Shown here: positions 1 through 47,675 of the stretch, piece after piece
How positions within the stretch are numbered: the stretch's first letter is position 1
How the letters are laid out: each line of letters begins with the position of its first letter
From: Planctomycetaceae bacterium
GTDB taxonomy: Bacteria; Planctomycetota; Planctomycetia; Pirellulales; Thermoguttaceae
DNA: 47,675 bases
Direction: 5' to 3'
NCBI GenBank assembly: GCA_031267635.1
Contig: JAIRYX010000232.1
Span: forward strand, 1 to 47,675
Made by a program: the position numbers and the translations under genes
The notes under the pieces: model-generated
The model's database searches: none
What the model saw: only the letters and a program-made list of their open reading frames with translations
What the model was told of the DNA's origin: nothing

Positions 1-147
1 TTATTGGCTTCAATAATTCGGTTATTGGCTTCAATAATTCGCGTTGCGGCGCTGGAAACTCGGTTGCCGACGCCGACATTTCGGTTTATGACGCCAAATT
101 TTACGTTCACGACGTCAAATTTCCGGTTTCCGGCGCTCGCTCGAAGA
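1..147. repeat. Degenerate 21-bp tandem array, truncated by window start
   Basis: Splits exactly into 21-mers: ttattggcttcaataattcgg / ttattggcttcaataattcgc / gttgcggcgctggaaactcgg / ttgccgacgccgacatttcgg / tttatgacgccaaattttacg / ttcacgacgtcaaatttccgg. Confidence 0.8.
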
Positions 148-502
148 AAGATGAGGGACTCTTGAGACTTTGAGGGGTCGTTTTTTGATTTTTGAGTATC
201 TGCGTAACATGAGTTAGTAACTATTCAGTTACCTTGTTTTGAAGTTGAATTTTGGCATTGACTTGATTTTATGGATTTGCTATTCTATTGGCGATGAATT
301 GAGCAGATTAAATTGGTGACATTTTCAACGATCAGGCGGAGGTGAATTGTTCGTGTTGCGGAGTGCTGACGGTTGCCAATATCGTCAATACATGTTCCGA
401 CAATTATCCTTCAACATTGGAACACATCGCGACGTCTCTTATACAAAAAGACGGACACAAAGATATCGTCGGATTGTCTGGACACTTGCCTCAAACTAAT
501 GG

Positions 503-558
503 GTAACTACTCAGTCGCTAAACCCCAATAAATCCGCTTTGAGCGACTGAATCGTTAC
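503..558. repeat. Short palindromic copy or end of the dispersed GTAACTAYTCAGTCGC repeat family
   Basis: gtaactactcagtcgct ... agcgactgaatcgttac inverted repeat; same ends recur at 21185-21519 and 40051-40242. Confidence 0.7.
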
Positions 559-582
559 AAAAAGAAAGCTCATGAGGAATCT

Positions 583-2988
583 ATGTTTTCTCTTTCACGA
601 TTCATTTTTGGGATTGTTATTTGCGGCGCTGTTGTAATTCATAACGCGGCGGCGGTTTCCGCGCAGGACATTGCCCCGCAGCAGATACGCGACGCCATGG
701 AAGGAGCGGTTCATTATCTTAAAAGTCGGCAAAATCCCGACGGCTCGTGGGCGGAGTGGAGAGATCAGCCGTGCGGAGCGACTTCGTTGTGCGCTTTGGC
801 GTTATTGAACGCGGGCGTTACCACAGAGGATTCGGCGATTCAGCGTGCAATGGAATATCTGCGGAAACTGCCGCCGGAACAAGTTGCAAAAACCTACTCG
901 GTTGCGCTGCAAACCATGGCTCTTGCGGCGGCGAATTCGGCAAATGAGATACCGCAAATTCAGAGAAATGTTCAATGGCTGGAGCAATCGCAGGTTCTGT
1001 CGGACAATCCCGAAAAGAACGGCGGTTGGAACAGCGATCCGCAAACGGGAGGTATTCCAGATAACGCCAGCTCGCAATATGTCATTCTTGCCTTGTACGA
1101 AGCGGAACGGGCGGGCGCGAAAATCAAGCCGGAAACGTGGCATCGAGCGAAAGCGTTCTGGGAAAACGGACAAAAAGCCGACGGCTCGTGGTTTAGCGAT
1201 CCGCTGGGAAAACGCGAAGGATCCGATCCGATGACTTGCGCGGGGATCGGTTCGCTGATGATTATTAACGGAATGTATGGAAGTCAATCCGCGTTTGTTC
1301 GGGACGATGTGATCAACTGTTGTCAGCCGGAAGAACAAAACGATAACGAACGGATTGAACGCGGATTTCGTTGGCTTATCCGTAATTTCACCACGACGCC
1401 GGGCGAATGGAATTATTATTACTTGTATTGCATGGAACGTGTCGGGCAGATTTCCGCGCAGCGGTTTATCGGGCAGTACGATTGGTTTCGAGAAGGCGTG
1501 CAGACGCTTTTGAAACGGAAAGGAAACGAGGCGAATCATTGGAAAGGCGACTACGGGTTCGAGACATACGATCATATTGCTACCGCATTTGCTCTGTTGT
1601 TTTTGTCGCGAGGAAGACGACCGGTGCTGATCTCGAAAGGACAATACACAGACAATCAAGCCGTTTGGTCGCCGCATCCGAACGATCTAAAAAATCTGAC
1701 AGAGTTTGCGATACGGCAATGGCGGCTTGAAATGACGTGGCAAAATATTGACGTCCGTAAAGCGGAAGTCGATGATTTACTTCAAACGCCGATTCTTTTT
1801 CTCTGTGGCAGTCAAAGTATTCTGAACGGTTCGCTTCAAGAGCAAAAGAGATTGGCGGAAAAACTTCGCGGCTATTTGGATGCGGGCGGATTCCTTTTTG
1901 CCGAAGCCGATACGGAAGACGATTCCTTTGACGCCGGGTTCCGAAAGCTGATGAAGAGCGTCTTTCAGAACGAAAGCGATTGCGAATTACGTCCGCTTGA
2001 GCCGGAACATCCGGTTTGGTCGATGGAAACCGTGATTCCCGAAGATCAACTTCGTCCGATGGAGGGAATTGATTACGGATGCCGGACGTGCGTGATTTAT
2101 TTGCCGCCGATACGGAACATACGTGATTCTCCGCCGCGTCCGGTTTCGCCGTCGCTTTCGTGCTTATGGGAATTGCAGCGTTTTCATTCGCGGGAAGACG
2201 CTTATGCCGAACACGTTCAGCATCAGATCGACGCCGCGTTGGGGATTGGCTTAAACATCGCGGCTTATGCGACCGGACGGACGCCGAAGTATAAATATGA
2301 AATGCCGTCAACGGCGGAAGAAAAACTGGCGGACTATCATCGGCGGCGAGGACAAATTCAGACGGCGATGCTTGATCTGCAAGGAAACGTCAATGCCGCG
2401 CCGCGTGCCGTTCCGAAACTGCTGCAACAGATTGCCGTGCAGTTGAATATTCCGGTGAATGTTCATCCGGTGCGAGTCTCGCTGGATCAGGACGAGATTT
2501 TCGACTCTCCGATTCTGTTTTTGCACGGACGAAACGCGATAGCGATGACGGAATCCCAGCGAAAGCAGTTGAAAAAATACATCGAGCAAGGCGGATTCCT
2601 TTTTGTCAACGCAGTTTGTTCGTCGAAAGCGTTTACGGAATCATTCCAAAAAGAGATGCAAGCGACGTTTCCCGACAAGCCGATGGCGAAAATTCCAGCC
2701 AATGATCCGCTTCTAACGGATTTCTGCGGCGGTTTTCCGCTTCAAACGCTGAATGTAAGAATGCGGGAGAAGACCGAAGAGCGCCGCAACCGGTTCGTCA
2801 CCCAACCGCTTCCGCCCGACTTGGAAGGAATTGCGTTTGACGGACGCTGGCGGATTCTTTTTTCACCGTATGACATAAGTTGTGCCATTGAAGAGACCAA
2901 CGAGACTCTCCAATACCAGGGCTACACGAAAGAAGACGCTTTCAAACTCTCAATCAACGCGATTCTTTACGCCATTGAGTATTTGTAA
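583..2988 (+). CDS. Prenyltransferase/squalene-cyclase-like repeat protein with C-terminal DUF4159-like domains
   Basis: N-terminal signal peptide; 'AVHYLKSRQNPDGSWAEW' and 'KADGSWFSDP' QxxDGSW repeats; two 'TPILFLCG...L.GYLDAGGFLFAEA' / 'SPILFLHG...LKKYIEQGGFLFVNA' blocks typical of DUF4159. Confidence 0.85.
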   Translation: MFSLSRFIFGIVICGAVVIHNAAAVSAQDIAPQQIRDAMEGAVHYLKSRQNPDGSWAEWRDQPCGATSLCALALLNAGVTTEDSAIQRAMEYLRKLPPEQVAKTYSVALQTMALAAANSANEIPQIQRNVQWLEQSQVLSDNPEKNGGWNSDPQTGGIPDNASSQYVILALYEAERAGAKIKPETWHRAKAFWENGQKADGSWFSDPLGKREGSDPMTCAGIGSLMIINGMYGSQSAFVRDDVINCCQPEEQNDNERIERGFRWLIRNFTTTPGEWNYYYLYCMERVGQISAQRFIGQYDWFREGVQTLLKRKGNEANHWKGDYGFETYDHIATAFALLFLSRGRRPVLISKGQYTDNQAVWSPHPNDLKNLTEFAIRQWRLEMTWQNIDVRKAEVDDLLQTPILFLCGSQSILNGSLQEQKRLAEKLRGYLDAGGFLFAEADTEDDSFDAGFRKLMKSVFQNESDCELRPLEPEHPVWSMETVIPEDQLRPMEGIDYGCRTCVIYLPPIRNIRDSPPRPVSPSLSCLWELQRFHSREDAYAEHVQHQIDAALGIGLNIAAYATGRTPKYKYEMPSTAEEKLADYHRRRGQIQTAMLDLQGNVNAAPRAVPKLLQQIAVQLNIPVNVHPVRVSLDQDEIFDSPILFLHGRNAIAMTESQRKQLKKYIEQGGFLFVNAVCSSKAFTESFQKEMQATFPDKPMAKIPANDPLLTDFCGGFPLQTLNVRMREKTEERRNRFVTQPLPPDLEGIAFDGRWRILFSPYDISCAIEETNETLQYQGYTKEDAFKLSINAILYAIEYL

Positions 2989-3027
2989 ACGCGGAACGCC
3001 AAATGCAACACGAAAAGTAAAATGTTG

Positions 3028-3093
3028 GTAACTATTCAGTCGTTGTCTATTGCGTTTTCAAATATTGTCCTCCAAAAACGAAATAATCAGAAA
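3028..3093. repeat. Dispersed repeat fragment (GTAACTATTCAGTCG + TCTATTGCGTTTTCAAATATTGTCCYCCAAAAACGAAATMATCAG)
   Basis: Near-identical block at 20158-20206 and inverted at about 17828-17875. Confidence 0.65.
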
Positions 3094-3147
3094 TCCTCCT
3101 TATTACACAAAATCCGTTTCGACAAAACAATCGACAACCATGGATTT

Positions 3148-4038
3148 TCATTGTACCGGCTTTGATGTTCCGCCGCGATCCGCGACTTGATAACCACGAG
3201 GACCGAGAAATAGCGTGTATTCAAAATGATTTTGCACAAGAATTTTTCGTAGCAAATGAAAAGAATCGTAAGAATCCTGAAACATGATTACGTCAAAGGC
3301 AACGTGCGAGGAATCGAATTTTCTCAAACTCGCGAGCGTTTGAGCGTCCGACTGTTTTGTGTAATCGAAGCCCGTCCAAGGTTTCGGATACGTTTCAATA
3401 GAACTTCCGTTGTCAAACGCGGTAAATTGTTCATCGTTCAATCCTGCGCTGCTACCGTTGGGAAGCGTTTTGTGCCAGAAAAAGAGTTTGTCGCCCTGAA
3501 CGATTAACGCGACTTTCCGCTTGTACGACGCTTTCATACGCGGAAGTTGAATTTCCTGGATTTTGTCTTTGACTGCCGTGTCAAAAAAAATTCGCTGCTG
3601 CGTTTGATATTGTTCACGAATTTGTTCTAACTCGCGCAGCGTTTGATTCCACAGATTTTCTGCGTCCGCAATCGTTTTTACGTTCTCAATAATTGTCGCG
3701 GTTTGCAGCGTTTTTTGTTTGAGAAGCTCGCCGCGTTGTTTTTCCAAATCAAAAATTTGCCGAAGCAATTCGCTTTTGTCGGGTGCGGAATCATAAAATG
3801 CGACATTCATTTTTTGCAACTGCTCTTGTTCGGCAAGCAGTTCTTCAAGCCGGTTTTGCGACGCTAAAACGACGTCGGAAGGAACCGTATCGGCAATCGG
3901 TTTATCGATTTCGCCATGTTTGATCATTCGCGTCAACACGGCAACAAGAATCGCGATAAAAAGGATTCCGCCGAACGTGTTGCAAACCACGTCGAGAAAC
4001 AGTTCCAAACTTCCTTGAGGATTTTTTTTACGTCGCAT
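3148..4038 (-). CDS. ExbD/MotB-like single-TM protein with coiled coil
   Basis: N-terminal TM 'GSLELFLDVVCNTFGGILFIAILVAVLTRM' with an Asp at the start of the TM as in ExbD/MotB; followed by coiled coil. Confidence 0.65.
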   Translation of the reverse strand: MRRKKNPQGSLELFLDVVCNTFGGILFIAILVAVLTRMIKHGEIDKPIADTVPSDVVLASQNRLEELLAEQEQLQKMNVAFYDSAPDKSELLRQIFDLEKQRGELLKQKTLQTATIIENVKTIADAENLWNQTLRELEQIREQYQTQQRIFFDTAVKDKIQEIQLPRMKASYKRKVALIVQGDKLFFWHKTLPNGSSAGLNDEQFTAFDNGSSIETYPKPWTGFDYTKQSDAQTLASLRKFDSSHVAFDVIMFQDSYDSFHLLRKILVQNHFEYTLFLGPRGYQVADRGGTSKPVQ

Positions 4039-4091
4039 GATTTTTACCTGCTTAATTCACATTTTGGGGAGGGTTTGATTTATAAAATCCT

Positions 4092-4340
4092 GTAACTAGT
4101 CAATTCTCCAAGCCACATAAATCCGCACGGTAACTGGGTAACTACAGTTACTTTTGCCGGAAAAGATTACTATTGCCGCCCTTAATTTATAAAATTCCCT
4201 TAGTAGCCCCCAATAACTCGCCAATATACGCCCTTATTCCCTTATTTGTCGTTTACCATTCTCTAAAAAAAGGCATAAGGGCGAGGTTGAGGGCTTTGTG
4301 GGCTACTAAAGGAAACTTGATACCTTTATACATCACTACC
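4092..4340. repeat. MITE-like dispersed repeat copy (degraded)
   Basis: gtaactagtcaattctccaagccacataaatccgcacgg start, internal 'attgccgcccttaatttataaaattcccttagtagccc' shared with 21185-21519 copy; internal arm 'gggctttgtgggctactaaagg'. Confidence 0.6.
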
Positions 4341-4629
4341 TCATTTCAAAGCGGAATAATGAGGTCATGATGCTAGTTGGTGGAAAATCCTTTTGCTGCT
4401 GAGGTTATTTTGTTAGGAAAATGAGGTAAAAAAGAGGTTGACGTTGACGTCTTCGTTTTTCCGATATTTGAAAATAAAAAATCGCCGTAAATAATGACAA
4501 AAATAAATAATCCAATCAAGTGAAGAGACGCTGCTAAAGTATTTCTCCGTTATGATTGACTATCCGAATCGCCGTATCGTTTCCCAGCACGTCAAATCCT
4601 GTTTGATAACCTGCCGTGCGAATCAAATT

Positions 4630-5349
4630 TTAAAGCTGTTCATAATAACTTGCCGCCGCAGGACGCACATAAAAAACAAAATACTCTTTCTCTTTCGGAC
4701 GGCTTTTCGCCCAACTCAAAAATGAATTTCGCGTGCGAATTTCCGTTTGTCCTGTTTCGGAATCAACAATGTAAATCTCATTTTCATTGTTTCCGCAGAC
4801 CACTAACCAAGATTTCAAGCGATCTTCTTCCGCTCGCGAGAAAAAAAACGAATTGTCGGCAATGGCTTTTTCTTTCTGTTCAAACTGCCGTATTTTTTCA
4901 CGTAGCGATTGGATACGTTCCTGATTATTTCGAATCGCGGCGATGAGTTCGTCAAGTTTTTCTTTTTCACGTCCGATCTCTTCCGTATTATTTTGATAAT
5001 TTTCTAAATCTTTCTGCAAAGCCGCAATTTCCATCTGGAGTTGTTTTTGCCGAATTTTTATTTCATCTGCCGTGAAAAACAAGTTTGCGTCCGCCGTTTC
5101 TTGTCTTGACTGAAATTCGTTGTTCAGCGAATCCACTGTGATTTCCAGATCGCGAATTTGTTCCCGCATTTTTTCATGCGCCGTTTTCGTCATGGAAACG
5201 GGACTTTCCTGCGGGTTAATATTCTTATTGACTAATTTCACCACAAGAATCAACGTGATCATAATGATAATACCGCAAATGCAAAACATCACGTCTTGAA
5301 AAGAAAAAAACGAAATGGACGCACTGTTTCCCCGATTTCGTGCCGACAT
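4630..5349 (-). CDS. ExbD/MotB-like single-TM protein with coiled coil
   Basis: 'SISFFSFQDVMFCICGIIIMITLILVVKLVNK' TM with Asp in a 'DVM' context like ExbD; directly precedes the stop of the MotA-like gene side by side in the same operon. Confidence 0.65.
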   Translation of the reverse strand: MSARNRGNSASISFFSFQDVMFCICGIIIMITLILVVKLVNKNINPQESPVSMTKTAHEKMREQIRDLEITVDSLNNEFQSRQETADANLFFTADEIKIRQKQLQMEIAALQKDLENYQNNTEEIGREKEKLDELIAAIRNNQERIQSLREKIRQFEQKEKAIADNSFFFSRAEEDRLKSWLVVCGNNENEIYIVDSETGQTEIRTRNSFLSWAKSRPKEKEYFVFYVRPAAASYYEQL

Positions 5350-5351
5350 GA

Positions 5352-6246
5352 TTATTCCTTTTCTCCTTCAAACAGCGACATGCGAAGATGTTGAACGATG
5401 TGACGATTACAATATTCCGCGCAATCGTCGAGAAATTCTTCTTCGTTTTTGCGGAGCGCGGTTGCGGACAAATAAAGGAATAACGCCACAACCAGCGCGA
5501 GAAGCGTCGTATCGAACGCCGTCATCAAACCGGCGGTCACGTGCCGCAACGACTCGGCAATCGCTTCCAATTCGGAAGTCGATGTGAGAACGGAACCGAA
5601 ACTACCGATAGCTTGCGACAAACCAATGACCGTGCCGACAAAGCCGAACACGGGAATCGCCCAAAGAAAACCGTTGATAAGCGTGTAGCTGGTTTCCAGT
5701 GAATTTTCATCGCGTTCCGCATGCGATCGCAAAATGTCGTCCACATCGGAAATACGTCCGAGATTTTTCAAATTCGAGAGCGTTGAAATCATTCGATGAT
5801 ACAAAAGATAAGCGTGCGGTTCCGGCGCAATGGAATGAATCACCTGAAGCACAGAATCGGCGGTATTTCGTGAAATGATAAAGTCATGGATTCCGGGCAA
5901 CACGGAAAGTTTCAACGCTTTCTTTTGCTCGCGAAGTTTCAGCCATTTCACGCCGAGAATAACCAGCGTCCAGACGCCGAAAAATACAGTTGGATATTGT
6001 GTAAAACCGCGATTGGTACAAAGTTCGCTGACATATTTTATAGCATGGCTGACAAATTTTATGTCAGGAAGTTTCGGCAACAAAAACAGCGCGGTAAAAA
6101 AACAGCTCGTCGTCACAAACGCAACAAGAAAACTGAATCTCGGATTAACATTTGTAAATCTCGCCCCGCGAAAACCGAATCGTTGTTCAATATCGCTTTT
6201 GTGCCAAAATAATTTGTAATCATCGTCGAAGGAATTTTTCATCATT
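5352..6246 (-). CDS. MotA/TolQ/ExbB proton channel family protein
   Basis: ORF extends to 6452 but the likely start is the ATGATG at 6243/6246; 'NGFLWAIPVFGFVGTVIGLSQAIGSFGSV ... LRHVTAGLMTAFDTTLLALVVALFLYL' is the MotA_ExbB signature. Confidence 0.88.
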
Positions 6247-6247
6247 T

Positions 6248-7171
6248 TCACATACCTTTCGGATTCGGTCCATATTTGTTGGAACCGGGTTGACTGTCCA
6301 TAAGACAAAAAATCAAAAGAATTATTTGACCTATGCCAATCAACAAAAGTAACGATAACCATCCGCTGTTTCCTGTATCGTGCAGGCGACGAACGAGTAA
6401 AGCCAACCCAGGGACGACAATTGCCAAACAATAAATTATATACACTCCCCATAAAAGGAATGTCAAATACACTAAAATAGGTGAAGCCGTTTCATCATCA
6501 AGAGTTCCGACTAAAAGTATCAAAAAAAATGAAACAATGCCAACGGATAAAGCAACAAAAAGATTGATGAGTTGAAACCACCAATATTCTTTACGCCTTG
6601 ATCGTCCTTCAAATTGTGCGTATTTTTGCAAAACATCCAAATATCCGGTTTTATCGGAATTATCCGCTTGCGAATACGAATTGTATGGTGGTGACATATA
6701 ATTGGCTTGATAATTTTGTCCCATGTTAGGTGAAGGAAATGGCGGCGTAAAATATCTGGAAAATATCGGAATTGTTTTTAGCTGCTGCGCATTTTGTCCT
6801 TGCTGCCAAATCAATGAATCGGCACGAAGCTGACCGGTTTGAATCAACTGAACAATCGCGTTTCCCGCAACCGGTCCGAATCCTGCCTGACCGTCGATAC
6901 TGTAATACCATAATCCGGGGATTTGCGGTTCATTGATCGGCGGTTCGTTGATCGGTTGTTGAGGTTGCGAATAGGGGTTTTGCGGCAATGATTGCGCAGG
7001 CGTTGCGTTTTTAGGGAAAAATTCTTCATTTTCTCCCGCGTTCATCCAATTGATACGGTCTTGCGATATTTCATTATTTCGCCCGATTTGACCGCTTTTT
7101 ATCATCCCTTGAATTTGTACGTTTTCAAACGGACCAAATGCTTTGCCGCGAATTTTGACATAATATGACAT
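6248..7171 (-). CDS. Double GYF_2 (DUF4339) + DUF805 membrane protein
   Basis: 'YYVKIRGKAFGPFENVQIQGMI' and 'LWYYSIDGQAGFGPVAGNAIVQLI' GYF_2 modules; C-terminus 'YAQFEGRSRRKEYWWFQLINLF ... LVRRLHDTGNSGW' DUF805. Confidence 0.88.
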   Translation of the reverse strand: MSYYVKIRGKAFGPFENVQIQGMIKSGQIGRNNEISQDRINWMNAGENEEFFPKNATPAQSLPQNPYSQPQQPINEPPINEPQIPGLWYYSIDGQAGFGPVAGNAIVQLIQTGQLRADSLIWQQGQNAQQLKTIPIFSRYFTPPFPSPNMGQNYQANYMSPPYNSYSQADNSDKTGYLDVLQKYAQFEGRSRRKEYWWFQLINLFVALSVGIVSFFLILLVGTLDDETASPILVYLTFLLWGVYIIYCLAIVVPGLALLVRRLHDTGNSGWLSLLLLIGIGQIILLIFCLMDSQPGSNKYGPNPKGM

Positions 7172-7204
7172 TGCTATTTCTCCAAAATTTTTGTTAAATT
7201 GTTA

Positions 7205-8578
7205 TTATGATATTACCAGTGGATGCGGTTCCATATAAGAACGTACTTTTATACAGTAACCGTAAAATAAAACGAAACTTGCCACCGCAATAAATGCGGG
7301 ATATGTAGGTTGCAGTATAAACAACCAGTCATAAAATCCATGTAAGAATGCTGTAATTCCCAACCCTAACGGTAAATACAGAAAAACACGCCGTGGAAAT
7401 TGATAAGACATTGCTATAAAGTAAGAAAAAATTCCTGACCAAACAGCATGTCCAAATACACATGTTAGTGAACGTAACATAACAAGTATCATTGCACTCA
7501 TAATTCCATCTATTATTGTATGTATGACGTCTTCTGCATTTTGGGCGTCATCCAATTTTAGAAGTGTTTTGATAATATGGTTTTCAACATATTGTTTATT
7601 TTCATAGACACTAAAGCCCAAACCGGAAAAAACACCAATCAACAATATCATTGTCAAACTTGGTTTCTTTTGACAGATAAGCATAACAATCATATAAATT
7701 CCGACCGGAGCTATTTTACAAAGTTCTTCACAAATTCCGACGCCAAAAATAAATCCTAGTAGTGAAAGTATTAAATTGTCGTGTTCTGTTATTCGCATAT
7801 AGAGATTTGTCAAAGGAAGAAGAAAAGCGAGACCAATTATTCCTGTAAAAAACATAGCGGTAATGGGAATGTAAAGTTTATCATTGGACTTTATGACCAA
7901 TGAGCGGAATATTCCTCCCCAGAGAAAACCGAAGAAAAATAACATACCTACTAATGGTAAATAACCGCTTGGATCATCAACAGATATTATCACAAGCGGT
8001 AAAACGCCAAGTACCATTACCACCCAAAATATTGGTGACAATAATATTTTTTGGATATTTTCTGCTGTAAACAAAAACACATCGCTTATTTTTTCTCTTG
8101 GAATGTCGGTAATTGACGGTGTTGGAATGCTTGGTGGAACATTCGGCTGAACGTTTTGCGAAACACCGGAATAAACCGAAGTGTTAGGAGGATAAAACAC
8201 GCTATGAAACGCTGGAATACGTTGCGCTTGTTCCGGTTGACCGTTTTCTTGCCATAACAAAGAATTTGCAAGGATTTGTCCTGAACGTATCATTTGCGCA
8301 ATTGTCGAGCCGGCATAAGGTCCATATCCGGTTTGACCGTCATTGCTGTAATACCACTGTCCCGGAATTTGCGGTTCCGTAGCGGGAGGTTGTGGAATAC
8401 TTTGTGCAGCCGCCGTTTTCGGAAACAACATCTCATTTTCTTCCGCGCGTGTCCAATTCACACGGTCTTGTGAAATTTCAGTTGTTTTACCGACTTTACC
8501 TTTTTGGATTAAATCCTGAATCTGCACATCATCAAACGGTCCAAACGCTTTACCGCGAATTTTGACATAATATGCCAT
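7205..8578 (-). CDS. Double GYF_2 + PrsW-family intramembrane metalloprotease
   Basis: GYF_2 pair paralogous to the neighbouring gene; 'GICEELCKIAPVG' (EExxK), 'FSGLGFSVYENKQYV', 'FGHAVWSGIFSYFIA', 'FLHGFYDWLF' motifs of PrsW. Confidence 0.85.
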   Translation of the reverse strand: MAYYVKIRGKAFGPFDDVQIQDLIQKGKVGKTTEISQDRVNWTRAEENEMLFPKTAAAQSIPQPPATEPQIPGQWYYSNDGQTGYGPYAGSTIAQMIRSGQILANSLLWQENGQPEQAQRIPAFHSVFYPPNTSVYSGVSQNVQPNVPPSIPTPSITDIPREKISDVFLFTAENIQKILLSPIFWVVMVLGVLPLVIISVDDPSGYLPLVGMLFFFGFLWGGIFRSLVIKSNDKLYIPITAMFFTGIIGLAFLLPLTNLYMRITEHDNLILSLLGFIFGVGICEELCKIAPVGIYMIVMLICQKKPSLTMILLIGVFSGLGFSVYENKQYVENHIIKTLLKLDDAQNAEDVIHTIIDGIMSAMILVMLRSLTCVFGHAVWSGIFSYFIAMSYQFPRRVFLYLPLGLGITAFLHGFYDWLFILQPTYPAFIAVASFVLFYGYCIKVRSYMEPHPLVIS

Positions 8579-8746
8579 TGTTGTCTCTCTGTTGTTGAGA
8601 ATTATTGAATTTTTGTTTTGACTGGATTTATGTTGGCATCATATGTTCCTCGTACTTGAACATTCGATTTTCGTTTAAAGAGGGACGTTAAGGACGAGAG
8701 GGACTTTGTGGACATGATGAACGATACCTGCTTTCTGAATATCAAT

Positions 8747-9060
8747 TTCGGACTTCCGAACTCCAATCAATCCCTTCAAAACTTCCTTTTGGGCTTTTTT
8801 TACTCCGATTTTGGAGCGATGAACTCCACCTTTTCCGTTCAAAACGTCTCGTTTGGACTTCCGAACTCCAACTTTGGACTTTTGAAGTCCGAAAATTGGA
8901 CGTTTCGAAGTCCGATTTCGGCTTTTTGAAGTTCAAACAATATCTTCGAAAGCCCAAATTCGGAGTTCTTTAACATCAAAAAGGACGTTTTGAAGTCCAA
9001 AATTGGAGTTCGGAAGTCCAACGTTTACGTTCCGAAGTCCAAAGTTGATCCGCGAAAGCC
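8747..9060. repeat. Degenerate tandem array, period about 21 bp
   Basis: ttcggacttccgaactccaat ... tttggacttccgaactccaac ... tttggacttttgaagtccgaa; spacing between shared cores is 21 bp with 1-2 bp jitter. Confidence 0.75.
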
Positions 9061-9206
9061 GTGACAATTCACGAAAAATTTTATCAATTCCCTTGTTTAT
9101 ACTCCTCATGCTTGAACATTTGATTTTTAAGACAGTGTTTGTCGTTCCTCAAGTCCCTCTTGTTCCTTTGGAAATAAAAACCGCATTTTCAAGTATGAGG
9201 GGACTC

Positions 9207-12119
9207 TTATTCATTTCCGACCTTCACAAACACCGGAGCGCATTGTAACATGTTTGGGTTGTCGAAGAGTTGGATATTTTGTTTCGTGCCGATATTTCCG
9301 ACATGGACGAGCGAATAGCCATTGTTGTTGGATGATGCGCTCGCTTGCCGGCGAACAATGTAAAGTTCGCCTTCAATGTCGTCGTCGCTTTTGAGTTCGC
9401 ATTTCCAATTGTTCAAATCGCGGTTCAAAAAGCCGATCCATCGGAAACGATATGGTTTGACAAAACTCTCATTTTCCGCGTATTTTGCGAATGTTTCTTT
9501 AATTTGTTCCGGTTTTGGCAAGCGGATTTTCGCTAACACGTCAAGCGCCTGCTGACGGGCTTTGGTTGTTGGCGACGACTCTGCATTCATACGATTCACA
9601 TATTCATCAAGCGTCTTATTGTTCATATTCAACAGAATCGGCTGATAATTTTTCGCAATAATCGCGTCATATTCCGAAAAATCGGCGATCATCGTTTTCA
9701 TCAGCGAATACTTGAGAATCGGATCGACGCCGTCCGCACTATAAACTTCGTGAATGAGCGACGCGCACACAAGCGTCCAGTTTTTCTGTTCTATCTGTTC
9801 CAATATTGTCAAGCCGTGTTCTGCAATATCCGTTTGTGTTTTTTTCGGCAAGTTTTCAAAAAATTCTTTGTCGAAACGTTTGGGAGTCGGCGTCGCGTAG
9901 TCGCTGGTCGCATAATTGTAACTGCCCGGATTGTTCGGCTTTCGCGTGACATAATACCATGTGGAATTTTGCGACGTAAACAAAACCCAAAACGGCTTCG
10001 TTTTCAGGTCGGTAAGTATATCCGTTGTTTTCGCAAAAATTATTTCATTTTGTGAGATAGGGCGTTTGGCAATCGCCGTAATCAAGTTGATTTCATCGGG
10101 CTGAATCGCAAAATTCTCGCTGCTATAATCAACAAACGTGTTGGTAAACGTTTGCAATATCTTGGAAAATTTGTTCGCGTCTTCCGGTGCGGATTTTTCC
10201 AATAATCGAAAATTCGACAACAAACGGCACAGCTCGTCATATTTCAATAACATTTCAATCGCGTTCCATTCGTCTTGTATCATTTCCATTTGCTTGACAA
10301 TGTTGTTGTCAGGAAATTTTTTAATGATACCGCTCAGCCGCGTCTTGAATAAATCCGCATATCCGATGTTAGAAACCAACGTTTGAATATTTTGTTGGAG
10401 AGCGTTTTGCAAATCAATTTGGTCGATTTGCATTTGCAAATCCGCAATGGTTTTCTTGCAGCGTTCCAAATGTCCCGACGTTGCGTTGGGATATTCGTTG
10501 ACGAGCGATTCCAACGAAAGAATCCATTCCCGTTTTTTATTTTTGATTTCATTAGGCGAAAGATTTTTATTATTGGCAGGATTTTGAATCTCTTTTTGAA
10601 TCAGACTCCACCGAGCCAGCAAGTTCTTGTCCACTTGATTTTTCCGGTCGCGTTCAATCCGCTGATATTTTCCGCGCAACGATTCAAGAATTGTTCGTTC
10701 CTCTTCCGTTGTTGCCAATCGTCCCAATTCGCTCACCAACGACGGACGCGAAACGTCGTTTGCGTCAATCATCTGCGTCAATTCCTGCTGAATGTCGGCA
10801 AAACGTTTTTTACGGCGTTCGGCGTCCTCTACCATTTGCTGCAATTTCGTGAGAAGAAACGCCGCTTCGCCGTCTTGCATTGTAGAAAGTTTCGCTTCAT
10901 TCGCTTTAAGATATTTGCTGATATTTTCAGAATTTCCTTCTTCCTCTAATTTTTTGAGCGCGATAACGGTATCGGCAACGATTTTATGTTGCGTGTAAGC
11001 GTAAACAAACAATCCCGCCATACTGACGACGACAAGAGACACGAAAATCGCCGAAATCGTAATCCATCGCGTGCGTCGGCGATGCTGCAATTCCTGCATA
11101 TCGACGTTTTGCTCAAATGCGTCGGTGATTTCTTCGGGAATTTCTACCGAGGCATTTTGCGCGGTAATTTGCAACTGCTGATAAAGCCGTTGAAGTTCCG
11201 GCAACGGCGTTTCAACTTTCATTGCCGCGACCATTTGATTACGGATAGCTTCGTACTGATGCAGATTTTTCTGTTGTTGTGCGTCTTCTTGCAACCAATT
11301 GACTGCTCCCTGCGTCATTTTTACGACGTCTTGAGGAACAGGAAAGTTATATTGCGTTTGCAGCGAGCAGAGATTTTGATAAATCATTCTTCCTTGATTC
11401 ACGTCAAATTGAACATGAGCATTCAACAATAACTCAGCCAACTCCCACATTTGACGTGCTACATTTTTCAGCAGATTGTTTTGTAACACGGATTCTATCT
11501 GAAAAACAAGAGTGACCGGCGGCGTCAATGCCCATGATTGCGACAGTTCGTTTTGTAACGTCTTGAGTTGTTCAATATTATTTTCCTTGATTGCCGCACG
11601 GATTTCTGTTTCGAGTTCGGGCAATCGTAACTGTTCAAACGTTTCCTGATCTTTTATCCAAAATGTATTGGACGGATCAAGAACGGCAATTTCTCGCAAC
11701 AAGCCAAGCCGTTCCGTCAACGGCGCACGCGACAACGCGGCAAGACGATATTTGCGAAGATGCGGTTCCAACAAATGTTGCGAATCGTAAGCGTCGTTGA
11801 GTTCTTTAGCAAACTCTTTTTGCAGCGGCGGCGGAATCGGATAACCAAGCAACGCCGTCACGTCGCACCATTCTTCGCGTTCTGGAAAATCCAAGATGTT
11901 ATAAATATCGAGAAGCGGCGGCTCGGTTTCCGCAAGACGCACGGCTTCCGCGAGATTTCCCTGCCGCAAAAATCCGCCGCAATATTTCATCCGCTCATTG
12001 AGTTCGTCGCACGCGGCGGCGTATTGCTCCGCTAACGTCCGCAACGTTTCCGGCGCGGTTGTATCGGAAAACATCAGTGCGTTTTTAATCGCGTCAACAG
12101 TTGCTTGGTAATCTGTCAT
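9207..12119 (-). CDS. Large single-TM coiled-coil/helical-repeat protein of unknown function
   Basis: 970-aa uninterrupted ORF; TM 'RWITISAIFVSLVVVSMAGLFVYAYT' between two long helical regions. Confidence 0.8.
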   Translation of the reverse strand: MTDYQATVDAIKNALMFSDTTAPETLRTLAEQYAAACDELNERMKYCGGFLRQGNLAEAVRLAETEPPLLDIYNILDFPEREEWCDVTALLGYPIPPPLQKEFAKELNDAYDSQHLLEPHLRKYRLAALSRAPLTERLGLLREIAVLDPSNTFWIKDQETFEQLRLPELETEIRAAIKENNIEQLKTLQNELSQSWALTPPVTLVFQIESVLQNNLLKNVARQMWELAELLLNAHVQFDVNQGRMIYQNLCSLQTQYNFPVPQDVVKMTQGAVNWLQEDAQQQKNLHQYEAIRNQMVAAMKVETPLPELQRLYQQLQITAQNASVEIPEEITDAFEQNVDMQELQHRRRTRWITISAIFVSLVVVSMAGLFVYAYTQHKIVADTVIALKKLEEEGNSENISKYLKANEAKLSTMQDGEAAFLLTKLQQMVEDAERRKKRFADIQQELTQMIDANDVSRPSLVSELGRLATTEEERTILESLRGKYQRIERDRKNQVDKNLLARWSLIQKEIQNPANNKNLSPNEIKNKKREWILSLESLVNEYPNATSGHLERCKKTIADLQMQIDQIDLQNALQQNIQTLVSNIGYADLFKTRLSGIIKKFPDNNIVKQMEMIQDEWNAIEMLLKYDELCRLLSNFRLLEKSAPEDANKFSKILQTFTNTFVDYSSENFAIQPDEINLITAIAKRPISQNEIIFAKTTDILTDLKTKPFWVLFTSQNSTWYYVTRKPNNPGSYNYATSDYATPTPKRFDKEFFENLPKKTQTDIAEHGLTILEQIEQKNWTLVCASLIHEVYSADGVDPILKYSLMKTMIADFSEYDAIIAKNYQPILLNMNNKTLDEYVNRMNAESSPTTKARQQALDVLAKIRLPKPEQIKETFAKYAENESFVKPYRFRWIGFLNRDLNNWKCELKSDDDIEGELYIVRRQASASSNNNGYSLVHVGNIGTKQNIQLFDNPNMLQCAPVFVKVGNE

Positions 12120-12241
12120 GGTTGTATGATAACACTAAGTTAAATGTTTATTTTTAGGGACTTTTACGACTTCTTGGAACATTGTGATGTTCGCAATATT
12201 ATGTTGCCGACGTCATCGACGCCGCTGAATTTTACGGCTGT

Positions 12242-14344
12242 TTATTTGGTTGTTAAAATGATAACTTTTGTTTCAGCCGTTTGCACATAAAGATCAAAAT
12301 CAAATGTCAATTTAGGATTTTTACGATACGCTTGATAAGCGTCATTGAACGCAATGAAATTTTTGCAAACATCATTTTGATTTTTTGAAATTTCTTCCAA
12401 TGCTTTTTCTAAAATCTTCGGATCAGCTAAAATATTTTGAATCTCTGGATAATCTCTAAATACACCTTGACCTTTTAATTTATCTTGTTCACTAACTTTT
12501 TGGAACATTGCCAAACGTATCTTTTCCCATTCATCTGGTTGGACGTTATCAATAAAAATTCTTTCATTCTTTATGACAACATCAAATAATAAAACGGATT
12601 CACTTATAGATTTATCATCAAGTTTTATTTTTAATTCGTAGGACATTCTATTACTTGGTTCGTTGTCATTAGGAATTACTTTTTTGCGTTCAATAACAAA
12701 ATCAAATTTTTCGTTATCGTAATTAATTTTACGAAAATCAATATTCATCTTTGTAATCCATTTTGCAACTTTATCTTTTTCAACGTGCCCACCACCTTCT
12801 TCATTAGCAAAGACTTTAAATTGGTCAGGTGATTTGAGTAAATTTTCATCTTTTTCTAACTTAATTATTGGTTTTGGAACAGATACGTCAAAACGATGAT
12901 TTGTAGAGTCATATTTGGGTTTGGATATAGAGTTGACAGAACTGAGTAATTCTTCTTCTTCGGTTATTTGAGTTTTCTCATTAGGAGGTTGCGGCGGTTC
13001 TGGTTTATTTTCTTTATCTTTCTTTTCATTTGCGTCATTTACATCATTATTGGGCGTTTTGCTTGAGCTTTCTGATTTTTCTTCTTTGGAAGACAATTCA
13101 TTATTTGACTTGTTTTGCTCTTTATTTGATTGTTCTCTTGCTAAAGCGTTTTCTGTCTTCAGCGGTTCGTTTTTTGGCGGTTCTGTTTTCTTTTCTTCCG
13201 ATTGAGTCGTTGTTTGTGGTTGCGATTGTTTTTGAATTTCTTGCGTCCTCTTTGACCAATTTGATAACCTCCCGCATAAAATCACTCCAAGTGGTATCAA
13301 TACAATCACTGCGAAAAAAATAATAATTCCAATGAGACATCCTTTTTTACCACTCGCTTCTTCCGATTCATAACGGTTGAAATCGTAACTGCCGCGCGTG
13401 TAGATTTTCTTCTTTTGTCCGGGAACGGAAACCGTTGCGGGGACAGATTGAAATACCGGCGAATCCGCAAGTTCGTACGCGCCGGATTCATTTTCCGCCG
13501 ACGCTTTGATCGGCGTTTGGACTGGCATTACGATTGCACGTTCTTGTTCGGGCGAAACGCCGGTTCTCGCTAATTCCGTCCATTTTCCGGCGGGCGGAGC
13601 GGCTAACGGTTGCGTCAAATCTAAAACTAACGTATTCGCCGAAAGACGCGCTTGCGCAATTTCCGGCGAGCCGATTAAAATTGATTTGATTTGACAATCC
13701 ACACCGGTCGGAATATTACAATAATATGTTGTGAATGTCGTCTTCCATTGTTGTTCCGGCGGCAATAAGGCAAGCGATTCTTCAATTAACGGAAGCGTTG
13801 GGACGCCCGGATGAAAAATGAGCGAAACCGGACGTTTTACAACCGCCGCTTCCGCCAGCACGCCGCCCCACCCCGCGTCACCGGTGAATTGCTTCCATAC
13901 GTTACACACGCGAATCGGCGAGGAAAATGTCGGCAATTTTTTGTTCGCCGGTAACAACGCCGCTTTCTGATTCCAGGACGTACAAAACTGCGAATATTGT
14001 AAAAGAATTGCGGCTGGTCCCGACGGTTGTAATTCCGCGTTGTCCAAGACAAGATGATGCGAAATTTTGTTGGTGCGCTTCGTGTAATCCAATCCGGCAT
14101 CCGCCGTCCGCGAAAGAATTCGCCATGTCAAGCCGCCCTGACGAACGATAAGAGACGAAAACGCAACCGGATTTTTCACCGTGTTCGGATCGGGCGGCAA
14201 ATAAACATGACGATAACCGCTTAACGTCTCCAGAAATCGTGTCAAATTCGGTGGCATCCCCGCCGTACAAGCGACGGTGCAAAATCCTTGACTTCCCGGT
14301 TTTAGACCTTGCGGCGATGATGTATAAATTAATTCCTGAAGCAT
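12242..14344 (-). CDS. GAP1-N2-like (GTPase-associated protein 1 N-terminal) domain protein with TM and charged linker
   Basis: N-terminus 'LIYTSSPQGLKPGSQGFCTVACTAGMPPNLTRFLETLSGYRHVY ... DYTKRTNKISHHLVLD' resembles GAP1-N2 from memory; TM 'GCLIGIIIFFAVIVLIPLGVILC'; adjacent to a GTPase gene. Confidence 0.7.
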   Translation of the reverse strand: MLQELIYTSSPQGLKPGSQGFCTVACTAGMPPNLTRFLETLSGYRHVYLPPDPNTVKNPVAFSSLIVRQGGLTWRILSRTADAGLDYTKRTNKISHHLVLDNAELQPSGPAAILLQYSQFCTSWNQKAALLPANKKLPTFSSPIRVCNVWKQFTGDAGWGGVLAEAAVVKRPVSLIFHPGVPTLPLIEESLALLPPEQQWKTTFTTYYCNIPTGVDCQIKSILIGSPEIAQARLSANTLVLDLTQPLAAPPAGKWTELARTGVSPEQERAIVMPVQTPIKASAENESGAYELADSPVFQSVPATVSVPGQKKKIYTRGSYDFNRYESEEASGKKGCLIGIIIFFAVIVLIPLGVILCGRLSNWSKRTQEIQKQSQPQTTTQSEEKKTEPPKNEPLKTENALAREQSNKEQNKSNNELSSKEEKSESSSKTPNNDVNDANEKKDKENKPEPPQPPNEKTQITEEEELLSSVNSISKPKYDSTNHRFDVSVPKPIIKLEKDENLLKSPDQFKVFANEEGGGHVEKDKVAKWITKMNIDFRKINYDNEKFDFVIERKKVIPNDNEPSNRMSYELKIKLDDKSISESVLLFDVVIKNERIFIDNVQPDEWEKIRLAMFQKVSEQDKLKGQGVFRDYPEIQNILADPKILEKALEEISKNQNDVCKNFIAFNDAYQAYRKNPKLTFDFDLYVQTAETKVIILTTK

Positions 14345-14441
14345 AACAGCGTTCCTGTGTCAGCGTGGTTGATGGAAAAATGTCCGGCAAATATTTTAGG
14401 GAGGCGAGTCATCCTCACAACTTTGATTTTATTTTAAATTT

Positions 14442-15722
14442 TCACTTTACTTTTTTTGCTACGGAAATGACGCCGCGCGTGAGTTTGTTCAATATGTAAA
14501 GAATTGGCACTTCAACCCAGTACGGTTTGATGTCCGCAGGACGAAAACCAAGCGCGCCGGTTTGCGAATCAATTGACGGCGGTCCGCCTGTCGCGCTGAC
14601 CGGAATGTAAATCACATCGTCCGACAGTTGTTCCGCCGCCGAAACAATTTCAGGGATCAACTGATAAAGCAGTGCACGAGCTTTTTGAGAAATTTGCTCT
14701 ACTTCTGCAATGTGCAACGCGCGAACATTGGTGTTGGGAATTGCCATCCATGGATTCGACTCCATTCGAGCGTTCAGCAAAAACAACCACGCATCCGCTT
14801 TGGTCAAAACAATCACAAGCGGCGTTTTCTTTCGCGTCTTGCCTCGCACGTTCCAATGATTCCGCACACGATTGGCAAGTTCGGATAAAATGGATTCCTG
14901 CCGAACAGGAGAACGACGCACCGAATCATTGTTTTGCATTTGCGGATCATTGGCACGTCCCTGACATGCACGACGAAACCGCGCGTCTTGTGTTGGATCA
15001 AACAAAAAGAAAACCGCGTCGGACGTTACAATATGCCGCGTTACCGGACGAACCGCGCTATCTTCGCCCGGCAAGTAACTTTCGCCCGCGTTGTCGTAAA
15101 GACAAAGAATTTTGGAAATATTCGCCGCGTTGTTCGCAAGCGGATGTTCTTTATCCGGCGACATCGTAAACGTGAACGGCTGAGGAAACGAAACGTTCTG
15201 CCCCTTCAAAAAAACCGTATTATAAATGTCGCCGTAAACTTCTGTTTTTTCGATAGCGGCAAGCATATTTGAGTCGGTCTGCAAAAACTGCTGTGATTCA
15301 TAATGCTGCAACCGTAAATTCATTTCCGGGTCGGCGTCGGTATAAGAAAAATGAAAATATTTCGGCATCACTTTGCGAAGCCGCCATGTCATCGACGCGA
15401 GATAATACGATTTTCCCGCAGCGGGCGCACCGACAATGGAAAGAAACAACGGCGGCATTTCCAAAAACGGACGCGGAATTTGCAAATGACAATTCGGACA
15501 TGCCAAGCGATGACACGCAAAACCGTTAGCGTCCAACGCTTGCGCCGCCGGATTAAAACGCATCGGCAAAAAACGCTGCTGCGCGGCGTTTCCCAACCGC
15601 GAATCGCCGAGCAAGTCGGGCGATTCCGAAATCCAAAGTATTTTTTCCGTGTCAAAACGTTCCCAACAATGCGGGCATGTGACTTGTTCGAGAAGTTGAA
15701 TCGAAGGCGTTGCGGAGACCAT
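14442..15722 (-). CDS. Zinc-ribbon P-loop GTPase (TRAFAC, DO-GTPase2-like)
   Basis: CPHC...CPNC ribbon; P-loop 'SIVGAPAAGKSYYLASM'; 'KILCLYDNAGESY' G3-like; 'VIVLTKADAW' G4; ORF extends to 15824, likely ATG at 15722. Confidence 0.75.
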   Translation of the reverse strand: MVSATPSIQLLEQVTCPHCWERFDTEKILWISESPDLLGDSRLGNAAQQRFLPMRFNPAAQALDANGFACHRLACPNCHLQIPRPFLEMPPLFLSIVGAPAAGKSYYLASMTWRLRKVMPKYFHFSYTDADPEMNLRLQHYESQQFLQTDSNMLAAIEKTEVYGDIYNTVFLKGQNVSFPQPFTFTMSPDKEHPLANNAANISKILCLYDNAGESYLPGEDSAVRPVTRHIVTSDAVFFLFDPTQDARFRRACQGRANDPQMQNNDSVRRSPVRQESILSELANRVRNHWNVRGKTRKKTPLVIVLTKADAWLFLLNARMESNPWMAIPNTNVRALHIAEVEQISQKARALLYQLIPEIVSAAEQLSDDVIYIPVSATGGPPSIDSQTGALGFRPADIKPYWVEVPILYILNKLTRGVISVAKKVK

Positions 15723-15799
15723 TTTGTTTCCTGTTTGGTTATTGGTTAAAGGACGGTAAGGACATTGAGAGACAAAAGAGATATGTTTTTTATATGCTA

Positions 15800-16570
15800 T
15801 CACATCGGACGTTTCATAATACATTCATAACTCGCCTTATTTCCGTTGGTTGCTCGTCTTGCGGAAATCAATTCCCAACCTTGTTTTCCGTATTTATCCA
15901 TTTCATCTATAAACATCGAATCAAAGGGAGCAATAACCAGATATTCATACTTGATGTTTGGTTGTCGAAGTTGTGACTGAATGGTTGTCAGTTGGGATGG
16001 AATATTATGAAGCTTGTTAAATTGTGAATTGATATTTTTAAGTTGTGAATCAATATTGTTAAGTTGGGAATTGGTTATTTCCAAATTCGTATTTTGCTGA
16101 GCGTTCATTTGTTTTAAAAATCCGATTTGCCCTGTTTGGACAAAAACGCCGATGATTTGAAAAATGATAATCGCTCCCAAGAAACCCAGCGCAATTTTCA
16201 TCAAAAGCATAGCGTTTTTTATCGTCGCCAATAACAATGCGATTTGTTGTTCCAATGTTCCTTGATTTCCCGCTTGAGGAATCGCAACATTGGAAACCGG
16301 TACGGCAACCGTAGCGGCAGATTCCGGCGGATGTTCATCATCGCTGGAATCGCTATTCTTGCTTGAATCATGTACCAGCGATGGTTCGGGAACGCTGACA
16401 GGCGACTGTTGGGTGAAAAGTCCCGGAATTTTCGATGCGGGAAATTCACGCCCGTTTTCGCTGATAATAATCGTATCCGGCATGACGGCTCCGCTTATTG
16501 CCATTTGCTTGATTTCCGCCGCACTCAATGGACCTTGTTTGTTTCCCTGCGTATCACGAATGTAAAACAT
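15800..16570 (-). CDS. GYF_2 domain, TM, coiled coil and DUF4177-like C-terminus
   Basis: 'MFYIRDTQGNKQGPLSAAEIKQMAISGAVMPDTII'; TM 'MKIALGFLGAIIIFQIIGVFV'; 'YEYLVIAPFDSMFIDEMDKYGKQGWELISA'. Confidence 0.75.
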   Translation of the reverse strand: MFYIRDTQGNKQGPLSAAEIKQMAISGAVMPDTIIISENGREFPASKIPGLFTQQSPVSVPEPSLVHDSSKNSDSSDDEHPPESAATVAVPVSNVAIPQAGNQGTLEQQIALLLATIKNAMLLMKIALGFLGAIIIFQIIGVFVQTGQIGFLKQMNAQQNTNLEITNSQLNNIDSQLKNINSQFNKLHNIPSQLTTIQSQLRQPNIKYEYLVIAPFDSMFIDEMDKYGKQGWELISARRATNGNKASYECIMKRPM

Positions 16571-16622
16571 CGTCTAACCTTTTACTAATTTTTATTTTTT
16601 CGTTTTTAACTTTTAGCTTACT

Positions 16623-17153
16623 TTACTCGACCGTTATGACTAACGTTTTAGAATCGTCTCCAAATTTTATTTGACCACCGGCTTGTTTTTCGGAAATACG
16701 TTTCAAAAGATTTTCCGCGTCTTGTTGAATTTTCTGCTTGGTTTCATTCGGCGTTTTATTTTGATTGCATTCCGTCCAGACCTGAAACGCTTGAACGTAT
16801 GCTTTTTCCAACTTGCCGTTATCAAACAACTGCTCCGCTTGTTTTAATTGCGTTTCTTGTTTGACAAAAGATTCGTGAGATTTTTTGTTGAAAACCGTTT
16901 CATCATTGCCGTTTTTTGCTGATTCGGAATCGGAGTTTTGCGGCTCGGATTGTTCTGATTCTTTTTCTGCGGACTCGTTATTTTGAGAATTTTCCGCTTG
17001 TTCTTTTGATTCGTATTCCGTCTTTTCCGGCTTTGCCATGATCGGCATAACGGACGGTTGATTTGCCGTTTTCTTTTGACAGGAACATCCCGGCAAAAAT
17101 AAAAACGAAATAAGGAGGACAAAAAAACAAAAGAGTTGTGTTGCGAATTTCAT
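16623..17153 (-). CDS. Putative lipoprotein
   Basis: 'LFCFFVLLISFLFLPGCSCQKK' lipobox-like signal peptide, acidic linker. Confidence 0.65.
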   Translation of the reverse strand: MKFATQLFCFFVLLISFLFLPGCSCQKKTANQPSVMPIMAKPEKTEYESKEQAENSQNNESAEKESEQSEPQNSDSESAKNGNDETVFNKKSHESFVKQETQLKQAEQLFDNGKLEKAYVQAFQVWTECNQNKTPNETKQKIQQDAENLLKRISEKQAGGQIKFGDDSKTLVITVE

Positions 17154-17254
17154 AATTTATACATCAGGAATTGTTGCGGCTTATGATCGATACCGCAAAG
17201 ATGTAACGTTCGCGTTTTAGTTTGCAGAATGAAATTGATGCAAAGAAAAATGGG

Positions 17255-17545
17255 ACGCCACGTCGTTTCTAGAGCGGGCTTTTCCCATAGGGCTAATATG
17301 GCGTTACGTTATTTCAATTTTTGTTTTACGCAACAATACGAACCAACAGCATAGCTACTGGTTGCACGAAAAATTAACCCGCAAGTGTTTCCCATGACGC
17401 CCCGTACTGGGGGCGCAATGATAGGAAACACATAATATATTTTTCCATCCGACAAATGCCGGTAGCCCATGGAAAATATTTACCTAAAAAAGGTAAAGAA
17501 ACGATAACTTGCGGAACAAATTGTTATAATCCGGCGAGTGTCCGG
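17255..17545. ncRNA. Candidate structured non-coding RNA, family unrecognised
   Basis: ACGCCA 17255-17260/TGGCGT 17299-17304; CCGCAAGT 17379-17386/ACTTGCGG 17507-17514 closing a multiloop with nested TGTTTCC/GGAAACA + CGCCCC/GGGGCG, ATATTTTTCCAT/ATGGAAAATAT and ACCT/AGGT hairpins; no ORF. Confidence 0.45.
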
Positions 17546-17822
17546 ACATTTATCAATCAGCTTTTGCTCGGATAAAAACCTCAAAAATATTGAAAAAGTT
17601 ATAAGACAAAATTAGATTTACTTTTTTTAGTATACAACCCTTGATATTTTTGGCAAGGGTTTTGTTATCACTTTTCAAAAAAAGAAAATATTTTAAAAAC
17701 ATTATTAACAAAACAATAAACAAGAATGAATTGTGTCGATTGATTAGCCATATTCGATAACAGAGTTTTTTGTCGCCAATATACGAATAAACTTTAGGCA
17801 AGAGAGTGGGACGTAAAGGAAA

Positions 17823-18010
17823 TTTTTTTGATTATTTCGTTTTTTGGGGAACAATATTTGAAAACGCAATAGAAAACTATGGTATTAGTTACTCAAGCCA
17901 CATAAATCCGTACCGAGCAACTGCATAATGATCCGTGTACCCGAAATACTTTATTATTGCAACTCTTATTTCCATATAGTAGCCGACAAAGCCCCCAAAC
18001 ACGCCCAAAC
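17823..18010. repeat. Dispersed MITE-like repeat fragment
   Basis: Inverted 'gattatttcgttttttggggaacaatatttgaaaacgcaatagaaaa' followed by 'gttactcaagccacataaatccgtaccgagcaactgcataatgatccg...'. Confidence 0.6.
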
Positions 18011-18092
18011 GAACCACGACAAACAAGAGATAACAAATACCCACACTTACAAGAACACCGAAAACTCCACCATAAAACACAAACATCAACAA

Positions 18093-18146
18093 AATAAAGA
18101 AATACCTGAAAATAAAGAAATACCTGAAAATAAAGAAATACCTGCA
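18093..18146. repeat. 18-bp tandem repeat, 3 copies
   Basis: aaataaagaaatacctga repeated three times (last copy ends in c). Confidence 0.85.
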
Positions 18147-18419
18147 CAAGCAGTACGCCTCTTTAGACAGATTTGTCAGAAAAACTTACTCTACTCCTTG
18201 TTCTTTCGCATCTGTTTTTTATAATAGTATGTTGCGATTTTTAAAAAGCAGTTTTCACAAGTGTAAAAAAATATATATTTTGATGTGGAAACATTTCTGA
18301 AAAATACAACACCTATCATCTTTTAAGCATTTTTTAGAGAAAAAAGTAAATTCCCTGTAAAAAATAGGGAACTGATTTTAACAATTAACATCAAACACCA
18401 CAATGGAACAGGTTATGAA

Positions 18420-18968
18420 GTGAATGACGAACAACTCATTGAACAAACGTTGGAAGGAAACCGTGACGCATTTGGTGAATTGGTGACAAAATATCAGGTA
18501 CGGCTGTATAACACGATGATACAAGTTGTTGGCAGTGCAGAAGATGCGTATGATGTTGCACAAGAGGCATTTTTACAGGCGTATCTTCGATTGAACACAT
18601 TTCGGCAGACTAGTAAGTTTTATACGTGGTTGTACAGAATTGCGTTTAATGTTGCTATGGGAATACGCCGAAGTCACCGAATACGCGGTTGGAACGGCGA
18701 TATGAAACAAGAATTGACCGAAAATTTGGAAGACCGTTCCAAACGGCCTGAAGAACATTTGATTTCTAAAGAAAATGTCAAATTTGTCCAAGATTCACTG
18801 AATGAATTAGATAGTGAGTTTCGGATAGTTATCATATTGCGTGAATTGGAAGAATTTTCCTATGAAGAAATTGCGGAAATCACTGAAGTACCGATCGGCA
18901 CGGTACGAAGCCGATTGCATCGCGCAAGATCAATGTTGAAAGAGCGTTTCATGCGGCAAATCAAATAA
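18420..18968 (+). CDS. ECF-type RNA polymerase sigma factor
   Basis: 'RDAFGELVTKYQVRLYNTMIQVVGSAEDAYDVAQEAFLQAY' (region 2) and 'YEEIAEITEVPIGTVRSRLHRARSMLKERF' (region 4); GTG start. Confidence 0.93.
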   Translation: MNDEQLIEQTLEGNRDAFGELVTKYQVRLYNTMIQVVGSAEDAYDVAQEAFLQAYLRLNTFRQTSKFYTWLYRIAFNVAMGIRRSHRIRGWNGDMKQELTENLEDRSKRPEEHLISKENVKFVQDSLNELDSEFRIVIILRELEEFSYEEIAEITEVPIGTVRSRLHRARSMLKERFMRQIK

Positions 18969-19126
18969 CTATTATAGCGTATGAATATATTAAGGAATCA
19001 ATTTGCTATTATTGGACAATCTTTTTGATCATTTCAAAATCACCTTTTTGGTGTATAAAACACGCTAAAATGTTGATAGTTTTAGTTTGATTGTTTTTGC
19101 AATCAACATGGATATCGGGTATCAAT

Positions 19127-20017
19127 ATGAACTCCTTTCAACTGGAACAACTCATTGGCTGTTATATTGACGACGAGCTTCCGCCTGAGCGAATGGCGGA
19201 AGTGGAGCGTTTGCTTCGTTATAACACAATGGCAAAAAAAATGTACGACGAATTGACGTCGATACGCAAAGAGCTGCAACACATTCCTCGTCGGAACGTT
19301 AAATACGATTTTCAGGAACGGCTTTTTGCACGGATTGACGCAACACTTACCGGTTCCACAATCGAGCCGGCTAAAAAACGCTTGTCGTATAACGAAGAAG
19401 AAACGGTTTCCGAACAGCTGCAACCTCTCAAAAGAAATCCAGTGAATTGGATTGTTTCGGCTCTTGCGATTGCAGCTTGTGTATTTTGTTGCATTACAAT
19501 TTGGCAAACCGGTCATCAAACAAAACCAAGCAACATTGCCGTCAATCCGCCGCAAGTCAATACAAATGAAGAAAAACAGGAAACGCCAACAATAGAGCCG
19601 TATTTTTCGCCGCCGCCATTATCGGCAAGCAGCAATGTTCCCGATTTGCAAAACCATTCGCAGATGGTTATAATAACCGATAAGTCTACTCAATTGGCTG
19701 TCGTTAACGTTTCATGTCGATTGACAGAGGACGCTTATGAGAAGCAATATGTTCCGAAGCTTCTTGCCGACGCTGGTTTTTCATACAAAATTCGTCAACA
19801 CGATGATGACAAAGTGACGGTTTATGAATTTCAAGCAACGCCGCAAGATTTTATGCCGATTCTTTCGCGCTTGTATCAAGACCGCGATAACGTGTTGAAT
19901 TATCAAATATCAGACGTTTTTCTTTCGCTTTTACAGCGTCCTGAAGGTTCTCACGAAAATATTGTCGGTCCAACCGCTTTGGTACAGATATATTTCAATG
20001 TTCAGGCCAATGAATGA
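19127..20017 (+). CDS. Putative single-TM anti-sigma factor
   Basis: 'LIGCYIDDELPPERMAEVERLL' N-terminal anti-sigma-like helix, TM 'NWIVSALAIAACVFCCITIW', directly downstream of the sigma gene. Confidence 0.75.
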   Translation: MNSFQLEQLIGCYIDDELPPERMAEVERLLRYNTMAKKMYDELTSIRKELQHIPRRNVKYDFQERLFARIDATLTGSTIEPAKKRLSYNEEETVSEQLQPLKRNPVNWIVSALAIAACVFCCITIWQTGHQTKPSNIAVNPPQVNTNEEKQETPTIEPYFSPPPLSASSNVPDLQNHSQMVIITDKSTQLAVVNVSCRLTEDAYEKQYVPKLLADAGFSYKIRQHDDDKVTVYEFQATPQDFMPILSRLYQDRDNVLNYQISDVFLSLLQRPEGSHENIVGPTALVQIYFNVQANE

Positions 20018-20102
20018 TGAAAAGCGACGACCGTCTCGTTTTGGGTGATTTATGTGAAAACAATAAAGGAAGATAAAAACAAAACATAAGTGACAGCGAG
20101 TC

Positions 20103-20206
20103 ATTAACTATTCCGTTGCTCAACCCAAATAAATCCGCACGGCAACTGATGCTATCGTTTTCTATTGCGGTTTCAAATATTGTCCCCCAAAAACGAAATC
20201 ATCAGT
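20103..20206. repeat. Dispersed repeat fragment
   Basis: ttaactattccgttgctcaacccaaataaatccgcacggcaactg + tctattgcggtttcaaatattgtcccccaaaaacgaaatcatcag. Confidence 0.6.
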
Positions 20207-20969
20207 TTTTTCGTCCAATAAAAATGTAGTACGGCATTTTGAAAAGCGGGATAGGAAACCAAGGGATACGGGTTTTACATTCTTCAAAGTAAACTGGCTC
20301 AAAGAGGCGGTGTAAAAACGGGACATGGTCTGGCGATGGAAAAACATTGTCCGACGCGAACCAAACGGGCCAAAATGAGCGTGTTGCCCAGCCGTGTTTT
20401 TGGAATACCGTGTCGGGGTGTTTTCGCGAAACGTAAAAATCTACCACGCCGATTCGTCCGCCCGGCTTGAGAAGTTGATAAGCGTGTTGTATTGCCGCAA
20501 ACCAATCGGGAATCATCGTCAGCGAATAAGAAAACGTGATTACGTCGGCTTGTTGTTCTTCCGGTATAAATTTTGTTGCATCGGCTTCCGCAACCGTCAC
20601 GTTTTGCCAATTGCGCGATTGCGCCCGCTGTTCCGCCATTTTCAACAGCGAACCGGCAAGATCGACCACATAAACTTTTTTTAGCCGCCGGATGTCTTCG
20701 CCAAACGCCTCAAGGTTTGCGCCGGTTCCGCCGCCCATGTCAAGCCAAACTTCGTTGTCCTGAACGCCAAGATGCTGCCATAACTCTTCGCGTCCTTTCA
20801 ATAATCGTTTACGGAATTTATCATAATCTTCCGCCTGACCGCCGTAAAAATTTTCCATTCTTGATGCGTGGTCTTTTCCGCGCACCGGACGCAATGCCAT
20901 GTGATAAAGGACTTTCAAGTCGGAGAGAATCCCCATGTTTTCCTCGTAGTGTTGTCGGAAATTTTTCAA
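20202..20969 (-). CDS. btaB: Class I SAM-dependent methyltransferase, BtaB-like (betaine lipid)
   Basis: 'VWLDMGGGTGANLEAFG', 'SRMENFYGGQAEDYDKFRKRLLKGREEL', 'VVDFYVSRKHPDTVFQKHGWATRSFWPVWFASDNVFPSPDHVPFLHRLFEP' resemble BtaB/BTA1. Confidence 0.7.
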   Translation of the reverse strand: MKNFRQHYEENMGILSDLKVLYHMALRPVRGKDHASRMENFYGGQAEDYDKFRKRLLKGREELWQHLGVQDNEVWLDMGGGTGANLEAFGEDIRRLKKVYVVDLAGSLLKMAEQRAQSRNWQNVTVAEADATKFIPEEQQADVITFSYSLTMIPDWFAAIQHAYQLLKPGGRIGVVDFYVSRKHPDTVFQKHGWATRSFWPVWFASDNVFPSPDHVPFLHRLFEPVYFEECKTRIPWFPIPLFKMPYYIFIGRKN

Positions 20970-21184
20970 AAGATACTATGGTAAAAATTTTTTCACAAAT
21001 TCCATGCGGTCTGTTCTACAAGTATATATACAAGGAACACCCATTGCTCTTGTATTGTAAGTATATAATAATTCTTGTGTTATGTCAATATGATATATAT
21101 TTTCCCTCCGCTTATTTCACATTTTGGGAAGGAATGTTTTGTCCACTCGCTTTTCTTATGACATCAATCCAATACCCTTTTTTC

Positions 21185-21519
21185 GTAACTATTCAGTCGC
21201 TCAAACCACATAAACCCGTACCGGACAACTGCATAATTATCCGAAATGCTTTATTATTGCAGCCCTAACCCTTATTTATCAAATTTCTCCTTAGCAGCCG
21301 ACAAAGCCCCCAAATGATGCCCTTATTTTTTCGCTCACGGGTTTTTATCAAAAAAATTAAACGAAAAATAAGGGAATTAAGGTCGCATATTGGTACAATT
21401 CGGGCTACTAATGGAATTTCATAAATAAGGGCGGCAATAATATATTTTTCAGTAAAACCGACGGTAACTATTCAATTGCCAAGTGCGGATTTATTTGGTT
21501 TGAGCGGCTGAATAGTTAC
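21185..21519. mobile_element. MITE-like non-autonomous element, about 335 bp
   Basis: TIRs gtaactattcagtcgctcaaaccacataaacccg / cggatttatttggtttgagcggctgaatagttac; subterminal arms 'attattgcagccctaacccttatttatcaaatt' / 'aatttcataaataagggcggcaataat'. Confidence 0.65.
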
Positions 21520-22114
21520 AAAATTCTTAATTAAAATAAAAACTGGCATGCTTTTTGCTAATGGTTGAAAAAATACCGTAATTTAAAATTATAATTTAGC
21601 TATAAATTTTCTCCGTTTTTCAAATCAAATCATCGCAATTTTTCTAATTGCCACAGTTTCAAAAACAAATTTATTCATAAAAAATCATATCTTTAGGAAA
21701 ATTTGTTTTTTTAGAAAAATTTGCGGGAACTAAAATGTCCTTTTTACAACCAAAACTAAAATGATGCTGATTTTTTTCAACATGAATCAGGCAACGTTTG
21801 TATTTTGACACAAGATTAATTTAACAAAAATCGCCTAAAATATCTTATCAATTTTATCTTTTTAGTTAGCTTAATTACGATAAATTTACTAAAACTCTTC
21901 GTTTTTACAAACAATAATATTGACCTCCTTTCATTTCGTGATTAATATCAAAATTATCCGCTTATTTCAAATTTTCGGTAATTCCCGAATTTTAAAATTT
22001 TCTCATCAGAAAGAAAACGAAAATTCGGCTCGTCGGCATTTAATCCAACAAAAATAAAACAATAGCCCTTATACAATCTGGATCGTGCGGCTCTTTTTCA
22101 GGAAAGTGATTCTC

Positions 22115-25100
22115 ATGGGTATGATGAAAAAAATGTTTAATTTCGGTAAAACACAAAAAAACAACAAATCGCATTCTTCCGCAATGCGTTTTCTGCCTCA
22201 ACTCGAAGTTCTCGAAGACAGGCATCTTCTTTCGGTATCTAGCTTGCTGGAGCAACCTATCACAGGAAGTCTTCCACAAACGGGCGCTTATACGGATTTG
22301 GAAATGCACGTAAGTTCCGAAAAAAACGCTCCGGCAGTACTCGGTATCCAGATTGACGCAGTATCCGGTTCGCAATTTGACCCAGCTTCCGTGTCTATTT
22401 TCAAAGACGACGGTACGCAATTACCAAGCAGCGAGATCAAATATATCAACAGCAACTACAATTTCGATGGGAAAACATCAAGCTTAGTTATTGCGCAGCT
22501 TGCGCCCGGCGATTACACAATTCGGGTAAGCGGCGACAACGGCAGTTTCGGGGCATTTCAGTGCGATGTGTTTTTGCCCGGCGATCTCAATCACAACCAA
22601 ACCGTTGAAGACAGAGAAGCACAACTGACAAGTACGCTTTACGGATTTACATTGGGACAATCGAATGCGTACTCACTTCAATTGCTGGAAAAATTGGGTT
22701 ATAAATCAATCGACATTAAAGTGGTGCAAGAAAATGATTTTGACCGAAACGGTTTCATTTCTCAAGCGGAACAAGCAGCGGCAATTGTCAATTCCTCCGC
22801 CGGACGGGTAGCGATTGAAATTTCTACCGTTCCGAAATTTGATAGTTTAGAACTGGTAAACGATACAGGCGCATCTGCCTCAGACAACATTACGACCGAT
22901 CCGGCTGTCAGAGGAAAAGTGGACAATGCGGATAAAGTTCAGTCGATCAAAGCAAGTTTCGATGGAACTCATTGGAAAGACGTGACGCTGGACGCTGATG
23001 GAGCGTTCGTATTAGATAATGATTTTCTGAAAGGATTGGAAGGAAGTCCGATAGCCGATGATGGAAGTATCATAGAAGGAAATTACACGCTGACTATTCA
23101 CGCAAGCAATGATAGTGGCGATACCGATAGAACGTTGAACTATCGAGTGTTTATTAATCACTCTCCGACCGGATCAAACCAGAGCTTTAATACAACAGAA
23201 AAAGCGTCTGCGAGCCAATCTGCCGGAACGCTGGGGAAAAATGATACCGACCCTGGCGATGCCGTTGAAATCGTTGCAGGAACTGTTACCTCTAGTCTCG
23301 GTGTTACCGTAACAATCAATGCGGACGGTTCGTTTGTTTATGCGCAGGGCGATAAATTTAAAGAGAAACATCCCAGCGACGGCGTCTTTCAAGACTCGTT
23401 TATTTACGCGGTCAGAGATGTTTTCGGAGCGACGGGAACGGGAACCATTACAATTAACATAACACCGGAAAATGACGCGCCGATTGCTGATCCGGCTGCC
23501 CTCGCCAAAACCACCGATCAGGATAATCCGATTTCTCCTTTCGATCCGCTGGCCAACATTACCGACCCCGATAATCAAGAAGATTTAGCGTTAGTGAGTA
23601 ACAGTGTTACGCAGCCAATCAATAGCAATGGTGACGTTAAAGGTGAAGTCCGAGTTGAAAACGGCAATATTATCTTTGATCCTAAAAGCGATTTCAAATA
23701 CCTGAAAGAAAATGAATCAATTGCCGTTACCTTTGAATATGTCGTAAGCGACGGCGGCGCTTCCGTTACGGTTCCTGTGACGGTGACAGTCACAGGAATA
23801 GACGACGCCCCGATTGGCATGAATGATACGATTACTGATGAAGTATTGGCGGACAACACAGAAGGGCTTGGAATTTCTATTGCCGATTTGCTTGCCAATG
23901 ACTTGGCGGTTGATAATGGCGTTACATTGTCGTTTGATTCGTTTGCATTATCTGATTCTACCAAAGGAACACTTGAACGCGTCGGAGATAATCTCGTCTT
24001 CCGACCGAATCTCAATGCATATGCAACGCTTGGACAGGATGATACGGAAAATGTGACGTTCACCTACACGGTAAAAAGTAGTAACGGTTTGACTGGTACC
24101 GCGACGGCAACAATTACGGTGAAAGGTGTAAATAGTTTGCCGACACTTGGTACTTATCCGGCTTCGGTTTCGGTCAATGAAAATGCAACCGTAGAAATTT
24201 CGTTTACTGATATTCTTGCCGAAGCAAATGACCCGGACGGCGATAACGATAATTTATTTATCGTCATTCCTCAAGGCGGCGTTGTTCAATTAGAGAGCGG
24301 AGCGACAGTAACGTATGATACTACAAACAATAAAATCATTTACAACCCCGGCGACGCTTTCTTAAATCTTAAAGCAAATGCACAGGGAACGGATACTTTC
24401 AGTTTTACCGTTCAAGACGAAAAAGCCGGTACTGTTACCGGAACAATCACAGTAACCATCAACGGTCTTGAAACACCGTTTACCATCAACGGAACGATTA
24501 CTCCTATCAATATTTATTCTAATTCCCAAAATTCGATGATTACGGTAGGCAATGTCAGTGATCTTGTTAGCAGTCTGATAAATGATCCCGATGGAGCGGA
24601 CGGAGCATATCATTACGAGATTACCACGGATTTGACCGATCAACCGACTTTTGCAATTAACCCGAATACTGGCGTGATTACCGTACCTCAAAGCGATCTT
24701 CCGCCATCAGGGCAATATATTCTTGATGTAGAAATTTCTGACAATACAACATCTGAAACGGTAACAATCACGATCAATGTTTCTGAAAAACAAGGACCAA
24801 CAACTCCTCCGTTTGAATTGACAGTCAATGAAGACGCAACCGTAGCCGTGAGCGGTAAAATTACCGGCATTGTGAATGACGGAACTTATACGTTTGATAC
24901 TGCGTTTGTAGGAACTCCGACTTTCCAAATTGACGGAGTGGATCGCACGACTGATTTGCCGACCGATTATTCAGTATCCATCGCGGCAGACGGTACGGTT
25001 TCATTCAATCCCAACGGGAAATTTGATTTCCTACCGGAAGGAAAAACTGGAAAACTGGCATTAACGTATAAAGTCATCGACGATGAAACCGGCGCAGAAT

Positions 25101-28100
25101 CCACAGGAACGATTACAATCAATATTACCGGTGCAAACGATGCCCCTAATGCCGGTTCTCTAATAACAGAGACTACTGATCAGAATACGGCAAAGACAAT
25201 TGACGTCCTTACACAGGCAACCGATCCCGATTCCGACCACGATACATTAAGCATTAGCTCGGTAGGAACAGTTACTGCCGTTACAGGAGCGTCCGTTACA
25301 AGCGATTTAGGAACAGCAACGATTTCCAACGGACAAATTCTCTTTACGCCCGGCGCAGGTTTCAGATCTCTTCCGCAAGGACAATCCAGTCAAGTACAAT
25401 TCACCTATACCATCACGGACGGCACAGCGACCGCAAACAACACCGTAATAATCACCGTCAACGGTTTGAACGACGCACCGATTGCGAATGCTGATACAGC
25501 TCAAGTATCCAATAAAACCGAAAAAGTGACGATTGACGTTCTTGCCAACGACGATCCGGTAGATAATTTATCTTTGACGCTGGCTAACATTGTTACTCAG
25601 CCGACAAAAGGACATGTCGCAATCGAAAATGGTAAATTAGCCTTTTACACAGACGACGCATTTGATTCTCTCGCTAAAGGAGATTCGGAAAATGTTACGA
25701 TCGTCTATCGCGTTACAACCAGTAGCGGTGAAAACATTGCGACTGTTACTGTTACCGTGAAAGGCGAACCGCCGGAGATTCCTGATTATGCGGAACAAAT
25801 GAGAACGACGATAACGATTCCTTTGAATGATTATTTTGACGGCGACAATCTCATGTTTGAATATTCCACCGAAGCTTCGGAAATGCTGGAAATTCGGAAA
25901 GAGGGAAATAATTTGATTATTTATTTCACAGATTATTATAGTACCGACGGAGTACGAAATCCTGTTCAGGTTACCATAACTGCAAAAGACACTGGCGGTA
26001 ATGTTGTTGGCGAACAAACATTCTCTGCGGTGGCAATCCCGCAAACTACCGCTTCGATTACGGTTATTCCGCGAAAAGTAGATGATGTGACTCTGCCCGA
26101 TTATTTTAGCGCAACTGCATCCCAACCTACAATTGATGAGAATTTTACGGTTGAAGTTGGCGAACAGTATTATTTGGAAGTATGGGTTAAGGATACCGCT
26201 ACGCTAAATTCACAAACTTTGTCGGAAGGTTTAGTAGCCATTATTATTAAACTTGGAATTGATACCGATTTAGTGGATTATGATGGTACGTATTATATTG
26301 TTTCTGGTTTTGACGACTCTTCTGTAAATACTTATGATAAAGGATATATTAGTATTGATTTAATGACGTCAAATACTTTTACGAGAGTGTTGGGAACTGA
26401 CGGCGCATGTGTTGTAAGATTCCTTGTAACAGCCAAAGCAGCATCAAATAACGTACCTTATGAAGTGCTAAAAGATGCTGATTCTAAAGTTTCGACTCAA
26501 ACGAATCTTGTACTTGCCCGTAATCCAGGTGGAATAGGAATTGATGATTCACAAGTAGCAACGATCATTGGAAACGTTACACAAAACGATAGTTCTTCTT
26601 CCGGCACTCCGTTGTTGGCTGAATTAGCGTCTGAAACTGTAACAGCCGGAACTGTTTATCCGCGTGTTGTTACAGAAACGACTGCGTTAGCCGACGATGG
26701 TACGGTCGCTGATATTCCGCAAAACGCGGACTGGATTCATGAATGGCAGGAATATTGGGTTGAACTTTGGGTCAAAGCGTCTGAAACAGAATATTTTATC
26801 AACGGCAGCGTTGACTTGAACTACAATTCTCAATATTTTACCGCCACGGAAGTGGAATTGAGTCCGGCGTTTCGCGGAAGTGCCAATCCGGTTATTGACG
26901 ACGCGGCGGGCAAAATCACTGGAATCGGTGGCGGCGCGACAAAACTTGTTTCCAGCAATGGATATATCCTTTTAGGTCGAGTTAAATTTGAATCCATTGG
27001 AAGCGACAACGTTCCGTTTAGCGAAGCGTCGTCGGCTCACGATCTCGGATTAACGGTAGAGAACGTCAATGTTACGACATTGAAAAATAAGCGTTTTTCG
27101 CATGTCGGACGATTACCGCAAACTGAATTATGGGCGGTTCCTTACGACGCGAATGACGACGGCTGTATCAACGTGAATGATTTCCTGAAATTCCTTACCG
27201 CTTACCAACCGTTGCAAAATACCGTCGTTTTTTCCGCGTATGATTATAACAAAGATGGAAACGTCAATGTGAATGATTTTTTGGCGTTGCTTGGAAATTA
27301 CGGAAGTTATAAACGCGGCGATAACGTTAATATTACTTTTCCTGAATCGTTCACACAACGTTATGTTGGAAAGACATTAGACACAGACAATGCGGCGACG
27401 GTCAATAAGATTATTGACGCAGCGAATAAGGCGTGGCAGAATGCGCTGGGATTGGAACAACCGATTGACGTTCAGATAGTCGTTCAAGATTTGAGCAAGA
27501 TCGGCGACGGGAAAGAGTTGGCAAACGCGACAATTACGGAAATTGACGCGGAAGGTCGTCCGAGCAAGGGAATTATTGTTCTCGACGACGACGGCGCGGG
27601 ACTGGGTTGGTATTCGCAAATTGCGGAACCGGTTGCCAATGGTCGTTACGATTTATACACAACGTTGCTCCACGAATTGGGACACGTTTACGGATTCAAC
27701 ACCAGTTACGACGCTTTCAATGAAGTGGTCGGCGACTATATCAGTCAGCTTGACGGTTCGGAACTGCACGCTTCCGATCCCGACGACGTGATGTACGCAA
27801 CGTTGGCAACCGGCGTTCGTAAATTCATTTCGCAATTCGACACGGAAATTATTTCCGACGCTTACGCGGCGGCAAAGGCGAATCCGCAACTCGGCTTCAG
27901 CAATGATTCCGCGCCGTTGATGCAGGAAGCATCGGAACAAAATATTTTGCAGGAAAACGCAGCTTCGTTATCAACGGAACAAACCGGCGTTGCCGAACTT
28001 TACAACGGCAGTTTACTGACTTCGCTAAACCTTGCCGCAATGATTTCGCAACCGGTCGGAGAGCGTATTGACGCCAACACCGCCGCGCAGCTTCACGCAA

Positions 28101-28324
28101 TGGGACTTGCGGTGGCAACGCGAATCAATCAGCTCGAACTCGAAAAACCGCGTGAAAACCGTACCGCGTTTTCTGCGGAACAACTGTTCGGCGCAAGCGT
28201 TGATTCGTTCTTTGCGTTGACCGATGACGATTTGAATACGATTTATCAGCCATTGGACGCTGACGAATCGGAATTGGCATTGTTCGATCTGGATAATGAA
28301 TTTGACGCAGATTGGAATGTGTGA
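22115..28324 (+). CDS. Giant surface protein: LEPRxLL-like N-terminus, cadherin/tandem-95-like repeats, cohesin-like region, dockerin, HExxH C-terminal domain
   Basis: 'LEVLEDRHLLSV'; repeated 'NDAP...D.D....FTYTV' modules; 'DANDDGCINVNDFLKFL...DYNKDGNVNVNDFLALL' dockerin; 'TTLLHELGHVYGFN'. Confidence 0.88.
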   Translation: MGMMKKMFNFGKTQKNNKSHSSAMRFLPQLEVLEDRHLLSVSSLLEQPITGSLPQTGAYTDLEMHVSSEKNAPAVLGIQIDAVSGSQFDPASVSIFKDDGTQLPSSEIKYINSNYNFDGKTSSLVIAQLAPGDYTIRVSGDNGSFGAFQCDVFLPGDLNHNQTVEDREAQLTSTLYGFTLGQSNAYSLQLLEKLGYKSIDIKVVQENDFDRNGFISQAEQAAAIVNSSAGRVAIEISTVPKFDSLELVNDTGASASDNITTDPAVRGKVDNADKVQSIKASFDGTHWKDVTLDADGAFVLDNDFLKGLEGSPIADDGSIIEGNYTLTIHASNDSGDTDRTLNYRVFINHSPTGSNQSFNTTEKASASQSAGTLGKNDTDPGDAVEIVAGTVTSSLGVTVTINADGSFVYAQGDKFKEKHPSDGVFQDSFIYAVRDVFGATGTGTITINITPENDAPIADPAALAKTTDQDNPISPFDPLANITDPDNQEDLALVSNSVTQPINSNGDVKGEVRVENGNIIFDPKSDFKYLKENESIAVTFEYVVSDGGASVTVPVTVTVTGIDDAPIGMNDTITDEVLADNTEGLGISIADLLANDLAVDNGVTLSFDSFALSDSTKGTLERVGDNLVFRPNLNAYATLGQDDTENVTFTYTVKSSNGLTGTATATITVKGVNSLPTLGTYPASVSVNENATVEISFTDILAEANDPDGDNDNLFIVIPQGGVVQLESGATVTYDTTNNKIIYNPGDAFLNLKANAQGTDTFSFTVQDEKAGTVTGTITVTINGLETPFTINGTITPINIYSNSQNSMITVGNVSDLVSSLINDPDGADGAYHYEITTDLTDQPTFAINPNTGVITVPQSDLPPSGQYILDVEISDNTTSETVTITINVSEKQGPTTPPFELTVNEDATVAVSGKITGIVNDGTYTFDTAFVGTPTFQIDGVDRTTDLPTDYSVSIAADGTVSFNPNGKFDFLPEGKTGKLALTYKVIDDETGAESTGTITINITGANDAPNAGSLITETTDQNTAKTIDVLTQATDPDSDHDTLSISSVGTVTAVTGASVTSDLGTATISNGQILFTPGAGFRSLPQGQSSQVQFTYTITDGTATANNTVIITVNGLNDAPIANADTAQVSNKTEKVTIDVLANDDPVDNLSLTLANIVTQPTKGHVAIENGKLAFYTDDAFDSLAKGDSENVTIVYRVTTSSGENIATVTVTVKGEPPEIPDYAEQMRTTITIPLNDYFDGDNLMFEYSTEASEMLEIRKEGNNLIIYFTDYYSTDGVRNPVQVTITAKDTGGNVVGEQTFSAVAIPQTTASITVIPRKVDDVTLPDYFSATASQPTIDENFTVEVGEQYYLEVWVKDTATLNSQTLSEGLVAIIIKLGIDTDLVDYDGTYYIVSGFDDSSVNTYDKGYISIDLMTSNTFTRVLGTDGACVVRFLVTAKAASNNVPYEVLKDADSKVSTQTNLVLARNPGGIGIDDSQVATIIGNVTQNDSSSSGTPLLAELASETVTAGTVYPRVVTETTALADDGTVADIPQNADWIHEWQEYWVELWVKASETEYFINGSVDLNYNSQYFTATEVELSPAFRGSANPVIDDAAGKITGIGGGATKLVSSNGYILLGRVKFESIGSDNVPFSEASSAHDLGLTVENVNVTTLKNKRFSHVGRLPQTELWAVPYDANDDGCINVNDFLKFLTAYQPLQNTVVFSAYDYNKDGNVNVNDFLALLGNYGSYKRGDNVNITFPESFTQRYVGKTLDTDNAATVNKIIDAANKAWQNALGLEQPIDVQIVVQDLSKIGDGKELANATITEIDAEGRPSKGIIVLDDDGAGLGWYSQIAEPVANGRYDLYTTLLHELGHVYGFNTSYDAFNEVVGDYISQLDGSELHASDPDDVMYATLATGVRKFISQFDTEIISDAYAAAKANPQLGFSNDSAPLMQEASEQNILQENAASLSTEQTGVAELYNGSLLTSLNLAAMISQPVGERIDANTAAQLHAMGLAVATRINQLELEKPRENRTAFSAEQLFGASVDSFFALTDDDLNTIYQPLDADESELALFDLDNEFDADWNV

Positions 28325-28336
28325 TAAAAACGTTTC

Positions 28337-28390
28337 GACAGGATTACAAAATGGACAATAGTTTTTACAATCCTTCTTGCTAATCCTGTC
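28337..28390. terminator. Inverted repeat between the two surface-protein genes
   Basis: gacaggatta ... taatcctgtc followed by aaaaaaaa on + strand. Confidence 0.35.
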
Positions 28391-28448
28391 AAAAAAAATT
28401 AAAATCAGCAAAAATAAACGGTAAAATTTTTCTTTGAGGACTTCAATT

Positions 28449-31400
28449 ATGTGGCGTGATTCTTTTTTTCAATTCTTTTTCGGTAAAAAAACAAAGACGT
28501 CCGCGGGATATAAGAGAGCGATGCGAAAATCTTTGATGGTCGAATCGTTGGAAGAGCGGCATTTATTGAACGTTGCATTTGAATCGCTTGCAACGGACGA
28601 CGGTAATACTTATAATTACCAGCCGGTTTTAACCGATCCTGTGCAGCCCGCTTTTTCCGGTTCTATTCAATCGGTTCTGTCGGCAGATTTCAATAACGAC
28701 GGCAAAGCCGACATTATGACCATTGATAAATCTGGAGGAAAAGCATACATTTATTTGAACAATGGAAGCACAACAAATGCGTTTTCCTATGAAGACAGAT
28801 ATATTGTTTTCCCTTCCTCTGGAAATAGCGTATTAGGATTGCAAAACTCGGTTGTTGGTCACTTGAACAACAACGCGAACACAGATAGAGCGGATTTAGT
28901 TACTGTTTACGAAAGAGACTCTCAACTCTATATTGAAACTTTTCTTGGAAACAAGCTGGGCGGGTTTTCTTTTTCTACGCTGACTCAAAGTAGTTATAAT
29001 CTTTTACAGTTTCTTCCATCAGCAATTCCAACAGGCGGACTCTCTCTGTTTGAGGTGGATAACGTGGAATTGTTCGACTTCGACGCCGATGGAAACAATG
29101 ATCTGGCATGTCAAGTCACTTATACAGTCCTCAATGGAGGTAACAACGTATATACGACAGGATACATGTACCTTGTTTTGAAAGGAAATGGAACAGGAGC
29201 ATTCAACACTCCTGTCGTTATTAACACGTCCTCAATCAATACCCCTTATGCTTACGGCGACGTGACGGGAGATTCCAAACCGGAGTTAATCACTCTTTCA
29301 CCTTCCGATAATACGCGATTGGCATTCTATACGGTGAACGGAACGACGCCAACGCTTTTAGGAACAACGTCGGCTTTTACCAAGCCGATTTTAAATTCCA
29401 ATGTTTTTTTGAAGCAGACCGATACGGACGATAAATTGGAAATCATCACGCAACATCAAGAAGGAAACTCATATTATATCGGTGTGACGAATGTCAGTTC
29501 TTCTACATCATCCGTGACCGCTTATTATCAAACCAAAATCTATCCGGCATATATCACAACAGGCGATTTTAATAACGACGGCAAGATAGATATTTTCGTT
29601 TCCGACGGCGAACTCTATCAAACGCTACTAGGAACAGGAAACGGTTTTTCCGAAACTGGAGAAGTGATTATTCCCAATGCGGAATTTTTTACTTCGTATG
29701 TTGCCGATTTTGACGGCGACGGTGAAAATGATGTTCTGGCTGTCGGAAAGAAATTTGCTATGTTGATTCCGGGAGATACGGCAAAATCACCTTCGATTGT
29801 GGTGAATTTCGTAGAAAAGGGAATCACTCCCCAAGACGTCGGTTTTGGGGATTTCAACAACGATGGAAAAGTCGATATTGCCGTCTTGTCCGATAAAAAG
29901 AACGAAGTTTTTGTCTTTTCCAATAATACCGGATCTAACAGCGTCTCATTCAATCAAACTCCAACCGTTTTGAACGTAACATACGGCAAAAAATTACTGG
30001 TTGCCAATTTTGATAACACATTCGGGGACGATCTTGTTGTTGTTGGCGGATCGGATAGTAATGGCAGAAGCCCGAATTTGCAAACATTCCTTGCGCAGCA
30101 AAATGGTCTTGTTTCTAGTAACATCATCGTTTCGACATTGCCGACGGGAAGTTATGACGCTTTCGCAATCGGGCAATTGGATAGCGATGGTTATTTAGAT
30201 ATCGTCGCTATTCATAACGATTCCCCTGCTTATGTGGTTTTGAAAAATGATCGGCAAGGCGGATTTGCAGCATCTCCGGCAATGGGAAGCGGGAATGTCA
30301 ATATTCCAAATTCGACGGGAATGAAATTGACAGGCGTGGCGGTTGGCGACGTTACCAATGATGCTCAACAAGATATTGTCATTTTGAACTCCGGCAACAA
30401 TGAAATCATTATCATTCCGCAATCGACGGACGGTATCTTCAATGTCGGTCAAGCACGGAAAATAAGTTATTCCGGTACAGCGTTATCGGAAGGGACTTGT
30501 TTTAATCTAGCAATCGCGGATTTCAATTCGGATGGTTATAATGATGTTTTGATAGGAAGTCTTGATTCAGGCGATGGAACGAACAGAGTACGTCAATTCC
30601 GCGTTTTGGAAAATAATCCCGCTAATCCGGGAGCCGCGTTTTTGTCCAATACAAATTTTCAAAATATTGGCGAATTCAAAGGGATTACGACTTCCGGTTC
30701 ATTGTATTATCATGTGGCAACGGTTGATAATAATGGAACCCCGGACGTTGTGATTGTCGGCGGTAATACGGTTGTTAAATACATCAATACGAATAAAGCC
30801 GGTGCGCAAGTCGGCACGGTAACGCTTGTTATACGCGATTATAATTCAAATATCGTTAATATCGAAACCGCGAATTTAAGCACGTTGTCAAACCGATTGA
30901 CCTTTATTGACGAATGGTCAAATTTTTATGTCGAAATATGGGCGAACTCCGATTCTTCTGCGGGAATTTCCGAATACAATGTCGCGTTGAATTTTAACGC
31001 CGATGTGTTTGACGTGCGCAGCGTAACGGCATCTTCCGCATTTTCTCAAAATTTCACGCAAACGCAATCCGTCGGAAAAATTGTTCTTTCCGGGAAAATT
31101 TCCAATTCGGTATCAGGAGCGCAAGGCGATAATACGAACGTTCTATTGGCGCGAGTTGCTTTTATGCCGGCGTCAGGAAGCGGAAAAGGCGTTGCTGTTC
31201 CATTGAATGACAAAGGCGTCGCGATTCAGCCCATTTCCAATGGCTTTTCTGTTGACGTCAATACTTCTTCGTTAAAACTCACAACGGCACAATCCGGCAA
31301 ACCGACGGCAGGAACATCGCCAAATGTAACGCCGTTATATCCGGTGATGTTTGATTCTAATGATGATGGAGTGATCAATGTCAATGATTTCTTAACGTTT

Positions 31401-31862
31401 CTTAAAACATATAATAAATCGACAACAGATACAACCGCTTCAGTCAACACGAAATTATTTGATTACAATTTTGATAGTATCGTCAATGTTAATGATTTTT
31501 TAGATTTTCTGAAAAATTATAACAAATCCCGAACAGATGCAATCAATAATCCGTCTTCCAATTATATTACTTATACGGATGCCGCTAAAAATTATTTTGT
31601 TTCTACGTCCATTCCGGCGGTGCAGCAAGCGGCGTTGTCAATGGCGATGACTTCGTTTTCCGCACCAATGGCGGCAGAGTCGGTTTTTGACGAACCGATA
31701 GAAGCGTTAGATACGCCGTTGTCTGCATCGGCGAACACACAAGATCAAGCGTTGCTGGCGTATGTCGATTCGCAAAAATCTTCCTCCGATAATGATTTTG
31801 ACGTCAACGATTTGAGTAAAGCGGCGGAAATCGAACAGCTTATCGCGGAAGGAAAATTATAA
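28449..31862 (+). CDS. Surface protein with FG-GAP/VCBS repeats, cohesin-like module and dockerin
   Basis: 'VESLEERHLLNV'; repeated 'ADFNNDGKADI', 'GDFNNDGKIDIFV', 'ADFDGDGENDVLAV'; 'DSNDDGVINVNDFLTFL...DYNFDSIVNVNDFLDFL'. Confidence 0.9.
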   Translation: MWRDSFFQFFFGKKTKTSAGYKRAMRKSLMVESLEERHLLNVAFESLATDDGNTYNYQPVLTDPVQPAFSGSIQSVLSADFNNDGKADIMTIDKSGGKAYIYLNNGSTTNAFSYEDRYIVFPSSGNSVLGLQNSVVGHLNNNANTDRADLVTVYERDSQLYIETFLGNKLGGFSFSTLTQSSYNLLQFLPSAIPTGGLSLFEVDNVELFDFDADGNNDLACQVTYTVLNGGNNVYTTGYMYLVLKGNGTGAFNTPVVINTSSINTPYAYGDVTGDSKPELITLSPSDNTRLAFYTVNGTTPTLLGTTSAFTKPILNSNVFLKQTDTDDKLEIITQHQEGNSYYIGVTNVSSSTSSVTAYYQTKIYPAYITTGDFNNDGKIDIFVSDGELYQTLLGTGNGFSETGEVIIPNAEFFTSYVADFDGDGENDVLAVGKKFAMLIPGDTAKSPSIVVNFVEKGITPQDVGFGDFNNDGKVDIAVLSDKKNEVFVFSNNTGSNSVSFNQTPTVLNVTYGKKLLVANFDNTFGDDLVVVGGSDSNGRSPNLQTFLAQQNGLVSSNIIVSTLPTGSYDAFAIGQLDSDGYLDIVAIHNDSPAYVVLKNDRQGGFAASPAMGSGNVNIPNSTGMKLTGVAVGDVTNDAQQDIVILNSGNNEIIIIPQSTDGIFNVGQARKISYSGTALSEGTCFNLAIADFNSDGYNDVLIGSLDSGDGTNRVRQFRVLENNPANPGAAFLSNTNFQNIGEFKGITTSGSLYYHVATVDNNGTPDVVIVGGNTVVKYINTNKAGAQVGTVTLVIRDYNSNIVNIETANLSTLSNRLTFIDEWSNFYVEIWANSDSSAGISEYNVALNFNADVFDVRSVTASSAFSQNFTQTQSVGKIVLSGKISNSVSGAQGDNTNVLLARVAFMPASGSGKGVAVPLNDKGVAIQPISNGFSVDVNTSSLKLTTAQSGKPTAGTSPNVTPLYPVMFDSNDDGVINVNDFLTFLKTYNKSTTDTTASVNTKLFDYNFDSIVNVNDFLDFLKNYNKSRTDAINNPSSNYITYTDAAKNYFVSTSIPAVQQAALSMAMTSFSAPMAAESVFDEPIEALDTPLSASANTQDQALLAYVDSQKSSSDNDFDVNDLSKAAEIEQLIAEGKL

Positions 31863-31868
31863 ACTGAT

Positions 31869-31889
31869 CGAGAGTTTACTTATCTCTCG
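31869..31889. terminator. Short hairpin at convergent gene ends
   Basis: cgagag tttacttat ctctcg between convergent stops. Confidence 0.35.
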
Positions 31890-33768
31890 TAATTTTCCGT
31901 TTTCCAAGCCGCTGGTCGAGTTGATCGGCGGTTTCTCGGAGGAGGCGGGTTTGTGACGAAATATCATCTAGTTCCGCGCGGAATTTTTCAAGCGACCGGG
32001 CTTCGCGGCGCACGTCAGTAAAAAGCGAATCCAATACAAATTCGCGGATTAAACTGTCCACTGTTTCACGGATTTGCTCTTCCAATCCGCGGCGCACAAG
32101 ATGCAAAAAGACCGTCAATAAAATAATACTGATTACTACGCCAAGAAACAGCGCGGTCAGATAATACTCGGTTCCCTGGTAATTCGGCGACGGCTTAAAC
32201 CACGTTTCATAGAAAAACGCTTTTGCCGGACCGTAAAAAACAGCGATAATAAACACGCTCAAAACCGCTTCAAAAATAAGACGCAGCCAAACCGTCACAT
32301 ACCGTTTCGCGAGCTTCCCGCACACGTCATGCACCTTGCCCGATAAACCGGCAATAAAATAGCGTCCCGCATTATTCGCATCGCGAACAATCGTTTCTTT
32401 TGTGCACAGTTCCTCCGGCAAGCCCGCCTGACTGAGATAGCCGGGCAGACTCAACGCCGGCTTTTGAAGTTCAATCATATCCCAGCAAACCAAACCATTA
32501 ATATGGTCGAGCGGTCCGGCGTGAGACGTTCCGTCATAGTAAACCGGCTGCGTTTGCGGCGAAACCGGTTCGAGCGGCGTATTGTCTTCTTTATGAGAAG
32601 CATGCCGACTGCCGAATCCCGTACCGGTAACAATCTCCGCAGCTTTTCCCATCGCCAGTCCCATAATGGAGCGATTACGGAACGACGCCAGAAAACCTGC
32701 GGCGTCGCATAACAAAAGATACAACCGCAACACCATCGAAAATGGACTGAACCACCATCGCGACGAAACCTCGTTAATCAGTTGCGACTCCCAGAGCCGC
32801 CGATCCTGACGCAATTCCGACTGCATCTTTTCCGACAACTTCTCTCCAAGTTTCTGACGCTCCGATTGGATTTCCGCTTGAAGCTTTTCGATAGACGCCC
32901 AGTGCTGACGCAAATCTTCACGGCATTGCTCTATGACCATTTCGGCGCGGTCAACATAGTTTGCCTCACGAATACGGATCGCCGTTTCTTCCGACAGTTC
33001 TTTTGTCAAAAGCGAATACAGCTCCGCAAAGTCTCCGGTCGGAGATTCGCCTTGATGTTGTTGTTCCAATGCGGCTAACGAATCGACAAAATAAATGTCC
33101 CCGATCTCATAATGTTTTTGCAAAACCGCCGCCCAATCCGAACGGACGTCATCGTCGTTTCCGGCGTGAGTTTGCACAAAGACAAGTCTTGCTCCGGGCG
33201 CGGCTTTTGCCAATTCGTCGAGAACGTCGTGATCGCGGTACTTCTGTTGCGTTCCCGTAACAAGGAGCACGTCGCAACACGGTACGGCGTTCCGCAATTT
33301 CGCCAGATTCGACGTTTCATCGTCAGCGTTTTCCGTTGTATCGGGATCAGGGCAATCAAGCAAAACCAGCCGATCCAGCGCGGGAGAATCGCAAAAGACA
33401 ATCGAAATCGCCGACGTATTGATTCCCCATTCTTTCGGCTGAAGATTCGGGCGGCAAAGGAGCGTCGGTTGATTCGTTGTCGGACGAATGTCGCCGGTTG
33501 ACACGACATTTTGTCCAAGCAAAGCGTTTACGAGCGAGCTTTTTCCGGTGCCGGTTCCGCCGAGCAAAGCCGCAATAATCGGCATTCCAAGCCGCCGCCG
33601 TTGATCCGCTGTCCGGCGAGCAAAATCGTCGGTTCGCCGCCGACAACGTTGAGCAACGCTCCATTCCGGCGCCAAAATCCCCCAATGTTCGAGCCGGTCG
33701 CCGAGCAGAGCGGATTGAATCCAGTGATTTTGCGGATGGTTTTGTGGTTCGGGAAATAACGATTCCAT
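31876..33768 (-). CDS. Membrane-anchored P-loop GTPase (dynamin-like/50S-binding GTPase-like)
   Basis: 'IIAALLGGTGTGKSSLVNALLG', 'TTNQPTLLC', 'LVLLDCPDPDTTENADDET'; two hydrophobic helices near the C-terminus. Confidence 0.82.
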   Translation of the reverse strand: MESLFPEPQNHPQNHWIQSALLGDRLEHWGILAPEWSVAQRCRRRTDDFARRTADQRRRLGMPIIAALLGGTGTGKSSLVNALLGQNVVSTGDIRPTTNQPTLLCRPNLQPKEWGINTSAISIVFCDSPALDRLVLLDCPDPDTTENADDETSNLAKLRNAVPCCDVLLVTGTQQKYRDHDVLDELAKAAPGARLVFVQTHAGNDDDVRSDWAAVLQKHYEIGDIYFVDSLAALEQQHQGESPTGDFAELYSLLTKELSEETAIRIREANYVDRAEMVIEQCREDLRQHWASIEKLQAEIQSERQKLGEKLSEKMQSELRQDRRLWESQLINEVSSRWWFSPFSMVLRLYLLLCDAAGFLASFRNRSIMGLAMGKAAEIVTGTGFGSRHASHKEDNTPLEPVSPQTQPVYYDGTSHAGPLDHINGLVCWDMIELQKPALSLPGYLSQAGLPEELCTKETIVRDANNAGRYFIAGLSGKVHDVCGKLAKRYVTVWLRLIFEAVLSVFIIAVFYGPAKAFFYETWFKPSPNYQGTEYYLTALFLGVVISIILLTVFLHLVRRGLEEQIRETVDSLIREFVLDSLFTDVRREARSLEKFRAELDDISSQTRLLRETADQLDQRLGKRKITRDK

Positions 33769-33990
33769 TGTTTTTGCTCTTTTGATTCTTTCGGGAGAAA
33801 TTGAAAAACCACTTTACTATACCACATTTCCTCGAAAATTGCCAATCGCACAAGAGACAACCAGAGCAGACGCAAACAACAGACGCTCTTGCGATTCAAG
33901 GGACAAAAGAGACTTGAGGGGCTTTGGGAACAGAATAAGGTTCTTGAGTAGGGGCAAAAAATCTTCGGCTCTTGATTTTTCAGAAAATTG

Positions 33991-34309
33991 ACCATGTTTT
34001 TTGGACGATTTACCGTGCTTTTCGGAAAATACACCGTGTTTTTCAGACGATTTACCGTATTTTTCGGATGATTTACCATGTTTTTCGGAAAATTTACCGT
34101 GTTTTTCAGACGATTTACCGTGCTTTTCGGAAAATACACCGTGTTTTTCAGACGATTTACCGTATTTTTCGGACGATTTACCATGCTTTTCGGAAAATTT
34201 ACCGTGTTTTTCGGACGATTTACCATGTTTTTCGGAAAATACACCGTGTTTTTCGGACGATTTACTATGTTTTTCGGACGATTTACCGTGCTTTTCAGAA
34301 AATACACCG
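33991..34309. repeat. 21-bp tandem array, about 15 copies
   Basis: accatgtttttcggacgattt / accgtgcttttcggaaaatac variants. Confidence 0.95.
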
Positions 34310-34350
34310 TCCCCAGAGTCCCTAAAGCCCCTTTTGTCACTTAATCAACC

Positions 34351-34676
34351 GAAAGTTCCGTTCCCAAGAACGAAAGTTCCGCAGACAAGAACGAAAGTTC
34401 CGTTCCCAAGAACGAAAGTTCCGCAGACAAGAACGAAAGTTCCGTTCCCAAGAACGAAAGTTCCGCAGACAAGAACGGAAGTTCCGTTCCCAAGAACGAA
34501 AGTTCCGCAGACAAGAACGGAAGTTCCGTTCCCAAGAACGAAGGTTCCGCAGACAAGAACGGAAGTTCCGTTCCCAAGAACGGAAGTTCCGCAGACAAGA
34601 ACGAAGGTTCCGTTCCCAAGAACGAAAGTTCCGCAGACAAGAACGGAAGTTCCGTTCCCAAGAACGAGAGTTCCGT
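34351..34676. repeat. 21-bp tandem array (42-bp higher-order), about 15 copies
   Basis: gttccgttcccaagaacgaaa / gttccgcagacaagaacgaaa alternating. Confidence 0.95.
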
Positions 34677-35004
34677 TGGGAGAAGGAATTGTTAGGGTTT
34701 TAGGGATTTTGGGGACGGTGAAATTCCCCGAAAGTCGCTCCAAAGTATTGGAAACAAAGGACTTGTGGAATAAAGTAAAATTCCTGAAAATAGATCCTTC
34801 TTTCCTCATGATTTCATTTACCCCAAAAGTTCCGGCTGTCCCAATTGTCTCTTTGAAACATGAGGGCGATTAGGCGGTTCTAGAGCTTTGGGTAAAGTTT
34901 TCAATAAAAGAGCCGCTGCGTATTGATTTTTTACGACGCGGACGTAAGCCGGAAAGTCGGCGACCGGCATTTCGAACGTTCTTCCGAACGTTCTTCCGCC
35001 GATT

Positions 35005-37194
35005 TTATTTTTTCCTGCGTGCGGAAGGATCGTCGCAAGCTGCGAGGAATACTTGCATCGAGAGGGATTCCAGCGTCAGCGGTTTGTTGACGTTGACCGA
35101 CGGACCATTGAGATTCGGATAAATGTCTTTCGGCGATAACGCGGCTGTGTCGAGAAAAAGCTGCCATCGGAATTTTTTCGCCGCGTCGGGGAATCGAAAT
35201 TCCTGCGGTTCTGTTCCGGCGTGACACATCATCAACACATGCCGCAACGACGGCGTGTTTTCTTCCGCGTTTTGCATCGCTGCAAGCAAACAGATTAAGC
35301 TGCGTTCCAATCCATTTCCCCAATTCACGTTCCCGCCGGACGGTCCATACCAACTGACGTCGGGAAGGCGTCCCTCTTTCGGCGGGCGTCCGGTCAAAAA
35401 ATGGCGTTGACGCACCACAGGTTCTTTTCGCCGGAACATAATCAAAGAATGGCAAAACCGCAAAATATCTTCGTGCTTTCGCGGTAATTTCCAATCGAAC
35501 CACGAAAGAATGTTATTCTGACAGTAAGCGTTGTTATTGCCCCGTTGCGTTCTGCGGCATTCGTCTCCGGCGACGAGCATCGGAACGCCTTGGCTTAATA
35601 AGAGCGTTGCCAACATGTTTTTCACCTGCCGATTTCGCGCGGCTTCCACGTCGCGTTTCCAGGTCGGACCTTCTACGCCGTAATTGCAGCTATAATTATT
35701 GTTGTCTCCGTCGCGGTTATTTTCGCCGTTTGCCTCGTTATGCTTGCCGTTGTAACTGACCAAATCGTTCAGCGTAAATCCGTCGTGCGAGGTAATCAAA
35801 TTGATGCTGCAAAACGGCGACCGGTTATTATGCTGGTACAAGTCGCTTGAACCGGACAGCCGCGTCGCCATCGCTCCGGTCATGTACGGATCGCACCGCC
35901 AGAATTTTCGTATGTCGTCGCGGTATTTCCCATTCCACTCCGCCCACCGCCGATTGCCGAAAGATCCGACTTGATACGCTCCCGCCGCGTCCCATGCCTC
36001 GGCAATAATCTTCGTGTCCGCCAAAAGCGGGTCTTCTTGAATCGTTTCCACTGTCGGCGGGTTAGGAATAATGTTTCCTGATTGATCACGGCTGAAAATG
36101 GACGCAAGATCAAATCGAAAACCGTCAATATGATAATTATGAACCCAATGCCGCAAGCTGTTGAAAATCATCTCGCGTACAATGGGGTGGTTCCCGTTGA
36201 CGGTATTGCCGCAACCGGAATAATTTTTGTAATACATGCCGTGTTCCAACATGTAATACACTCGATTTTCGAGTCCCTTGAGACTGAGCGTCGGACCGTG
36301 TTCGTTTCCTTCGCAGGTATGATTGTAAACGACGTCGAGAATGACTTCGATTTCCGCCTGATGCAACGCCCGCACCATTTCCTTAAATTCGCGGACTTGC
36401 GCTCCCGGCTCGCCGCCGCTTGCGTAACCGCGATGCGGCGAGAAAAACGCCATCGTGTCGTATCCCCAGTAATTCGCGTTGACTTTCTTTTGCCCGTTTG
36501 TGTCGAGAATCGGAAACTCGTGAATCGGCATCAGCTCCACCGCCGTCACGCCGAGCGATTGCAAATACGGAATCTTTTCAATAACGCCGAGGTACGTTCC
36601 AGGATGTTTGACGCCGCTGTTTTTCGACTGCGTGAATCCGTGAACGTGCATTTCATAAATGATTGTTTCGGAAAGATCGCGCTTGATATGGCGGTCGTCG
36701 TGCCAATTGAAATTATCATCGTCAATCACTACGCATTTCGGCGGACGCAAAACGCCGTCAATCGACGGCGGCAGAAAATCTCCGGCAAGAGCTTTCGCGT
36801 AAGGATCAATGAGGCGAGCTTTTCCGTCGAACCGTTGTCCTTCCTGCGGATTGAAAGGACCGTCGGCTTGATAATGGTATAATTGTCCCGCGCCGATTCC
36901 CGACACAAAAATACTCCAAACGTCTCCCCAACGATTTTCCTCACGGTCAAACGCGATAATTTCCGACGGATCAGAATCGTTCACGTCATCGTAAAGCAGT
37001 AATTTCATGGAGGTTGCAGAGCGGCTCATGACGACAAACTGCACGCCGTTCTCACGAAGGATCGCTCCGTAAGGCAGAGAGTATGTAAATCGTAACGCAT
37101 GGGGACGCTCGAACATTCCTGAATGTTCCCAGTGAGGATTATTTGCCAAAATAATTGTATTGCCTGTCGAATAAGTCTGCTGTTCTGTGGACAT
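35005..37194 (-). CDS. glgX: Glycogen debranching enzyme GlgX / isoamylase-type
   Basis: 'GAILRENGVQFVVMSRSATSMKLLLYDD', 'AVELMPIHEFP', 'VILDVVYNHTCEGNEHGPTLSLKGLENRVYYML', 'DGFRFDLASIF', 'LITSHDGFTLNDLVSYN'; ORF start 37212, alternative ATG 37194. Confidence 0.92.
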   Translation of the reverse strand: MSTEQQTYSTGNTIILANNPHWEHSGMFERPHALRFTYSLPYGAILRENGVQFVVMSRSATSMKLLLYDDVNDSDPSEIIAFDREENRWGDVWSIFVSGIGAGQLYHYQADGPFNPQEGQRFDGKARLIDPYAKALAGDFLPPSIDGVLRPPKCVVIDDDNFNWHDDRHIKRDLSETIIYEMHVHGFTQSKNSGVKHPGTYLGVIEKIPYLQSLGVTAVELMPIHEFPILDTNGQKKVNANYWGYDTMAFFSPHRGYASGGEPGAQVREFKEMVRALHQAEIEVILDVVYNHTCEGNEHGPTLSLKGLENRVYYMLEHGMYYKNYSGCGNTVNGNHPIVREMIFNSLRHWVHNYHIDGFRFDLASIFSRDQSGNIIPNPPTVETIQEDPLLADTKIIAEAWDAAGAYQVGSFGNRRWAEWNGKYRDDIRKFWRCDPYMTGAMATRLSGSSDLYQHNNRSPFCSINLITSHDGFTLNDLVSYNGKHNEANGENNRDGDNNNYSCNYGVEGPTWKRDVEAARNRQVKNMLATLLLSQGVPMLVAGDECRRTQRGNNNAYCQNNILSWFDWKLPRKHEDILRFCHSLIMFRRKEPVVRQRHFLTGRPPKEGRLPDVSWYGPSGGNVNWGNGLERSLICLLAAMQNAEENTPSLRHVLMMCHAGTEPQEFRFPDAAKKFRWQLFLDTAALSPKDIYPNLNGPSVNVNKPLTLESLSMQVFLAACDDPSARRKK

Positions 37195-37513
37195 AAATCC
37201 CGATATGTTCAAGTGACAATGATTATTCTTCTGAAAATTTTATTAAAACAATAATTTATTCGGAAAACAATCATACTTGAATTTAACTTATGATAAATAG
37301 GTGATGGTAAATATTTTAGAAAAACAAGTAAAAAAGTATAGGAAACTCTCAACTCAATTTCAAAATAACGCTAAAAGATGTATTCGTACATCTCGACTAT
37401 CGGCGACCAAAACTCCAAGAGAAACATTTTCCGATGTATCCCAAAAACGATCCTTGCGATTTCTCTCACCGGAATAATGCAAAAAATAAAGATAATCGGC
37501 ACAAGCAGGGTTT

Positions 37514-38482
37514 CTATGGAACAGGATCGTACACAAACAAAACGGATTCCCCTAAAGAGAGCGACTGACCGGATTTTGCACGAAGTACCATTGTGTTTGC
37601 GGTAAATGTTATTTTTTGAGCGGAACGTTGTGTTGTACAACATTTTTGAGCGATACTTTTGAACAACTCAAGTAATCTTTGAATGGAAAAATTCGGCGTG
37701 TGGCATGTCAATAAAATAAAGCAAGCTCGTTCAAAATCCAGCAACGAAAAACAATCCGTCAATAATTCCGGCAGATATTTCGATAATCGCCAGATTTCTC
37801 CATGCGTACCATGACCGTAACTCGGCGGATCAAGGATAACGCCGTGATATTTATTTTCTCGCTTTAATTCTCGGCGTACAAATTTTTGAGCGTCTTCAAC
37901 AATCCATCGTATGAAATTTTGCGGTATTTGAGAGATTTCAGCGTTTTTTATTGCCCAAACGACAATATTTTTTGCAGCGTCAACATGAGTAACTTCAGCA
38001 TTCCCCAACGCCGCAGCCATTGTGCTTCCTCCGGTATAAGCAAACAGATTCAAAACTTTGAGCGAAACTTGTTGCGGCAAAAATGATTGAGAAATTTTTC
38101 TGCAAAGATTTTGGATTGTATTCCAGTTTTCTCTTTGTTCGGGAAATAATCCAATATGACCAAACGGCGTACTACGCAATTCAAACGAGAATCCATTTAA
38201 CGTGGTGATTTTCCAATCCGTTTCTACCAAATGTTCTACAGAATCCGTAAGGAATTTTTTTCCAAAATCTGTTTTTGGCAACCAAAATCCGCGCTCGGCA
38301 GATAAATTTGAGGATGTTTTTTGATCAATAATAAAAATAGCGTCCGCTTGTTGCCAAAACATTGAAGACGTTTTCGGAAAATTTGCGGACGGGCAATAAC
38401 GATCTAATATAATTTTATCAAACCTTTCAAGGCGTCTGTTTTCTCCAAAGTCAAGCGGCTCATATTGATCTTGTACGCACAT
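37514..38482 (-). CDS. Class I SAM-dependent (rRNA) methyltransferase, RlmI-like
   Basis: 'KVLNLFAYTGGSTMAAALGNAEVTHVDAAKNIVVWAIKNAE', 'YHGVILDPPSYGHG'. Confidence 0.82.
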   Translation of the reverse strand: MCVQDQYEPLDFGENRRLERFDKIILDRYCPSANFPKTSSMFWQQADAIFIIDQKTSSNLSAERGFWLPKTDFGKKFLTDSVEHLVETDWKITTLNGFSFELRSTPFGHIGLFPEQRENWNTIQNLCRKISQSFLPQQVSLKVLNLFAYTGGSTMAAALGNAEVTHVDAAKNIVVWAIKNAEISQIPQNFIRWIVEDAQKFVRRELKRENKYHGVILDPPSYGHGTHGEIWRLSKYLPELLTDCFSLLDFERACFILLTCHTPNFSIQRLLELFKSIAQKCCTTQRSAQKITFTANTMVLRAKSGQSLSLGESVLFVYDPVP

Positions 38483-38571
38483 GAAAAAACATTACTCAAA
38501 GTGTATTCAACTACATGCTATTATTGACGCCATTTTCCGTAAAATCCGCAAAATGTATAATTATTTAGAAA

Positions 38572-39750
38572 TCATTCTACAGTAATATACTGACCTTGCT
38601 GGTAATACACACCGCGCGGTTTTAATGACGGATTGGAAGATGACAATTGCGTTTTCTCCTGTTGTCCTTCGTAAACAATTGGTTGTCTCGGATTTACGAC
38701 CTGCCATTGTGATGGAGCGTAAGAATTATTTATTGTATCATAAAACGAAATATATTTAGCCGACGACGCGAGTGTCTGTGATGGCGATTGATTGTCCATT
38801 GCAGGTTTGTTATCAAGCGATTTGGGTTTATTTAAACTTTCCGGAATGGTTCGCGTCGTATCAATAGAGTTTGGAGACGCTTTTTTAACATCATCGTTTT
38901 TCTTGAAAGAAAATGAAATTCCGCTCTCGCGAGCGTCGTATCGCGAAAAAGCTGATTGCGGAGCCGTCGCAACACTATTTACTGACGACGCAACAACAGG
39001 TTGCGGAATCTCTGACTCAAAAGACGAAACAATTTCATTGTGTACGCTTTTTAAGATAGGACAAATACGAATACGAATTTTAATGTCGTTGTCGGTTAGT
39101 CTGATTAAATCTTGTTTTTGCTCATTGCTCAAAAGAAGCGACAGACTCGCTTTCTCGCTGAGTAATGAAATATCTTTATTTGCCCAATTTGTTTTGAGTA
39201 CCGAAATATTCTCAAAGACCGTTTTTTCATTTTGTGTGTTTTCACCATCTTTCGCTGGAGAAATTGCAATAATATCAACTTTGTCGCCTTGAAAAATATG
39301 TTGAATCTCCGAATTATTTTCAATGTCAGACCTGGAAATATGAATCGGTACAGATTGATACCCTAACGGAATATATTCCGAAATTTCTGATTCGTTAGAG
39401 ATTGGAACAAAATATCCTTCAACAAGAATTGCCCCTTTTTTTATCGCCTGGTTCAAAATTCGCCCGGAGATTTGTTCAAACAAACAAATTGCTCCTTGAG
39501 GAACATTTTTTTCCGGTTGTTTTACCACAACAAAGTCGCTGGGAGACAATTCTTTTCCTTTAGATATGTCTTGTTTTAAAATAAAAACTTCCTGTAAAGC
39601 AACGTCAATCGGCTGTTCCAGATAAAATTCTTTTTTATCCCAAACAGAAGCGGTCGTTTTCGCAATGACCATTCCGGCAACAAATGCTCCAACAAGTAAC
39701 AGTAACGTTTTACAATAAAAAAAGAAAACTTTTTTTCGCAAGCGACTCAT
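38572..39750 (-). CDS. CpaB/RcpC-like SAF-domain protein (Flp pilus assembly family)
   Basis: N-terminal TM; 'VFILKQDISKGKELSPSDFVVVKQPEKNVPQGAI' SAF; 'HIFQGDKVDIIAI'. Confidence 0.72.
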   Translation of the reverse strand: MSRLRKKVFFFYCKTLLLLVGAFVAGMVIAKTTASVWDKKEFYLEQPIDVALQEVFILKQDISKGKELSPSDFVVVKQPEKNVPQGAICLFEQISGRILNQAIKKGAILVEGYFVPISNESEISEYIPLGYQSVPIHISRSDIENNSEIQHIFQGDKVDIIAISPAKDGENTQNEKTVFENISVLKTNWANKDISLLSEKASLSLLLSNEQKQDLIRLTDNDIKIRIRICPILKSVHNEIVSSFESEIPQPVVASSVNSVATAPQSAFSRYDARESGISFSFKKNDDVKKASPNSIDTTRTIPESLNKPKSLDNKPAMDNQSPSQTLASSAKYISFYDTINNSYAPSQWQVVNPRQPIVYEGQQEKTQLSSSNPSLKPRGVYYQQGQYITVE

Positions 39751-40050
39751 TCATAACTCCTCAAGTTAATAATAAATATAATTCGCTCTATCTATTATTA
39801 CTTATCAATTTCCGAAGAATTTAACAACCGTGAAATTTTTGTTTTTCAACAACATCCTACCAAATATCGTCTTTATATTTATTTTCGGCAATTTTGGCAA
39901 CCAGATTGCGGTGAAGTTGCAGAGACGTTACAAACAGAAAAATTTTTCCCATATAAAATTTCCGTTATTTCAAAATAGGAAAAATGAAATATTTATCTTG
40001 TCTGTTTTTTATCAAAAATAGTCCGAGTAAAAAATAACTCAAAAAATTTT

Positions 40051-40242
40051 GTAACTACTCAGTTGCCCAACCTAACCCAAATACATCCGCACGGCAACTG
40101 TATAATTATCCGTACCCGAACGACTTTACCATGGCAGCCCTTATGTATTAACTCATGTTACGTATGAGCGATTAACATTCAGGAAACATAATATTCAGGC
40201 ACCCAGTGTGGATTTATTGGGTTGGAGCGACTGAATAGTTAT
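40051..40242. mobile_element. MITE-like element, about 190 bp
   Basis: aaaattttgtaactactcagttgcccaacc ... ggttggagcgactgaatagttataaaattt ends; internal 'tggcagcccttatg'. Confidence 0.6.
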
Positions 40243-40352
40243 AAAATTTGTTTGAAAAGAAACCGCTCTTCTCTTGATTCTGTTTTTGTTTCGGTTATCC
40301 TTAATAAAAGGTAAAAGATTCATTTCACTGGGCGAAATTTTGCACAAAAATC

Positions 40353-41447
40353 ATGTCATCCAAAAACGCTAAAGATAAAGATTTATTTCAAGATTCTACG
40401 ATGTCGTTCAGCCAGCATTTGGACGAACTGCGGACATGTTTGATGCATGCGTTTAAATGGTTGGCGATTGGCGTTATTGCCGGTTTTTTCTTCGGAAATT
40501 GGGCGGTACGGTTTATCAACCAGCCGCTGGAAAAATCATTGCAAACTTTTTATGAGGAACAAGCGAAAGTTAAAATTGCGGAAAAAGCAAGCGAATTAAG
40601 AGAAACAGGATATGCGGACTCATTGGCAGGTTATATCGAACAAGGTTACATTTTCGAGGAAACTTATGTCATCCCCAACGACGTCATGAGAATTTTGACT
40701 TATGGAACCGCATCTCCGACTTCCGCTGGAACGAATCGGCAAATGCCGTTTCTTTCGGTTTCGGCAGTGGATAATTTCAACGACTACAAAAGAACCGGCA
40801 GTCCGCCGCTCAAAATTTTCCTGATGAAAAAAAGCGCCGACGACCCGCGAGTCCGTATTAAAGCGCTCAGTGCGCAGGAAACGTTTTCACTGTACATTAA
40901 AGCGTCCTTCGTTCTCGGGCTTTTATTTTCCAGTCCGGGTATTTTCTGGAGTGTTTGGTCGTTTGTCGCTGCCGGACTTTATCCGCATGAACGGCGTTAC
41001 GTTTATTATTTCATGCCGATTAGTTTAGGGTTGTTTATTTCCGGAATGCTGTTGGCGTTTTTGGTCGTTTTTCAATACGTGTTGGATTTTCTTTTCTTCT
41101 TTAACCGTTATCTCGGCATTGATCCCGATCCGCGCGTCAGCGAATGGGTGAAATTTGCATTACTTTTGCCGGTGGGATTCGGTGTGAGTTTTCAATTGCC
41201 GTTAGTGATGTTTTTTCTAGAACGTATCGGCATTTTTTCGATCAAAACGTATATCAGCAAATGGAGAATTTCCGTTTTTGCTATTGTAGTTTTATCCATG
41301 TTTCTCACGCCCGGCGATCCATATAGCATGTTGCTTATGTCCGTACCGCTTGTGATTCTCTATTTCGGCGGTGTGATGATGTGTAAAATTTTCCCGCGTA
41401 AGGAAGGAATTTTCGATTTCGACAAACAAGATATCGTGCCGGTTTAA
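40353..41447 (+). CDS. tatC: Sec-independent translocase TatC
   Basis: 'MSFSQHLDELRTCLMHAFKWLAIGVIAGFFFGNW', 'PGIFWSVWSFVAAGLYPHERRYVYYF', 'FGVSFQLPLVMFFLERIGIF', 'SMFLTPGDPYSMLLMSVPLVILYF'. Confidence 0.92.
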   Translation: MSSKNAKDKDLFQDSTMSFSQHLDELRTCLMHAFKWLAIGVIAGFFFGNWAVRFINQPLEKSLQTFYEEQAKVKIAEKASELRETGYADSLAGYIEQGYIFEETYVIPNDVMRILTYGTASPTSAGTNRQMPFLSVSAVDNFNDYKRTGSPPLKIFLMKKSADDPRVRIKALSAQETFSLYIKASFVLGLLFSSPGIFWSVWSFVAAGLYPHERRYVYYFMPISLGLFISGMLLAFLVVFQYVLDFLFFFNRYLGIDPDPRVSEWVKFALLLPVGFGVSFQLPLVMFFLERIGIFSIKTYISKWRISVFAIVVLSMFLTPGDPYSMLLMSVPLVILYFGGVMMCKIFPRKEGIFDFDKQDIVPV

Positions 41448-41561
41448 AGAGTACAGTCCCTTTATCCTTGCTGACGTTAATGTCCCTTTTTTGATGAAAG
41501 CCGAATCTTAAAGTGTGATGAATGAGTACATCAAAAAAAATTGTCCTGCTTTTTTATCGTC

Positions 41562-42605
41562 ATGAAAAACCGCAAAGAATTCGCATCCGGTTCTCCTTCT
41601 TATCGGGATGGAAGTACAATTTATTGTGCGGATAGTTGTGCCGCTTTAAGTCGGGCGGTTGAGGACGAAAAAATTTCTTTTAAAGCGTTTGCTCGCGGGC
41701 AATATCCGGGCGACTTACTTCCGGTCAGTGCGTTGAACGGTTTGCGGTCGGTCGGATTTTGGAACGCTGCAAAAAATCAAGATTGGGGACTCGATTGGCA
41801 TCGCAACGAAGGAATTGAGATTTCGTATTTATTGAGCGGTCAGATTGTCTGGGGAACAAGTTCTTCGTTCTGGAATCTGGCGGCGGGCGATATGACCGCG
41901 TGCCGACCTTGGCAAATTCACCGTATCGGCAATCCCGGCGTCAACGCGGGAACGTATCTCTGGTTTATCATTGATTCGAGTATGCGGAATAACAATCAGC
42001 AATGCAAGTGGCCCAACTGGATTATTCTTTCCAAGCAGGATTTGGAGGAAATGCTTTCGCTGATGGTTTATTGCAATCAGCCGGTTTTTCATTTACCGCC
42101 GAAACATACCGCGCATTGGGAGCGGCTTTACCGCTTGCTCCGCGACGCACAGGGCAAACCGCCGGTTTCCGCGTTGGCGATTGTCATCAACGAAATTCTT
42201 TACACTTTATTGCAGTCGTTGCGCGAATCCGCCGAACAACCGCACGACTTCAAAGAAAAAACGCCCGCGTTGCAATCGGTACAGCATTTTTTCGAGGAAC
42301 TCCAAGCGATACCGGAACAAATGGCACACTTATGGACGCTACGTGAAATGGCGAGAGTGTGCCGAATCAGTCCAACGCGGTTTTCGCAATGTTGCAACCA
42401 ATTGACAAATCTTTCTCCGCTTCACGCGCTCAACCGTTTGCGAATTTTCAAAGCGGCGGAAATGATTCGTGAAAACCCGAGCATTCCCGTCGTGCAAATT
42501 GCGATGATGTGCGGGTTTTCGTCAAGCCAATATTTCGCCGTTATTTTCCGCAAATGGATCGGCAAAACGCCGTCGGAATTTCGTCAGGAAACTCTTAATC
42601 GGTAA
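41562..42605 (+). CDS. AraC-family transcriptional regulator
   Basis: C-terminal HTH 'MARVCRISPTRFSQCCNQLTNLSPLHALNRLRIFKAAEMI...VVQIAMMCGFSSSQYFAVIFRKWIGKTPSEFRQ'; N-terminal cupin-like. Confidence 0.9.
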   Translation: MKNRKEFASGSPSYRDGSTIYCADSCAALSRAVEDEKISFKAFARGQYPGDLLPVSALNGLRSVGFWNAAKNQDWGLDWHRNEGIEISYLLSGQIVWGTSSSFWNLAAGDMTACRPWQIHRIGNPGVNAGTYLWFIIDSSMRNNNQQCKWPNWIILSKQDLEEMLSLMVYCNQPVFHLPPKHTAHWERLYRLLRDAQGKPPVSALAIVINEILYTLLQSLRESAEQPHDFKEKTPALQSVQHFFEELQAIPEQMAHLWTLREMARVCRISPTRFSQCCNQLTNLSPLHALNRLRIFKAAEMIRENPSIPVVQIAMMCGFSSSQYFAVIFRKWIGKTPSEFRQETLNR

Positions 42606-42899
42606 ATCGGGGACAAAAGCGGTGCGGTTTGAGGCGAAAATCGTTCCGCTTTAAGCCGACGCCGCGCGGCAATACATTCCAATGGTACCTTTCATTGAGG
42701 AGCGTTTTGCTGCTTTTGAACGTTGAGAGCCGCTCGCTCTATCTTAAAAATATAAATTACTGTATAATATTTTTACGACACTGAAATCGCTTTAATTTTA
42801 TGTTTTCCGCAGAGGCAAAATTGTAAGCGAAAAGAAAAAAATAGAGGTGCAACAAATTTACAATTCCAACAAAAATTTAGATTTAGGAGAGAGAACATT

Positions 42900-44006
42900 A
42901 TGTTCAAACCACAAAAATTCCTGTTGTTCGCGCTGATTCTAACGTTTCCAATATTGACACAGGCAATCGAGCCGTTGACGAAACCGTCGAAAGCGATTGA
43001 GCTTGGCGAGGCGTATCTTCACCCCGACGGAATGACGGTACATCCGAAAACCGGCGACATTATTCTTGCCGCGCCGACAATCGGCGACAAAGGAAACGCT
43101 TGGTTGTTGAAAATTGACGCTGACGACAACGTTTCCCCTTATTTCGAGTTGCCCGCTCATCCAGAAACCGGACGTGTTACGCCGCTTGGAATCTCGTTTG
43201 GTCCCGACGGCAACCTTTATATCGCCGACAGCCAATGTCTTGGCGGTAACCCAAATCATAAATCGCGGATTTTGCGGGTCGTGCATCAAGACGGCAAGCC
43301 GGTGAGAAGCGAGGTGTTGGTCGAAGGATTAGTTCAGGCGAACGGTCTTGAAATTCACAACGGCAATATTTATGTCGCGGAAACGCAGATTGATCCGGCA
43401 ATTGTCGAGATGCCGATGACAAGCGGTGTGTTTGTGTTCAGTATAAGAGAATTTCTCACCCGCGCGTATCGTGCGCCGTTGCATGTTTTGCCGTACAAAC
43501 GCGATCCGCACTTTATTTTCAATTTTCAAACCGCCGACAAAGACCGCAACGGCGAGCAAAAAGTCGGAGCAAACGGAATCGGGCTTGCGAAAGACGGAAC
43601 GCTTTATGTGGCGAATTTCGGCGATAAAAAAATTATTGAGGTAAAACTCGATGCGTCGGGACGGCGTGTGGTTTCTTTCCGTGACGTGAATCCGGGCGGA
43701 CCGAATGAAAGCGTGGACGGCTTGAAAGTTTGTCCGAAAGGTTATATTTTCTTCGCGGATTATGTCGGCAACGCGGTTTGGGTTCTCAATCCGAAAAACG
43801 GCAAACTTGTTTTGATTGCTCAAAACGCGATCAATCCTGACGCCGAAGCGAAAAAAGCAGGCGCATTGGATCGTTGTTCGGAAGTCTGCCTGCGTGACGG
43901 AAAACTCTATGTTGCAAATATCGACTTGGAATCGTTCAAAGATAGTCCGCATACGGTTAGCGTGATTGATTTGAAAGGAATTGATTTTGATGAATTGTTG
44001 AAATGA
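42900..44006 (+). CDS. Secreted SMP-30/gluconolactonase or NHL-like beta-propeller protein
   Basis: Signal peptide; 'PLGISFGPDGNLYIADSQ', 'GIGLAKDGTLYVANFGDKKIIEVKL', 'VCLRDGKLYVANIDLE'. Confidence 0.8.
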   Translation: MFKPQKFLLFALILTFPILTQAIEPLTKPSKAIELGEAYLHPDGMTVHPKTGDIILAAPTIGDKGNAWLLKIDADDNVSPYFELPAHPETGRVTPLGISFGPDGNLYIADSQCLGGNPNHKSRILRVVHQDGKPVRSEVLVEGLVQANGLEIHNGNIYVAETQIDPAIVEMPMTSGVFVFSIREFLTRAYRAPLHVLPYKRDPHFIFNFQTADKDRNGEQKVGANGIGLAKDGTLYVANFGDKKIIEVKLDASGRRVVSFRDVNPGGPNESVDGLKVCPKGYIFFADYVGNAVWVLNPKNGKLVLIAQNAINPDAEAKKAGALDRCSEVCLRDGKLYVANIDLESFKDSPHTVSVIDLKGIDFDELLK

Positions 44007-44101
44007 CAAAACTATTCCTTGACGTGGATACGTCTAGTATATATTGCTTGCCCCGATCATTTGCGGAATCTCTGACTTGTTATGTTCCGCGAATGCCATA
44101 G

Positions 44102-44144
44102 AAACAAACGCAGAGTGCAGTAAAGCCCTGCGTTTGTTTTCCTT
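44102..44144 (+). terminator. Rho-independent terminator downstream of SMP-30-like gene
   Basis: aaacaaacgcag agtgcagtaaagcc ctgcgtttgtttt + T-rich tail. Confidence 0.75.
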
Positions 44145-44380
44145 TCTGTTTCAGTCGGCGTTGCGACTCTATGCAAAATTTATGCCGTTTTACCGTATTT
44201 TGCCATAATATCGCATGAGAAAATATCTGATGATTGCGTGAAATTTTGTACAAATAAACGCGACTTTAGCAATTATCCCCAAAAAGCAGAGAATTAAAGT
44301 CTCTCTGCCAATCACCCGATTCCTTACGAAGACGGAAACGAAAAATTACTTTCCGTAACAATTTCAAACGGATAAAATCA

Positions 44381-45013
44381 ATGGCTTCTGAAGCAACGGC
44401 ATATTTCGGTTTTTTGACAGTCACAGAAAATCCTCGATGCGGACTCATCGGCGGCTATCTCGTCTTAAATCACGCCGGACGCCCTGTCGAGTTTCACTGT
44501 ACTTCGCCGATTCGCCCCAATCGCGCGCAGGAAATTCTTTACGGCGCAACCCTTGAGGCGTTTCTCTACGGAGAACAAATCGCACAGACACTCATCAATC
44601 GCGCAAAAATAAAACCTGTCGTTGTGATTTCTGACATGCCGCAAGTTCTCGCGGCGCAAGAGTTTGTTAAAACGCCGCTCGTGTTCATCGCAAAATCGCA
44701 AAAACGTTCCGGCGATCAAGAAAATAAATTCAAAATTGTACCCCAAGAAGATTCCTCCGAGGAAAACAACGACGAAAATCCAAAGATTTCCACGCCGTCG
44801 ATTTCTGAAATGTTGACTTGCGTTTCAGGAATTAACATGTCTCGTTGGTCGGAACAGAAAGTTGGTCGGCGTCAATTGGCGGTACCGGAACTTTCCACAT
44901 GTCCGGCGACGGAAACGATCGCCGCTTTGGAATTGGTTACGCATGCGATTGATCTTGCCGAACCGTTTGAGCGAATTTGTCTGGCGGTGGAAGAAGCACA
45001 AAAAGCAGCGTAA
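44381..45013 (+). CDS. Hypothetical protein coupled to SNF2 helicase
   Basis: 210-aa ORF ending 1 nt before the ATG of the SNF2 gene. Confidence 0.75.
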   Translation: MASEATAYFGFLTVTENPRCGLIGGYLVLNHAGRPVEFHCTSPIRPNRAQEILYGATLEAFLYGEQIAQTLINRAKIKPVVVISDMPQVLAAQEFVKTPLVFIAKSQKRSGDQENKFKIVPQEDSSEENNDENPKISTPSISEMLTCVSGINMSRWSEQKVGRRQLAVPELSTCPATETIAALELVTHAIDLAEPFERICLAVEEAQKAA

Positions 45014-45014
45014 A

Positions 45015-46973
45015 ATGCAAACATTACTTTCTGAAAAATTTGTTTCGCCGTTTGCGGTGGACGACAATAATAACGTAACGCACTTGTCGGATTCTTCAAA
45101 CGGTACGTTGTTGAAAACGTTTGAAACATGCGAAATGTTGGATTTTGTACCGAAGCCGACGCCGTTGTATTCGGTTCATCGCTTTCAAATTCCGGTCGCG
45201 GTTGCGGACAATCCGTGGAATCATTTGCTTTCGCAAAAAAACGACTTGCGGACGCAATCAATTTCGGTCGGAACATCGCCGAAAATTTGCGTTGCGTCAA
45301 TGCCGATCACTGTTCGTACCAAAATCGACGTGCGGAGTTTTTGTTTTTTAGTAACAGAAACGCCGCCGCAGAAAAACGGTCGCGATGAAAGCGCAACAAC
45401 GTCTGCCGTTTCGCCGCAAGAAACGATTTCGGAGTTACCGTTAGAATCTCATCAAGAGGACGCGGCAAATCTGCCGACAAAATATACGCGCATTAACGTT
45501 CCCAGAGACGCAATTAAGCTGGAAGATCGACTTAATTATTTGTTGCAGCCGCCGCTGGAATTGCTGTTGGGGCAGCCGACTCTTGAGATGCCGTTTGAGC
45601 CGTTCCCGTATCAACGTTCCGGCGTCTCTTTTCTTTATGCCGCGCATCACGCAATTCTCGCCGACGAGATGGGACTCGGCAAAACGATGCAGGCGATTAC
45701 CACGATACGCCTTTTGATTCGTTCCGGCGAGCTTCGCAACATCCTCTTGGTGTGTCCAAAACCGCTTGTGACCAATTGGCAGCGTGAATTTAATCTTTGG
45801 GCTCCTGAAATTAACGTGCAAGTGATTGAAGGAACTCCGGCACGCCGCAAATGGCTTTGGCAGCTTGATAATGTTCCGGTGAGAATCGCCAATTACGAAT
45901 TGCTGAACCGCGATTTAGAGTATTTCGACCGTCCGCGAAGTCAAGGCGGTCCGCATTTTGATTTGGTGGTGTTGGACGAGTCGCAACGAATCAAAAATCA
46001 GAACAGCGCAACCAGTCATGCCGTGCGGGCGTTGTCCCGAAGCCGAAGTTGGGCGTTGACCGGAACGCCGGTGGAAAATTCACCGAATGACCTTGTCGGT
46101 ATTTTTGAATTTTTATCGCCGGGCTATCTTTCGACAGGAATGAAAACGTCCACGATGAGCGAGCTGGTCGGCGATTATATTCTGCGGCGAACGAAAGATA
46201 AAGTGCTAACCGACTTGCCGCCGAAAATCATTCGCGACGCAAACCTTGAACTCACGGCGTCGCAAAAAACGACTTATGCGCAAGCCGAGGAAGACGGTAC
46301 GATTCGGCTCAACGACATGGGCGACTCGCTAACGATACAAAACGTGTTTGAATTGGTGTTGCGGTTGAAACAGATTTGCAATTTCGACCCCTTGACCGGC
46401 GACAGCGCGAAACTGGAACGCTTGCTTGCCGACATCGAGGAAGTCGCGGCGAGCGGACGCAAGGCAATTATTTTCAGCCAATGGGTGGAAACGCTGATCA
46501 AACTTCGCGATTATTTGGCGGATTATCATCCGGTCGAATATCACGGCAAAATCCCGTCGAAACAGCGTGACGACGTGATCCGTAAATTCCGCGACAACAA
46601 AGATTGTCATGTGATTCTCATGAGTTACGGCGCGGGAAGCGTCGGGCTGAATTTACAATTTGCCAGTTATGTCTTTCTATTTGACCGGTGGTGGAATCCC
46701 GCGGTGGAGGATCAGGCAATCAACCGCGCCCATCGCATCGGCGCCGCCGAGCCGGTCACGGTCACGCGGTTTCTCATTGCCGACACCATTGAAGAACGCA
46801 TTGATAAAGTGCTCCAAAGCAAGCGGGAATTATTTGAAGAAATCATGTCTTGCGCGCAAGGTTTCACCTCTCCTCACGCTCACGCCTTATCCGGCGGGAT
46901 GAGTCACGGCATGAGTCAGGAAGATATTTTCGGGTTGTTCAATCTAAAAGTTCCGAGAGTGCGAAAAAATTGA
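45015..46973 (+). CDS. SNF2-family DEAD/DEAH helicase
   Basis: 'ILADEMGLGKTMQAITTIRLL', 'LVVLDESQRIKNQNSATSHAVRALSRSRSWALTGTPVEN', 'LMSYGAGSVGLNLQFASYVFLFDRWWNPAVEDQAINRAHRIGA'; ATG at 45015 (ORF opens at 44862). Confidence 0.93.
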   Translation: MQTLLSEKFVSPFAVDDNNNVTHLSDSSNGTLLKTFETCEMLDFVPKPTPLYSVHRFQIPVAVADNPWNHLLSQKNDLRTQSISVGTSPKICVASMPITVRTKIDVRSFCFLVTETPPQKNGRDESATTSAVSPQETISELPLESHQEDAANLPTKYTRINVPRDAIKLEDRLNYLLQPPLELLLGQPTLEMPFEPFPYQRSGVSFLYAAHHAILADEMGLGKTMQAITTIRLLIRSGELRNILLVCPKPLVTNWQREFNLWAPEINVQVIEGTPARRKWLWQLDNVPVRIANYELLNRDLEYFDRPRSQGGPHFDLVVLDESQRIKNQNSATSHAVRALSRSRSWALTGTPVENSPNDLVGIFEFLSPGYLSTGMKTSTMSELVGDYILRRTKDKVLTDLPPKIIRDANLELTASQKTTYAQAEEDGTIRLNDMGDSLTIQNVFELVLRLKQICNFDPLTGDSAKLERLLADIEEVAASGRKAIIFSQWVETLIKLRDYLADYHPVEYHGKIPSKQRDDVIRKFRDNKDCHVILMSYGAGSVGLNLQFASYVFLFDRWWNPAVEDQAINRAHRIGAAEPVTVTRFLIADTIEERIDKVLQSKRELFEEIMSCAQGFTSPHAHALSGGMSHGMSQEDIFGLFNLKVPRVRKN

Positions 46974-47040
46974 CAATCGGCGCACGCTTTGCTTCAGGGA
47001 CAGCCGGGACTTGAGCGACTTTGGGAACTGCTGGGACAGG

Positions 47041-47185
47041 CGACGCTCCTGAAAAAGACGTTCTCCAAATCAAAAAAGCCAGTCCCCAAATTCACAGTGA
47101 AACGTTCGGCAGTCGGTTCAATGGCGACGCTCCTGAAAAAGAAGTTCCCCAAATCAAAAAAGCCAGTCCCCCAAGTCCCTTGTGT
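47041..47185. repeat. 84-bp (4x21) repeat, about 1.7 copies
   Basis: cgacgctcctgaaaaagacgttctccaaatcaaaaaagccagtcccc at 47041 and again at 47125, distance exactly 84 bp. Confidence 0.8.
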
Positions 47186-47244
47186 CTCTTTTGTCTCATA
47201 AGTCCCTTGCCCGCAAGCTATTCGGGAATATCCGCAACGCTTTC

Positions 47245-47454
47245 GGGGTGTACCGCAGAGCCCTCGTGGGGTACCACGAAGCCGCCGTGGTGTACCACGG
47301 AGCCCTCGGGGGGTACCACGGAGCCCTCGGGGTGTACCACGGAGCTCTCGGGGGGTACCACGGAGCTCTCGGGGGGTACCACGGAGCCCTCGGGGGGTGC
47401 CACGAAGCCCTCGTGGTGTACCACGAAGCCCTCGTGGTGTACCACGAAGCCGCC
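47245..47454. repeat. 21-bp tandem array, about 10 copies
   Basis: ggtgtaccacgaagccctcgt / ggggtaccacggagccctcgg. Confidence 0.95.
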
Positions 47455-47476
47455 GGAACACGCGACGGCGGTTCTG

Positions 47477-47675
47477 TAACCGGTGACGAACGCGCCGTAA
47501 CCGGTGACGAGTGCGCCGTAACCGGTGACGAGTGCGCCGTAACCGGTGACGAGTGCGCCGTAACCGGTGACGAGCGCGCCGTAACCGGTGACGAGTGCGC
47601 CGTAACCGGTGACGAGCGCGCCGTAACCGGTGACGAGTGCGCCGTAACCGGTGACGAGCGCGCCGTAACCGGTGA
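47477..47675. repeat. 21-bp tandem array, at least 9.5 copies, truncated by window end
   Basis: taaccggtgacgagtgcgccg perfect to near-perfect units. Confidence 0.97.

Follow-up and report, generated by a model that had tools for sequence, protein, structure and literature searches.

The closest described relatives of the gene cluster analysed here are the DO-GTPase/GAP1-N2 systems, presented by Kaur, Burroughs, Iyer and Aravind in 2020 as predicted conflict systems, with planctomycete representatives in which paired GYF domains are fused to trypsin or to a TM-rich region (PMC7159879). The names MotA, TolQ, ExbB, ExbD, MotB and PrsW never occur in the main text of that paper. Further terms of comparison are Zorya (PMC11890865) and the TolQR, ExbBD and AglRQS motors.

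The cluster lies at positions 3148-17153 of the window (the whole stretch of 47,675 nucleotides of planctomycete DNA that was analysed) and consists of ten minus-strand ORFs with no opposing gene between them, at the coordinates given by an initial sequence-only reading:

3148-4038, minus: B subunit 2 (putative), SLELFLD TM motif (Asp16), coiled coil (55-160), alpha/beta domain (174-278)
4048-4322, no strand: interspersed repeat of ~280 bp between both B-subunit genes, at least 35 partial copies in the genome
4537-4629, minus: B subunit 1 remnant, 31 codons past the TAA, still matching the conserved C-terminus
4630-5349, minus: B subunit 1 (putative), FFSFQD TM motif (Asp19), coiled coil, ending early at an in-frame TAA
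5352-6248, minus: A subunit of the MotA/TolQ/ExbB family, 4 TM, 298 aa (Pfam MotA_ExbB, PF01618, 7.4e-11)
6248-7171, minus: two GYF_2 domains and a DUF805 membrane module (Pfam DUF805 5.7e-29, GYF_2 x2)
7205-8578, minus: two GYF_2 domains and a PrsW-type intramembrane protease (Pfam PrsW 2.3e-19, GYF_2 x2)
8619-9206, no strand: degenerate, non-coding ~21-nt repeats between the 970-aa and PrsW genes (repeat search)
9207-12119, minus: 970-aa core protein
12242-14344, minus: GAP1 (Pfam GAP1-N2 9.9e-27, GAP1-M 9.2e-7)
14442-15725 (ORF open to 15824), minus: DO-GTPase (Pfam DO-GTPase2, PF19993, 27.7 bits, cut-off 27)
15800-16570, minus: protein with GYF_2, TM, coiled coil and DUF4177 (Pfam DUF4177 6.4e-7; GYF_2 2.6e-5, just below cut-off)
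16623-17153, minus: small lipoprotein-like protein of 176 aa with an LPGC lipobox (from its sequence)

The order of the GTPase/GAP1-N2 pair, the zinc-ribbon cysteines of the GTPase and the TM-anchored GAP1 are shared with the DO-GTPase/GAP1-N2 systems, and the two window proteins carrying two GYF_2 domains each, along with TM modules, resemble the planctomycete GYF subtype (PMC7159879). The cluster has in addition a MotA A subunit accompanied by two B subunits, as well as the 970-aa TM protein, and none of its ten proteins matches FNIII repeats in Pfam. As FNIII repeats are missing and the 970-aa protein is an extra core component, the cluster is better called a variant than a typical member of this group. 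Its initial description as 'undescribed' thus applies to the motor-bearing form, which is not in the papers found and is new relative to the searchable literature, whereas the DO-GTPase/GAP1-N2/GYF part was known (PMC7159879).

The ten genes were also said to be consecutive. They do lie on one strand, with the close junctions as first described (MotA begins with an ATG at 6248-6246, the GYF_2-DUF805 gene having its end at 6248, and stops at 5352, followed by the start of B subunit 1 at 5349), but the run is broken at 4039-4629 (~590 bp) and 8579-9206 (~630 bp), both largely repeat sequence without a complete gene. In a congener (L167) B subunit 1 is full-length with the next gene directly adjacent, and the spacing equivalent to 8619-9206 is much shorter. 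Judged from its sequence, the window copy of the cassette is slightly eroded, by the early stop in B subunit 1 and by repeat insertions. The lipoprotein-like protein evolves fast (dN/dS 0.44 versus L041) and has a similar ORF at the equivalent place in L026; it is only loosely associated with the cassette.

Candidate receptor, GTPase and GYF_2 proteins

The DO-GTPase exhibits N-terminal zinc-ribbon cysteines (CxxC pairs), a GAPAAGKS Walker A motif, an invariant DNAGE Walker B motif and TKAD, as found across seven homologues, with a dN/dS of 0.06. When its alignment was used for a profile search of the PDB, the sole match was to a kinase domain that one of the aligned sequences carries as a fusion; otherwise such searches returned coiled-coil matches only.

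GAP1 is a one-pass membrane protein, with the TM segment found in 71/71 homologues. Its cytoplasmic N2 and M domains (aa 1-250; GAP1-N2 in 51/51 and GAP1-M in 50/51 homologues) are followed by the TM segment at approximately aa 330-355 and by a variable extracytoplasmic region (aa 356-700). Between close copies the cytoplasmic half is 91-100% identical, and the outer half, at 20-40%, is hypervariable or has been exchanged. The same is found for tandem GAP1 copies within one locus (95-100% identity inside, 21-23% outside), for the window GAP1 compared with that of L041 (91% inside, about 20-28% outside) and for G172 and G228, in which the GTPase is 98% and MotA 99% identical with only 40% identity in the outer part of GAP1b. 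A proline-rich GAP1 linker was considered as the GYF ligand and dropped, the PP[GFWILMV] motif being present in 19/51 homologues and absent from the window GAP1.

The 970-aa protein is present in 49/50 loci. Its AF2 model (pLDDT 85) predicts a helical cytoplasmic domain (1-350), a TM segment, an extracytoplasmic helical solenoid and a beta C-terminus, and a fold search of the PDB with this model gave no match at E<0.001. The GYF_2 domains are fused to varied, interchangeable modules, among which PrsW occurs in 1/59 and trypsin in 3/59 homologues. The window protease carries all of the EELCK, FSVYE and HGFYD motifs of the PrsW type; given that single occurrence and its absence from L167, PrsW was ruled out as a core component. 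Of the single system initially envisaged, the co-inheritance of the MotA-type channel, the GTPase/GAP1 pair and the GYF_2 proteins holds, and the protease has to be left out of the core.

The putative ion-driven motor

In the A subunit, the channel residues Thr274/315/316 (numbering of the 366-aa ORF; TM3/TM4) are invariant among 34 homologues. Directly downstream of MotA are encoded the one-TM proteins with a membrane Asp, MotA-B1-B2 being contiguous in 26/33 cases. Asp19 of B subunit 1 is kept in 97% of 35 homologues and Asp16 of B subunit 2 in 100% of 32, and the two proteins are homologous to each other and form one family. The Pfam profiles proposed at the outset did detect MotA_ExbB, GYF_2, DUF805, PrsW, GAP1-N2, DO-GTPase2 and DUF4177. 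The ExbD label had to be withdrawn: no ExbD, MotB_plug or OmpA match rose above cut-off in the window proteins, and neither HMM searches nor hhalign profile comparison detected homology of either B subunit to ExbD or MotB. The alpha/beta domain in the AF2 model of B subunit 2 (pLDDT 77) also gave no PDB fold match at E<0.001. The single-TM proteins are therefore B-subunit-like by position, topology and the invariant TM Asp only. Detection thresholds are often not reached even by established B subunits, ExbD and TolR among them (PMC12505986).

Zorya (PMC11890865) is similar in its MotA/ExbB-family A subunit, its Asp-bearing one-TM B subunit and its accessory distribution, and a weak local ZorA match was found in 23/23 homologues. 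The cluster departs from Zorya in several respects: the 298-aa window A subunit has no equivalent of the long cytoplasmic tail of ZorA, no OmpA-type peptidoglycan-binding domain is found by Pfam in the window B subunits, none of the ten window proteins matches ZorC, ZorD or ZorE in PADLOC, and the cluster instead has two B subunits that differ from each other, together with a GTPase/GAP1 module. With TolQR, ExbBD and AglRQS are shared the conserved channel Thr of the A subunit and the TM Asp of the B subunits. The AglRQS gliding motor also has two B-like proteins. Unlike these motors, the window has B subunits without an ExbD match, no TolA, Pal or TonB partner, and a GTPase receptor module.

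Distribution of the cassette

Among 80 fetched loci the order GTPase-GAP1-970-aa protein-GYF_2 recurs in nearly all; in the named loci, GAP1 lies downstream of the GTPase in 63/67, the 970-aa protein in 49/50 and GYF_2 in 41/48. The motor, scored in the 40 loci that were long enough, adjoins the cassette on either side in 25 and is absent from 15, so that it is not obligatory. In some loci (L084, L096, L097) it is upstream, L137 has a B1-B2 pair without MotA, and in G172, G228 and G244 the motor genes have GYF_2 genes between them or even within them. One cultured planctomycete with a motor-bearing cassette is Rhodopirellula solitaria CA85 (L051).

The MotA specific to the system, recognised in 119 genomes of the class at E <1e-110 (the next family follows at 2e-74), is distinct from a class-wide MotA paralogue found elsewhere. 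The DO-GTPase system is present in 25/119 genomes and an intact system-specific MotA in 9/119, all nine among the 25 (hypergeometric p about 2e-7), on the contig and strand of the GTPase and 6.5-8 kb downstream of it. Co-location of MotA with the GTPase/GAP1 pair in other genomes, on which the idea of a single system had been made to depend, was thus found both in the long loci and for 9/9 intact MotA genes. GTPase and MotA distance matrices are correlated with r 0.72, a value that partly reflects shared ancestry. The GTPase, MotA, both B subunits and the comparable ends of the 970-aa protein have dN/dS values of 0.04-0.16, which, along with a gene order kept across planctomycetes, indicate that the cluster is not a chance assembly.

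The cassette is patchy (3/9 sampled species of one genus have it, 6/9 do not) and is found at different, non-orthologous sites beside IS21/IS66 genes. A clean empty site was not found in genus g4, where the flanks are themselves variable, and no copies were found on plasmids or viral contigs. The neighbours include no consistent defence-island genes, only generic kinase matches, mobile-element genes and one protein with an MTES_1575 nuclease domain, which by themselves do not speak for a defence role.

Proposed mechanism and alternatives

Sequence comparisons support well the unity of the cassette. The reading preferred here, held with confidence and doubt in about equal measure, is that of one membrane-spanning sensing-and-response system, a DO-GTPase/GAP1-N2 variant with a built-in, non-obligatory ion-driven stator. 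GAP1 would be the receptor, its variable extracytoplasmic half binding a variable target such as a phage, competitor or non-self surface, and binding would alter the hold of its cytoplasmic N2/M domains on the GTPase. The GTPase, helped by a putative scaffold (the 970-aa transmembrane protein) and putative adaptors (the GYF_2 proteins), would then release or gate a MotA pentamer with a pore that may be closed by a plug of two unlike B subunits, probably paired as a heterodimer. The flow of ions could turn or move these coiled-coil proteins in the envelope, dissipate the ion gradient, or both, and the GYF_2-tethered modules (the protease and the CD225/TM2/DUF805 membrane domains) may be exchangeable effectors. 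The machine possibly acts against invaders. More tentatively, a receptor whose outer domain can be exchanged, a GTPase switched by it and an ion-driven rotary stator with two different B subunits, gated by the GTPase, might define an immune or non-self-recognition class distinct from Zorya, with GYF_2 as a plug-in effector adaptor. Against the preferred reading stand the lack of a nuclease or toxin-like effector in the cluster, the loci that have no motor, the missing ExbD/MotB homology of the B subunits, and the failure to find consistent defence-island neighbours or copies on plasmids and viral contigs.

A GTPase-regulated, Tol/Ton-like machine for planctomycete envelope stress or maintenance, with no conflict role, is rather unlikely. 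Motors of the MotA/B family usually power processes at the envelope, the core is under strong purifying selection, GYF_2, DUF805 and lipoprotein parts are present, and DO-GTPases have been linked to membrane stress as well (PMC11237479), but the proposal is weakened by the restriction to 25/119 class genomes, the absence from six of the nine species sampled in one genus, the non-orthologous insertion sites beside IS elements and the replaced receptor ectodomains that distinguish close relatives.

It is also unlikely that the system serves kin or neighbour recognition or interbacterial competition, with the GAP1 ectodomain as an allorecognition receptor and the GTPase-motor controlling adhesion, envelope remodelling or exchange. 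Such a role would agree with the hypervariable extracytoplasmic and constant inner halves of GAP1 and with the link of GAP1-N2 systems to a multicellular habit (PMC7159879); however, Pfam revealed neither a polymorphic toxin nor an immunity gene nor an adhesin domain in the cluster, and the cassette is patchy within genera.

That two independent neighbour operons are present, a GAP1/GTPase/970-aa/GYF_2 system and a hitch-hiking motor, is very improbable, for the motorless loci, the upstream motors and the B1-B2 pair of L137 that would suit it are set against the adjacency of all nine intact system-specific MotA genes of the class sample to the GTPase, a motor family distinct from the class-wide paralogue, and GYF_2 genes interleaved with those of the motor.

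If the single sensing-and-response system is confirmed, the predicted DO-GTPase/GAP1 'conflict' systems would be joined with ion-driven motors beyond motility, and GAP1-N2 systems would gain both an output, the motor, and an input, the hypervariable outer domain. Besides Zorya there would be a second way for a MotA-type motor to serve conflict or recognition, here under the control of a GTPase. The cassette is widespread in Planctomycetota, whose cell envelopes are unusual and among whose defence systems few have been characterised.

Composition, conservation and probable unity of the cluster

The ten minus-strand open reading frames placed by the sequence-only reading at 3148–17153 are present, and Pfam supported its MotA_ExbB, DUF805, GYF_2 (three proteins), PrsW, GAP1-N2, DO-GTPase2 and DUF4177 labels and added GAP1-M, while its ExbD label obtained no HMM support. 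NCBIfam and PADLOC searches of the cluster proteins gave nothing stronger, the A subunit (MotA) of the motor matching ZorA weakly. The GTPase has zinc-ribbon cysteines together with motifs of the GAPxxGKS, DNAGE and TKxD types, and these features are for the most part invariant across homologues. The 970-aa protein was modelled (AF2, pLDDT 85) as a helical domain, a transmembrane helix (TM), a helical solenoid and a beta end, with no PDB match in a fold search; from hydropathy, the helical domain would be cytoplasmic, the solenoid and beta end external. By eye, the flanks of the cluster look ordinary, with a putative prenyltransferase-repeat-like protein at 583–2988 and, on the opposite flank (18420–20017), an ECF sigma factor and a putative anti-sigma factor. 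The window is a single 47.7-kb contig of a draft genome, in which extra copies of the GTPase (C169) and GAP1 (C61) are found; among the loci retrieved, Planctomycetaceae MAGs are the closest named relatives of the window.

GAP1-N2 matches in a sample of the phylum, with their neighbourhoods, revealed the same gene set in distant members. Scanning the GTPase alignment against 85,462 species genomes yielded 408 relatives; the 80 loci fetched come almost exclusively from planctomycetes, with a few from Lentisphaerae. Among the sufficiently long ones, GAP1 (63/67), the 970-aa protein (49/50) and a GYF_2 protein (41/48) lie downstream of the GTPase, and a motor is present, down- or upstream, in 25/40; MotA, B1 and B2 are contiguous in 26 of 33 MotA-bearing loci. 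The GTPase occurs in 25 of the 119 genomes of the class sample and an intact system-specific MotA (E < 1e-110, the next family being at 2e-74) in nine, all of them GTPase carriers, with the two genes 6.5–8 kb apart on the same contig and strand; from the class-sample counts, the chance of such a 9/9 coincidence is about 2e-7. These values bear out the co-location of motor and GTPase/GAP1 in other genomes, on which the single-system proposal depended. GTPase and MotA distance matrices are also correlated (r 0.72, Mantel 0.0005), with a contribution of shared ancestry. The cluster is a real, conserved system, and very probably a single one.

In the class sample, B2 is found in the same nine genomes and in G234, where a B1–B2 pair lies about 74 kb from the GTPase; fragments of B2 and of MotA are present in G198 and G187, respectively. 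Further B1–B2 pairs without an adjoining MotA were observed in fetched loci L137 (9996–12238), L050, L055, L083 and L088, some directly upstream of the GTPase.

The motor subunits

MotA has four TM, with Pro267, Thr274, Thr315 and Thr316 invariant (n = 34), and an Asp is conserved in both B subunits (B1 Asp19, 97%; B2 Asp16, 100% of homologues). The two B subunits are homologues of one another (hhalign probability 99%, with a coiled-coil bias), and hhalign found no homology of either to ExbD. The presence of two different B subunits suggests a heterodimeric plug. The genome of the window, which is 86% complete, yielded no canonical ExbD; adjacent pairs are common among the ExbD genes of ordinary planctomycete loci (L141–L160). 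The motor probably derives from a family of longer MotA-like proteins that is spread across the class. Kin of the system's MotA, this family (mostly 270–620 aa) has matches in 118/119 class genomes, for example at L038 (G000:C352, 2960–6408), with a B-like neighbour in several. Whether the GTPase gates the motor is, in our estimate, evenly balanced.

The variable GAP1 outer part and the GYF_2 proteins

GAP1 consists of N2 and M domains, one TM (71/71 homologues) and roughly 300–600 external residues, in which recognised domains are almost always absent. When the window is set against locus L041, identity is 92% for the GTPase and 91% for the inner half of GAP1 (dS 0.44), whereas from the TM on it drops to about 20% with saturated dS, to recover in the next gene. 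Loci of genus g4 contain two GAP1 genes, on either side of the GTPase, which within one locus are 95–100% identical inside and 21–23% outside; between genomes G172 and G228, GTPase (98%), MotA (99%) and the GAP1b inner half (96%) are conserved, as opposed to 40% for the GAP1b outer part. Many more close pairs behave similarly (e.g. L116/L111, 93% versus 34%), the contrast being weaker in others. The identity break at the membrane fits a receptor with a replaced or diversified specificity part.

The GYF_2 domain is found in 58 of 59 GYF_2-protein homologues, fused to varying partners (TM2, DUF805, CD225, DUF4190, trypsin, DUF4177), with the PrsW fusion limited to the window. Such variety points to an adaptor bearing interchangeable modules. 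In locus L075 (251–8114) about eight GYF_2 genes stand in a row upstream of the GTPase.

Mobility, state of the window copy and possible role

In the window copy, an in-frame TAA cuts B1 short by 31 codons relative to the conserved end; in the congener locus L167 B1 is full-length and directly adjoined by B2. Since selection on the cluster's genes is otherwise strongly purifying, the stop reflects either recent erosion or an assembly error. An interspersed, MITE-like repeat of ~280 bp with internal inverted repeats separates the two B genes (4048–4322); at least 35 partial copies (72–86% identity) are present in the window's genome and only traces in congeners. Degenerate ~21-nt repeats (GGACTTCCGAACTCCAA type), of which many occur in inverted pairs as well, lie between the 970-aa and PrsW genes (8640–9200), where the congener has a shorter spacer.

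The cassette is found in three of nine sampled g4 genomes, homology between which ends at its edges; one G172 flank lies, in G244, about 2.4 Mb from the cassette. IS21, IS66, other transposases and integrases occur in the flanks, and no copies were found in the plasmids and viral contigs searched. Patchy presence, variable sites and flanks with transposases are accessory-genome behaviour, which makes a core envelope machine, the alternative initially considered, less likely and is no proof of defence; a conflict role is proposed tentatively.

The tail, peptidoglycan-binding domain and effectors of Zorya (PMC11890865) were not detected in the cluster's proteins. A 2020 paper (PMC7159879) predicted the DO-GTPase/GAP1-N2 systems, among them planctomycete forms in which GYF domains occur in pairs; MotA, TolQ, ExbB, ExbD, MotB and PrsW are all absent from its main text, and a literature search returned no other paper tying DO-GTPases of this kind to MotA-type motors. 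As a variant of these predicted systems, the cluster is new in its ion motor and in the hypervariable half of its putative receptor.
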